From NCBI GenBank assembly GCA_029959195.1, contig CP114118.1, forward strand, positions 2,108,001-2,172,000: a stretch of DNA of 64,000 nt, read 5' to 3'. Under the pieces are notes generated by a model, which saw nothing but the letters and a program-made list of their open reading frames with translations, made no database searches and was not told where the DNA came from. Source of the DNA: Dictyophora rubrovolvata. Lineage: Eukaryota; Basidiomycota; Agaricomycetes; Phallales; Phallaceae. Numbering within the stretch: position 1 is the stretch's first letter; every line of letters begins with the position of its first letter. Shown here in pieces: positions 1-64,000 of the stretch. The translations under genes were made by a program, and so were the position numbers.

Positions 1-668
1 TGCGAGATGCCCTAATAGACAACTGGGCATAAGCACAGAAAAACCAGATAGAAGAATTCCCTTCTGTCCGGGAATGATATATTACGACGACATTTGTATC
101 TCTTTTATAGATACCTTCGAATTCATTTATCTCATCAAGGGTTTCCTCCACGCTCCCCAATTCTTTCGAGCTAAGACAAGTCCGACGAGCACTGATCCGA
201 GGCCGAAAACGGCCGATCAGGTCAGGTCGGTCGCATACCGACGGGAGACGATTGAGGGAGTTATTTCTATTAATATCGCATTGTTATTTGCTCACCTACT
301 TACCTATTATACCCACGAGGAGATTTCATTGTCTTTCGGTCAGGGTAACTCCTAGTGGCTAAGTCTTATTCAGCATCCCTTCGATTTGCGTCGTTTCAAG
401 CCGGTAAAAACTCTGCTCTTTGAGAGAGAGAAATTATGTGTAAACGTGTCATGAAAGAAGTTGATGATTTCGGCCTTCGAGCTTCAAATCTTGAAAAGGA
501 CCGGTAAGATTCTTGCAAGAGATCAGGGTCCTACCTGTTATCGGTTTATTTTCTCACACGCGTTTATGATTATCGCTCACTGAGTTGATGACTTATTTAA
601 CTTGTGTTTCCGCGTCACGACAATCACTTTGCACCTTACACGCACTCTCTTCTGACTTTCTTTGAACT
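1..668. other. Left-edge stretch, no gene recognised
   Basis: Open frames here are short and resemble no family I know. The stretch probably holds the promoter and 5' leader of the gene starting at 669, and possibly the end of a transcript from outside the window. No RNA gene or repeat was seen. Confidence 0.5.
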
Positions 669-2171
669 ATGTCCGGTGAGAATTCAGGTCTCTCCGGGTG
701 CTCACCACCGTCATTGTCTAGTCCTGGACGGTCGCTCACAGCATCATCATTATCCACCTCTCCGCTCAGACCCAGCTCTTCAGCTTCAAACATAGTACGC
801 TCTCAAATTGGCTTCCATAAACCCACCTCCGTATGGCTACGCTCTTCCACTATATCGGAGACGTCCGGGCAGCGGATTACTGTTAGTGCTCTGGATTTTG
901 CAAATTCAGCTGCCACAAGCTCGACCTCAGACCTCTTACGTGGGTCCGGCGAGAAAAGCATCGCAGTAAATCGTCCAACTTCGGCTGATTCAACGGATCT
1001 ACCCCCAAAATCGCGACCTAAATTAAGAAGTTATGCTTCTTCCCCTTCGTTAAGAACTTCAACTATTAGCTCGTCAATACGGACACCACCTGCATCGCCC
1101 AATTGTTCAGATATCGGCATGTGCGTGGACTTGAAGCAGCATGAAGACTATCCGCCTGTCCGAGAGGGCGGGCTTTCACCCCCTCCCTACAAAAACAAGA
1201 CAAATTCTCGTACATTCATTGCTCCTGGAATCGATCTAACTTTTCAAGAGTTAATCGAGGCACAAAATATCATGCTGTATGATCAAGAGGCCCAGGCTGT
1301 AAGATTCGGGGATCTGTTTCGTGACCGAAAAATTGTCGCGATATTCATTCGTCACTTTCTGTAAAGTATATTGCCGTTTTTCTTGTTCTTTTGCTTATTC
1401 GCTTTTCCCAAAGTTGTCCCTTTTGTGCCGATTATATGCGGGCTATCGTCCGTGAAGTAAAACCCAGCGTTTTGTCCAGGTCAAACGTAGGTTTGATAGT
1501 CATATCACACGGTTCCCCCCACATGATTAAATCTTTTCGGAGTAAGTGTGATATTCTAAGCATTTTCGCGTGGCGTTTATGGCCTAAATTCCAGGTATAT
1601 TCAAACTTCCCTATCCTGTATACACCGATCCCTCGCGGAAGATCTATCGTGCGCTAAACATGACGTTGAGGACTCTTAGTGGAGGTCCCAAGTCTGAGCG
1701 GGGAGATTATTTAGAGCATAATCTGACATTAGGCTTAGCACGCGTTGCCAAAAACGCGGTTAAAGCGCGCATGCCATTATATCGCTATCCCGGTGATTTC
1801 TTCCAGGTAGGAGGAGAATTTGTCCTGGGTCCTGGGTACGTAAAAAAAACACGTCCTGCTGCAGCAAATGTAAACATCCATCCAGTCTTCAATGCTCCTA
1901 TGTGTCAAGAATGTTCAACACGGCGTCGCACGCACCTATAAGGGAGGTCATCAAAGCAGCAGGAGTTGATTTGGATGTTTCTCTCACTAACTGGGCGAAA
2001 ATGCGTGAAGAGGAGTTGGAACGAATCCGCCAACGAAAAGGATTGCGACGGGGTCTGCATACTCCTTTACCATATGAAATGCAGATCGATCCAACTGCCA
2101 AAGCTGAACCGTTAGAATCCCTCGATGCCATACGAGACCTTTTGGTTGCGACTCGAGAACTATATCCTTAA
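669..2171 (+). CDS. AhpC/TSA (PRXL2/AAED1-like) thioredoxin-fold protein
   Basis: A predicted redox protein of the peroxiredoxin-like 2 (AhpC/TSA antioxidant) family. The model joins 669-1360, 1414-1541, 1595-1835 and 1886-2171 (448 aa). Residues 1 to about 185 are Ser/Pro-rich and look disordered; the thioredoxin fold begins near the segment GIDLTFQEL. The redox motif CPFC follows FIRHFL directly and is split from it by a 53-nt phase-2 intron. Further family marks are VISHGSPHMIKSFR, YTDPSRKIYRALNMTLRT and the late HAPIREVIKAAGV. The last acceptor was set at 1885 because that frame gives CSYVSRMFNTASHAP, the expected family segment. Substrate and location are unknown; the long N-terminal extension could be regulatory. 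Domain identity is secure, biochemical activity is not. Confidence 0.85.
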
Positions 2172-2322
2172 TCGTCTGTCAAATTACTTCTAATACAGCG
2201 TCCGGCGCGCTCTACGTTTTTTAAGAAATTTCTATGGGTATATGTTTGTGGTTCTGACGTGTATTCTTGTAAAAGATGTGTATTCCCCGGTGCGGTGATG
2301 TGTGTAAAAATGTATCAGTAGC

Positions 2323-3236
2323 TTAGTCCTTCCGATACAAATCTCGCTCTTCGATATATTGTGCTACAGTATCTAAAACCTGGCTTTTCCACAATGATGT
2401 TCTGCCTAGCTGGACATTTTTCCTGACTTCGCTGGAGCTAAGGGTACTTCTTTCCTCGTCTATATCCCTAAACGTGACTGCACCGGAAGCAATAAAACGT
2501 TTCGCCCTATCAATCCACGCCGTATCCGGGTGCTGGTAGCTCTCCCCGAAAGCCCGTTTAGCACAGAGGATATGAGAGTCACTCAACAGGGTCTCCAAGG
2601 CTACCCGCATGGCATCTTCCGAACCATAATATTTCGGCACAAACAGCCTTTCGAGTGTGTCGGTTCCCATTAAGAAAGTCAATCGAATAGTGATCGTGTG
2701 TGAAGCGGATAGCACAGTCAGATCTGCCATCCTCGAGGAGAGATAAGCCCGGAGTATCTTTGATTTATCCACGAATACCGGTTCTTGGCAGACTGCGACA
2801 GCAACGTTTGCCGAGTCGTTCTCGTTTCCGTTGGCACTTGGATACTCTAATTTTTGTGCGAACAAAATCATCATCTCCATTCTTTCGGACGGAGTTGCAT
2901 CTGCTGGTTTGAGAACTTTATCCGCGTTTTTTATGGAATACAGAAGCAGTTTCGCGTTGGAATGACCCGTAACATTGGTGGCTGATGGAGGCTTGTGCAG
3001 TTGTGATAAGGCTACATGAGCTAACGTAGGAGGATTGAAGGATGAGTCAAGGATTGAGATATCGATCTCAGTACACTTCCCGGTGCCTTGATCATCTACA
3101 CGAGCAACATGACTTTGTTTTGCGCTATTACAAAGCCGGCGTAATTCTAACCTTTAGCTGATTCAGGTGGAAGTGGCCATCGCGGATGTGAGCAATAAAT
3201 CAGCTCAACCGGCTCGGAAAAATCGGAAGTATTCAT
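2323..3236 (-). CDS. POF1: POF1-like nicotinamide-nucleotide adenylyltransferase family protein
   Basis: A nucleotidylyltransferase-fold enzyme similar to yeast POF1 and the NMNAT family, which transfer an adenylyl or cytidylyl group from a nucleotide triphosphate. Model: complement of 3152-3236 and 2323-3095, 285 aa, one 56-nt intron. The N-terminal nucleotide-binding motif reads LDSSFNPPTLAHVAL; FLMGTDTLERLFVPKYY is the central segment, and SSSEVRKNVQLG near the C-terminus matches the second (ISSTxxR-like) signature. The start was chosen because MNTSDFSEPVELIY is the only methionine that splices in frame into the motif. It is co-oriented with the PMC1 gene, 269 bp away. POF1 in yeast is linked to protein quality control; whether this protein makes NAD is not decidable from sequence. 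Confidence 0.8.
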
Positions 3237-3505
3237 GAAAAGTTCTCAAGCTGGTTGTCAAGTGAAGGAGATAGACCGATCAATACTTACCTAAGATATC
3301 TGCATATGGTTGCTGACGTCTGGCTCAGTCGATTGTGAAGTCTTTGTGTATAAGTAGAGGTTGATAATCATACAGGAAACGTAAATGATCATTAACAACG
3401 TGAATGGATGCAACCCGATGATGTCGTAAAACAGGTGGTGTGAAAACATGCAATGTTTCTAATGAATATGAGATGAAGAATACGAAATCAATGTCAACAG
3501 AACAA

Positions 3506-6500
3506 TCAAATTGGTGACGGAGGCGGTCCCCATTTTTTGAATATTTCATCGTCAGGAGAAGTGTCGGGATGGATTTGAATTTTCCCATCCATTAAGGCTG
3601 CGGAAGAACGTGAAGGGTCCGCACTGCAAGGGTCAGATAGGGACCCAGGATGTGGCGACCACCCAGCCCCTACCGAGGTTGCCACTAGCGTAGGGATCAT
3701 CGTCAATAAAGAAGGCCTAATGTGAGACAAAAGTTAGACCTATTCAACAATAAACAATTCTCAAAAAAACCTACAATCTTACCCCTGCCTCTTCTAGTCG
3801 AGCAGAGCGACTTTTGCCTACAAATGAGGAAGAGCGTAAACGACCGCCACGGATATTGGCAAATGTTTCCAAATTGTCCCGAACCAGATTGATAGCAGGA
3901 TTCCATCCCTCTTGATCTGGACTCGTAGTTGGTAAAACAGATTCAGGTTTAGCCATTAAGTGAAGTTTGAGGAGTAATCTCTCCAACAGTTCGTCTGGAA
4001 TAAGCCGTAAAAGGAATCCGATAGGAATAGACATGAAACCAAGAGCGATAGAGATGCCCCACTCGCGTCCTCCGATTGGGGTCACTTGAAAGGCAGCGCC
4101 TCCTACAAAGACGATCAAAACTTGCACACCGATTTCTGTCATGGTTGTTAATAAATAATTCAAGAGAATTAAAGGGAAACACGGTATACCAATTGAGGTT
4201 ATGACCATAAAATACCAATTGTCAATAACGCCTTTGAAGATATTGCGAGTATTATCGATACTTCGACAGTTGAACGAGTTAAATATTTGAGAGAAAACAA
4301 AAATATTGAAGACCAAGGTTTTGAGAATATTCTGGTTGTGCAGTGCAAGAGATTGAATGTCTTCATGTCCGTAACCGAAAATTGCATTTCCGGCAAAGTG
4401 GAATAAAAGGACGATAGCTGTCTGATATAATGACTGCCCAATGATTTGTTTTCGCATGGCAATGCTAAACAACGGCGTGGACTTTGAATCCGGTTTGCGA
4501 CCAAGTAGATCAGGAGTCGCAGGGTCCGTAGCTAAAGCCAACGCAGCGAAAGTGTCCATGATAATGTTGATCCAAAGCAACTGTACGGCCGACAGAACTG
4601 AAGTTTCACTGCCAGAAGCAACAGCGGTGATGAAAGTTATAAGCACGGCAGCAACGTTGACGGATAACTGAAATTGCAGGAACTTCCTAACAGCATCGTT
4701 AACGCAGCGGCCCCACATAATAGCGCTGACAATTGAGGCGAAGTTGTCGTCCATGAGGATAATATCGGAGGCTTCTTTCGCAACTTCAGTACCGGTTACG
4801 CCCATTGAAAAGCCAACATGGGCCGTTTTCAAGGCCGGTCCGTCATTTGTACCGTCGCCAGTTACACCGACAATTTCTCCAAATTGCTTCAACTTTTCCA
4901 CCAAAATCTTTTTGTCTTCCGGAGAACTACGAGCGAGAACCTGTAACCGAGGTATGACATCCATCATGTCAGTGGGGCTGAGTCTACGAAAAACAGGACC
5001 TTCCATTATAATCCCGCCTTTATTGAAAATACCACATTGAATGGCAATGGAGCGGGCTGTAAGAACGTTGTCTCCAGTACACATCTTTACTTGGACACCC
5101 GCTTTGAAGCAATTTGCGACTGCCTCGCGGACACCCGGACGAAGGGGATCCTCAATGCCAGTAATCGCTATCAGCGTCAAATCGCGGACTAATTCAGTCC
5201 ATGGGACATCATCCTTGAGAGAAAACCCTTTTGGTGGCCAGGATTCCAGGTCTCGGTAACAGAGTGCAATTGTTCGGAGAGATTGATTGGCATAGAAGAT
5301 GATTGTCCGTGAAATGTTATCCATTTCTAGACTGTTAAGCAAGCTTGTTTCTACTTCGTCTTGCGAACTCGAAGAAAAGTCGGGACGGCGAACGACAATG
5401 TGTCCTGTGCATAGCTTCGTTAGGATTTCACTTGCCCCTTTGACATAAAGTCGGTATTTCTTATCCTCCAATCGTACGACAGCACCCATAGCCTTTCGTT
5501 CACTGGAAAACGGGAATAGCTGGAGTATCTCTGCCGAATCTCTCGTTTTCTTATAGTCGTCCCATTTTAATTCCTGGGCCATACGCAATAAGGCAGTTTC
5601 TGTTTTCGAGCCAACGAATTCCATCTTTTCGGTGTCAGGATTAACGTCCTCAAAGGCGGTAGAGTTAATGGCAATAGCCTCATTAAAGAGTTTCTTGATA
5701 GGACCTGTCATAACGGAATTCAAATCAGCTTGGTCTACCGAAAAATCCTCGGTATGTTTTCGCTCCGTGACACCTTGATCAGAGGCGTTTGTTCTGGCTT
5801 GGTTATCTTCCAAGTTTCGTACGAATTTGCAATGTACTCCCAAGGATCCGGCAACGACCGTCATTACGTTTTGTGTTAGTGTACCTGTCTTATCGGTGCA
5901 TACAACAGTGGCGTTCGCCATCGTTTCGCAAGATCCTAGCACACGAACTAGTAGATTCGCTTTGGTCATGCGTTTAGTGGCAAATGCCAGTGCCAAAGTC
6001 ACAGCCAAAGGCAAACCTGCAATTATAATGTCATTTTAGCAATTAGAAGAGAAGTTTAAATCAAAAGCTGTGCAAACCTTCAGGCACTGCGACAACGATA
6101 ACTGTCACGGAAATAATTAGAATTTGCACAAAAGAGAGAGCCTTTTCCGTTCCGCTTCTGTAAAAGAGACGAACGTGGGTATTGGACTCTTATGAAAGAT
6201 GAATTTTCCAAACCTATGAGACTCAGTTTTCAGTTGAACGAAAAACTTAATCATCAAGACGATGAAAAGAAATAAACCAGCCACGCTGCCTAGTTTGGCA
6301 ATCAATTCGGCAAGGTCATTGAGTTTCAACTGTAAGGGTGTATTTTCAGTGTCTCCTTTTAACGCTTCAAGGACACGTCAGTCACACAACCCGCAGCGAT
6401 AACGATAACAAAACGACGGCTTACCCATCATGATTCGTCCATTAAAACTCTTAGAACCAACAGCGATAACAACGTATTCACCGACACCTTCAATGACTTT

Positions 6501-8260
6501 GCTTCCGCTCAAAACAAAGCAGTCCTTCTTAGAAGATAATTCCCCTCGACTCTTATCGTTCATACACTCAGCGTACGAAGCTTTTTTGATTGCGTCTGAT
6601 TCTCCGGTTGCACCAGATTCGTCGCATCGGACATTGTGACCGCGGAGAAAAACGCCATCGCAAGGTATGACTTCGCCTGGCTCAAGCATAGCGATGTCTC
6701 CAACCACGACATCCTAAATTTAACCCAAAAGTCAGAAGGAAACACAACGCATGTAGAACTAGTCTGTACCTTGACATTGATAATCATTTCAACGCCGTGG
6801 CGAACAACTTTGACTCCCCGATCTTCCTTCTTCTCATTTAATTTCTGAAATTGACGCTCCTTTTGCCAATCATTCAAACTGCCAACAATGACAACAATGA
6901 GAATGGCACAAATGATGGCAACCCCTTCAACCCAGTCAACCTTTGGGAGAGTGCATCGTTGCGAAGGATCATCGCCACATTGAACCGTTTCAGGAGGTGT
7001 GCCAAAATCTTGAAAGAATCCTAGTGCGAGAGACACAACAGCGGCAATCGACAGGAGAATCTATCACAGCGTCAAGCTCATGTGTATCGAGAAAAGGAGC
7101 CCAAAACCGGAAAGACATACCAAAACCTTGTCTTTAAACGCCAACCACATTAGTAAAAGAAGACTCTTTATTTTTCGGGCAGGGAGCACATTCTCTCCAT
7201 AAACACGCTTTCTGTCAGCGAGAGTGGCTGTATAGGGACCTTTAGGGGGGCTGTCCTCCATGGAATTCTCCGAATGAGAGACAGCCCCACTTCCATCCAT
7301 CGCATCACCGCCACCACCATCATCGCTATCGTTCGATGAGTGTCCGTTAATAGACTTAAAATCAGCTAGTCCGAGAGCATGCTTGGAGAGGCCTTGCCGT
7401 GAGTCTGTACCCAGGCCTTTGATTAGTTCATCGATGCCACCTAGAGCAGTTAAAGCATCTAAAGATTTAGGATCCACCAAGACAGCCAGTCTCCAGGGGT
7501 TAAAAGTGAACGGGGATGGGTCTATGTTCTCATCAGGAATGGGAGTCGAATGCGCCTGAGTTGCAGCGTTCGAATTGCCATTTGGGTTGCCGGGGACATC
7601 TATTTCTGAATGAGACAGCTGAACCTTATCGTCATCTTTATTTGTGAGACCTGTAGAACTCGAAGCATCATTGATCGAAACTGTACGACTTATGGCTGTC
7701 ATAGATGTCGATGAGCCATCGCCTTTGTTACTATTACTGCTAAGCGGTGTAAGGGGAAGGTGTTGATAGTGGTCATATTCTGTTACGTCCGAGTTTTCGT
7801 CGAAAGAGGTTGCCTGCGAGGCATTACTTGGCCTGCGGAAATGGTGACGATCTGGACTGAGTCGTTTATGAGGATTGTTATCGCGCAGAGCCAGAGACGA
7901 AGGATGAAAGTGAACAGAAGAAGATGCAGTCAAGGTGGGAGAAGGAGGTGAGGAACCGAAGTTCGATGCGTGGTCAGATGTGGAAGGAGATGGGGGTGAG
8001 GATGCGGGAGGATGAGAGCGCAGAATTGGGGTGATACTGCTGGGACTGAGGAGATTGGGGTCTGCAGCTGGCTCAGACAAAGATCTGGAATGCAAAGCGT
8101 GAGTAGTTTCATCCTCAAGCGACAATGTCAAGGAAGGGGAGGTAGAAAGTGAGGGTGGTGACAGTGGATTTCCTTGCTCCTCTTCGCAGAGGTTCAGATT
8201 CGACGACGACGTCGTAATTGAGATTTCGGGTATAGCACGTCTTGATTGTAAGCTCGACAT
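3506..8260 (-). CDS. PMC1: Plasma-membrane-type/vacuolar Ca2+-transporting P-type ATPase (PMC1-like)
   Basis: A P2B-type Ca2+ pump that moves cytosolic Ca2+ into the vacuole (or out of the cell) using ATP. Seven exons: complement of 7121-8260, 6770-7060, 6425-6713, 6214-6364, 6078-6157, 3775-6016 and 3506-3716, giving 1467 aa. About 270 N-terminal residues are Ser/Pro/Asp-rich, then FNPWRLAVLVDPKSLDAL opens the conserved part. Seen: DESGATGESD actuator motif, VAVPEGLPLAV in M4, phosphorylation site VVCTDKTGTLT, and TGDGTNDGPALK hinge. The last exon is easily missed: a 58-nt phase-2 intron (donor GTAGGT at 3774) joins EEAGVRL to PSLLTMIPTLVATSVGAGW, a C-terminal tail I recall from basidiomycete homologues. 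The start at 8260 (MSSLQSRRAIPEIS) is preferred over an upstream in-frame ATG at 8305; either is possible. Confidence 0.93.
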
Positions 8261-8634
8261 CGACTTTCTGAGGTACAGGAGAACAAAGAGAGAACCCTTG
8301 TGCAATCACAGGAACCGGTTTATGGTTAAAGAGGCAATAGTTTCATGCCGCACAGGTTTATGTAATCACACGAATGTCTGGCGGCTGCACTGGAACTCAT
8401 TGAAAAGACTCCCCTATTTTTGAAACACTGCATCGCTTTATTTCCAAGATTTTCTAAGACCGTGGTGCTTTGGGTAGCTCTAATCATTCACGACATCGTG
8501 GGGGTAGAACTTAGGAATCACATGACGCTTCTTCATTTTTTTCACATTTCATTAGTACATACGCATGTGTACAATATTTCGATCAAATTTTTAACCTGAA
8601 GGTTTGGAACTATTGCTATTTATAGAAATTTCCA
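8261..8634. other. Intergenic, PMC1 promoter and PEX11 3' end
   Basis: AT-rich spacer holding the PMC1 5' region (minus strand) and the probable PEX11 3' UTR. No further gene, RNA or repeat was seen. Confidence 0.5.
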
Positions 8635-9832
8635 TCAGATAGTGGATGGAGGGGTCGGCAGTGACGAAGCTGCCCAGCCGCTGCGGACGGAAAATAACGC
8701 GGCCATGGTCCCAAACACCCCTACCAAGACCTGTACAATGAAAGGTGTAAGTTGAAACTCATTCAGACAATATCCGAAGATTCCGCTTATTACGGCATAG
8801 CAAGTGAAGCTAGTGAAGACTGACCTCGTTGGTAAACAAACCCTTCTCCAATGACCTAGAAGCAATGTGGTTTGTATGAGTAAGTCGTAGCAAATTTTCA
8901 TGTGTACATACCAATGAACCGTCAGAGGTAAATAGCTAATATTAACCGCAAGTTCATTCCATAGAGCTGCCTTCCGGCGCGATATCACAATGCCATGTTC
9001 AGCAACGGAATCAGAATTTAAATCAACCCCTGTTTTCTTGAGCGAGTCTTCCTGGAGTTTGATCAACCTGTAATCTTCTTTAAGATGCCAGAATTGCAGC
9101 GCGACATATGTGGCCCAAGCTCGACAACTCCAAATGGCTAATTTGTTGTTCAATTTGGAAGAAGGGCTAAACCGTGAAGGTAAAATTCCATGGGTAGCAA
9201 AGTAATAAACATGTTCCAAAGGATAGTATACGAGCATGGAGAGCCCTTGCAGACGTTCAATTGTCTGGAGTAGTCGAGAAGGAGGTGGATTACGCTCGAG
9301 GGAAATTAGCCATTGAAGAATGGGTAAAAGTCCTAATATCGATAACCATCCATACGCTATTCAGAATAGAAAAAAAAGAGGGAATAAGAGACAGGAATTA
9401 ACCCCATATTCTCCATAATGTCCTAGAATCGGATATGACGGAGCTTATCTTGGCCAGTTTGTCTGCAGCCACGCTCTTTGAAGAGGTACCAAAGCCAGCG
9501 CGATGCCGCAAGCTGGCCCGAAGCTTTAGCATGGGAATGATCAGCTTGACTACATATTGCACCACCTAAAATCAAGTAATCAAGCTTGTTTTCCCAGTGT
9601 GAGTGTGATACATAATACCATTAATAGTTTACTATCAAGCAACAATAAAAGTCGTATGATAACGCGAAAACACCCAGAATGTTAAAGAACTCAACTCGCT
9701 GCCATTCCAAGTACTGAGGAATCTCACAGCATGATCCAAACGCTCTGATTCGGGAAACTTAGAAAATACACCCAAAATGCTGTCGTTTAGTTTATCCAAG
9801 GAATTAGGAGAAGACTGTAAGGGCATTTTCAA
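8635..9832 (-). CDS. PEX11: Peroxin-11 (peroxisomal membrane elongation/division factor)
   Basis: A peroxisomal membrane protein that elongates and divides peroxisomes. Model: complement of 9696-9832, 9619-9631, 9403-9565, 8912-9332, 8825-8855 and 8635-8730, 286 aa. Family marks in order are LDHAVRFLSTWNGSD, KLLMVVQYVVKLIIPMLK, SSVISDSRTLWRIWGLLPI, QTIERLQGLSMLVYYPLEH and the C-terminal membrane helix VLVGVFGTMAALFSVRSGW. The second exon is only 13 nt and supplies the D-K-L-L-M stretch; without it the frame is lost. The intron after residue IWG has two in-frame acceptors (9333 and 9357) that differ by 24 nt, so an isoform with eight extra residues is possible. ATG at 9832 and a second at 9826 are both usable. 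Confidence 0.88.
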
Positions 9833-11086
9833 AGGTTTTCTGCACTCGTACTGTGGAAACGATCATTCGCCAGTTGTTTTTTCGGGTTACATTGAGAAGT
9901 TGAAACTCCGATCAGCTTGCTTATATAATGCGCGTTATACGCCGCTTTTTTTTTTTTCTTTTCTTTAGAACAACCAAAGAGTACGTGTTTTCTACTTGCA
10001 AAGCTCTCAGCTCTGTCTAACTAACAGAAACTGTAGGAACACAAAAGTTCGGGCCTGGAGGAATATTATGCTCCTTGTCCGCGTTCCCGTTCTCAAGACC
10101 AATGCTCCACACGCTGGTGCCTCCATCTTCGCAGGTGGAGTGACTTCTTTATTTCTCAGCCGATGCTTGCTGGATCTGCGCTTGACGTTGCCGGAGGTGT
10201 GTTCTCATATGAGCAATGCATCCATGATAGCTTTCGGGTGTACGGTAGAGTCTTGGGGTGAAGTAAGGAAGTGAACATCTTTTAAAACGTGGCTGTTTGT
10301 GTTCTCTCTTCTTGTATTATAAAGGACCTAGTCACGTAGAATGATGCGTCTTTCGCTGCCACCAAGGAGTTCTTAGTTGATCCGAAAATAATTCCAACGC
10401 ACTGAACTGGTATTGCATGTGCGCACGTACCTTCACTAATATGGATTTGCTCCGGCGAATGCCAGCGGAACACGACCGATCACCATCAGAACATCTAGGG
10501 TGTTCATTGCCACGTCACTGAATCTGAAGTTTGTCTGCAGTTCCTGGCGTAAAGTCACGGTCATTTTTACATTGCAAATTGGCGAAATCTAAACATTCAG
10601 CTGACAAGCACCCAAAAGTTCGCGTAATGCCGCAACCTTGATGCTCAATTTTTTTGCCACTTCACTCTCTTTAACTTTTAGGTAAAAACCATGCATGGGC
10701 TTGCCGTTCGCTCCCAGCTGTGCACGCTCCTTGAAATCATGAAAATCTGTGTCCGTTGGGGGGGAAAGCTACGTCCCGGGCGGAAAAATTAGCCTATGCC
10801 ATCTGACCTTCTTGAAGCTAAATTTGGTAGGTCAATACAAATCCTGAATCAACACACTACTTTTGACTGTCAAAATGTCAATCCGGGGATAAACCGCATA
10901 ATCCAGCTGAACAGAGGCGGTTGAAAATCGGTCCCAACAGTATGCAGCTCACAACACGCTGAGGCGCATCATCATGATGAAAGTCTTTTAGCGAATTATT
11001 TCCCCGTGGGCTCTCAAGCACTATATAATAATTGAGACTTTGAAGCTTCAATCTACATCACCCCTAAAGCCAGAAAATATAGGAAC
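9833..11086. other. Xylanase upstream region, no gene recognised
   Basis: 1.25 kb between divergent PEX11 and the GH10 xylanase. Short open frames look spurious. Near the xylanase lie a CCGGGG block around 10881 (fits the CreA/Mig1 consensus SYGGRG) and a TTAGCC around 10788 (complement of GGCTAA, the ascomycete XlnR site). Both are short and could be chance; carbon-catabolite control is an inference only. Confidence 0.35.
11021..11030 (+). promoter_or_regulatory. TATA box of the xylanase gene
   Basis: CTATATAATA about 60 bp before the xylanase ATG at 11087, in the usual core-promoter position for highly inducible fungal genes. It is a motif match only. Confidence 0.55.
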
Positions 11087-13187
11087 ATGTACGCCTTGGC
11101 TCAGTTCGTTGCAATTGCTGCTCTCGCTGTGCCAACAGTTTTGGCCCAGTCCGCTGTCTGGGGACAATGCGGTATGTAATATTCCTTCAAACCGAATGGC
11201 AGGTTAGCTCATCTACTCCCATTAAGGTGGTGAGGGCTGGTCAGGTAAATTGTAACCGAGAGTACGATTATACCGTTCTCTTGAATCACAGCTCTTTAGG
11301 TGCTACTACTTGTGCTTCCGGTGCCACCTGCGTTTTCAGCAACCCATATTACTCCCAGTGTCTTCCTGTGAGTCGCATAATTATAGAGTATAAAGAAATA
11401 AACCTAAGGCATGCACATATAGTCCACCTCTACTCCCACTCAACCATCTCCTTCCCCTTCTCCGTCGAACCCACCGCCATCGAACCCAGGGGGAGGCACT
11501 CCCGTTTCTACTGGTATAGTCGGCCAACCCACTGGCCCAGGTCTGAACTTGGCTGCTAAGAAAGCCAGCAAAAAGTACTTTGGATCAGCCACCGACAACC
11601 CAGGTAGGTGCCCATTCTACACTTGCGGTATACGAAAACTGAATCACGTTAGAATTTACCGATGCCGCTTACCTCAAGATCCTTAACAACACCAACGAAT
11701 TTGGTCAAATTACCCCCGGAAACAGTATGAAATGGGTTAGTATAATTCATTCGATACGCATATATCTCTGTTGATAAACTCCCGTAAACCAGGATGCTAC
11801 TGAACCGGAGCAAAACGTCTTTACTTTTTCTGGTGGTGATCAAGTTTTAGATCTTGCTAAGGCCAATGGACAAATTCTTCGCGCTCACAACCTCGGTATG
11901 TCGTTGGTTAGATTTCTTTGAGCTTTTGGGACTCACAAATAAATTTTTTCAAGTGTGGTACAATCAACTACCTTCATGGTACTATATACATGGTTTCTTC
12001 CTTTCCCGAAAATATCTAACCTTTGGAAATTAGGGTCACTAGTGGTACTTGGACCAACGCTACCTTGACTGCCGCATTGGTAAACCACATCACTAACGTT
12101 GCTGGTCACTACAAAGGACAAGTCTACTGCTGGGGTTAGTCGAAATTTTTGAATTACTTTTTTCCAAGTATAACGGTAATTAAAAGATGCTGTCAACGAA
12201 CCATTCAATGATGATGGTGAGCATTATTATTTCCTTTTATATGAGAGTCGATTCACATCTTTCGCGATAAAGGCACTTACCGTACTGATGTCTTCTACGA
12301 GAACATCGGTGTCGAATACATTGCCATCGCTTTGCGAACTGCCCGTGAAGCCGACCCCAATGCCAAACTTTACATTAACGGTAGGGATCCATTTCTTGTG
12401 GGGTGATCGCATTTACTGAATTGATTTAGAATATAACATCGAATACGCTGGTGCCAAGGCAACTGCTTTGGTCGACCTTGTCCAGAGTCTACAGGCACAA
12501 GGTGTTCCGCTCGACGGTATTGGTGTTCAAGGCCGTAAAATCTCTATTATTATTTTTTCATAATTGCCCAAATCCTAACGCGTACCTTCAGACTTGATTG
12601 TTGGAGAAGTGCCAACTGATCTCGAACAACAACTGCAAACCTACGCGGCCCTGGGTGTCGAAGTTGCCATCACTGAACTTGACATCCGTGAGTATTTGAG
12701 GGTTAAACAATATCTAACGTCTCATTGACATAATATAGGAATGTATGTAGGCCCATATTCCTTGAAACTGATCAAGACAATCTAATCAATGGCACAGGAC
12801 TTTGCCCGAGACTGATGCGCTCCTTGCTCAACAACAAACCGACTACGAAAGCGTTATTACCGCCTGTAACAATGTTGAAGGATGTATTGGAGTGTATGTA
12901 CAGCTGTCATTCATTCGCTGCCATATTTTTAACCGGTATATAGTACTATTTGGGATTACACCGACAAGGTAATTCATCCGTATCAGCTGTCAATCAAGAA
13001 AATGGAGACTTAGTACCTTTGATCTAGTACTCCTGGGTTCCTAGTACCTTCTCTGGTCAGGGTGATGCTTGCCCATGGGACAACAACCTCTTGATTAAGG
13101 TAAAACCCAAGATAATTTTAGGATTTAACCTCATCACTGTTGTTTTTTTAGCCTGCCTATAACGGTATACTCGAAGGGTTTGCCTGA
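11087..13187 (+). CDS. Endo-1,4-beta-xylanase, GH10 with N-terminal CBM1
   Basis: A secreted xylanase that cleaves beta-1,4-xylan internally and binds cellulose. Seventeen exons give 411 aa. Residues 1 to about 20 are a signal peptide ending in VLA-Q. A fungal cellulose-binding CBM1 follows (WGQCGGEGWSG, then [21 protein letters not shown]), then a Ser/Pro/Thr linker, then GH10 from about residue 95. The acid/base Glu is in [10 protein letters not shown] and the nucleophile Glu in [17 protein letters not shown] and [14 protein letters not shown] are further GH10 marks. Exons (end points): 11171, 11227-11244, 11300-11367, 11423-11603, 11653-11735, 11793-11895, 11954-11978, 12034-12134, 12187-12216, 12273-12380, 12430-12534, 12592-12687, 12739-12742, 12798-12893, 12944-12968, 13028-13099, 13152-13187. 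Exon 13 is just 4 nt and sits three residues after the nucleophile. Confidence 0.95.
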
Positions 13188-13321
13188 ACTCTCACATCTC
13201 AGAATTTTCGCTTCCCCAAGCTCTGATGTTCAATTATATTAGTAATTTGAAAATCTGATGTCAATCAAATCGTGTTTGGTTGATGTACTTGTATATAAAT
13301 TGTTTTTCCTAAAAAATAGTT

Positions 13322-14117
13322 TCAAGTTGTCATTTTGTCCAACCACTGACTGACGACCAAACACAGCTGTTCGCCACATGTGTCTCTCCAAAAGTGATCC
13401 GCATTGTCAATCATATAAGTTGAAAATTGACCTTTTGCAATGCCTTTCAAACTGGCGATCCATTGTTCATATTTTCGAAGAGAAGTGAACTGATCTTGAT
13501 CGCCATATAGGACCAAAACGTTGGAGTCTACTTCTTGGAGTAATTGTTTCAAACCGGATTCATAAGCCGAGCCATTAAATAGTGTAAGAAGACTTCTGAC
13601 GCCTAAGGGATATGATAATAAGATATGGAATGTCTTGGTGGGAAACGGTGAGAGAGGATGCAACGATGCAATGAGCGATCCGTGTGAATAGCCCTGTTAT
13701 CTATATATCACTTAAGATTGACAGGCCATAGATTAATTTTTCCTTACCACTAAAACGAGGGCGTCGACGCGCCCGAGTTTCATTATTGTTCCGCGCACGA
13801 GTTCTTGAAGATCCTGGGCTTCTGGCAGGCCAGTGATAGAAAATCGAGAGTTGTACATCAATACACTGAAGCCTCTAGCCAAGAAAACGCGTCTAATCGT
13901 CGAAAGAACGCTAAGAAAGCACGAAAATATTAGGGGCAGCCTGAGTGCGCATGGCTGTCCTCACGCACGGGTCATGCATGCTTCCACCTAACGGCGCCCA
14001 GGGATGTAAGAAAACCGCCAATTTGACCGCGCCAGCTGTATTTGACTCAGGCGACGCATTGAAATATCGAATTTGAAGAGAACCTCGCGAAGTGACGAAG
14101 TTATGGTTGTCCGACAT
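13322..14117 (-). CDS. Small alpha/beta hydrolase
   Basis: An alpha/beta-hydrolase-fold protein of unknown substrate. Model: complement of 13969-14117, 13748-13910 and 13322-13693, 227 aa. The nucleophile elbow is GYSHGS, created across the second splice junction; the likely acid is the Asp in YGDQDQF and the likely base the His in NADHFW. HPWAPLGG near residue 35 resembles an oxyanion-loop segment. The first donor was placed at 13968 (GTGCGT) because only that gives the conserved MHDPVLSTIRRVFLARGFSV reading. No signal peptide is apparent, so it is probably cytosolic. It is divergent from the gene at 14242 with only about 125 bp between the start codons, and convergent with the xylanase. Confidence 0.8.
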
Positions 14118-14241
14118 GGACGTAAATATTCACATTTCGCACGTGACATACGGAGTATAACACGCAAATAAGTAAGCAAACACCCACAGCGTCCCTTGTT
14201 CCAAGTCAAAGCTCGTCTTGTTTTGTCTCGTCGTCGGAAAT

Positions 14242-15870
14242 ATGTGAGTGTGGATATATTTAACTACATATTCGCTGTCTTTATCGATTGTTCAGGCCTC
14301 TTCCTGACGAGCGACCCCGCAAAACCGTGGCTAATCTCATCGGCCAGTTTGAAAAGGTAAAAGCTGCCACGACGCCAACGGTTCCCATTATTCCGAGAAC
14401 ATCCAGCGTGACGAGTCATCGCACTGGTGATTCCGCATTAGAAGAGGTGAAGGAAAAGCGTGAATGGCCTCCGAAGTCTGCACCTCCTCCAGTTGCTGTT
14501 GATCATGCTCCGAGCGTGTCACCTATACCAGATCCCCCAAAAGAATCCGCCGTGGTGGATACGCCTTCAGACTCTTCCCCTTCAGACTCTTCCCCTCTTG
14601 AGAATGTAATTGAATCCATTCCCCCTGTACAAATTACACCTCCAACTCCCGCAACCCCAACACCAGTGATAGTAACGGTTGATCAAAATGTGCCAGTTGC
14701 TACAAAGTCCAAACCAGAAACGACCAAAACAGTAGTTAAGACCACTCCTAGAGTAGCCTCGAATAACGCCTCAACGGCTTCCAAAACATCTATCAAGACT
14801 ACCCCTTCAAAGGTTGCAAAGACTGCACCAGCTCTTGCAAAGTCCGGTGGCAGAACGTCCATTTCTACCCCCGTAAGGACACCGGTGAAGTCAACGGGTA
14901 CTCCTCGAAATACTACTTCAAGCCCCCTAGTTTCTACCCCAATCCGTGCTAAATCTCCTTCAGAGGTTAGTACGAGATCGCCTCTTACGCGTCCAAAGAC
15001 TCCCAGTCATTTATACACCCCAACTGCTGCTTCCCTTGCCCGCTCCAGAAATAACGCTCCACCTCCGCCTGTCGAGAAACCGAAGCGTAAACTTACTACA
15101 GATTTGACAAAGCCTACCGCCGCATCTGCATCGAGGATGCGATCTATAGCGACACCTACCACGATCTCACGCAGTCCCAAAGCTGCCCCCGTCACCAAGC
15201 CTACCATCAAACCTTCCACACCCGCTTCGAAAGTGGTTGGTGCGATTAGATCAACAATAGTCAAAACGCCTTCGCGACCTACCACTGCGAAAGTAGCACA
15301 GAGTAACTCTACAGAAACTCATAACTCCGAGGCGGGCATTCCAGCACAGCCTGGGAGCGACGTATCTCTAGTTCATGGGTCACCCGAAGCCGAAGCGGAA
15401 ACGGGAGACGATGGGATGGAAGAACAACATTCAAAAGAGAAGGAGGAAATTGAGAATTACGATAACGATTTCGCAGACGAATTCCATGCACCGGTCGACG
15501 AGCCAGAGCGGGTGGATGACAATTTATCAGGAATTCATGTGAGATAACTTTCAATATCAGACTTCGTAGGCACGTTTCTTAGACTTCAAATTCTGTATCT
15601 CAGGAACCAGCAGAAGTGGACCACGTTTCTGGAACAGAAGATACCAGCACCCTCAACCTCAACGGGAGTCCGTCAAGCATCACCCCCCACGAGCCCCAAA
15701 CAAACGAATCAGTTGTCGTAGAAAATGCAATTGAATTAGAAACTGAACCAAGTCTTGGTGCAGGCGCCGAGCTGGAGGATCTTGTCAATATGCTTCAAAC
15801 AACCCCCAACGTAGAGCGACCATCCTTCGAAGCAGTCAGTGCGGGGGAGATACCTGACGAACATCAATGA
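14242..15870 (+). CDS. Low-complexity S/T/P-rich protein with an intron-split start codon
   Basis: I do not recognise a domain. The model joins 14242-14243, 14296-15538 and 15604-15870 (503 aa). The long second exon has no usable ATG at its 5' end. Splicing AT (14242-14243) to G (14296) across a 52-nt intron makes the start codon and reads MPLPDERPRKTVANLIGQFE. The first 20 residues look ordered and may be a short conserved motif; about residues 60-400 are rich in TP, SP and basic residues (for example STPVRTPVKSTGTPR), resembling disordered scaffolds and possible kinase or microtubule-binding tails; the C-terminal 140 residues are acidic. A 65-nt phase-0 intron precedes the last exon. Function unknown. 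Confidence 0.72.
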
Positions 15871-16219
15871 CCAACGAACAATAACTGCATGATTGATAAT
15901 GACTTTTTCCTGCTAATGTGATATTTCTTTCCTTCAATATTAATATTCCCTTTCTCTCATGTTTCAGCCCTTTCTCATTCATTTATGGTCCTTTTTCGTG
16001 GTTTGACTCTATGTAGTTCTTTTTTTTCTCTTCCTCTCTGCTTGCATAACTGAGACGAGACGTGGCATGCATCTGTCTCACGAATTAGTAGCCATTTTAT
16101 TATACCCTCAATAAGAATATGTTTTGCATTACCCACTTCGAGTTCAGCCACGTGCCAGACTAGTATGACGCAGACGCGTGCACGAATACACGCGCCTTCA
16201 CTTGATTACTGGTCCGCTC
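15871..16219. other. Intergenic, pyrimidine-rich
   Basis: 3' region of the 503-aa gene followed by the YVC1-like promoter. Runs of T and C near 15960-16040 are typical of fungal UTRs and promoters. No other gene seen. Confidence 0.45.
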
Positions 16220-19200
16220 ATGGCCACCTTTCTTGACGGCGAGATACCCTCGGAAAATGGGCCCAGTCCTTCTGAAACTCAATTTGCGTCAACGCGAGTA
16301 TACCCGCTCATCCATATTATTAAAAAAGATGCCATCGTCGGTTATTTCTCGTCGACATGATCAATGTTTGCTCACTGTTATCGTTAGGAAAACATTGGTA
16401 TGAAACTTGCACTTTTTGAACATCGAGCAAGTTGGTTTTATATTCACTCTTTATACACTATCGGTAGACACCGCGTTGACATGGGAGTAAGGCCCGTTAT
16501 ACACTATTGACTCAACATCAGCTACTGATGGAGACCACGCTCCCACTACTAGACAATTAACTGCATCCGACGTAAACTTCACCATAGTCAGACCTTTGGT
16601 ATTAAAGTACGGAAGGCTACGAAATTTAGCCCTGATTTACGCCTGTCTTGTTGTTCGAGCGCATTTTCGGCGTCTGGCAGAAGACAACCTTGCGCACTCC
16701 AGCCTCAACCATTCACGCTCCTTAATATGCGAGCTATTGGCCATTAAGTGTTTACGGCTTTTCGCTACGAATTATTTTGAGCTTGCAGCAGTTCTGACTC
16801 ATAGCTGGAACCCTTTAACCGGTGCACCCCCGGAATCAGTTAGTTTGATAAAAAAGACACTGGCCATTCGAAGGAGCGACGATGTAGATATACTATCCAG
16901 CGCATTGGAGGTATGTTCGTGAAAATCGTTCGGCACGTACTTTCTCATCCTCATAGATGGCGATATCCACCGACTCCAAACGATTTATTTCTCTACCTTT
17001 AACTCAAGCCATCGTCAACGATATTTACTCTGGTAATGTGTCACTATAATATGCCTTGCATTCCTCAAAGCACTGAACCCTGATAGGTCGTATCGTTTTT
17101 ACAACTATATCTAAAAATTCACTTGTTGCAGATAACTACAAACAACGTAAAATCGAGATATACGATTGCCGCAAAGCCCCAATCTTGGATCATTACAGGC
17201 CAGTCGTTTTATGTTTACTATAATCGTATTCAATATCTGATTTTATGTCCAGGCTGCGCGTTCCTCGATACAGTCACTTTTTGCAGATGATCAACTCTAC
17301 TGTTCTCCTGGCATTGTTTTTGCTATGCCTCACTAGTAAGTCGCTGTGTTTCCGGAGGGCGGATTATTGGATTGACTCTTTACCACGAGACAAGGACCTT
17401 CGTATCATGACTGTCTATGAAAAGATTTTTATTCTGTTTGGGGCGGCTTTCGCGTTAGCGGAATATACAGCTTCCAGAGAATACGGATTGCACAGTGAGT
17501 GTTTTTTATACCTTCTTTGACAGTCTGAACAGTTTTTTTACATGTTTTAAGTTTACATGGCCAATGTAAGCTGGAACAAGCTGGAATAAATAATTGTTCG
17601 CCTTTGACAGATATTTTATTTTGAAAGATATGGAACGTCTTCGATGTAAGTATCTGGACTACGTTTGAACCATTTCATTCACCCCCTCCTCTTATAGACT
17701 ACGTTTATTTTCATTGGCTGTGTATACCTTATTTTTCGACTGCGAGGTTTAATGCATGATAATGGTACGTAAAACCCACTCTCCCGACTCGTAATTTGCT
17801 CAATGATGTTGAAGAGTGGTCAAGTAGCGTGGCGTTCGATGTATTGTTAGTGGGGTCTGTTTTTTTGGAGTAATTCTGTCGTAACAATATACTTGTAGAT
17901 CTTGCGGAGCCTGTATTTTATTCCCAAGGTAACAAACGTGTTTCAGCCATGGAATGCACTCAAAACTATTTTTAGGCTTGCATTTTTCGCCATTTCAAAC
18001 AACGTGGTAGTATTGTAAGTGTATTATGATATTCTCTCATTCAGAATTTATCATAAACCTAATAGGGCTCTGCGGGGAATGATAGTGAGTTTACATAAAG
18101 TGTGCTTAGGCGTACTGTGTCATTGTTGCAACCCAGACGGATTTCGTATTTTTTATGACTATCGCTTCGATATGCTTCAGCGGATTGCTGTTTACCCTCT
18201 GGGAGTTGGCACAATTGACACCGGGAAATCACTGGACAATAAAATCTATTGCGTGGCTTCTATTGCAAATCTGGTTTGGTTAGTTGTGTTTTTTTTTGTG
18301 AAAATAGCGCTGTGTATGATCTTTGTTGTTTCAGGAAACACCAGCCTTACCTTTCAACAAGCAGAAAGCTTCCATCCCCTTTTTGTAGGTTTACGTGTTT
18401 AGGTGCATATGTCCAAAAAAAAAAAACTTCGATGTTTTAGGGACCCATCCTCATGGTTACCTTTGCTGCACTATCAAACACTTTGCTCATTACTAGTTCG
18501 ATCTACTTTTATTCCTGAAATGAGGATTTGGCTGTGCTAAAACGAATTGTTTCAGTTCTCATATCGATCTTGTCGAATACATTCGCACGAATTGACGCGG
18601 TATGTTTCGTTTATTCTGCAGATTAAAAAAATAACACCCGATGGATACAGAATGCAATTGAAGAGGTATGTTGAAGTCTTGTTTTGGCTGTGTTCAAATT
18701 TCCAATCTAGATGAAAGCACCTCTTTCAATTTACCATCTCAACTATAGAAGGGTATGTGCGATCGGAGATCTGTGGAAGGTGTTTCATGTGTCGTTTTTA
18801 AGGGTGAAGACAGAAGCATTATTTTCATATCAACCCCCTTTCAATCTCTTAGCATACGCGGTCCTTGCGCCCTTAAGTTGGTTTGTATCACCAAGGACTT
18901 TGCACTCGGCTAACGTGTTTCTGATTCGCGTAACGGTGAGTATGGTACATACATAGTTATTCAATGTGTTATTAAGCGGACTTATCACCTCCTGTTTGGA
19001 GTCGTTTCCTATTCTTCTAATTATTGCCGCATATGAGCGACACGTCGCATTTACGTCGGGGTCGACATTCCGCCGGAAGTCTACCAAAGTGGCAAAGTAT
19101 TTGGCGTATAGGTTGGATTTCAATTTTCGTCTAGCTTGACGATAATACACTAATGGAATGCGCGACATTACGGACACATTTACATAGGTTTCCTAGGAAA

Positions 19201-19954
19201 AGTGCCACTTTGATTGAAGCTATTGTTGGCACTTCACCGACGGCCGATACGGGTGAAAGTTTATTGGGCGAGGAAATCCGCAGCGATCTTTTTGCGCCAA
19301 TCGCTGAGTCCAGAGATATATTCAGGAACTCCAAATATTTTGGACCGTCCGAGACAGCAGATGTGCAAGAGCAGCCTCAGGTTCGCATGATGACTCCTTC
19401 ACTGTCATCGTTCACAGTAATGGTAGTAATATAATAATAATCTTAAACAGCAAACCATTCCTTCGAGTTCTCAAGTTTGGGATCGGGAAAATGCCGCATT
19501 TCCTAGAGGTACATACATGGAGTCTATCATTATTGAATTCGTTTTAAGATAAAACCGATCTCCAAGTTACAGGGACAGGAACTCATGCCCCTCCACCCAG
19601 CCCGCTGGAACAATTATTTTCTCGCAGACCCGTCAGTGTCATTGACCGATCAACAGGAACCACGGAAGAAACATTTGAAGGTCTCTCAAACAATATCACA
19701 AAATTACAGCACGCGTTGGATCAACTTAATACCGACTCAATCCCAAAACTTGCGGGGGAAGTTAACGAGATCCACGTAAGATTCACGGTTCATTACTGAA
19801 TTAAATGGGGGTGTAACTCATAGCCTTTTTTTGCTTTTGATATGTAAAAATATACATATAGGAACGGCAGGCTCGCATAGAAAGTTTGCTATTGACGCTT
19901 ACCAGGAGTCTGAGGGGAGGAGGAATTGATGACATCCGAAATGGGACTTTTTGA
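16220..19954 (+). CDS. YVC1: YVC1-like (TRP-type) calcium channel, 26 exons
   Basis: A predicted TRP-family cation channel; yeast YVC1 releases Ca2+ from the vacuole. Twenty-six exons stay in frame and give 740 aa. Marks in order: STRVYPLIHIIKKDAIV, EQLTASDVNFTIVRPLV, a soluble helical domain, DNYKQRKIEIYDCRKAPILD, then about six to seven membrane helices (INSTVLLALFLLCLT; IFILFGAAFALAEYTA; FIFIGCVYLIFRLRG; CGACILFPRLAFFA; FVFFMTIASICFSGLLFTLW; GPILMVTFAALSNTLL), the post-pore FARIDANAIEEHLFQ and VKTEALFSYQPPFNLLAY, and a soluble tail ending in a short coiled-coil-like stretch. Exons of 19 (16468), 14 (17552), 18 (17628), 19 (18066) and 15 nt (18651) occur. The intron at 17199-17252 needs a GC donor to keep HYRLRVPRY. 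The start at 16220 (MATFLDGEIPSENG) is the in-frame ATG of exon 1. Confidence 0.88.
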
Positions 19955-20354
19955 AGGGATCTTTCTATAGGATTATTGAATTTGTTGCCTTAAGTTTTAA
20001 ACGTCGACTCCACGCCGATGGGTGAAAAAGGCTATGAGCATGCCAATTTACTTTTGCAAGATAATGTAGATTTTTACCGCTATGCCTATAATAAAATTTC
20101 GCTAACTATATATAGCGCCGGCGGAGAGCTGATCATGAGGCTGACTGACATCTTATGAAAAAAAAACTTAAGCCCAGATGGAATGGCATAATAAATTTGG
20201 TGACTAGGAGTAATCGCCGTAGTCAGATTGCATAAAACAATAGATGGAAGAGGTATGGATTTTAACATAATGCAACCTTATATGCCTGGGCATAAGATAT
20301 GAGTGGGTAGATGCGACGCCGCGTGAAGTTTGTTCTTCTAAGACATCCGTAATT
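19955..20354. other. Convergent 3' region of YVC1-like and RPS10
   Basis: AT-rich spacer between two stop codons. It should hold both 3' UTRs and polyadenylation sites. Nothing else was seen. Confidence 0.5.
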
Positions 20355-20907
20355 TTATTCTCGTGGAGCACCCCGACCAACACCGGCAAATTGTGGTCTG
20401 AACTCTCCAGGTGCACCCTCTTTCTTACCGCCATCATCACGACGACGGTAATCATCCCTATCTCCGCGGGGAGCTCGGTAGGTTCCTTCACCTCCGCCAC
20501 GAGGAGTGGGTCGCTGGGGGCGGGCGGCCTTTTTGTGAGTTGCAGGAACAATTTCGGCGGGGAGATGAAGCCTTGACAAAGACATAAAAAAGTTGAACAA
20601 TAATTGACAAGTTTACGTACCATTCACGGAAGTATGTTAAACCTTCGGTGGTAAGAGTGTAGTAGTAATATTGCCATGAAAACTGGGTTTTAACGAAACC
20701 CTTCGAGGTCAAGCTCTGCATTGCTTTAATAACTTCCAAGTTGGGAACATCAAGATCCTCGTGTTTGGGGGCATTGTAATCTTTTTTGGCAACCATAACG
20801 CCCTCTGAGACGGAGTAAATACGAGACTGGCTGGGCTTAGCATTCTCTAACACACCTGAAAACAGGGCTTCATAAATCTTACGGCGGTTGTCTTTCGGAA
20901 TGATCAT
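20355..20907 (-). CDS. RPS10: 40S ribosomal protein S10 (eS10)
   Basis: A small-subunit ribosomal protein. Model: complement of 20621-20907 and 20355-20571, 167 aa, the family length. It opens [19 protein letters not shown], followed by [38 protein letters not shown] and [13 protein letters not shown], the eS10 winged-helix domain, and ends in an Arg/Gly-rich tail. A 49-nt phase-2 intron splits the Trp codon in FREWLHLP. The leader upstream of 20907 probably contains a further intron. It is divergent from an SFP1-like factor gene; in yeast SFP1 activates ribosomal-protein genes, so the arrangement is suggestive, not proof, of control. Confidence 0.96.
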
Positions 20908-21673
20908 CTTGAAATCTGGACAGATGATAATATAAATACAATTAGCGAATATTACCCTTTCAAAGGTGACACACCGAAGGGTAATCTGTAGACAGAGGGG
21001 GGGAAACAAGATTAGTAACACTGTAATCCGGCAGCTAAGAGATGCATCCATCAAAATTTCAACGCTTTTGTGTCACAGTAATCGAGTATACAGGCCACTC
21101 CATGAACCAGAATATCAGAAATCTTCACTCACAGCAAATTATCCTCGAGGGACGATGGCTTTTGGTCGTTGTTTGTGATGTGAGGACTTTGATTTAGCGC
21201 ACAGACAAGTTTGAAGCGGAGTTTTGGGCCGAATCCCGGGGAATCCGGGACGAAGCTTGGGACAAATATTCGACCGAACAAACGTCACTTTTTCTGAAGT
21301 GTCGAAGATACGGGCTATTGAAAAAAACGCACAGATATATTCAGGCTGTTATGTACTAATAACGAACAAGGAAAGGAAAGGCAAGTTATCCTGCCATGTC
21401 TTGCAGTACTCAGTGGGCGTATGACTTCCTGTTAGAGACATTGTCTCTGACATCTGGCATCTGGATTCTGCGATGGATCTAGCATGTCACGTGGGAAGCG
21501 CGCTAAAAAACCTGCATTCTCCCTGGCCGTGTTATTCCCGTTCGGGAATTTATATATAAACTGATTTTTAATTTTTTTTCTCCCAAAAATTCACAGAAAT
21601 TCTTTCATATATAAAGAGCTCGGTTGCTCCTCCACCGCACCGGTCCCCATTTTCCCTGTTTCTCGACCCCATC
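20908..21673. promoter_or_regulatory. Bidirectional promoter, RPS10 and SFP1-like factor
   Basis: 766 bp between two divergent start codons. It includes T-rich tracts near 21570-21590 and a TATATAAA at 21608-21615, about 60 bp before the ATG at 21674. No coding frame was recognised. The RPS10 leader probably occupies part of it. Confidence 0.5.
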
Positions 21674-22881
21674 ATGCACTTCGAGTACGTTTCTTGTCTC
21701 GCTGCTTTTAAAGTATCCTGATACAACTGGACTAGTAACTCAGAGCCAACTTACTATTCGGTGGATGACCCTTCCGCTGCACGCATAATGGAAAAGGATT
21801 ATGTACGTGTTAATTACTGTCTTGATATTGCACGTGCCTACATCTCTACCAATTTTTCTTTTTTTTTTGAACAGTATTCAAATTTTGTATGCTGTGGCAT
21901 TAGACTCGGCGATTTACATGAATTGGTCAACCACTTTGAGGAACACCACGCGCAAGCGACGTTGTCTTCGTTTCCCGAGTCACTTCCTGAGCCAGCACCA
22001 CCTCCGTCTCCAATTATTGAATCGCCGGTGTCCGCATGTCCGCTGACGCCTTCACCTCCAAATCTTTTCCCGACATTAACTGCACCCTTCACTCCGGCAA
22101 CAGCCTTTGCTTCGACAATACATCCAGATTCTTCAGCATACTCGGAACACAATTACCCCAGAGAAGTTAGGTCGCTCGATCGGTCCTACTCTGAATTCAT
22201 ATTACATGACCAAAAGAAGAGCCAAGCACATACTTCTCTCTGGTCGTCCTCAGCGTCAGGTGCCTGCACCACGACCTGCAGTATTGCCGGCAGCGATGCT
22301 TATGCTATACACCCCTCATTGATTCAATCAACCCTGAACGCAGAGTCGTCTATTATTCCTCCACCACCAACCAATTTAGACCCGACTCCTGAACACACTC
22401 CCAAGCGGAAGCTCGTGCAGGGCCAGAACAATCCTTCAAAGTCCCATGATTTCCCCCCAACTCTCGCCCCAACTCCTATATATGCTCGCCATCCAAACTT
22501 GTCTATCATCACTGATCTCAGTCAAGATTTATTATCATCTCCGGATGAAGGGGGGAGAAGCACTTCGGACGTCCCAGCGCTTGTTGATAGCAAAGAAATT
22601 AATCAATCACATAGTCGCCGTAAAAAGGTTCTTCACAATAATAACCTCAAGCCGGTTCGAGAAAAGACGTACAAATGTCCGGTATGTTTTTCTTTTTCCA
22701 GGGCGCTATCTCCGTTAACAAGCATAACCGAAGCATGCTGGATGCGTCAAGGTAAGTAGATATCGATTTCTTTTATTTTCTTCTTTCTTACTGATAACAC
22801 GTGTCGTCTTTCTAGTCTTACTTGAACTTGAATGGACTAAAATATCACCTCACTAAAGGTGTTTGCTCTCTTTCTTCTTAA
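21674..22881 (+). CDS. SFP1-like zinc-finger transcription factor
   Basis: A predicted DNA-binding regulator. Model: 21674-21684, 21736-21802, 21875-22681, 22734-22751 and 22816-22881, 322 aa. The N-terminus MHFDNSEPTYYSVDDPSAAR and SNFVCCGIRLGDLHELVNHFEEHH form a first finger-like unit (Cys-Cys, His-His). The middle is Pro/Ser-rich. The C-terminal finger is CPHAGCVKSYLNLNGLKYHL plus TKGVC (CX4C, then His and His/Cys), like fungal SFP1-type factors. The second Cys of that finger lies in an 18-nt exon (HAGCVK). The first coding exon is 11 nt. The protein ends eight residues after the finger helix if 22858-22881 is read through, which is shorter than I would expect; a further downstream exon cannot be excluded. 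Confidence 0.78.
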
Positions 22882-25800
22882 AGATATTGTATGATATCCA
22901 GACTGTATCTCCTGTAAGTCCTCGTCTGATTCAGTATCATTCCGAAAGTAACCCACGGTTTGTTTTGTTGCTCAGTCCATCACGAAGGCGTTTTATGACA
23001 TTTTTTTCTTTCTTTTCTTTTCTTTTCTTTCTCTTCCTCCCAGTCTAATTATCAGAGAAGATCATTCACGCCATTAATTCATAGTCCGATCCGAACTTGC
23101 ACCGTCAGAATCCGCATTGTATCCATTGTGTCTCCTTTTTTTGCTCGCCCGTCCAATACAATCAAATTATTTCCATGCGTTCAATTTACATTTCCCATGC
23201 AACCTGTCCTCAACCGCGCACAAACATTCATTTTTATACCACATACACATCTTATCCCCTTTCCATGAATTTCCATACCAGTGTTTGCTAATTGGGGAAG
23301 AAAATTTATAGTTGTACCTTCCGTATCCCACACATGCGCTTTCGCAATTTACTCATTGTAGTAATGTGATGTACTTGTAGAATCTTAATGTAAATTGCAT
23401 AAAACCCTGCAACATGTCACTTGACCTCCAACCTGTCGATTAGAGTATTATTTCAAACGCTTTTGTCTTCTCCAGCTAGATCAAGTTTGGCACCCCTATT
23501 TCATTAGTATGTATCTTGGTATCTCTGATTCATAACGCAGGGACCATTGGTAACATTATCTGTGCCCTCGTTGATGGAGAACCAGAGTACTGCATATGTC
23601 AGCCGTGCACGCACTTGATTGAGGCACTATGTAGTACTTACTATTTACCAGCACGCGCGAGCCCCTAAGGTTCCATATGTAAGATAATCATTTCGAACCG
23701 CAGCATGGAAGTTCTCGTCAGGTCGGATTCTTGACACTTGTTAGGTTCTTGACATCTGAATCCTCATAGCTATTATAGCAGGCTTGTGGCACCGAGATTC
23801 GCGTTTCTTGTTGGCTCAACCATTTCGGGCAATAAACTTATACAAAAACCTTCGGTATCGTCGGAGGATCATGGAATCGCTGACTAGTAGTACGCCGTAT
23901 GTTTATTAGTTACCTAAACGTCTATTGCACGAATTGTATGCATATATTATGGGCAATAACACACTATGCACGCCATGTCAAACCAATCCCTTTCCCTCTT
24001 TTGACATTGACCCTGTGTCTTGTGGAGCGCTTTCATATCAGCATTTAATCACACCATCGCCGCCACCACAAAAAGACGAAACTTCGATGGGCAAAAATCA
24101 CTACATATAGTTTCACAATGCGAATTCACACTGGACCATACTTGTTTCCAAACATACACAGTATGATATGGTATGGTCATGTGTTGGGTGTCGTGCATTT
24201 CCTCGCACGCACGACCGCGACTTTGTAATTGAACATCAAATACCGAGTGACTCAACGTGTTACATATCTAAACTGGAAAGATATCAGTGACGGTTTTACC
24301 ATGACGTAAATAACTTACGACAAGGCTGGTTTGGAAATGGAGGTGTTGTCACGGTAGGTGATCGCCACACGAGGGCTTTCATTCCCATCTACGTGCACGC
24401 ACATCGTGATGGTCCTCGAGCCCTTCTTTGCCCGTGTGCACACGCACGCAAATCTCGTGGCAATAGAGCGTCAAGCCATCTGAGGCTTAGTGAATGAATA
24501 TTCAAATACTTACCTTCGAGACAGGAAATATTATGGAACCTATACGCGTTCGGTTTGATCAATTATAACATTCACATGCCCTTCAAGCCATCAGCGATAC
24601 CGAAGTGGTTAACCAACTATCCCAAGGGTGCCTATTATATTAAGATCGGAAACAGCCGCAATAGGAGTTGACATTCTCGAAAATATGGATTAGACGTCGA
24701 TATTAGTTTTGAAATACTCAATGAGTGAGGCTAGGGTTCGCGGACTAGTAAGGGTATTTTGTCATGGTCCTGGTTTGGTTAGTGAGTAATCGGTTGATAA
24801 ACTTCTTTGTGAGTGGTGCGATCGGACATTGTGTACAAGTCAATTCCAAAAAAAAGACCGAACGGAACCTCATGTCGTCAGGAATCAAGATTGCGGTGAC
24901 TAATGGCCATGCTCTCTACTTACATAAGACGTTCCTAATAGGGCTCGGATCAACAATGCGGAGAAACCTTTATGATTGTTTCGAAGTGAAAATAACGTCT
25001 GTTGGGGAAAAAATCACATGGAAATCGTAAAAACCGATATAAGTGGAGGATGCTCCATTGTGTTGTGTGGTTTGTGACTCTGCCCCAAGCAGATTTATTT
25101 GATTATGTATATGATTGTTGAATCAGCGCTTGGGGAATCGCCGGCTCGCTTGGGTTCGTCGTTGTCAGCACCACGCAGGGGGAAATCGCCATGATGTGGA
25201 ACTGAAAAAGGTGCCAGGTCCAAAACCGAGCAATCGAACTGTGCCGATAGGTGGGTGGACCGATTGCCGTAAACGGATCTGGAGATCCGTAATGGTTTCG
25301 TGCAGGTCTTCTGTGTCGCATGTATAATATTATTCAGGTCATTACAATGGAACAACTCGTCTGTTTTAATGTTGTTTATTGCCTAGCCAGTAGGAAGCAG
25401 AGGCGTAAAATGAGTCCTTGTTGTGGGCAGTGTCAAATTATGAATTGAATTGAATCGGAACGATCGTCACATGAGACCATGGGTAACGAGTTGCGGTGCA
25501 GCTATTTGTAGCTGAATACCCTTGTCGCATGTCGCTTCAGTAGCATCCTGTCTTTTTGAAATGGCCCTGAAATGCTAAACATATTGATCTGGTGTGTAAT
25601 TCTCGGCTACTATTAGCCTTTAAATTGCAGCAAAAAGGGTAAATGTGCCCCATTGTCCGTCTCAATCATCTTGGGGTGCGCTATCTTGCTACTTTTTAAA
25701 ATAAAGGTGCGAGGTGGTTCGGAAATGAACGAACGCAGGAGACGAAGATAATTCGGTGTTCCAAGGACTTGGTCACGCGGTCAAGTCGGACTTTCAAATA

Positions 25801-26053
25801 TCCCACGGACCGAGGTGACCACATACGCTTGGATTACCTAATTCTGGAAGAATAGACAGGGCTCCGTCCTCATGTTTCTTACCTCTCTTTGCTTTCCTAC
25901 CTCCTCCGCCTGCTGTTTGTCATCTTTTCCCGACATACTCTGAGGGTGTTCTGGTCATTCCGGCAACTCTTGACGTAGTTTTTCTTCATTTTCTTCAATT
26001 TTTTTGAGCCGTTCAACTCGGCCTCAAAGGTTTATTTGTATATTCACGGTCCC
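22882..26053. other. 3.2-kb gene-poor region
   Basis: No coding segment with family similarity was found on either strand. It starts with pyrimidine-rich sequence (22990-23045) that fits a 3' UTR and ends with the upstream region of the AreA-GATA-like regulator. Around 25082-25135 the 8-mer CCCCAAGC and its complement GCTTGGGG form an inverted repeat with a 38-nt spacer. Open frames of up to about 90 codons look random. Confidence 0.5.
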
Positions 26054-29000
26054 ATGTTTCCCGGCAATCTTCCCCGTCCACTTTTATCTCTCATATTTGA
26101 GCCCGTGGCGAATATTCAATATTCAGATGAGGACGCCCTGAGTAGACTTTGGTCAGGTAAGATTACCAACGAATCACTTCATACATCTGCCTATCAACTC
26201 CCACTTTTCATGTAGTTTTTACAAAAGTTAGTGATGCAATGTCAGAGGGTAAACGTTTGGAGAATATGACATGGCGTCTTTGGCATCGAGCGTACTCTCG
26301 TAGAGCGATGATACTACCTCCTCATCCGACCACAACCAGTAATGGTTCTGATCTGAGAATTCCCAGCGCGCTCCCGCTATCTCCATCGCTTTCTTTCTCT
26401 TCCTCCAGCGAAGTAACTAGCAATAGTAGTGGCTGGGATCGTGATACGGCGGTTAATGACGAAGAAGAAGCGTCATTTAATGGGAACAGCAGGAATGGTG
26501 GCATTCCAACCAGTTCTATAACTCCTTGTCTGGGGAGCGAGGAGCTAGCTCCTTATACTTCACCACCCACAATGGCATCCCCGGTGACCCCCCTCTCAAC
26601 CCAACCGTCGCATCAACATTTGTTTGGTCATGATAACAATGTCTCTGAAGTTCCAGCGAGGCTACCTGTGATCCCGAGTAATAACCAGGATTTTGATAGA
26701 GACAATTCTCAACTCCAGCGTCATCCTTTGCAGAGCTTCTGTTCCTCTGAAAAGGCTAACATTAGAAATGCTACTGGTAATTGTTCCTCGCCACTTTGAG
26801 CTGGTTTATATTATTTACTTGTCGCTGTTTCGCAGCCCTAAACGCAAGCCCCTCTGGCTCAATTCAATTGCAAAGGTCCTTGGCAAGCCCTGCAGATCGT
26901 GGCATCTCTTTAAATGGGTCTCCTTCATCGGAATCTAGCCTTCCTGCACCTTCCCCATCTAAAACTTTAACTGTTGGAAAACTTATATCACGGATACTGG
27001 CTGAAAAAATTGTTCTGGCGAAGTCTACTTGCCAATCTACCTCGGAGAACACCATGGCTCCGAATTCCGATTATCATTTATTATTCCCAAAAGTTGAGAT
27101 CGTTGCGCCTCCAGATAGCCCGACCCTAAATGTTAACTCAACTTTGACTTCTGCTGCTTCGACACCTCGACAGTCATTCCCAACACTGATTATTGTTAAT
27201 CCCACTCCTCATCCCACCCCGCCCGCTACACCGTCTAGTGAACCTTCAGAAAAAACGTTTGATATTTCTCGGAGTCCGATGACGGCGATTCATCCACCCC
27301 GGCTGGCGCTGGAGTCGGAAGTTACTGAAACAACTGAAACATCATTGCCCCCATCAAGTAATAATGATCAGCTGGCTACGCCAGTTAGTATAGGCCAGCC
27401 TTCTTTATCTATTAATAATCATGTGACGTACGAGGTAAGTTTTCAAGTAATATGATTCCCCCGTCTTTCTACCGCTGGAGTCTAATTTTTCCTTTAGCAA
27501 ACTTCAACCCAACAGTTACCAGGCACGGTGGTGCCCGACTCTGTTGTTTTCACGGCTTCCTCTTCAAGTAACAGCCTGTTTAAAAGAGTGTCAGGGGCGA
27601 ACAGTACTATTACCTTACCCGAGCGACCCACCAACAGAGGAGAGATTGCCTCGCATTTGCCTACTCCTGCAGCCGAACTGACTCCGGACATGAGTACAAG
27701 CAGAGCTACGACCGCTCCTATTGAAACTCCTGCGCCGGCGATTTCTGAAGACAAGAAGTTTTTCCTGGCTGTCCCGCATAACGGATCTGGCGGGTCAGGT
27801 CATGATTCAACGGAAAGTCCTGATTCCACTGGTACAGGCAGTATCAATTCGCGAAAACGGGATACCGCACGAAGCAGTCCGTTAACTGGTGTTAGGGACA
27901 CCTACGCTCAATGCAAACCCCGTCGCGAAGAAGAGCTATCAAGTAGTTTCAGTACTTCCAGTCCAGCAGGACGGCCACAGTCAATATCCTCCTCGAAAGG
28001 TGGCAGTGTCGCATCGAAGGCCAGACCCCGCGCGACCTTCATGGTTCACAGTGGCGTTGGGAGACGGAAGGGTTCATCTAAAAAGAGCGCTAAAAATCTA
28101 TATAAGAAGGAAAGTGAGAAGCGACTGTCGTCAGCTGAACACGGACCCGTAGATGAAGGCAGTTTCAAAGGAAAAGGAGTAATTAAAAGCGAGCGTGATG
28201 ACGTTGCGTCGCCGCAGCCTCCCACGCCTCCCAAAACAAATAATGTAATTGCCCAGGTTCCCCGCGTCAAGACAATGCATCAACGTCTGAGTCGTCTGAA
28301 CCAGAATATGCATCAGACGGATCTCCGGCAATTACCCACCAACCCTCCTCCCCGACGTCCCATGTCACCATCCCAGTCACGTTCCAATGTTACTAATGGA
28401 GTTTCCCCTGACATGACAGATAGAAATCCGGAACAGCTACAACGCAATGTCCAACTTGTGGGGCAGCTAGGTTTAGGTCTCATACCACCTTCAAAACAGA
28501 GCCGTACCTCAGCTGGAGCTGCGGAGACATCGAGCGATTACTCGACTACTGACACAGAGGAAGACGATTCCTGGGAATCGGAATCTGGCAGCGAGGATAA
28601 AAAGGAGAATATGGTAAACGAGCAACATTTGAGAAGCCGCAGACCGGACTTGGCAAAGAATGAACGAACTCAGCATCATAACCATAGTAATGGTAATCGT
28701 CAACGAGATCCAGGGGAGTCGGTTCGTGATGCTGCATTAGAAGCTCAACGACAGCGGGATATGTTCCAGAAATTACCCCCTCGAACGTACTCGAAACTGG
28801 GCCAACTCCCACGTACCAAAAGTGGTCTTTCGTTACTCTTTCGCCCTGACCCTGAATTACTCCCTGCTGGCCATCCATATCGCACAAGTCGTAGCTCGCA
28901 AGACTTGTTGGCTCGCAATTGGTCTAATCCCGCCCCGCCTCTCGCTATGACCGCTATACAACAGAGGGCTTCTCCTATTGCGCCAGTCGAGGCAAATGTA

Positions 29001-29683
29001 ACTGTTTCAAGCGTAAAGACCAAAGAGGTGGATAGCTCATTGACTCGCCGTTCCAGCACTACACAAGCGCAACGCAACGGAGGTAATTATCGACCGCGTG
29101 CAAAACCTGCAGATCAAGAGGAAGAGTCGGACTCTAGTGATAATGAAATTCCAGTGGCCAACAGCGTGGCTGAGCGTCGGTTGGCAGCTATAGCTAAGCA
29201 GGGATCACGATCACAAGCACCTCCGACGCCAGTGAAACAAAAGCAACAACCTAACATACATATGACAAGCCAAACCCAGGTCTATACTCCCCAACCCATA
29301 CCTCGGAACACTACTATGCCCATCCTTCCCCATCAATTCTTACCAGAACCCGCTCCCCTTCAGATGCCTCATGAAATTCGGCGTCGGATCATTTCTGAAG
29401 AACTGGATGAGGAGTTGCGACGAAATTTGCTCTGGGAGAGGTCTCAAAACCAAATGCCTGGTCGACCTGCTCGTCTCCATGGATCCATTCTACCTGGCCC
29501 ATGGAGAACGATGACCCCGATTAAGCCACCTACACCTGAGGCACCGGCTGAGTCAGAAGGACAGACCCGCCTTTTCGCAACTCAACGTACCAAGAGCTGG
29601 GCTGGTGAATACCATGCCACCGGGTGTGAGTTATACTGCTCCAACCTCTGTGTTTTGTAATTAACGGAGTGATTCTAGGGTGA
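26054..29683 (+). CDS. Fungal regulator with AreA-GATA-like (DUF1752) and DUF3295 regions
   Basis: A large, mostly disordered regulatory protein. Model: 26054-26156, 26216-26776, 26836-27434, 27498-29625 and 29679-29683, 1131 aa. Residues 25-70 carry the DUF1752 (AreA GATA-like) motif: DALSRLWSVFTKVSDAM, then GKRLENMTWRLWHR. The C-terminal third fits DUF3295: TDTEEDDSWESESGSED, AALEAQRQRDMFQKLPPR, SGLSLLFRPDPELLPAGHPY and the terminal RTKSWAGEYHATGW. The last Trp codon is assembled across a 53-nt intron (T|GG) so that the final exon contributes only 5 nt including the stop. In ascomycetes proteins with DUF1752 are tied to nitrogen or glucose regulation; here the role is inferred from the domain only. 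No DNA-binding zinc finger is present. Confidence 0.82.
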
Positions 29684-30189
29684 TGACTTCATTTGGCAGA
29701 TGCTCGCTGCCTAGCGCGACCTCAGTTTTTTTTTTCCTTTTTATGTCATGGCATTTTTTTATTCTCTGTCGAACCATTCTGATCATGCATCCATCATCGA
29801 ACCATCAATATCACGCTCACGCCCTGTTTTTCTATCACGCCCCTAATGACTTTTTCTGTCCAGTCATGTTCTGTCAAGTTTCTTTTCCCTTTACAGTAAG
29901 CAGTACTGAAACTATTGTTCTTTTTTTTTTTGGAGAGGCATAGGTTGTTAACTACTATATATTAATGTAAATAACATTGGATTTGTACGCTAATACGGAA
30001 CTTTTTTTTTTTCATGATATACTTGCTGGCTTGAAAGTGAAAAGATCAACTGTGTATCATACGTTTGTTGAAGAATAGTTTAGATTGCAAAATTAGTTGC
30101 ATGAATACAACATGAATTATTGCATAGATACAACATGAGTTATTGCATAGAATTTTGAAAAGTGTATTACAGCGTGTAATAGTATGTTT
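29684..30189. other. Convergent 3' region
   Basis: AT-rich 3' regions of the DUF1752/DUF3295 gene and RPS29, with long T tracts and a short tandem repeat at 30098-30153. No gene was seen. Confidence 0.5.
30098..30153. repeat. 23-nt tandem repeat, about 2.4 copies
   Basis: The unit TGCATAGATACAACATGAG-TTAT recurs at 30098, 30121 and (partly) 30144, with two to three mismatches between the first two copies. It lies just beyond the RPS29 stop and may sit in its 3' UTR. Confidence 0.75.
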
Positions 30190-30474
30190 TTACCGGTTCT
30201 AATTGATGATTTAAAGTCTACTGTAGAGTTATAGAATTCGGTGGGTCGTACCTTGACGAAACCAATAGCTGCTGCGTGCTCTCGGAAACATTGACGACAG
30301 AGATCTAAGCCGTATTTACGAATTAAACCGGCTACGTGAGCGCAATGGCGACTATACACATCATCAGCTTTATCGCTTTGCATTAGAAAAACATGTAACA
30401 TGAAAGAAGTACCATTGTCGTGAGCCTTTACCGAATTTGCGGGGACGCGAAAACCAAACAGAATCGTGGGTCAT
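30190..30474 (-). CDS. RPS29: 40S ribosomal protein S29 (uS14)
   Basis: A zinc-binding small-subunit protein. Model: complement of 30413-30474, 30252-30351 and 30190-30198, 56 aa, exactly the family length. It reads [20 protein letters not shown], then [17 protein letters not shown] and CRQC (the two CXXC zinc ligands), and [10 protein letters not shown]. The first intron splits the first zinc-ligand Cys codon (TG|T). The last exon is only 9 nt (AAC CGG TAA); it was chosen because it restores the C-terminal Asn-Arg and gives a normal 53-nt intron. It is divergent from the Zn2Cys6 gene with 447 bp between start codons. Confidence 0.93.
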
Positions 30475-30921
30475 TTTAAATCACACTTTGTGAAGACATG
30501 TCAGTACTAAGATAATGCCCTGGACAAATTGCATACGTACAGATTTTTCGTTGTTTGAACAATGTCTGCAAGAGAAGAAGTGGGTAACGGCGTGACGATG
30601 AAACTATACAGTCACGCAAGTAATTATGTAATCCGGTTACCCGAGCGTGCTTTGCTAAGCACAATTTGCGGAAACGACTGGAGACAAACAATCACCGAAA
30701 CACTTTTATGATTTGACGAAGTGAGCGCTGGAACTGGAAAAGGATAAAGCGATCAAACTGACATTTATCGATCCAACTATTCCGGCTAACGCACGCACTG
30801 CCATATATCATACTTTCTGGGTTTGCGCATGTTCCACGCGACTTTGCGCGTTTCCCTTTGCGCTGCTCTCCAATTAACCTATTTTCTCTTCGTGTAATAT
30901 AGCGTTTGCTTGTGCCACATC
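30475..30921. promoter_or_regulatory. Divergent promoter, RPS29 and Zn2Cys6 factor
   Basis: 447 bp between two start codons on opposite strands. A leader intron for RPS29 is likely but I could not place it. No other coding sequence was seen. Confidence 0.4.
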
Positions 30922-33900
30922 ATGTCGTCAGGAGATGAGGAGTACAATAGATCTGGTACGGGCGACGATTTTGTCAAGGCCCAAAAAAAGGGGAGAGTTG
31001 GCAGAGCCTGTGATACTTGTCGTCGGAAAAAAAGTGCGTGTCCCTAGACCTTGCACAGTTTTCGGTTCCCTGACTTCTTTGTTTAATCAATCTTCTGCAG
31101 TTCGCTGTAAGTAGTCCTTTGCTGGGTCCTTTGTGCGATCGATGTAGCTGATGGCCGCGATTTCCAGGCGATTACGCCTCAAACCCGGATCGGAAATGTT
31201 CTAATTGCGCTGCCTACAATCTCGACTGTACGTATCTTGAAGCCGCTAAGGTAAGAGGCACAGTCAATAAACATTCCTAAGGCTTGTGAATGATGCCACT
31301 GTTTTGCAGAAACGCGGACCGCCAAAAGGGTATGTCGAGAATCTCGAGACTCGCTTGCGAAAGATGGAGACTCTCCTACAACGTGTAGGTTCTTGATACA
31401 GCTGAAATCGTATTATAAAACATTCTGACTTTTGTCTAACATAGCTATGTCCAGACGCAGACTTCACCCAGGAACTAGGCGTAAGCATGGATAGGGAGAC
31501 TTGGTGGAATGAGCGCAATAATCCTAATGGAAATGCGGCCTTGTCCACTAACCTCCCACTGGCTCCGATCAAAAAACCTTCCGGAAACAAGAGGAAAGGG
31601 GGTCAGGCTGCCTCTCGTAACAACAATGGAAATGCCTCTGAAGACAATATCAGCGATGACGAGTCCGTCTTGCCTCCACTTTCGGAAGGAATTCAGAAGC
31701 TTTCCGTTGGCTCTATGGACCGCCGTTTTCATGGGAAGTCTAGTGGCCTTGTCTTGGTGAGAACAGCAATGGACATGAAAAGAGAGATGATAGGAAGAGA
31801 TAGCACATCCCCTGGAGAATCACGAAAATCTTATGATTGGCAAGAGGTAAATATTTTTGTTATTACGCTTTAACCGAGTAGCTAATTTTGCCGCTTTAGT
31901 GGGAAAACAAACGTACCCCCGACACGATTACTTTCGATTTCCCTCCGCCCGACCTTATGATGTCTCTTATCCAATTGTATTTTTCACAGAACAATCTTTA
32001 CCTTCCTCTTCTTCATCGACCGACTTTTGAAAAGCAACTCCAGAGTGGACTTCACCTTCGAGATTCCGGATTCGCTTGTGTTCTTCTATTAGTGTGTGCA
32101 GTTGCGTCTCGTTTTTCTGATGACCCCCGTGTTCTCCTGTCCGATTCAACTATCGATCATGAAAAGATACCGTCGCAACAATCAGCCGGTTGGAAGTACT
32201 TTGATCAAGTACAGATGCAGAGGAAGTCTTTAATTACCCCAGTATCGCTGCACGATCTTCAGCAGTATGCAGTACGTTATTTACTTTTGAAAGTTTCAAG
32301 TGAACTAAACATTTTCCTTTAGCTTTCCGGAATATTCCTTCATGGATCTGCCGCTCCTTATGCTAGTTGGGTCACTGTTGGCATAGGCCTTCGTGTAGCA
32401 CAGGACGTAGGAGCTCATCGGAAACGAAACGAACCGGTAACGGTTGAATCTGAACTATGGAAACGTGCATTTTGGTAATAGAAATTCTGTCGTTCGGTGA
32501 TTGGTGTACTGATTTTGTCTTACAGGGTATTGGTTAACCTTGATAGACTGAGCAGCGCTGCTTTAGGGCGGCCATGTGCGATACATGACGAAGAGTGCGC
32601 TGTTCTCCCTCATTAAACTTCTAATATTGACTTACTAAGCGCAGTTTTGATCTCGATCCTCCTCTTGAGGTCGACGACGAATACTGGGAGAACCCCGTCC
32701 CCGAAAACGCCTTTCGACAACCTCCAGATAAACCATCCAGTGTAGCGTTCTTCAACTCCTTAATCAAACTTGATCAAATGCTTTCCTTTGCTTTGAGAAC
32801 AATTGTACGTCGTCGCTTTTTTTTAAAAGGAATGTATATCTCATGAAAATATGTAGTATTCTATCAATAAATCCAAAATAATTGGCGTTAGCGGAGAAAA
32901 TAACTGGGCTCAAGATACCGTGGCTGAATTGGATACAATGTTGAATAAATGGATTACGACAGTCCCTGATCACCGTAGGTGTTAAACTTGATAAACTGAG
33001 AATCATTTCTCACACCGGGTTCAGTACGCTGGGAGCCGAGTACCCCATCGGATTACTCGACTTTGTCTCAACAATCAGCCATTCTTTATGCAACTTACTA
33101 TTATATCCAAATTTTAGTTCATCGGCCTTTTATTCCCCGTCCTGGCAAACCCGCCCCGCTATCATATCCCTCTCTGGACATATGTACTAATGCTGCTAGA
33201 TCATGCGGGCAAGTGCTCGAAGCCTATCGCAGGAATTGCGATATAGGTTCTGCTCCGTTTCTTATGTTCTATGCATTTACATCCGGTCTTGTTTCCTTAT
33301 TGAATATCTGGGGAATGCGCAAGCAAGGCGCAGAGAATAACCCTGATCTTCCAATGCAAGATGTTCACAGGTGCATGCAATATCTGAAAATTGCACAAAA
33401 CAAGTACGAAATTCTCATGGATGCCTGTCAAGTTGATTTGACTTTGTTGACATTTTCTATTAGATGGCATCTTGCGGGTCGATTATGGTTGGTCTATCAA
33501 TTCGCTCTTCCGATGAATAACACCTGATCTTCTTTGTAGTGAGATACTTTGTGAGCTTGCATCTGCAGGAGATTTCCCTCTCCCTCAGCCGAGCCCTGTA
33601 TACCAGAACAACAAACGAGAACACAACTGCGATAATCCGAAGCCAGTTCCTGGATTCCCGCCGCCGAATGCTCCGATAAATGCGGTGCAAACGGTTCCTC
33701 ATATCTCACGACCAGTCCGGAACAGACCCATCCGAGGTGTGCCTACGCCAACAATGATGGAAGGAGTTTCTCAGCTGCCGATTAATACTCCACCCCAGCT
33801 CGGCAATTTACCTGTGTATCCGGAGAGACATGCATTTGTTCCAAATGTTCCAAATGCAGATATCCAAGTAGAAAGTGGAAACATGGGCGCCGTGCCATGG

Positions 33901-34304
33901 TACGCACAATCAATGAACGGTGGTCAGCAGCAGCAACAACAACAACCGCCGACGTTTCAGCCGCCGCTCGTGTCATTTTTCGAGACGGATAATCCACAAA
34001 ATTATAATTCTGTAGCAGAGACCTCGTTCCAGTCCGGAGGATTTCAGCCTGAATCTTCCACTCAACCTGGTTTTATGGACCTAAACCAAGGATTTCCAAA
34101 CAACGAGCAGAACCCTTCTTGGGGAGTTAATGGCGTCACCTTAAACATGTGGTCAATGGCGCCGTCGGGTTTTGAGTGAGTAGTACGATCGAGATCGCAT
34201 AACTTGACGTGTTCTAATTGAAGCATAGATGCGAGGATTGGAATCATTTCGTAACAAATATAGCTCCTGGTTCTCGACCAGAAGATCAACATCCCGCAAG
34301 GTAA
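30922..34304 (+). CDS. Zn2Cys6 fungal-specific transcription factor
   Basis: A Gal4-type zinc-cluster regulator. The DNA-binding domain reads CDTCRRKKIRC, a nine-residue loop, then CSNCAAYNLDC: six Cys in the usual spacing. A basic linker (KKRGPPKGYVENLETRLRK) and a short coiled-coil segment follow. The central Fungal_trans domain spans about residues 200-560 (PPPDLMMSLIQLYFSQNN, LYLPLLHRPTFEKQL, WVTVGIGLRVAQDVGAHRK, LWKRAFWVLVNLDRLSSAALGRP). The C-terminus is Pro/Gln-rich with a Q run, a likely activation region, and ends HFVTNIAPGSRPEDQHPAR. Exon 2 (31101-31106) is only 6 nt and codes for the I-R-C of the zinc cluster with its neighbours. The target genes are unknown; the gene is tail to tail with galactokinase, 225 bp away. 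Confidence 0.9.
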
Positions 34305-34529
34305 AAAGCAACCTTGACTTTTCGGACTTCAATGTTACTCGCGTACACGGACAATCATGCGCTCCACAATTTATATAATATGCACGTTTTCGGACGATTT
34401 ATTCAACCTAGTCAAGTAGACTGTTATGATTGCTATCCATTGTTTGGTTATATACGTGATAATTTCATTTAATTTAATGTCGCAGAGCCACTGAAGGACT
34501 ACGTTACATCCATGCGTCTTTCTTCTTCT

Positions 34530-36556
34530 TCAAAGTTTGTAAACTAAGACGTAATATAAGTATGTGTATTAGCCACAAACAAATTGGGGATGGCCTCATA
34601 CCCGAAGCTCCTTCGCTCGGTTTGGTTGCAAAAATCACCTCATGCAACTGTTCAGCCGTCAAACCTTTATGGGGACCGTAAGTCTGGCCGATCATTTGGA
34701 TGAAGGCCTCGACTTGGTCTTCCGGTACGAGTGAAACGGTGCACCCACCCCAACCAGCACCAGTTAGACGACTACCGTAGGCACCTGCCTCGCGAGCAAG
34801 TCGTGTCAGCTCATCTAGTTCCGCGCACGAACATTGGAAGAGCTGAGCACAACTTGCTTGAGATTCATTCATCAATCTGCCTAGCTCATGTAATACTTCC
34901 GGAGAGGTTTCTTCTCTCAAGCATAGTTCTCGGAACTGGAGAACGCGCAAGGCTTCAGTGAAAACGTGAAGTGCGCGTTTATATAGTTGAAAGCGGACCG
35001 CTTCGACTGTTTTAATCTCTTTGAGAACGGGACATAATGGAAACATATAGAGGGGAACGAGGGCTCACCCTCAATCCAAGACAGAAATAACTCGTGAAAC
35101 CCTTCTGATGTTAGACCAGACGCTTCTACCATCTCCTCAAGGGTGAAACCGTTGTCAGGATCGCCCTTTTTGAGACTATCAACTTCCAAAATGATGCGTT
35201 CCAAACCTTTAGAAAGTTCCGCGGGCGCTATTTCATCGCTATCCGAAAATCCACAGAATCGACCTAGCACTTGTTTTAACGTAAGTTTCTCCGTTTTCAG
35301 GACGGGAATGTTTAGATGACGCGCAAGGACCCGGGCAGCCACCAATGTTTCCAATACTCGAAGATTGTACCTGGACTTGGAAGATACCACTTTGTCAGCT
35401 ACAACGAGAGAATTCGCACAAACGAAGACGGCTTTGTGCGTTGTAACGGGAAGTGGAATAGGTTCAGCGGACAGTCGGGGATGAAATGTTATATACAGTG
35501 CAGAGTGAGCGTTGGAAATGACAGAAGCTGCTTGATCCATTCTGAGTTCAAATGAGTTTGCCGCTAAAACTAGGAAGTAAATGAACTACTCTACCCTCCA
35601 CTGTTGACCCCTTTTTCAAAAAGTTTCAGATTTTGATGGATGAAAAGCTGTGATTTGAAAGGGGAGACACCATTACTCACCTACCCGCCTTTCATTTTCC
35701 ATTGAAATTTCTACTAAAGATCCTTTGGTTACCTTGTCCAGTTTATTGTTCACGCTCAGGAAAGCCAGAGTGGAGGCTACGACCATAGCAGCACTTGAAC
35801 TTAGACCGGATCCCGCTGGAACAGTTCCAGTGACCAACATATCGCATCCAACGGGAAGACTAGATTTCTCTCGGAAAAAGTGGTCAAGGACGCCCTTCAA
35901 TCAAGAAATTTAGACCCCCCTTGCAAAAAAAACAAGCAAGCAAGCAAACCGTAAAAGACACAGTATATATACATACATAATATCCTGCTTTGACGTAGCT
36001 TTCCCACCTTAGCTGTGTTTTATCGATTTCGATATACCAATCACTTGACGGGTCAAATACTGGGGTAAAAGATTGTCTTTCGTATTTGGTATCCAAATTG
36101 TCAATCACGACGTGTCCTGAAGAGTCGCCCTCTCTGGGAGCACATGCAATTAGAATATCGCGTTCGATGGCAGCAGGAAATACGCCGAACAGCGCATAGT
36201 CGATGTGTTCCCCTGGATTTTTTGAGTAAAAATAATTGATTTACGAGAAGAAATTCAGAATACCTATAAGATTAACTCTTCCTGGGGCTCGGGCTATAAA
36301 TGTCTACAAAACATGAAGTATGGGACCACTCGTTCGGTAAAAGAGAAAATTATTTTACAGGCTTCCGATGAAAGATTCCCTCAAATTCAGAAATGAGATG
36401 GTTCCATCTCAAACTAGAAAAAAATAATTGACTCTCGTATTAGAAGCTTATCCGACTACTAGTAGGCGCTAACCTAGTTTTCAAGGCAACGCTGACATCG
36501 CCGCCGTGCACTTTGTCCAAAGCAGAGAACACTGGAATGGGAAGAGACGCAGCCAT
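34530..36556 (-). CDS. GAL1: Galactokinase
   Basis: A GHMP kinase that phosphorylates galactose to galactose-1-phosphate, the first committed Leloir step. Nine exons: complement of 36474-36556, 36359-36413, 36264-36303, 35977-36212, 35681-35894, 35595-35610, 35069-35541, 34602-35006 and 34530-34543, 511 aa. Seen: galactokinase signature GRVNLIGEHIDY, GHMP P-loop GTVPAGSGLSSSAAMVVAS, catalytic-Asp motif GVNSGGMDQ, and C-terminal GSRLTGAGWGGCTVSLV. The 16-nt exon 6 supplies G-V-N-S-G of the catalytic motif; omitting it loses the frame and the motif. The last exon is 14 nt. There is no yeast-GAL3-like deletion of the SAA residues, so catalysis is expected. It is divergent from aldose 1-epimerase on a 203-bp promoter. 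Confidence 0.96.
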
Positions 36557-36759
36557 TTCCTCTCGATGAAAAAAATTCTGTCAGAGGTGGATTAAGATCA
36601 TGCGTGGATCCATCCTGAAAAGGTCCGTTTTGGAGACTGGATTACGTGATATGATCATTCAGCTTTGGGACCGGGCCGACGATTACCATCGTCCCTAGTA
36701 GTACCTACTTTTCTGTGTACGGCAGTCCTATTCAAGTTTTCCGCAAGCTGAGAGGTGCC
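36557..36759. promoter_or_regulatory. Bidirectional galactokinase/mutarotase promoter with a palindrome
   Basis: 203 bp separate the two divergent ATGs. GACGATTACCATCGTC at 36678-36693 is a perfect inverted repeat with 6-bp arms and a 4-bp spacer, roughly central between the genes, and a GC-rich CCGGGCCG at 36671-36678 adjoins it. This is a candidate operator for a dimeric regulator. It is a sequence match only; a 6-bp arm can arise by chance. Confidence 0.55.
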
Positions 36760-38551
36760 ATGACTGCTGAACCTGTCCTTCTCTCTCTTTCACCATCCTT
36801 AGCCGTTGAGGTACGCACTAAACTTTGATATTGAATATCATCTAATAGTATTCACTCTCGATGCGTTTAGATTCTCCCAAAGGGTTTGGTCGTCAACCGT
36901 TTTCTGGTCGACGTTGATGGAAAGGTAGCTGGCAATCGTTTTCTTTTGCTTGTGCACAGTTGAATTAAACCATCGTTTTACAATGTATGCAAGACGCACG
37001 ATCTTGTCGTAGGGCCGAGCGATCCCAAGCTTCATGGAGTCAGGCCACACAAGTATCAAAACACCGTCATCGGTCGATATACCAATCGTCTCCCAACGGG
37101 ATCTTTATCAATCGAAAGAGATGGATATCAAGCGATTGTAAATCCAGTTTCAAATGGTAATTTGAACAAATCTTCTTATTATAGTGACTTGCGTTTTCAA
37201 TTCCACAAAACTAGAACATCCCAAAGTGAGCTTGCACGGTGGTATTGAGGGGTTCAACACCAGAGACTGGAAGAAAATCGGGATTTCAGAAGCCACTTTA
37301 TTTTCCGAGAAAGAAAAAAAGGATATCGCTAATCTTCCAGACGGTGCGATATTTACACACATCTCGAAAGAAGGGGACCAAGGATTTCCTGGAGAGCTTC
37401 TTGTCGAGGTTCTCTTCGCTGTCTCTTCTGGCAATCCCCAGACACAACTCTTGGCTAAAACAATCGGTGTCGGCAGCTTGTATATAGTCTATCGAGCCAG
37501 ACTTCTCGAAGGAAGTAGGAGCCGTATTACCCCTATCAATCTTACCCAGGTAGGGTCCTAAAATTGTTATGTCGTACGACTATTGAGAAACGAATTCGCG
37601 ATGACTGAAGCATTGGGGATTCAATTTGGAAGCTAGTTTGGCGGAAAAAGGCCAATCCACTCCTGATATTTTGAAGCACAAGCTATTCATCAAGGTACGG
37701 GACTCTGTCTGATGCTGCTCCTCCCTCCCAAGTCAATGCTCGCCGGCTTATCCGATATTCATGCAGTCTGATAATATTGTGGAGCTAGACGAGGTGGCGC
37801 TAGCCACGGGAAAACTTCAGCCGGTAACAAATATATTTTCAAATCCAAATGGAGCCCATATAGGTGACAATTTCCCTGAGGGAGGATACGGTAATATATC
37901 TTTGAAAGCTGGATTAATTTTAGGTCCATCTCATTTAGAATTTCAGATCAATTCTATGTTTTCAGTCCGCCAACAAATCCCGTAGAGGCTGTCCGAGTTC
38001 CGTTTTCTCAGCTCCAAAACCTTGATCTGTTTGAACAAGTGTTAGCTGCACCCGCCAATACCGACCCTCTCGTTCAGATTTCTTCGGAGCGCTCGGGTAT
38101 TACTCTCGCGTTCGATTCCAATCGTAAGACAAATTCTATTAGCACGATGACTGCCATGCATATATATAATGTTTACCAGAACCTGGTGTGCAATTTTACT
38201 CCGCCAAATTCTTTGATGGAAAAGGGACGCGGAAACATGTTCATGGATGGTCTGGTGGAGACGATGATGGATATGGTATTCATAGTGCGTAAATCAAGGC
38301 CTGCTCTCGAGGATAGAATGATCTAATCAAAAATTTGCCATGACAGCCTTTGCCTTTCTTGAATTTCACGAGGTAATTTGTTTGTTACAAGTTAACCTTT
38401 TCTTATGATTGAAACCCAAATTCTACAGCCTTTGGCAGCATGGCTTCATCCTGAGATCGCAGTGTCGGGCGATACACTCTTGACCGCCGACGAAGTCTAT
38501 AACAATTTTGTTCGAGTAGATGTCCTCTTCACTCCGTCGCCTGATACGTGA
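36760..38551 (+). CDS. Aldose 1-epimerase (galactose mutarotase)
   Basis: Interconverts alpha and beta anomers of galactose, feeding the alpha form to galactokinase. It begins MTAEPVLLSLSPSLAVE and continues ILPKGLVVNRFLVDVDG; then GRYTNRLPTGSLSIERDGY, VSLHGGIEGFNTRDWK, LTQHWGFNLEASLAEKG (central His), DNIVELDEVALATGKLQPV, GGYDQFYVFSPPTNPVEA and a C-terminal GVQFYSAKFFDG. About eight short introns are needed; the one ending near 37974 was placed so that YDQFYVFSPP is formed. No signal peptide is apparent, so it is probably cytosolic. The stop is at 38549-38551. Sequence resembles the basidiomycete mutarotase-like family; the Leloir role is supported by the divergent galactokinase. Confidence 0.88.
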
Positions 38552-41500
38552 TCTTATTTTTTTTGTTGTAAATTTGATAAACATGTAAGATCATGTTCGC
38601 ATATATGAAGAATATGACAGTGAGATTCAAGACTTAGAGTGCGCTCCCGGACACGATATGTCACGCGTCGTCACGCGACGCGACTTGTGATCATTATCAT
38701 ATTTTTGAAGATAGCCGGATCCTAAAGTCAGAGTACGCGCGAGCGTTGAACCTGCTGGACGCCTGACGCGGGTAGCCAACTAGAGATTTGGGAGGGTATT
38801 TCTGCGTCATTGTCAAGACTCGAGACTCGAGAGCCTGAGAGCCTGAGAGGTATACTTGAGAGTGGCCAAAGAACCAATCAGTGTATAAAAGGTAGTGAAA
38901 GAATGATCAATAAAGGCTTCCAGGACTTGGTTTTGGCGGCCTTTTCATTAGGGACATCGCATTTCAATACCGAGTCGCTATTATCGTGATGTTCAGGAGA
39001 ATACTCACCCAGCAATCACTCGTGCGGGGTGACCCAGAATAATTAAGCCCTAGACTCGGAAGATGGTCAATGTCAGGGTCAACACTGAATAATTGATGCA
39101 ATACTTTGGCGTCGTCATGCAGCGGATGCACATGACCTACAGAAATGAGATTTGAGACAACTGTAATTATTACGTCCTGTCACATGTCACGCTCTGGTGC
39201 ACTGCACGGGGTCCTGCACTGCTAAAACAGATGCCGCGGGAGGTTTTGATTTCGAAATGCCATCTCCAGTCTGAAGCACGTTTCTCAAGTCAGATCATCG
39301 TAATACAAACTTCACGGACAGGGCAGATACTACCTACGTTACTACGTTACTATCACGGACTACATCCATAACATCATCTTCAAGCACAGCAAAACCAAAT
39401 TTAGACTTTTTGCAAGCTCATTTCATTAAAACAATTTCGAAAGCGACAACCATACGAAGCTGGCTAAATATACAAGATCATCCATCGTCTTCCCGTCACC
39501 GGCGACAGTGACCGTGGCTGCGAGAGCTAGCATCCCCGTGCTGGCTTCTGCGTCTATGTATTACTAGTTCCTTATCGAAAGAAAAGAATGGGGGACATAT
39601 AATATGCAGATATTCTTGTCTACGTCAGGGACATGGCAGTACTGCGTCCCTGAGGTGTTTAATTTGATCCTGATCAGCATTATGACAGCTCTGCTTGACC
39701 ATCGAAGGCTTTAGGTATGTACTACGAATTCAGAGGAACTGACTCTTTCATTCATGTTCAAGTTATTCTTTTTGCAGCTTTCTGTTCCTTTCTGCTCTTA
39801 TCAAAACGGCTTAAACGTTCAATACTTATCTATCGCCATCGCCATCGCCATCGCCATCGTCATCAACGAAGAAGTTGCAGTGCAGATCTAGAAGCATCCA
39901 ATTAATCAACAACGTCAACACGCATTTGGCAATTCTGGCTCATAATTAGACCCATAATCAACGAGGGAAGTCACATGTACGTATTCAACTTTGATGTATA
40001 TTATTAAAAAAAAAATTCAAGGTTCTGCTTAGCCGGTTAGAAGTTGAACGCGGGTCGGATTAGATCTTGATTTTCTATAGGTCCCCCCAATGCCAGTCCC
40101 GCCCGCTACACAATACAGGCACTTCCGTTTCTCTAATTGGCGAGCCTCAAGGTGACTTGGATGATGCTAAAGGTAAAGCGGGAAAGGCGGGAAAGGTTAA
40201 CGTCAAAAGAAGCGTCGATGATGCAACAAAGGTCCGAAGTTTACTTGGAAAGGTACCCTTGACAGCTTGCCAAGGTTTCTGCAAGTTCTACCGTGATGTT
40301 CAGCCAGGACTCATAGTAGCTGCTTAGACTCCAATAGATAGAGTTTTTTTTTTTTCTAGTATTAGCTCCAGCAAGTTTGGATAAATATACTACCGCACCT
40401 CAAGGCGTCACTGGCTGTGGGCCCCATCTCGAGAAGTTTTGCTGCGCCGGACCAATCAGCACACTAAATGTAACTATACTAAGAGTAGCTCCCGTGAGCG
40501 AATATAACTATGCTATCAGACATAAGACATATATCTTATTTGTCCTTGAATTTAAGTTTGTGGCGACTTGTCACAGGACTACTTTGTAGTACAACGAAAT
40601 TTTAAAAACCTGCAATTAGTATGTCCTATTCTTATGTCCTACATATTACAATGTGGATCAAAAGTTAATATAGAGAATCCGATCATGATTGGCACCGGGC
40701 GGTATCACGCAGTACTTTCACTATCACACAATTTCCCATATAGTTTATCCAGTGGCTTTCAACGCCGGTGGGAAAACATTTTATTTCTGAGATGAGTCAA
40801 CGACTCGAAGCGTAGCTTTCTCGAGCTATAGGTAGTACTGATTCGACGACGGTTCGTAATCTGATAGATACTATTTGTCTTCTAAAAAATTTCCTCGCCA
40901 CCAAAAAAAAATTTTTTTGTCGAGAGCTTCGGATTCTTCTGAGAACCCGCTCAGTTACCATACAAATATCAACAGGGTGCGCACGTGGGCAATGGAGAAA
41001 AACCCAATCCAATTCAAATTTAGGTCGAGGTGGACCCGTGACGAAGAAGAACCTTTCTTAATCAAGGAGGCCTGAATTCGTGCATATTAAACCGATCACT
41101 GCGGGTCCTCACAGGTCCTCACGCGACCACGAAACACGGAAACTCAATTTAGTCGGACCCATAAGCCGAATCAAACCTCGACGACGGACTCCGTTACAAT
41201 ACATACTATATGTGAATGGATTCAAGGAAAATATCCTGTTAGCTTGCCATCGACCCTAGTTATTAAGGTACACAGTCTTCACTATATTGCGTGACATCTA
41301 CGCCAAATTAGACTCGGAGAGACCAAGTTTGTCCTTATTTTCAATCGACCACTCGCGTGCTCCATCTACTATCACTCCAAGAAGGAAGGAGAAAACATAG
41401 TCCATTCGGGAGTGTAATTGGAGTGTAAATTCAAAAAGGAACCTCGTCGGGGCACGATTTAAAATCCGATCGCCGCCCAGCAATTCTAATCTTGTCAGCA

Positions 41501-43018
41501 CACGATTTAGACAGAATTTCCTTCGAGAGCTAGATAAAATTTAAAATTATCGATTAAGCTCGAATTAATGCGCCACAATACATCATTGTTTACCCAAATA
41601 ATGAACATGTACAACCTAACTTGGAGGTACTACTAGTATACTTGTTTAGAAATCACCGGCACAGGGAAAAAAAATTTAGAAGCTCCATAACTAAATCACA
41701 GAATCCAGAAGCTAATATGCCAGTGAGCTGGAAACGTCTTGGGGTATATTTGGTAGTCCACAATCAAAAAAAGAACCTTCAACTCAATTCACTCTACATG
41801 TGTAAACATACAATCGGCAAGTGCCACTCGAGATTCTTCTCCAATTGCGAAGACGCTGTCAGCATTATATATGGTCGTGTACATACCGTACGATGCACCA
41901 TCATATACATACACATATTCTACCTCGTGGGTTCCAAATTGAAGTATTAAATTTCCTGGCATCACGCTTTTTGATCATGTTGATTACAATTCAGTACGCC
42001 ATGAATGATCAATTTCATGATACCGCTCCAAGCCATTTAGGATAGAAACAGCTTGTGAGAACCCTTTAAAGAAAGAAAGAAAGAAAAAAAGGAATCACCC
42101 GATCTGTGTAGTATGTACATATGCATATCCGATATCTCAGTGTAATTAATTTATGAAACGGAAGGATTCAGATTTTCTTGTCAAGGTTGTCGGACATTTT
42201 CATAAAAGCCCGTACCGTAACGTGCACATTAATTTAATGTCTAGTGCGTTCATGAAGATCAGAAGCTGCCAGCATTTCTCTCTGTCGGCCAACTTTTTTT
42301 TTTAGTCATGGCGCAACATTATGCAGGTTAATTAAGTGGCTTTATATCAAAAGCTGAATCGGGGAGTCGAAGATTCATCCAAATGCAAAGAGATGATAGG
42401 TAGTAAAATCACAATTGGCATCGTGTGGGCGCAATCTGCGAACCTGCAAGTGAGTAATATTACAGCCTACAGCGTACATTCATACATACAAGATAAAAGG
42501 GAATTGAAAAAAAAAATTGAATGTAATAGGTAGTGAGCGTGCAAGAGAATTAATCGAATCAAAGTTTATAATGAAGAGTGAAAAAAAAAGGCGACAAGGA
42601 GAGGCAACTAAAATGATAATAACAAACATCCTACTAACACTGGTACTACTATAAACAAATGACGAATTGCCAAAACATGCTGTATAGTTTATGTATAAAC
42701 TGGAGTGGAGGAGTGCAGCACGCCATAAGTGATGAAAAAAAGATACAAAACTGCGACAGGCGAACCGCAAGATTCATTTTTTTTCCTTCGGGGTGAGGGG
42801 GAGAGCGAATGAAAAAGGGGAATGCGTGAGAGGGAGGTATACAGCATATCGAATCAGTCTAATTTCGTTGCCATTTTTATCGAGGTTCGAGGTCAAATAA
42901 GCAAAAACGTGGTAGAAGAAGTTGAAGGAAGCATAGAGCAGCGGGAAATGGAACAAACGAGAGTGACGGTCAGCAAGGGATCCATATAGGAACTCGGAGA
43001 GGGGGGGGGAAGGGACTT
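38552..43018. other. 4.5-kb gene-poor, AT-rich region
   Basis: No segment showed family similarity on either strand. Open frames (for example around 40067-40327 and 40377-40589) are short, lack neighbours that splice to them and look like chance. It contains a hexanucleotide repeat at 39833-39864, a GC-rich inverted repeat near 38661-38685 (CGCGTCG and CGACGCG) and many short homopolymer tracts. The right end holds the probable 3' UTR of the PPS1 gene. Confidence 0.5.
39833..39864. repeat. CGCCAT hexanucleotide repeat
   Basis: About five tandem copies of a CGCCAT-type unit, the last one altered to CGTCAT. It lies in gene-poor sequence, and a role is not apparent. Confidence 0.85.
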
Positions 43019-45993
43019 TTAATGTAAATATTTCTCATTTAGCAAATGAACTTCACGAGCCAAAAAGGGCCAGTTCAAGCTTTTTCTCAGAATTCCCTGT
43101 AAAGCCTTTTCGTTTTCATCCGGTGGCTCCATCCACGATTCGGCACTACCATCAACGTTGTTAATATCCAAGTGTCCGCGATGAAGATGATCGTAAACTC
43201 GCGAGCGTGCCAGCTCGACTTCCCATCCGCATAAGTTATACAAGAGCCTCATATTTGGCTGAATCAAAACGCTCAGCCGCCGCGATCGCACGATAAGATA
43301 TGCATCGACGAGTGAAATATTAAGGTGCTTCATAACGTAGGCTATGGTCACGGTCGCACTACGCGATACGCCGACTCGACAGTGAACAAGCACTTTTCCA
43401 CCTTCGACACGGGCTTTATCAATCCATGCACAAATGGATGCAAACGCCGGTCGAAGTGAATCAATGCCATCATCGCAGACACCCTGAATGTCATTAGCAT
43501 TATTGTTATAATTACATGAACAGTGTAAACATCAAACCATCTCACCTTGATATCCAAAACTTTTATCCGCCCTTCTTTTTCTTCACGCCACAAGGATCCT
43601 ATTTGTCTGCTCCTCCCCGAGGAGGTAGTAGGCAAAACATATTGATATTCATCTCCTCCTGCAGTACGACCCTCTCTAGACTCGGGTGCTTGGGTCAGAT
43701 TCGAGCCTGAATTAGATCCCGGCGTAGGTGAACTTTCACCGACCGGTGGAACGAGGGCGCATTCCCCCACGCTTACAACGTGCGTGACTCCCAACGCGTG
43801 GAGCATGTACGCATTGGCAGCGTGATTCAAATTGCCCAAGTAAAGAAATGGTAACACTCTTGACGGAAAAGAGCCATCGAAGCGATCGTCGTTGAACCAA
43901 CTGGTGTGGTCTATCAAAGCAGGTAATAAGGGTGACGTCTGCGCACGAGCACGACGCTGTTGAGTAGTGTGGTGCATCGCCTGCTGCTGTTGTTTTAACG
44001 GCTGACCGAATTCGCTTGAAGGTGTCGTCGGAATTGACGAACTAAGTCCGTGTCCGTTACCATGATTGTTGTTGTGATGATTTCGGTTCATCAGCGCCCC
44101 GGCCCATGCCCACTTGTCTGACATACCCGAACCTTTCTCTCTTCCCGCTTTTTCCTTTTCTCGTCCTTCACTACCGCCACGAGCATATTTTGCTTCGATT
44201 CTCCGCAGCACACCCAAATCCCACTGGTGAACAAAGAAACTTCGCCCCCGGTTCACTTGGAGTTCTAGATAGGCATCGGGTAGCGAACAATGCCTCTCAG
44301 CCATCAACACCGTCAAAGCGAGGATGGATGATTCAGTGTATCCGTCATGACTATAAATGAGGACTTTACACCGTCGAGGTCTGTGAAGCACAGATTGAAT
44401 AAATGATATAAACGGCGCAAGCTGTAAGATGGTTTCCGGGCATGACTGAGGAGCAGAGGGGAAAGAGAAATGTATGATCGTATTGGCATTGGGAGGTGGA
44501 CGGGGAGGAGCCCCGGAAGGAGATATAAAGGGGGACGACAAGCCTGAATAGCCAGTTGCCCACAACGCGTCAAGTGCAGAAAGATGTTCTTCTGCTTGTT
44601 TTAGCAGTTGCGAATGGGGAAACGACGCCTGATCATAACATTCAATGCAAATATCGTATCCATCTGGGTTGTTGACGTTCGATTCGAACGGACTGTCTGA
44701 GTCTCCCTTCTGCCATATAGGAACATCCCCACTGTTTCCGACGAAGACACCAGGATGAATTTCGGATGTATGTGTTAGGTCACGCATCTCAGCCATTTCA
44801 CGAGTCGAAAACGAGATTAAATTTGAAGGAACCCCGCCTGAAGTGATGCTGACTAGGTCAGGATATTGGGTTTCAAATGTGGAAAATGGGTCGGTGACGA
44901 TGAACACGTTGTATGAGAGAAGATGACGTGCATCTATATGGGGTGGACATGACTTGAGACGTTGCTCACGTTTGGATTCGATGGCGAGTTTGAAACGCTG
45001 AGCGAGAGAGAAGGCGGGGCGGGTGAGACCCTTTGGCGAGTAAATAACGATGTCGGAAAGAGTGGCGTATATGGGAACTTGAATCCCAAAGTTTCGGAGC
45101 GATATGCCTGGTGGGAAAAGATGAGAATAGCCAGAACAAAAACGTAATTACGGCAGAAGCACAGATGAAATAAAAAAAGGGGGCGAGGCGAGGGAGAGAG
45201 AAGTTGGAATTCGGGGTATCCTTGTGTGACAGCATGAGAGAAGAAAACATAGCATACCTTTCGGAACAACAGGAGGAATGAATTGTGGACCATCTGTGGT
45301 ATCTATTAAAAGTTCTGATGGATGAAATGTGGAGGTGAGAAGATGAGAAGTGAGTATAGGTTTTGAGGAAGACGGAACTGGAGGAAAACTTGAGCATGAC
45401 GGCAGGGAATGTAGTGATGTGCTCGTGGTCTCCAGTGAAACCATAGACTGTGAGAAGATGGAGTCTACGGACGACGACAACATAGAGTCAACGTCTGAAC
45501 GAGGGGATTGTATGGACACAGGCCGCGAGGAGTATAGGGAAATGTCCTCCTTTGGGGACGAGGAAGCGGCAGTAGCCATCGAAGAAGTGGTAGCATTTGA
45601 GTTGCCGTTTCCAAGAAATAATAAATCATCGTCTGCGTCGTCATCAACGTCGTCGACCATATCTTCGACCTCTTCATCAAAAGTGTTCAAGGGCAAAAGT
45701 TCATCGTCGTCATCGCATAAGACCCATATTAGACCACGATAGGCAGGGACCGGTACGGGAGCACCGTTCTTGGAGAAGAAATGGTTCTGTGCGTGATTAT
45801 CGCCCTCGAGACCATGGAGAAACGGGAAAAGAACATTGTCTGGGACGTCAGAGGTGAGATGCTTGTCTCGAATTTTAGCGAACTGATGAGCGGTAATTGC
45901 GCGAATTGGAGCATGAGGAGCAGGACGAGGAAGGAGGATACGAAGACTATCGAGGAATGCCTGGGGATAGGTAAGGCCAGCGACAGACGACAT
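43019..45993 (-). CDS. PPS1: PPS1-like dual-specificity phosphatase
   Basis: A protein tyrosine/Ser-Thr phosphatase; yeast PPS1 acts in the DNA-synthesis phase. Three exons: complement of 45258-45993, 43546-45107 and 43019-43483, 920 aa. The C-terminal catalytic loop is VHCRVGVSRSATVTIAYVM (HCX5R with the expected SRS), with a preceding DGIDSLRPAF Asp loop. An earlier domain around residue 500 has VLIYSHDGYTESSILALTVL at the same structural place: the fold appears kept but the catalytic Cys is replaced. The N-terminus (MSSVAGLTYPQAFLDSLRIL) is followed by an Asp-rich acidic stretch and a Ser-rich linker. The start at 45993 is the first ATG of the frame. Confidence 0.93.
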
Positions 45994-46585
45994 AGGGGGA
46001 GAATAATTGAGTTTATTCGTCGTTGGCGACGTTGAGGGGATCAAGGAAAAGAGTTATGATAGTTGGAGAGAGGGTATGAGAAGGAGGAGGAGGAGTAAAG
46101 AGTGAGAAAGTCTCACCATTGAATTCAACTCCCGAGTTCGACTTAGATCTAAAATAAGGACCCCCGTGGACCCCAAATGTGACATCGTCACCCTTGGCAG
46201 ATCACATTATCTAAGCATGCAACTGCCCGGCCAGGTTCACGTTTTCAAGTCAAAAGGCTGTTTTTGTTGCGCTGTGCTATATACATTGGAATCTGGTTTA
46301 CGCCCCATTATAGTGCCTGGTTTCCTAATGATGCGTTTGCCAAGGCAAGTGGCACCGCATACTCTCAGAGCGTATAGTGGCATCGCCAAACAAGATGATC
46401 GCTCCGGAGTCGTTCGTTTTTGTTGGGTAGTATTAATATGTGAACCAATTCGCTCCCGATCAACTTGTTAGTGATTTTGAAAATGTGTCAAAACTTGTCC
46501 GTTGAGAAAAGAACGAGTTACGAGGAATACACCATATGACTTGGGTTCTAAGTAAGTTTAAAAGTCCGCATGCCACAATCCATGT
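45994..46585. other. Intergenic, PPS1 promoter and 3' region of a small gene
   Basis: 592 bp between the PPS1 start and the stop of the next minus-strand gene. A plus-strand open frame at 46166-46471 has no family resemblance and no promoter context I could see. No other feature was found. Confidence 0.4.
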
Positions 46586-46958
46586 TCACAGAGCCCCACG
46601 AATCCTTACACGACCATCCTTCAATCTTTCAGTGATGATAGGCGATGCTGCCGGGCGATATCTGTGTTCCCTTGAATACCTAGATAGTACTAATTATTAA
46701 TCAAAAGACGAGGAGGTGAACATGCCCTCAGGGCTCAAAAGGATCAATTTACCTGTCTGCGTAAATAATTTGGGGTTCTTTAGGGCGCATCCTGAGTGCC
46801 AGCCAGAATAAGAAGAACACGAGCGATAGTAGGGCAAACCGTTTCCACATTGACGGCGCTGGAGGATTGAATCTATCGTCTTCGCGCAGTTTGTCGTGCA
46901 AATTATCGGAAGACCGAGTTGGAAGTGTTTCGAATTTTGATTTTACTGAAGAAGACAT
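46586..46958 (-). CDS. Conserved 99-aa single-pass membrane protein
   Basis: Two exons, complement of 46753-46958 and 46586-46679, joined by a 73-nt intron inside an Arg codon (AG|G). The N-terminal 38 residues are charged and probably cytosolic; FALLSLVFFLFWLALRM is one membrane helix; the tail reads IIYADRYSREHRYRPAASP and then IITERLKDGRVRIRGAL. I recall the RPAASPIITE-LKDGR-RIRGA tail from other basidiomycete hypothetical proteins, so this is likely a conserved fungal family, but I know no function. Reading only the first exon would give a 69-aa product without the conserved tail. Confidence 0.78.
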
Positions 46959-47180
46959 ACAAAATTGAACAAGGAAAGGAAAGGAAAGGATTTGTTTGCG
47001 AGATGCAGTAAAGTATATATGTCAAACGATGGGCCAGTGACTTTTAGTTGCGACAAGCACCGAGTAAGGCTGGGTTCAGCGTCAAACCGCGTATTCCTCT
47101 TTGCTCGGCTTGAGCCGGCAGGTGCACAAGCTGAGCAAACTTACATATCGCTAAAAGACATACGTAATACAAATAAATTT

Positions 47181-48897
47181 CTAACATTTATTGCTCAACA
47201 CTTTAAGGTGTTCTATCCCACAGGCACCACGATTAAAGTCGCTCACGAGGCGATACTTCCGACTCTGTAAACAGCCCTGGACATCGCAGGTGGGAGCTGA
47301 AGACGGAAAAGGAAGCGAAGACGGAAGTGGTTTCAAAGTTTCTAACGCTTCAAGGGGAATACCGAGTCTATACCCATCTTTGGAAGAGATCCATCTCCAT
47401 GCGGGTCCCGGCAAGCTTTTTGGTTGTTCAGGGGCCCCGTGGTCACTGTCGCCTTCCTCACCTGCCGAATGTGATTGAGGCGTTGGTGCAATACTTGTGT
47501 TAAAAGCGGAGCGTTTTGCTCGAGAACGGGAAGATTGCTTCTTCAGTAGTCGATTGATCGTTTCCGTCTAGTTGTTGGGGTGGGAGCGATCAAAGAGAAG
47601 AATTGCAGAAGGGGGGGGGGGGGACAAAAAAAGGATTACCTTCTCGTCTTCAAGTTTTTTCTCGTTGAGATTTTTTCGCTTCCGAGCAGTTTCTTCTCGA
47701 CGAAGCGCTATTTCTTCTGTTGTTAATTGTTTCTTCCGAGATGGACCCGTTAGGTCTAAGAGATATACAAGGTTAGGCAAACGACCCGTCCACGACAACC
47801 CACACCTAGTTCAATATGCTCTGGATCGACTTTGCTTGCTAACACGGCTTGTCTCGACGTCATTTTAGATCTACTTCTTCGTCCAGGAAGGACCTCACTA
47901 TTGTCGTCGTCGTCGTCACCTCCATCATCGTCCATGTTTTCATCATCTTGTTGTTTCGCATTGACTTCTTCCGCTTCCAGCTCAGGTTCTGGTTCATGAT
48001 ATATATCCATTTCAGCATCTGGATCATCTTCGGATTCAGGTGAGGTCCGGGGAGAAATTTCGGAGGGCGACATAGAGCGACGAGATGGAGCCGCTAGAAA
48101 TGAGAAGAAAGTCAGTTACTTTGAAAAAATAAACTAAACAACTATGCAGGTACCCTCGGTTGCACGGGCGGGTAAAGTTAATGTCAGTCCTGTAGCATTT
48201 TTACCCTTGCTTCTTGTTCTTCCTCCACGATTTACTCTTCTAGCACTGCTTCGAGTAGCTGGTGTCGAAATTGGTTTTTCATCCTCCAACTCGGGAGTCG
48301 GTTTTGATCCCAATTTCAATTTTATCTTGAGTGGTTTTTTAGCTGGGGAGCGACTCTCGGCAAATTCTTTGGAAGAAGATGGAGGCTTCACACGAGACGA
48401 GCGACGGACGGAAGAAGAGTCAGGAGGATCAGAAGGTTGTTGATGTTGAATATCCGTCATTCCTCCTGCACGAGAGGCTGTGGTAGGAACTGAACGAAGA
48501 CCTGCATTTGAGTTTGAACCCTTGGTGTTCTTTATGTTATTTTGGGACAAAGTAGCTTTAGGCGAATTAAAATTGGAAAGACTATGTCCAAGGTTTAATT
48601 CAGGTCCATAAGCTTGTGACTCTTCATCTGCCTCGCCTTCTTCATTGGCTACAGCCTCTCCGCTTTCCGAAATGTTCATACTTTCCCCTTCTGCGTCCAT
48701 ATCTGCATCTGCATCCGCGTCTGGGTCCGGGTCTTGGCCCTGATCCTTATCGTTGACATGGGCACCAGTTGGGTTACCTGCAACTCAAAATCAAGACAGG
48801 GTATGAGGCAAACCATGACTTACATACCTGGTTCAGGAGAAACCGGTGCTGAAGGTGGATCACTGACAATTCGTTGTTTGAGACGAGGATGGACCAT
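47181..48897 (-). CDS. IES2: INO80 chromatin-remodelling complex subunit B (IES2)
   Basis: A subunit of the INO80 nucleosome remodeller. Model: complement of 48828-48897, 48154-48777, 47806-48093, 47640-47755 and 47181-47567, 494 aa. The N-terminal half is acidic and Ser/Lys-rich and looks disordered. The PAPA-1 region is LTGPSRKKQLTTEEIALRRE and on through ETARKRKNLNEKKLEDEK. The C-terminus carries the HIT-type zinc-finger-like end CDVQGCLQSRKYRLVSDFNR with CGIEHLK. The start is uncertain: ATG at 48897 is used, but the frame stays open upstream to an acceptor at about 48968 (ETHYITRFRDGIYRPVPKP), so an extra 5' exon is possible. A run of 12 G lies in the intron near 47611. Confidence 0.85.
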
Positions 48898-49123
48898 TGG
48901 TTTCGGCACGGGTCGATAGATGCCGTCTCTGAACCGGGTTATGTAATGAGTCTCGTTTATTCCAGAACCTACAAAGAGTCAAAGTTAGTCTTTAATTCAA
49001 AATACTTTGGATTTCGAAATCACCAGTCGCTGATCACCGGTACTAGTCAGACCTTGAGTTTTAGGGCTATATAACCGTGGGAAAAAGCAAGTGCGTTCGA
49101 ACCCCACAACAACTTTTGTTTAA

Positions 49124-49752
49124 ATGCCATCATCATCAGCCGCACCAGCAGCATCGTCGTCTGCACCAATGAATGCATCTTTGCGTACTCTCGCACCACT
49201 AGATGGCTCGCGTACGCTTGTGCTACCTCAACCTGAGCACGATAGAGGGGAAGGAGCAAGCCACGACGGGCCTGCACCATCGGGATCAATTCGTCTTCGA
49301 GGCGCTCCCCGAAGTCGGCAGCGAGTCGTTTGGGATGCTAGTGTTGTGGATAACGAGCACATGGGAAAGAAAAAATCCAAAAGTACGCCCGTTTTGCCAA
49401 TAACATTCTTTTCTCCGATACCTATGTTGATCTAGTATGTTGCATTTACCACAAACCCAAGGCGTTTGACGAATCGTCTGAAGAATCTTCCGATTCGGAT
49501 GCTGACGCTAGTTCTTCACCGTCTGATGACGGTCGTGCTCGGCCAAGTCGAAAACCCCGCCATCGTCGCTGCTCCCATGATGGTCACGATTGCCACAACG
49601 AGTCATCATCCCCATCGCCGGGCGACGCACAACGTTCAGCAGATACCACGAACATTACTGTAACGCATCAACATAGACATCATCACCCAGACAATAATGC
49701 CTACGAAACGCAACCGGTAATAAAAGGGAAGGGGCGCGCTAATGGTAATTAA
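49124..49752 (+). CDS. YPI1: Type 1 phosphatase regulator YPI1 (inhibitor-3 family)
   Basis: Regulates protein phosphatase 1 (GLC7) as an inhibitor or nuclear-targeting partner. Two exons, 49124-49382 and 49436-49752, 191 aa. The family core is LRGAPRSRQRVVWDASVVDN with RVVW as the PP1-docking RVxF-type motif, then HMGKKKSKICCIYHKPKAFD and an acidic ESSEESSDSD run. The C-terminus is His/Ser-rich. A 53-nt phase-1 intron splits the Ile codon before CCIYHKP. It is divergent from IES2 with about 226 bp between the chosen start codons; both products are nuclear. Confidence 0.93.
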
Positions 49753-50435
49753 ACCTCAATCTTATCTCGAGTCTATCAAATCTTTGAATTCGACCTTCAG
49801 CAGTATAAATTTGGCGGTAGTATATAATCAAGGATCCGCATTCTGTATATGAAATTTTAATCCGTATTATACCTCAATAATTAATGGCCTTTATCTACCA
49901 CGTAGTGTCTGTCTTATGTCTTTTTGCTTCCACAACTGAGACTTATTGTGCACTAGTTAATAATTTCAGTAAGCCTTCAATGTATTAAGTCACGGTACGT
50001 GTCTGGTTAGAAGACGAAATCCAAAGGAGAATTGCTTCGTACCTCGACGATGTCAGAACACGTGCATAAGGTTGCCAGCACTGATCAGGAAACATGTTTC
50101 GGCGCTTGTAGTTGGAGCTAAATTATGCATTGACTTAGTATCGCGCAGCACTCCACAGTCAAGGCCGTGCGATGTAGCTCAATATGTGGGGCTTTGTAAT
50201 TTCAAGGTGAGCATGAATCTTTAAGTAGATTCTGACATCTATGAAGTCCTCAACGTGCCAATGCCTCGACCGTTGAACATTGAATGGTTGAGGACGCAAA
50301 CAAGTCAACTTTTTCTGTAAACACACGCCAAAAGTCATAATTAACCATCCACTTGCATGACAACTATTTTGTTAAATCTTCTAATATTGCGTTTTACCAA
50401 AACAGTGTCTAAATGTCTACTAGAGTCTACAGCTG
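49753..50435. other. Convergent intergenic region
   Basis: 683 bp between the YPI1 and GMP-synthase stop codons, AT-rich with no recognisable coding or RNA feature. It should hold both 3' UTRs. Confidence 0.5.
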
Positions 50436-52626
50436 TCATAACCACTCGACAGTCTACAAGGAAAACAATTTCGGTATATGAGCTGGAGAAAGAGATATAG
50501 ATATAGAAACGATCACACTCACACCGGGCGGTTTGGAAGATACATCGTATGTCACTCTGTTAACACCGGATACCTCGTTCGTGATTCGGGAAGATATACG
50601 TCGGAGCACTTCTGGGGGGAAGACAAACCTTAATGTTTAGTAGATTAACGGGATCGTCAAAAGGTCGGTGATAATAAGCTGACGCACCAATCTGCCGTCA
50701 TAAAGTCTTCCGAGGTGACTGCCCTCAAAGCAATTACCTAAAAATTGAGGTCAGATACGCCGACAGCATTCAAAAAATTGAAGCATAATAGGATCGAAAC
50801 AAAAAAGAAAGGAACAACCAACCTGCTCATACGTCCTTTTATCTCCTTGAACACCAACAGCCCGCACAGGTAATAAGACTGCAAATGCCTGACTAATTTT
50901 CTCATACAAACCGGCGTTACGAATCTCCTCAATATAAATGCTATCGGCACGCTGCAATATCTTTACTTGTTCACGCGTAACAGGCCCCAAAATCCTGATA
51001 GCAAGACCAGGACCGGGGAATGGATGTCGATTCACAAGGTGCTCAGGAATATTTAGCAATCGTCCAAGCGCGCGTACTTCATCTACATGAATTGTTTTAC
51101 CGAGAAGTCACAAGGAGAGGACAGACATACACACCTTTAAATAATTCACGCAGCGGCTCGATTAGTTTAAGTTTCATGTCTTTTAGTAGTCCCCCAACGT
51201 TATGATGAGTTTTGATGGTTGCGCTAGGACCTTTAAAGCTTATGCTTTCAATCACGTCAGGGTATAGCGTTCCTTGAAGCAACCACTCTATTTTTCTTTT
51301 GGTGTCTCCCCCTTGTTTAGCCTCATTTTCAGCAGCATGGTCAATCTTGATGGCTTCTTCCTCAAAAATGTTGATGAACGTATTTCCGATGATTTTTCGC
51401 TTCTGCTCGGGGTCTTCAACGTTGGCCAATCTTTGTAAAAATAGATCTGAAGCGTCCACGACAGAGAGATTGACACCTAAGTCTTCGGACAGCATTTTGT
51501 GTACTTGGCTAGCTTCATTCATTCGAAGAACACCGTTGTCTACCATGATAGCATGAAAACTGGCAGTTTATAAAATATGGATAGAGATTAAGGTAATCTT
51601 TAAATTAAACTTACCGGTCACCTATGGCCTCGTGCATCAATTTGGCTGCAACAGAACTGTCAACACCCCCACTAACGGCACCGATCACTCGTCCGGTAGA
51701 ACCACATATTTGACGAATTCGGGCGATTTCCTTGCTAATGAAGGATTCCTAAGGATTTTTATTGAGATAAAAAGGGCTGGCTAATATTAACAAAGAACTA
51801 CACCATATTCCAACTGGCTCTGCATTGGCAGATATTTAAAGCGAACCGGGCAATTACTTCTCGACCTTTTAGTGTATGCGTTACTTCTGGATGAAACTGA
51901 ATTCCATAGAATGGCTTGGAGTTATGAGCAATTGCAGCATATGGCGCGGTTTTAGTTTTCCCGATGACATGGAAGTTTTGGGGTGGTTCATGAATTTGAT
52001 CTCCATGCGACATCCAAGCCTGACGAAGCAAGATTTGAACTCCACTATCGATGAAGGGTAGTCAACGTACATCAATACCTTCATCCAGTCCGTCAAATAG
52101 ACTATCAGCACATTCATGACCAGGCCCTAATTTGCTGACTTGAAGGTGGGCAAATCCATACTCTCGATGTTCGGATTTGTCGACTTTGCCCCCTAAATTC
52201 CATGCCATCTCCTGATTCATTATCAGAGAAATGATGAATTATTACCAGCTGGGAATTACGCACTTGTAAACCATAGCAAATACCTAAAATCGGGACGTCC
52301 AGGTCAAACACAGCAGGATCTACGTGAGGTGCATCGTGGTCGTATACCGAATATGGCGAACCAGACAAAATAATGCCTTGGATAAAAATCATGAATATAT
52401 AACTATTATGAAATAAGAAAAGAGACCTTTTGGTGTCCATCCTAAGTCTTTTATTTTCTGAGTACACGGCAAAAGCTCAGCATATACGTTAATTTCACGA
52501 CATCTTCGAGTAATCAGATGAGAATACTGCAAACCAATCAATTTACTAAATAATGTGACCATTCCTTAAAAGAGATACCTGCGATCCAAAATCAAGTATA
52601 AGGATGGTGTCGAAAGAAGTGTTCAT
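50436..52626 (-). CDS. GUA1: GMP synthase (glutamine-hydrolysing)
   Basis: Converts XMP to GMP in purine synthesis, using ATP and glutamine. The N-terminal class I amidotransferase opens [20 protein letters not shown]; the nucleophile Cys is in ILGICYGLQ and the His/Glu pair in [11 protein letters not shown]. The ATP-pyrophosphatase P-loop is [19 protein letters not shown]. The C-terminal dimerisation domain shows [14 protein letters not shown] and [20 protein letters not shown], and ends in PPGTVEWL. About ten introns are needed. An intron at about 52005-52055 (51 nt) was placed so that EGID joins [13 protein letters not shown]. The last exon (TVEWL and stop) is only 18 nt. It is co-oriented with and downstream of XRN1. 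Confidence 0.94.
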
Positions 52627-53004
52627 CTGTCTAGACTCGGGGAGGCACAACTCGGAGGAGTAGGTTTGTTACGTAAGGTCGCGTGACGCCGTGACGACAT
52701 AATAGTGTGAATAGCTTGTTATTGGTCTATGCTCAAACTCTTATCTCATAGGTGTCAATGAAAAGACGTTGGGTGAGTTCATCATTGCTTTGCCAGTGAG
52801 ACCTGCTCTAGAGGTGTAGCCATTGAACGTGGTTCATTCATTCCTCTTAATGGTGTCAATCGCTTTTACATGGATACACTAACACTACCTCGTATTTAAA
52901 GAATTATGTAAAGTAATATAATATTTTTATATATAAAGGAAACACAGCAATAGTTCCAGCAAGGCTCGAAAACAGTTTGACACGAATATCAATATAGGAC
53001 GATA
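52627..53004. other. Intergenic, GUA1 promoter
   Basis: 378 bp between the GUA1 start and the XRN1 stop on the same strand. No gene or repeat was recognised. Confidence 0.45.
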
Positions 53005-56000
53005 TCATAACGTTGGGGTTGAACTACCGCGCCTAGGTCCACGGTGAATAAATGGTGTTCCCCTGTTTGCAGGAGGCCCTTGACCACCCCTTCCTCCACG
53101 AAATGAAGAACCTCTCCCTCCTGAAAACGCTGAGGGTGTTGCACCTCGTCCATTGGGGTGGAATGAACCACGTCCAAAAGAAACAGGAGAAGAATCCCGA
53201 CCTCCCGGAAATGCTGAGGAAGAATCATCCCTATTGCCATTATGTCTGTACCCGCCCCGCGGATGACCCGGGCTGTGGAAGGCTGAGGGAGATGAGGTCA
53301 CCATATCATTCGTCGGGCCAGGATGCGGCTGCGAACCGGGGTTTCGTTCAATCGTCTGTGTATGTTCATTGATCTCGGCGGCAGGATTTATACCCCGACC
53401 ACGACCTGCTCCATTTAATACGCCTTTGTAAGTACCTTGCACATGAGACGGTGGCATACCCCGTCCTCTGTGTGGGTTGGCCATAATGCGTACTGTTGAA
53501 CTAAATCATTCGGATTAGCATAGCATAGCATGAAACTTTGTGAAGCACATACTTAGGGGCAGGTCTGAATCCGGATGCAGGGACTGTCCCAGCTTGTGGC
53601 CGGATGACAGTATAGGCTGTCAATGCGTTGGACGGGAACGAAGGTTTCCGATTTTGGCGAGTGGATACGATGTATTGAGGGTGGGTCAAATTAAGGCATG
53701 TATTGAACACGCATGTCGATCCTCGATATTGAGAACATCTGCTTCAATAGTGAGCCCCAGCAATGAAGATAAATACAATTCGACGAACCTGCCCCCTAAA
53801 TCAGTTCCAGAGAGGAAAGGAACGTCCCAAACAACATCCATGGAATTGGCATTAAGACCAATCACCACACCTTTCGCACACAACGGCACGCCACCTGAAT
53901 CTTGAACCATAATCACCCGATCACCTAGACCAAATCTCTGGTTTTGTAGACGGTATACTGCATGCTCCGGCTTCAAAACGGCTTCTCGAGGAATTCCTTT
54001 CACGATAGCTTTCTTAATCGAGGCTGGAGACTTATTGGAGTTAAATCCGTCTGCCAACTTTTCAATTTGCATGACAGTATCCTGACAAAAGGGATATCAA
54101 CTTATTGCCCATTCGTGAATCGGATTTCATACCTTTTCAAGATTGTCACAAAATAATGATACGGCTTCCATATCACGAACACCATTCGCGCTCAACCAAG
54201 CACGAACTGCTTTCATTTGGCCATCAGTGTCCTTAGGAAAGATATCGCTAGCTCGAACCATATCTAAAATATATTTAGCAATAGCTAAAGAAAATACTAT
54301 CCACATAATACCATGGCTCTGTGAATCCAACCTCTTAAAGATGGAAGGAAAGGTTTCCTAAAATAATTGTGAACATAATAAACAGAAAGAAAATCGATTA
54401 AAGCACCTTATATTCGCGTATCAAGTTGATGGCTTTCTCACTAAATTCCCAACTACGTCCGTTGGCTGATTTTTGGGTATAACCCAATACTTTCAAAGAT
54501 TTTGCTTCAAATTTCAAATTGAGACCCAAATTAATCTTCTGTCCGTCAGTGCCAATAACCATGAAAGTCGAAGTGATCCTGGAAAGAGCCAAGGGCGATA
54601 TGCCCAAAGTGTCAACAAGACGGTAAGAAGGAATGTATTGCGTTAGCTTTCGATCTTTAACGATACTGATGAAATTTTCATTCTCAGTTTGCTCCGATGG
54701 AAAGAACTGAATCATCATGAATGAGACAAAAAAAATGCAAGAAAATAGAAAAACTAACCGCAAGGACAACAGTCAAAGTAGATTCTGTTGTTTCAGAAAC
54801 TCGCGCTGCCACACCATAAGCATGCTCCCCTAGGAAGAATATTTTACTTCCTTCCGGAAATTCTTCTTTAACTGATGGGGCCTCCTTCTCAAGGAAACGG
54901 GGATCTTCTGACTCCACATGAGTAATGGTGAGCTGGGCGACTTGCTCCGTCTCTTTATCCTCCTCTTCGTATTCTTTGACCAAAGCTCCAGAGTCCAAAC
55001 GCTTAAGTCCTGGCTTTCTTATAATCGACCGAGCAACATTGTGGGTAATTAATGCGTACCTTTCAATGGCCGCACATGAACCAACACATCAGTCGACCCG
55101 ATCACCACCGCAAAGCGTTTGGAATAGGTATATTCAATTTTCTCAACCTTCCTATTCCATGACCATTCTTGATTATGAGGCTTGGCAAATATCCGCTCTC
55201 CATGTTGACCGAATTTTTCTTTCTCATGACGGAACATCGAATCGGACACTGCTACTGCAAGGCCTTCTTGAAGAAATGGCCATCCGATGAACACACGTTT
55301 GCCAACCATCTCCTGAGCGATCTCTTCGGTCTTCTTATTTTCGAAGCGGTTCTGCACATGAACGACTATAGATTTATTCCGGGTTTCCGCTTGAAAAACG
55401 CTGACGCTATGATAGGCAAGGTCCGAGAAATGAGGCAATGTTTTCAAAGACGGGAATCCGGCCAGAGCCGACGGGCCAAGAAAAACACCGTCACAGAGTC
55501 CCTCGACGAGATGCAAACCGTCTAAAGTAGGAAGATCATACGCTTCTGCAACACATTGGCATCGATGAATATCGGGGAAAAATCCAGGCAATGACGAGGG
55601 ATATGTCATTATTCGGTTGAGGTCGTACTTAAATTTGGTACTTGTGCCCCACGTGTTCCTTTGCTTCTCCTCAGTGGTAAGGAGATGTTCTCTGCCTATA
55701 AAAATTGGTATATTTATAAACATATAACATGAAACCTACCAGCCATGGCATTCAATAAACGTTTTTCATCAATGAAAGGAATTTTCACTACAGCTTCCCA
55801 GTCTTGTTTTTTACCGTTGAGATCCTGATCAAAATCTGTGGGGTAAAAGTCCAAAATCGGGGAAGTCGGGTCGAACATTAAGTCCTGTTCAATCATCAGT
55901 TTATATATATTAATTCAAAAAAACAAGCTTACTCTGAAAGCAGCCGGTATGTGCTCTTTACTTGCTTCGGGAAGAACTCCCATCAATTGTTCATATGGTT

Positions 56001-58359
56001 TGAACGGTAATCCCAAGGTAAACTCAAATTCCATGCTTTCAACTCCCTTTAGGTCTAAGGAATAAAATAAGTTTAGCTTACTATAGTTGACATGAACTTA
56101 CCAGATATGCGAGGTGCATAATGATAGTCATAAAACCATCCCCACGAAGCCACACCACTATAATAATACAGCATTACCCATTGAAGTCCTTCGGTGTATT
56201 TATGGATTAACCGATGCATTTGTTCGGTATTGTCATAGTCAATATCCAGTTTCTGTTATTGTGGTCAGTCGATTTCCCTTGATAATGCGAGATATCCCTA
56301 ACTCGATAATAATCTCTCTTCCAGGCATCCATTTTCTCTACCAATCTTCGCTCGTATTGCTCGTCGGAATCCACGTCGTCGGCGTCGGTTATTCTCAATT
56401 TAGAGTACTTGCTTAGAACTCTGTCAACGGCAGCGTCGCCTTCACTGTCGTCATCCTGATCACTATGATCATCCGACGAGCCATCACTGTTTTCCCCAGG
56501 TCCGAGCGGAACAGGAAAACAAACAGTGAGGATGTTCTGATCTTGGTCGTCATATTCATCCCATCTTAGCGTAAGATGTAACTCGTTGGCCAATTTGAAA
56601 ATGAAAGCTCTGTCTCGGGCAGAGAAGGTGTTTAACATGGACAGCCGTGCTGCTTTGATAGCGTCTTGGGGGGCACCCCGATTTGACAGGACGAACTCCT
56701 GAATTTGTTGAAATATATTTTGCTGACTTTTGGTCATGCCTTGCTTAGCAGTTAGATCTACATTTCAGCCGAACAGAAAAGTCTCACCCGCAGACCCCTG
56801 ATTTATGCTCTCTTCCGCTTGTGTAACATGTTTTGACTGCTTTCCTTTAAACCAATTCATATCCATATTTTCACTCTCAAATGTTTCTTTCTCTGAGACG
56901 GCTAATTCGCCGAGTATGGCTTGCAATCTCTTGTTATTGATTATGCCACTTTCGTTTAAATAGCCATCTATGCAATTTCATTCCATATGACAATTCAAAA
57001 GTGTGTAACTTCGCTCTCACCTAGATTGGGTAGCACTCGTTTATAAATATCGAAGAGCTTTTCTAACCCGTTTTCGTGAATATGGAGGTCGGGTAAATTC
57101 GGAAGGAAATCATTTCCAATGAAAACTGCAAATAAGACGAAGTCGTCTATAACGCGCTCCAGATTATAAGGGAAAGATAACGAAGGTGCGATATCGCGAA
57201 ATTCAAGGTCGAGATATTCGCGTAATAATGAGATATGTAATAGGAAAAAATTCTGTTGTTCTAAACTATATCCTGTCGTCATGAAAGGTTATCACGGAAA
57301 GGCAAAGGATGTTACTCACGTTGTGGAACCCTTTTTTTTTGCAGGTCCAAATTTAACTTCCTCCCGTAATAAACAAAAATGGGGATCATGGCTTAGAAGT
57401 CCCAGCATCATCAAATCTGCATCAAGGCCATATAAACAGTGTCGGACATTTGGGTCATAATTCGGTTGGGCCTTAGAATGTCGTATATATTCCATTATCT
57501 TATGTTCTCCTTCGCCAGGGACTTCATGACCCGACAAAATGACCTCTACTTCCCGCCACGCCGCATCCTCGGTGATCTTCTTGTTGATGAAATAACGCAA
57601 TTGGTTTGATAGTTTGGCCATAAATGGTGTTCCTTATTTCCCCCTTAGAAGAAATTGTGCACGAATGTCGAATTGTCCTCACCAGGCGTTATACAATTAC
57701 TGTCAAATGCTTTCTCCTGAGGCAATTCCTCTCCTCTACGTATCGCTTTCTCCCGAATTTCTTTGGCTTCTTTCGCTGTCCTGAACCGTCTGCTTCGTTG
57801 CTGGTTCATTTTGGCTCTTGGAGCTACACCATCTACGGCCATAAAAAGCAACTTTTTGGGCTTAATCTTTCCGAATAAATGATCAACGTATGTGAATATT
57901 GATGTGAATATTTGCTCTTCGGACAATCGAAAATGGGCATCTTCATCGTTTGGATGCGAACCTAAAGGCAAACGTTACCACAAGTAAAAGCTTGGAAACA
58001 TGGTTTCCCCCACAGTTATGTATGATACCGTTGAAATCAAGGTATAAATTGTCTGGAGAAGTGAGTTAGGGAAGCGAGACAGCAAACACAGGGTCAGCGC
58101 TGCACACCGAATTCAGGAATCTTATTCTCTTGAATTAACTGAGACGTTAAAGGATAACGCTCCCTGCAAAGAATTAATTCTGCGTGAAACTTTAAAGCAC
58201 TTGAAGGCCTCACGAAATATAGCGGAAGAACTGAGAAGAAAAGGCGCGTCAATAGAAACAGCCATATGACCTTCTGCTGTGTGAATTACCTTGGGAATAC
58301 CTATAACATTCTACAATAAGTTACATCGTTACGGGGGTGGGCACTGGTCTCTTACCCAT
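53005..58359 (-). CDS. XRN1: 5'-3' exoribonuclease XRN1
   Basis: The main cytoplasmic 5'-3' RNA decay nuclease. Start [20 protein letters not shown] is assembled from exons of 4 nt (58356-58359), 11 nt (58290-58300), 17 nt (58214-58230) and one beginning at 58163. Catalytic acidic motifs are seen in [33 protein letters not shown] and [19 protein letters not shown]. Later parts include [38 protein letters not shown] and the XRN1-specific middle domains. The C-terminus is Arg/Gly-rich ([11 protein letters not shown]), as in many RNA-binding tails, and ends RRGSSTPTL. More than 15 introns are needed; I did not place all. Its start codon is only about 100 bp from that of CWC2 on the other strand. 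Confidence 0.93.
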
Positions 58360-58459
58360 AATGTCCAAGCAAAACGAACTGGAAGTCAGGGAGGCTGTCT
58401 GTCACGTCACGCTGACATGATACTGCTTGTGATTGCAACACTCCGCCACCATTACTAGT
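58360..58459. promoter_or_regulatory. Very short divergent promoter, XRN1 and CWC2
   Basis: Exactly 100 bp lie between the two start codons. Both transcripts must start within or beyond this stretch, so the leaders are very short or overlap. No TATA box was seen. Confidence 0.5.
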
Positions 58460-59656
58460 ATGTCTACCGAGGATGCTGTCACGACAGCGATGCAAGCTGT
58501 TTCAACAAAAAAACCTCTTAAGCCGGCACGGAAGCAAGTAAAACCTGGCCAAGTAACCAAAAACGAAACTCCTCAGACGGGAAAAGAATATAGTAAGCCT
58601 AATATAGTAATACATCTTCGGTGCTTAACACATAGTGCGCTAGATATATGGTATAATAAATGGGCTGGAGGCGACCGTGAAGATAATTATTCGAAGTAAA
58701 AACATTTTTGTTGAATCTCTTCCGCGCTCTCATTATCCGTAGTAAAGTCAAATCACAAACAAGGTGTAATATCAAACGAGATTCTGGTTATTCACGGGCC
58801 AACACAACTGGAATTCGCTATTGTTGTTTATTCTTTGCCCGCGGATGCTGCCCCTATGGATATGAATGCGAGTACTTGCATGCGTTGCCTGACCCCACCA
58901 CTGCTCTGCCAGACTCGAGCAAAGATTGCTTTGCAAGAGAAAAGTTCGCGGACTATCGTGATGACATGGGTGGCGTTGGTAGTTTTACGCGACATAATCG
59001 AACGCTATACATCGGCCGAATAAAAGAAACCGGAGATGGCAAGGAAACTGAAGAAGTTGTAGTTCGTCATTTCAAAGAATGGGGACCGATTGAACGTGGT
59101 ATGTATTATTTTCAGCCGCTGTTGTTGGGGATTTATTTCTCTACTAGTTCGTGTTCTCCAATACCGTAGCGTTGCCTTTGTGACGTATGAATCTGAACTA
59201 CACGCTCAGTTCGCAAAAGAAGCCATGGCTTGCCAATCACTTGATAATGATGAGATTCTCAATGTTCGCTGGGCTACAGAGGATCCTAATCCCACGACTA
59301 AAGTACTGGAAAAGCGAAAATTGGAGGAATGGGGGCAAGAGGCTATTGCTAAGAAGCTACAGGAAGGCGTACATGAAGAATTCGTGGACGCCGTGAGGAG
59401 TGTAAAGGCTCTTGAAGATGGCCTCGTTCTCAATGAAGAAGAGCAGGGTGATAGCGAGCAACCGGATTTGAAACGAAGACGAATAGAAAAACCACCAACG
59501 CCTCCGGAGCCCATTTTGAAACCCACTGGTCTTCTTACTGCGGATACCCTTGAAGGTCTGCGGTATTTTGCAGAAATCAAAAAACGCAACAGCAATGTAA
59601 AACCGGTGGAAAGACTGAGGTTGGGTTTAGCGGACTACGGGAGTGACGATGAATAA
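58460..59656 (+). CDS. CWC2: Pre-mRNA-splicing factor CWC2 (RBM22 type)
   Basis: A spliceosome component of the Prp19-associated complex that contacts U6 snRNA. Model: 58460-58592, 58644-58695, 58743-59098 and 59148-59656, 349 aa, near the yeast length. The torus region reads IWYNKWAGGDRED and TRCNIKRDSGYSRAN; a CCCH zinc finger follows (CCLFFARGCCPYGYECEYLH); then an RRM with TLYIGRI as RNP2 and SVAFVTYES as RNP1. The C-terminus is Glu/Arg-rich and ends GLADYGSDDE. An intron at 59099-59147 lies between the two RNP motifs. Confidence 0.94.
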
Positions 59657-59743
59657 CATTGTAAAATAGCATGAAATTGCAGTGTGATTTATAGATGTAG
59701 AAAAAGTATGTATATGGAGTAACCTGTCTATCATGACGCCTCG

Positions 59744-61336
59744 TTAATCCCCTACAATCTCCTCTTCATTACTTTCCGAGCTGGCTTCATCAGTAGGTGC
59801 TTCTCCAGCCGCTGATTCGCCCAACTGTAACTGGGCCAATCTTTCAGTCTCAGTGGCTGCAAGTTCTTCTTCATGTCTGGTCCTGTACTTCTGAAGATCC
59901 CAGTCGTCTGGTAAAACATCGTTTGTCGAAAATCTGGTCTTTGCTAACATCCCAGTTCACATACCTGTGCCTTCATCGTCGTCTTGAAACCACTCGGGAT
60001 TGTATTGAAACTAATCACAAAGGTGAGGAGAGGAATAGCTAACTTGATGCGAAACTTACCAAGTCTCGACCGCTAAGCCCTGATAGTTTCCCTGCAGCTG
60101 CTGTTTGAGCCTTCGCTTTCTGCAGCGCCTCAGCTTCAGCCTCTTTCTTATTTAAACGGTTCCGTTTCCATACGGCAAAATTTTCGGGTGTAACAGGTGT
60201 CAAGTTCGGGCCTAATTTATGTCGCTTAGGCAGAAAACTCAGTCTACGCCATCATTTAACATTAAGGTGACAAACCTCTGTTTCCAAAAAATCTTCGAGC
60301 GAAATGATGTTAGCTTTCTCAGCCTCTTCTTTCGCCTTCTTTTCAGATTTTAAGACAAACCCGGGGGGTAGTGCATGTCGATACTGACAATTCTCGCCTA
60401 ATTTTGACCATCAATAATTTCGGATCTAATTGAAAGGTGCACACCATTTGGGCATTGCCAAAACCAGCCGTATTTTTTAGATTCGATGGCATCAATGAAA
60501 AATTTGCATACAATCTAGAGTTGAATGAGTTCGTAGAATTTGAGGTGGAAAGAGCTAAGCACATCAGTAGTTGTCCGGGGATTTCCAGCCTTCGATAAAA
60601 CGACCTTCTGTAACTTCTCCTGGTCCCAGTTGTCCATCGTATCTACATGAAGTGAGCACTAGTCAACAAAAGAGAAAAGAAAGAAAAGAAATTCTTTTCT
60701 TACCATCTTCCTGGTTATCTCGGCTATCCTCATACAGATTCTTCTTTTCCACCTTCCGTCCAACGTCTAAGTTATGGGAAAATTTGCACCGATTACCCTT
60801 CACCATGGCTTATATGATCGAGACTGTTGTGTCGGCAAGAAAGAGATACATACTTTATCGCAGGTTCCTGCTTTGAAGTATGCGCACACAATAGTTTTGG
60901 GATCTAACCAAGCACTGAGAAACATTTCATATGTAAAATGCAACTGTTACCAACCGACGCCAAACGGAACCTTCTGTTGTACTTGAACGGGCTTGAATAA
61001 ATCTGCATTTTCTTTCCGGCGTTTCTCCTCTTCGGCCTTGGCTCGTTCCCGAAGCTCTTTTTCTTTTTCTTTGGCGAGATCTTCTTTACTCTTGCCAGAA
61101 ACCGCTGCCTGTTTCTGGATCTGCTGCACCATCCTCTGTGCCTTTCCGCCTTTTTTCTAGTTGAGCAATTAGTAAATGATGTCAATTTACAACCACTGAG
61201 CGCGACGAACGTTCTTCATCCCAAACGTCTAAAATCATGGTTTAAGATTAATGTCCGTACTGGGGCTTTCAAAACTACTCGCCTTGTCAACCGCTCCTTT
61301 GGAGCCGCTTGCAGCTGCCTGTTTCTTTGGTGGCAT
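59744..61336 (-). CDS. TMA46: Translation-associated CCCH zinc-finger protein TMA46 (ZC3H15/DFRP1)
   Basis: A ribosome-associated partner of the DRG-family GTPase RBG1. It starts [18 protein letters not shown]; the family motif KTFGMKNKKGGKAQ is assembled from an 18-nt exon (61211-61228) flanked by introns. A basic coiled-coil region ([20 protein letters not shown]) precedes two CCCH fingers: [19 protein letters not shown] and [19 protein letters not shown] with CKYRH. The DFRP-type domain follows ([35 protein letters not shown]), and the end is acidic. The first intron (61229-61282) starts with GC, not GT: only that donor keeps DK-TFGMKN. It is divergent from CWC22, 146 bp apart. Confidence 0.92.
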
Positions 61337-61482
61337 TTTCAAAATCCAACGGTATAAGGGGAAAGGAATTCGAGTGGAAGTCCGAGTGGAAGTCCGAGTG
61401 GGCTTTGAGCAGGCTGGTCAGGCTTGTGAAGACACCGATTGTGCTGATGTAAGCGAGTTCTCGCACCTTGAAAACAGCCACC
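61337..61482. promoter_or_regulatory. Short divergent promoter, TMA46 and CWC22
   Basis: 146 bp between the start codons. A near-perfect direct repeat GTGGAAGTCCGA occurs twice in tandem at about 61375-61398 and partly a third time; whether it is a regulatory site is unknown. Confidence 0.4.
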
Positions 61483-64000
61483 ATGTCGACACTTACTGAA
61501 TCCCCAGTTCTAGCTCACCGACCCTCTTATAATAAGCGCAAAAGGTCAATTTACATAATATTCACCATATTACATGTCTGATATGTTTTTCTAGGTCAAC
61601 TTCTCTCTCCCGGTCTCCTTCGAGACGAGTTCGCGTTGATTTACCAAAGGTGGACGATGCCGATCCAGTACGAAGACAGGAGCGTGAAAGACAGCTGGCT
61701 CTGAGACTCGCAAAACAAGAATTACAGAATAAAGTGTCCAAAACAACAGACGGGGAGGCAATCGATGCGAAAGCCGAGTTTGCTAAATTGACCGCATCGT
61801 CTGGGAAAGCTGGTGGCGTGTACATCCCTCCGGCACGTCTGCGTGCAATGCAAGCAGCAGCAGCAGCCGCGGGGGACAAGGCATCCCCAGAATATCAACG
61901 TATGTCTTGGGATGCTTTACGGAAGTCGCTTACGGGTATCGTTAATCGAGTCAACGTGACGAACATCAAACATGTCGTTCCAGAGTTATTTTCTGAAAAT
62001 CTCATACGAGGAAAGGGTTTGTTTTCAAGAAGTATCATGAAGGCACAAGCAGCGTCGCTACCCTATACGCCTGTCTTTGCAGCGCTGGTTGCTATTATTA
62101 ACACAAAATTGCCCCAAATCGGTGAACTGGTCTTGAACAGGCTTGTCAGCCAGTTTCGCCGCGCTTTCAAAAGGAACGACAAAGTATGTCTATCATCAAT
62201 CAAGTAAGGCGTTGAGCGTAAATAATCCGTTTGATAGATCATATGCCACTCATCAACAACATTCATTGCACACCTAGTAAATCAAACCGTAGCTCATGAA
62301 CTCTTGGCTCTTCAGATTCTCGTGTTATTGCTGGAACGCCCAACAGACGACTCTGTCGAAATTGCAGTTGGATTTATGCGTGAAGTCGGCGCATTCCTGG
62401 CAGAAAATGACCCAAAATCAAACAATTTCGTCTTTGAACGTTTTAGGGTAGTTTTAAACGAAAGCAAAATTTCTCAGCGGGTTCAATTCATGGTCGAGGT
62501 TCTTATGCAAGTCCGTAAAGACAGGTACAAGGACAATCCGATTCTTCCCGAAGGTCTTGATTTGGTACCCGAAGAAGACCAGGTCACTCATGAAGTCGTC
62601 CTTGATGGGGACTTACAAGTACAGGAAGGCCTTAGTAAGTGATTTCTTATCCCCTTGCATGTCGTTGTGGTTAATCCTCCTCTCAGATATATTTAAATTC
62701 GATCCTAATTTCCTTGAAAACGAAGAGAAATATCGACAAATAAAAACTGAAATATTGGGAGAAGACGAATCAAGTGAAGAAGAGTCTGGCAGTGATGAAA
62801 GTGAAAACAGCGAAGAAGAACGTACGTGTACTTCCGTATTTAATTTGGAATTGATTCAAATATAGTATCGCTAGCTGTTCTCGAGAAGGAAGGCATCCAG
62901 GACGAAACCGGCACCAATCTCGTGAATTTAAGAAGAACCATTTATCTTACCATTATGAATTCGGTAGGGTCCTTTAATGGAGCTTTCCACTGGAAACCAA
63001 ACCTGATGACGTATATGTATAGCTCAATTTCGAGGAAGCCGTACACAAACTGATGAAGGTTAATATAGCAGAGGGTGAAGAAGTAAGCTATGAATAACCT
63101 AATTTTCATTTATCATGAGCAAAATTTACTGTTGTTTAGATCGAAATGTGCAACATGATACTAGAATGTTGCTCTCAGGAACGCTCCTACTCTACTTTCT
63201 ACGGATTGATCGGCGAACGTTTTAGCAAACTGAACCCACAGTACACAGCGGCCTTTGAGCAAACATTTCGCAATTACTATGACATTATACATCGCTATGA
63301 AACCAATCGTCTTAGAAACATAGGCCGATTTTTCGGACATCTCTTGTCTTCGGATTCCATATCGTGGGCCGTTCTAGACGTGATCAAAATGAACGAAGAA
63401 GACACCACAAGTTCCAGTCGTATTTTTGTCAAGATCCTGTGTAACGAAATGATGGAGGAAATGGGTTTGAAGGGTCTTGTCGAGCGGTTCAAAGACCCTG
63501 AGGTTAGGGACTTATGCAAAGCAATGTTTCCGCTGGACAATCCCAAGAATACTAGGTTCTCAATCAATTACTTCACGAGCATAGGATTAGGTGCTATCAC
63601 GGAAGAAATGAGAGAACACTTAAAAGTAAGTCATTTCATTATTACCTATTACACAAAGAAGTAAATGATTTGCAGAATGCCCCAAGGCTTATCATGGAAC
63701 AAAGACGTGCCTTGCTGGAGGAAGAGAGTTCATCGAGCTCGGATTCTGATTCGGATGTTTCTAGCAGCGATGATAGTGATCCGGAGTCCGGCTCCCACGA
63801 TGACAGTAGCTCCACCCTATCGTCTTCGTCGGCTGCCTCTTCCAGACCTAGGTCACGCGGCCGCCGTTCAAACGCTCCCATTACACAAAGAGGCCGTTCA
63901 TTGTCTCGGTCCCGCTCTGTTTCGCCATCCCGTCACAATCGTCGCGACCTCTCGACCTCTCGTCGAAGGGGGCGCTCATCTTCCGGTTCACCGTCCAGAA
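61483..64000 (+). CDS. CWC22: Pre-mRNA-splicing factor CWC22, right end cut off
   Basis: A spliceosomal protein that, in animals, recruits eIF4A3 to deposit the exon junction complex. It begins [20 protein letters not shown] and [12 protein letters not shown]. An MIF4G domain follows: [74 protein letters not shown]. An acidic [13 protein letters not shown] linker leads to the MA3 domain ([54 protein letters not shown]). The C-terminal part seen is Ser/Asp- then Arg/Ser-rich (RS-like), typical of splicing factors. The reading frame is still open at 64000, so the 3' end is outside the window. Confidence 0.94.

Follow-up and report, generated by a model that had tools for sequence, protein, structure and literature searches.

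A predicted six-base exon that completes the zinc cluster of a putative regulator in Dictyophora rubrovolvata

An exon of six nucleotides appears to complete the DNA-binding domain of a putative transcription factor in the basidiomycete Dictyophora rubrovolvata. This raises the question of whether so small an exon is real and, if so, whether it is always included in the transcript or serves as a splicing switch, as a preliminary description of the locus had proposed. We analysed a stretch of 64,000 nt of contig CP114118.1 (positions 2,108,001 to 2,172,000; hereafter the window, in whose coordinates the gene is described) and scanned the genome, 28.2 Mb in 11 contigs. The genome contains at least 144 matches to DUF6533, a family expanded in Agaricomycetes, a count in keeping with an Agaricomycete though no proof of one.

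The gene (30922-34179, + strand) comprises 12 exons that, in spliced translation, form a single open frame of 883 amino acids. Its 11 introns are 50 to 67 nt each. The features are as follows, together with one rival intron:

30922-31033, + strand: exon 1, from the start codon to RRKK and the first base of an Ile codon, with Cys1 and Cys2 (CDTC); assigned from the spliced translation and the Zn_clus match.
31034-31100, + strand: intron 1, 67 nt, GTGCGT...CTGCAG, with a branch-like CTGAC at 31070.
31101-31106, + strand: microexon TTCGCT, 6 nt, supplying the final two bases of Ile, an Arg codon and the first base of Cys3.
31107-31167, + strand: intron 2, 61 nt, GTAAGT...TTTCCAG, with a branch-like CTGAT at 31148.
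31168-31250, + strand: exon 3, completing Cys3 and carrying Cys4 to Cys6; assigned from the spliced translation and Pfam.
31310-31384, + strand: exon 4, most of the linker and the heptad-like stretch (GYVENLETRLRKMETLLQR; heptads by eye).
31445-31846, 31900-32271, 32323-32474 and 32526-32594, + strand: exons 5-8, from the spliced translation.
32645-32804, 32857-32974, 33025-33487 and 33540-34179, + strand: exons 9-12, from the spliced translation.
31445-34179, + strand: exons 5-12 together, the Fungal_trans domain and C-terminal tail, with TGA at 34177-34179.
31040-31167, + strand: rival single intron, 128 nt, donor GTCCCT, giving RRKKSAC without the microexon; judged unlikely.

The Zn2Cys6 binuclear cluster is defined by six cysteines in the pattern CX2CX6C ... 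CX2CX6C, which was found in the spliced protein. In Pfam searches with the whole protein, Zn_clus (PF00172) matched residues 28-68 with 38.3 bits (cut-off 21), and Fungal_trans (PF04082) matched residues 250-503 with 94.5 bits, above its cut-off and covering positions 1-258 of 262. Gal4_dimer (PF03902) was below its cut-off (13.5 vs 22 bits), and a heptad-like stretch, VENLETRLRKMETLLQRL, was identified by eye. The top sequence matches among solved structures were Lac9, Gal4 and Ppr1 (PDB 3coq, 1d66, 1cld, 1pyi). The zinc clusters of these proteins align with that of the window gene and share its KK-hydrophobic-basic-Cys helix, in which the microexon residues IRC correspond to Gal4 L19-K20-C21. 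NCBIfam profiles gave no match, and one scan each of viral and of bacterial/archaeal contigs confirmed no relative. Most likely, the predicted product is an ordinary Zn2Cys6 transcription factor. Tail to tail with the gene, at 34504-35585 on the - strand, lie frames that resemble a galactokinase by their motif GAYGSRLTGAGWGGCTV. That such frames adjoin a Gal4-like regulator gene is probably coincidence.

The preliminary description placed the TTCGCT exon at 31101-31106 between introns of 67 and 61 nt, and the coordinates, lengths, phases and peptide were all reproduced. Its statement that the microexon starts a Cys codon is refined here: the exon gives the T alone, and exon 3 gives GC. Specifically, exon 1 ends ...CGT CGG AAA AAA A|GTGCGT at 31033, exon 3 opens with GCGATTAC at 31168, and the joined exons 1-3 read CDTCRRKKIRCDYASNPDRKCSNCAAYNLDCTY around the microexon, so that the spliced product of exon 1, TTCGCT and exon 3 is CDTCRRKKIRCD...CSNC...C. 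The splice sites are the donor AAAAAAA|GTGCGT at 31034, the acceptor CTGCAG at 31100, the donor GTAAGT at 31107 and the acceptor TTTCCAG at 31167; a branch-like CTRAY site is present in both flanking introns. With 6 nt and GT-AG introns on both sides, TTCGCT falls by sequence in the class of microexons, internal exons of at most 30 nt. As read, the junctions A|TTCGCT and GCT|GCG make no GT and both introns have complete sites, which is not the arrangement of a stwintron or of recursive splicing. Folding of the RNA across the microexon region gave nothing unusual (z 0.46).

Alternative splicings around the site were enumerated as stop-free combinations of GT-AG introns, one or two per form, with 35 nt as the minimum intron length. 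The C-X2-C-X6-C spacing was kept in 4 of the 29 open splicings obtained: the microexon form; exon 1 extended to 31039 and followed by one 128-nt intron (RRKKSAC); and two forms with an 18-nt exon at 31115-31132, reading RRKKILC and CDTCLLCWVLC (basic helix lost), each of which requires a second intron of 35 nt. Pfam scoring took in 7 of the 29 forms, CDTCLLCWVLC being left out, and for the N-terminal 79-88 residues Zn_clus gave 43.1 bits to the microexon form, 37.1 to RRKKSAC, 29.5 to RRKKILC and 26.1 to the form that skips the exon.

The DNA between the donor at 31034 and the acceptor at 31167 was also shuffled 100,000 times, preserving dinucleotides, keeping both sites and requiring introns of at least 45 nt. 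Success was scored as a microexon, at most 30 nt long and followed by a GTRNG donor, restoring CX2CX6C with [ILVMF][KR] before the Cys. An equally good microexon arose in 9 of the 100,000 shuffles, or in 142 with any GT as donor; without the demand for [ILVMF][KR], the Cys spacing was restored in 437 (GTRNG) and 4460 (any GT) per 100,000. At 9/100,000, a chance exon was judged unlikely. The acceptor-6nt-donor signature (window 31098-31112) had 33 matches genome-wide, vs 60 for the reversed pattern; since the signature is rarer than its reversed control, it says nothing about an exon unless the coding context is taken into account. Among the 32 other matches, none had CxxC[RK] within 140 nt upstream and four had CxxC downstream. 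The signature covers same-phase microexons; zinc-cluster microexons differing in length and phase were found in L054 and L060 (below). The 6-nt exon is credible because of its zinc-cluster context, and as far as sequence can show, it is real.

Very small exons have been described from fungi before, and a six-base exon on which a zinc cluster depends would join them. No earlier report of the TTCGCT microexon of this gene was found in the open-access microexon literature. In Xlr2 of Trichoderma virens, the zinc cluster is completed by a microexon of 20 nt whose inclusion is reported to depend on glucose; reads spanning exons 1 and 3 directly were absent, and most annotations lack the exon (PMC11121469). 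Like the window gene, Xlr2 encodes a Zn2Cys6/Fungal_trans regulator in which a microexon between introns completes the cluster. Unlike the window exon, that of Xlr2 has 20 nt, encodes PCRRCE with two Cys, does not preserve the frame and belongs to an ascomycete. Its alternative, as described there, consists of two separate transcripts. In P450 genes of Phanerochaete chrysosporium, the shortest exon is reported to be 6 bp (PMC1184071). As in the window gene, these microexons lie among short introns of a basidiomycete, but they come from genome analysis, belong to genes for enzymes and carry no zinc ligand. Exon II of rtnA, of 15 nt in Aspergillus niger and 33 nt in Neurospora crassa, is also small and a multiple of three, and it is described as skipped by way of an upstream stwintron (PMC6616335), whereas the window gene has no stwintron. 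Small plant microexons, of 15 nt or less, are likewise often missed by annotation; conservation across species is shown for them (PMC8831610), whereas the window microexon was examined in a single genome.

If the exon were regulated, this might be achieved mainly by intron retention, with a stop inside the zinc cluster and either destruction of the mRNA or a shorter protein, lacking the DNA-binding domain, made from Met86 or Met107. Both Met codons lie in frame downstream, and keeping either intron, the more frequent kind of event in fungi, indeed produces an early stop: retained intron 1 reads S-A-C-P-stop and retained intron 2 reads ...IRCK-stop, with K-stop after Cys3 (read by eye). Thus, two of the three simple splicing errors (either retention) truncate the protein, and the third, skipping, does not. 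Of coding splice events in Schizophyllum commune, 43-44% are intron retention and 1% exon skipping, although a separate count based on junctions alone lists 1,527 coding-region skips (PMC5034255). The short form of Xlr2 in Trichoderma comparably lacks the domain, and intron 1 is kept in some T. reesei transcripts (PMC11121469). On the other side, stops upon retention are common for fungal introns and no mark of regulation, and the splice sites of both introns are good. We consider regulation mainly by retention unlikely.

Two further zinc-cluster microexons were found in the genome, neither of a length divisible by three:

C1, about 494.4 kb, - strand: 13-nt microexon AAAACGAAAAATG of region L054 (from position 2090 of its reverse complement), encoding the helix KRKM (CLSCR KRKM KCD), between predicted introns of 69 and 83 nt.
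C7, about 1702.27 kb, - strand: 20-nt microexon of L060/L038, carrying Cys3 (CAECRR LKLRCD R), between predicted introns of 55 and 65 nt.

For L054, a single 152-nt intron giving CLSCRCVHAKCD was the rival, and the 13-nt exon was chosen after enumerating splicings. Including the window gene, 21 zinc clusters were resolved; 14 are interrupted by an intron somewhere within the span of their six Cys, and in 12 the Cys2-Cys3 helix is split by at least one. These introns are predicted from sequence with a splice score devised for this analysis, which rewards consensus sites, short introns and a Lys or Arg preceding Cys3. The Cys2-Cys3 segments held 14 introns in 441 nt, vs 5 in the other 1218 nt (binomial P 2.5e-5, about eightfold); without the window gene, the counts were 12 and 5 (P 1.9e-4). 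The census is biased in part, since a PF00172 match depends on an uninterrupted stretch and only clusters with Cys1-Cys2 intact were admitted. Restricting it to 14 clusters with less bias, of which 13 came from PF04082 matches (window gene included) and one, L048, from a protein search, gave counts of 11 vs 4 (P 1.7e-4), or 9 vs 4 without the window gene (P 1.4e-3). The Cys2-Cys3 introns lie 14, 16, 17, 24, 25, 27, 29, 30 and 31 nt from Cys1, and such scattered positions suggest several independent insertions or slides and not a single old intron. In 9 of the 15 introns tabulated, a G immediately precedes the donor.

Five of the 21 clusters were below the score threshold: L050, L059 and L061 were accepted on reading the sequence, L054 after the enumeration and L104 on the scoring output alone. 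The motif resolved no cluster in L051, L056, L057, L062, L065, L100, L102, L103 or L105; L057 and L065, whose C..CK motifs are unbroken and have a longer spacer, were excluded. The Zn_clus match at C7:1705148, inside L060, was likewise not resolved or counted, and two pairs of regions overlap (L067 with L055, L008 with L105). Titles and abstract beginnings in the open-access literature yielded no report of a helix-intron hotspot in zinc clusters. It is very unlikely, in our estimate, that the recognition-helix codons are an intron hotspot in this lineage and that microexons of 6, 13 and 20 nt make the DNA binding of several regulators dependent on the accurate splicing of very small exons. Were this true, several regulators could be put out of action at once by a change in splicing efficiency common to them.

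The preliminary description had further proposed that skipping of the exon yields a dominant-negative isoform. The arithmetic of this proposal held: the join of exon 1 to exon 3 is open to the end of the protein, reads RRKK-S-DYA and keeps five of the six zinc-ligand Cys, the third being missing. Given the role of the six ligands, loss of Cys3 would be expected to kill the DNA-binding domain of this form, as predicted from the DNA. The heptad-like stretch and the Fungal_trans domain would stay in the skipped protein, which could conceivably dimerise while unable to bind DNA, and skipping of a 15-nt exon is documented in A. niger rtnA (PMC6616335). The skipped form still passes the Zn_clus cut-off (26.1 vs 21 bits), and domain annotation would therefore not show the defect.

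The in-frame loss of Cys3 thus stands, but the regulated switch built on it is not supported. A direct skip requires an intron of 134 nt, longer than all 28 predicted introns compared (47-123 nt), although the search for the 17 of them that lie in other genes was limited to 180 nt and penalised length. Skipping leaves the frame intact when an exon's length is divisible by three, a property expected by chance in one case out of three, and one of the three zinc-cluster microexons found in the genome has it (6 nt; the others 13 and 20 nt). These three cases, a small number, show no sign of selection for skippable exons. Moreover, skipping in rtnA works through a stwintron by which a donor is re-formed, and here no GT arises at either junction; the Xlr2 microexon is without exon 1-3 reads (PMC11121469); and skipping is rare in Schizophyllum, at the 1% of coding splice events given above (PMC5034255). 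The switch is a conjecture with weak prior support. We hold it highly improbable that some condition causes the six-base exon to be left out and that the resulting full-length protein, its zinc cluster dead, pairs with the normal form and blocks it.

A serious rival overlooked by the preliminary description dispenses with the microexon altogether: exon 1 would run to 31039 and the single intron 31040-31167 would be removed, giving RRKKSACD with all six Cys. The frame is open, the Cys spacing is correct and, at the 37.1 bits noted above, the form passes Zn_clus, yet its donor is very poor. GTCCCT has C at +3 and +5, as does none of the 27 donors compared, 16 of which were picked with a score disfavouring C at these positions (the L104 donor GTAGTT, outside the 27, has no C there either). 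The form also puts Ala before Cys3, where Lys/Arg stands in 21 of 21 resolved clusters, including all seven without a cluster intron, for which no splicing choice was involved. It scores 6 bits below the microexon form, and its 128-nt intron exceeds all 28 introns compared, the longest of which has 123 nt. We regard it as extremely improbable.

From the frame, the quality of the splice sites, the restored domain and the intron positions predicted elsewhere, we infer that the six-base exon is likely to be normally always included, as a constitutive product of dense intron gain. This reading draws on the restored motif with its 43.1 bits, the 9/100,000 shuffles, good donors, CAG acceptors and branch-like sites, and further on the helix-split clusters (12/21), the two additional microexons, the unremarkable RNA fold, the 6-bp exon of Phanerochaete (PMC1184071) and the 1% share of skipping in Schizophyllum (PMC5034255). 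Against it stand the reported glucose dependence of Xlr2 (PMC11121469) and the skipping of rtnA (PMC6616335), which indicate that small-exon regulation occurs in fungi. Under constitutive inclusion, the DNA-binding domain would be split by two short introns 6 nt apart, each probably recognised on its own by intron definition. Because 6 nt cannot accommodate two splice-site complexes simultaneously, the two introns are likely to be removed one after another. The arrangement most likely originated by intron gain or sliding in the Lys/Arg-rich helix codons, which appear to be a favoured intron place in this genome.

If splicing of the window microexon were regulated, it would provide a further fungal case after Xlr2. 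If the exon is constitutive, it offers a clear case of six bases on which a DNA-binding domain depends, and it cautions that zinc clusters in fungi of this kind may be missed or broken by gene predictors. Should the concentration of introns in the helix hold in other genomes and with transcripts, it would point to an undercounting of Zn2Cys6 regulators in mushroom fungi and to the helix codons as preferred sites of intron insertion.
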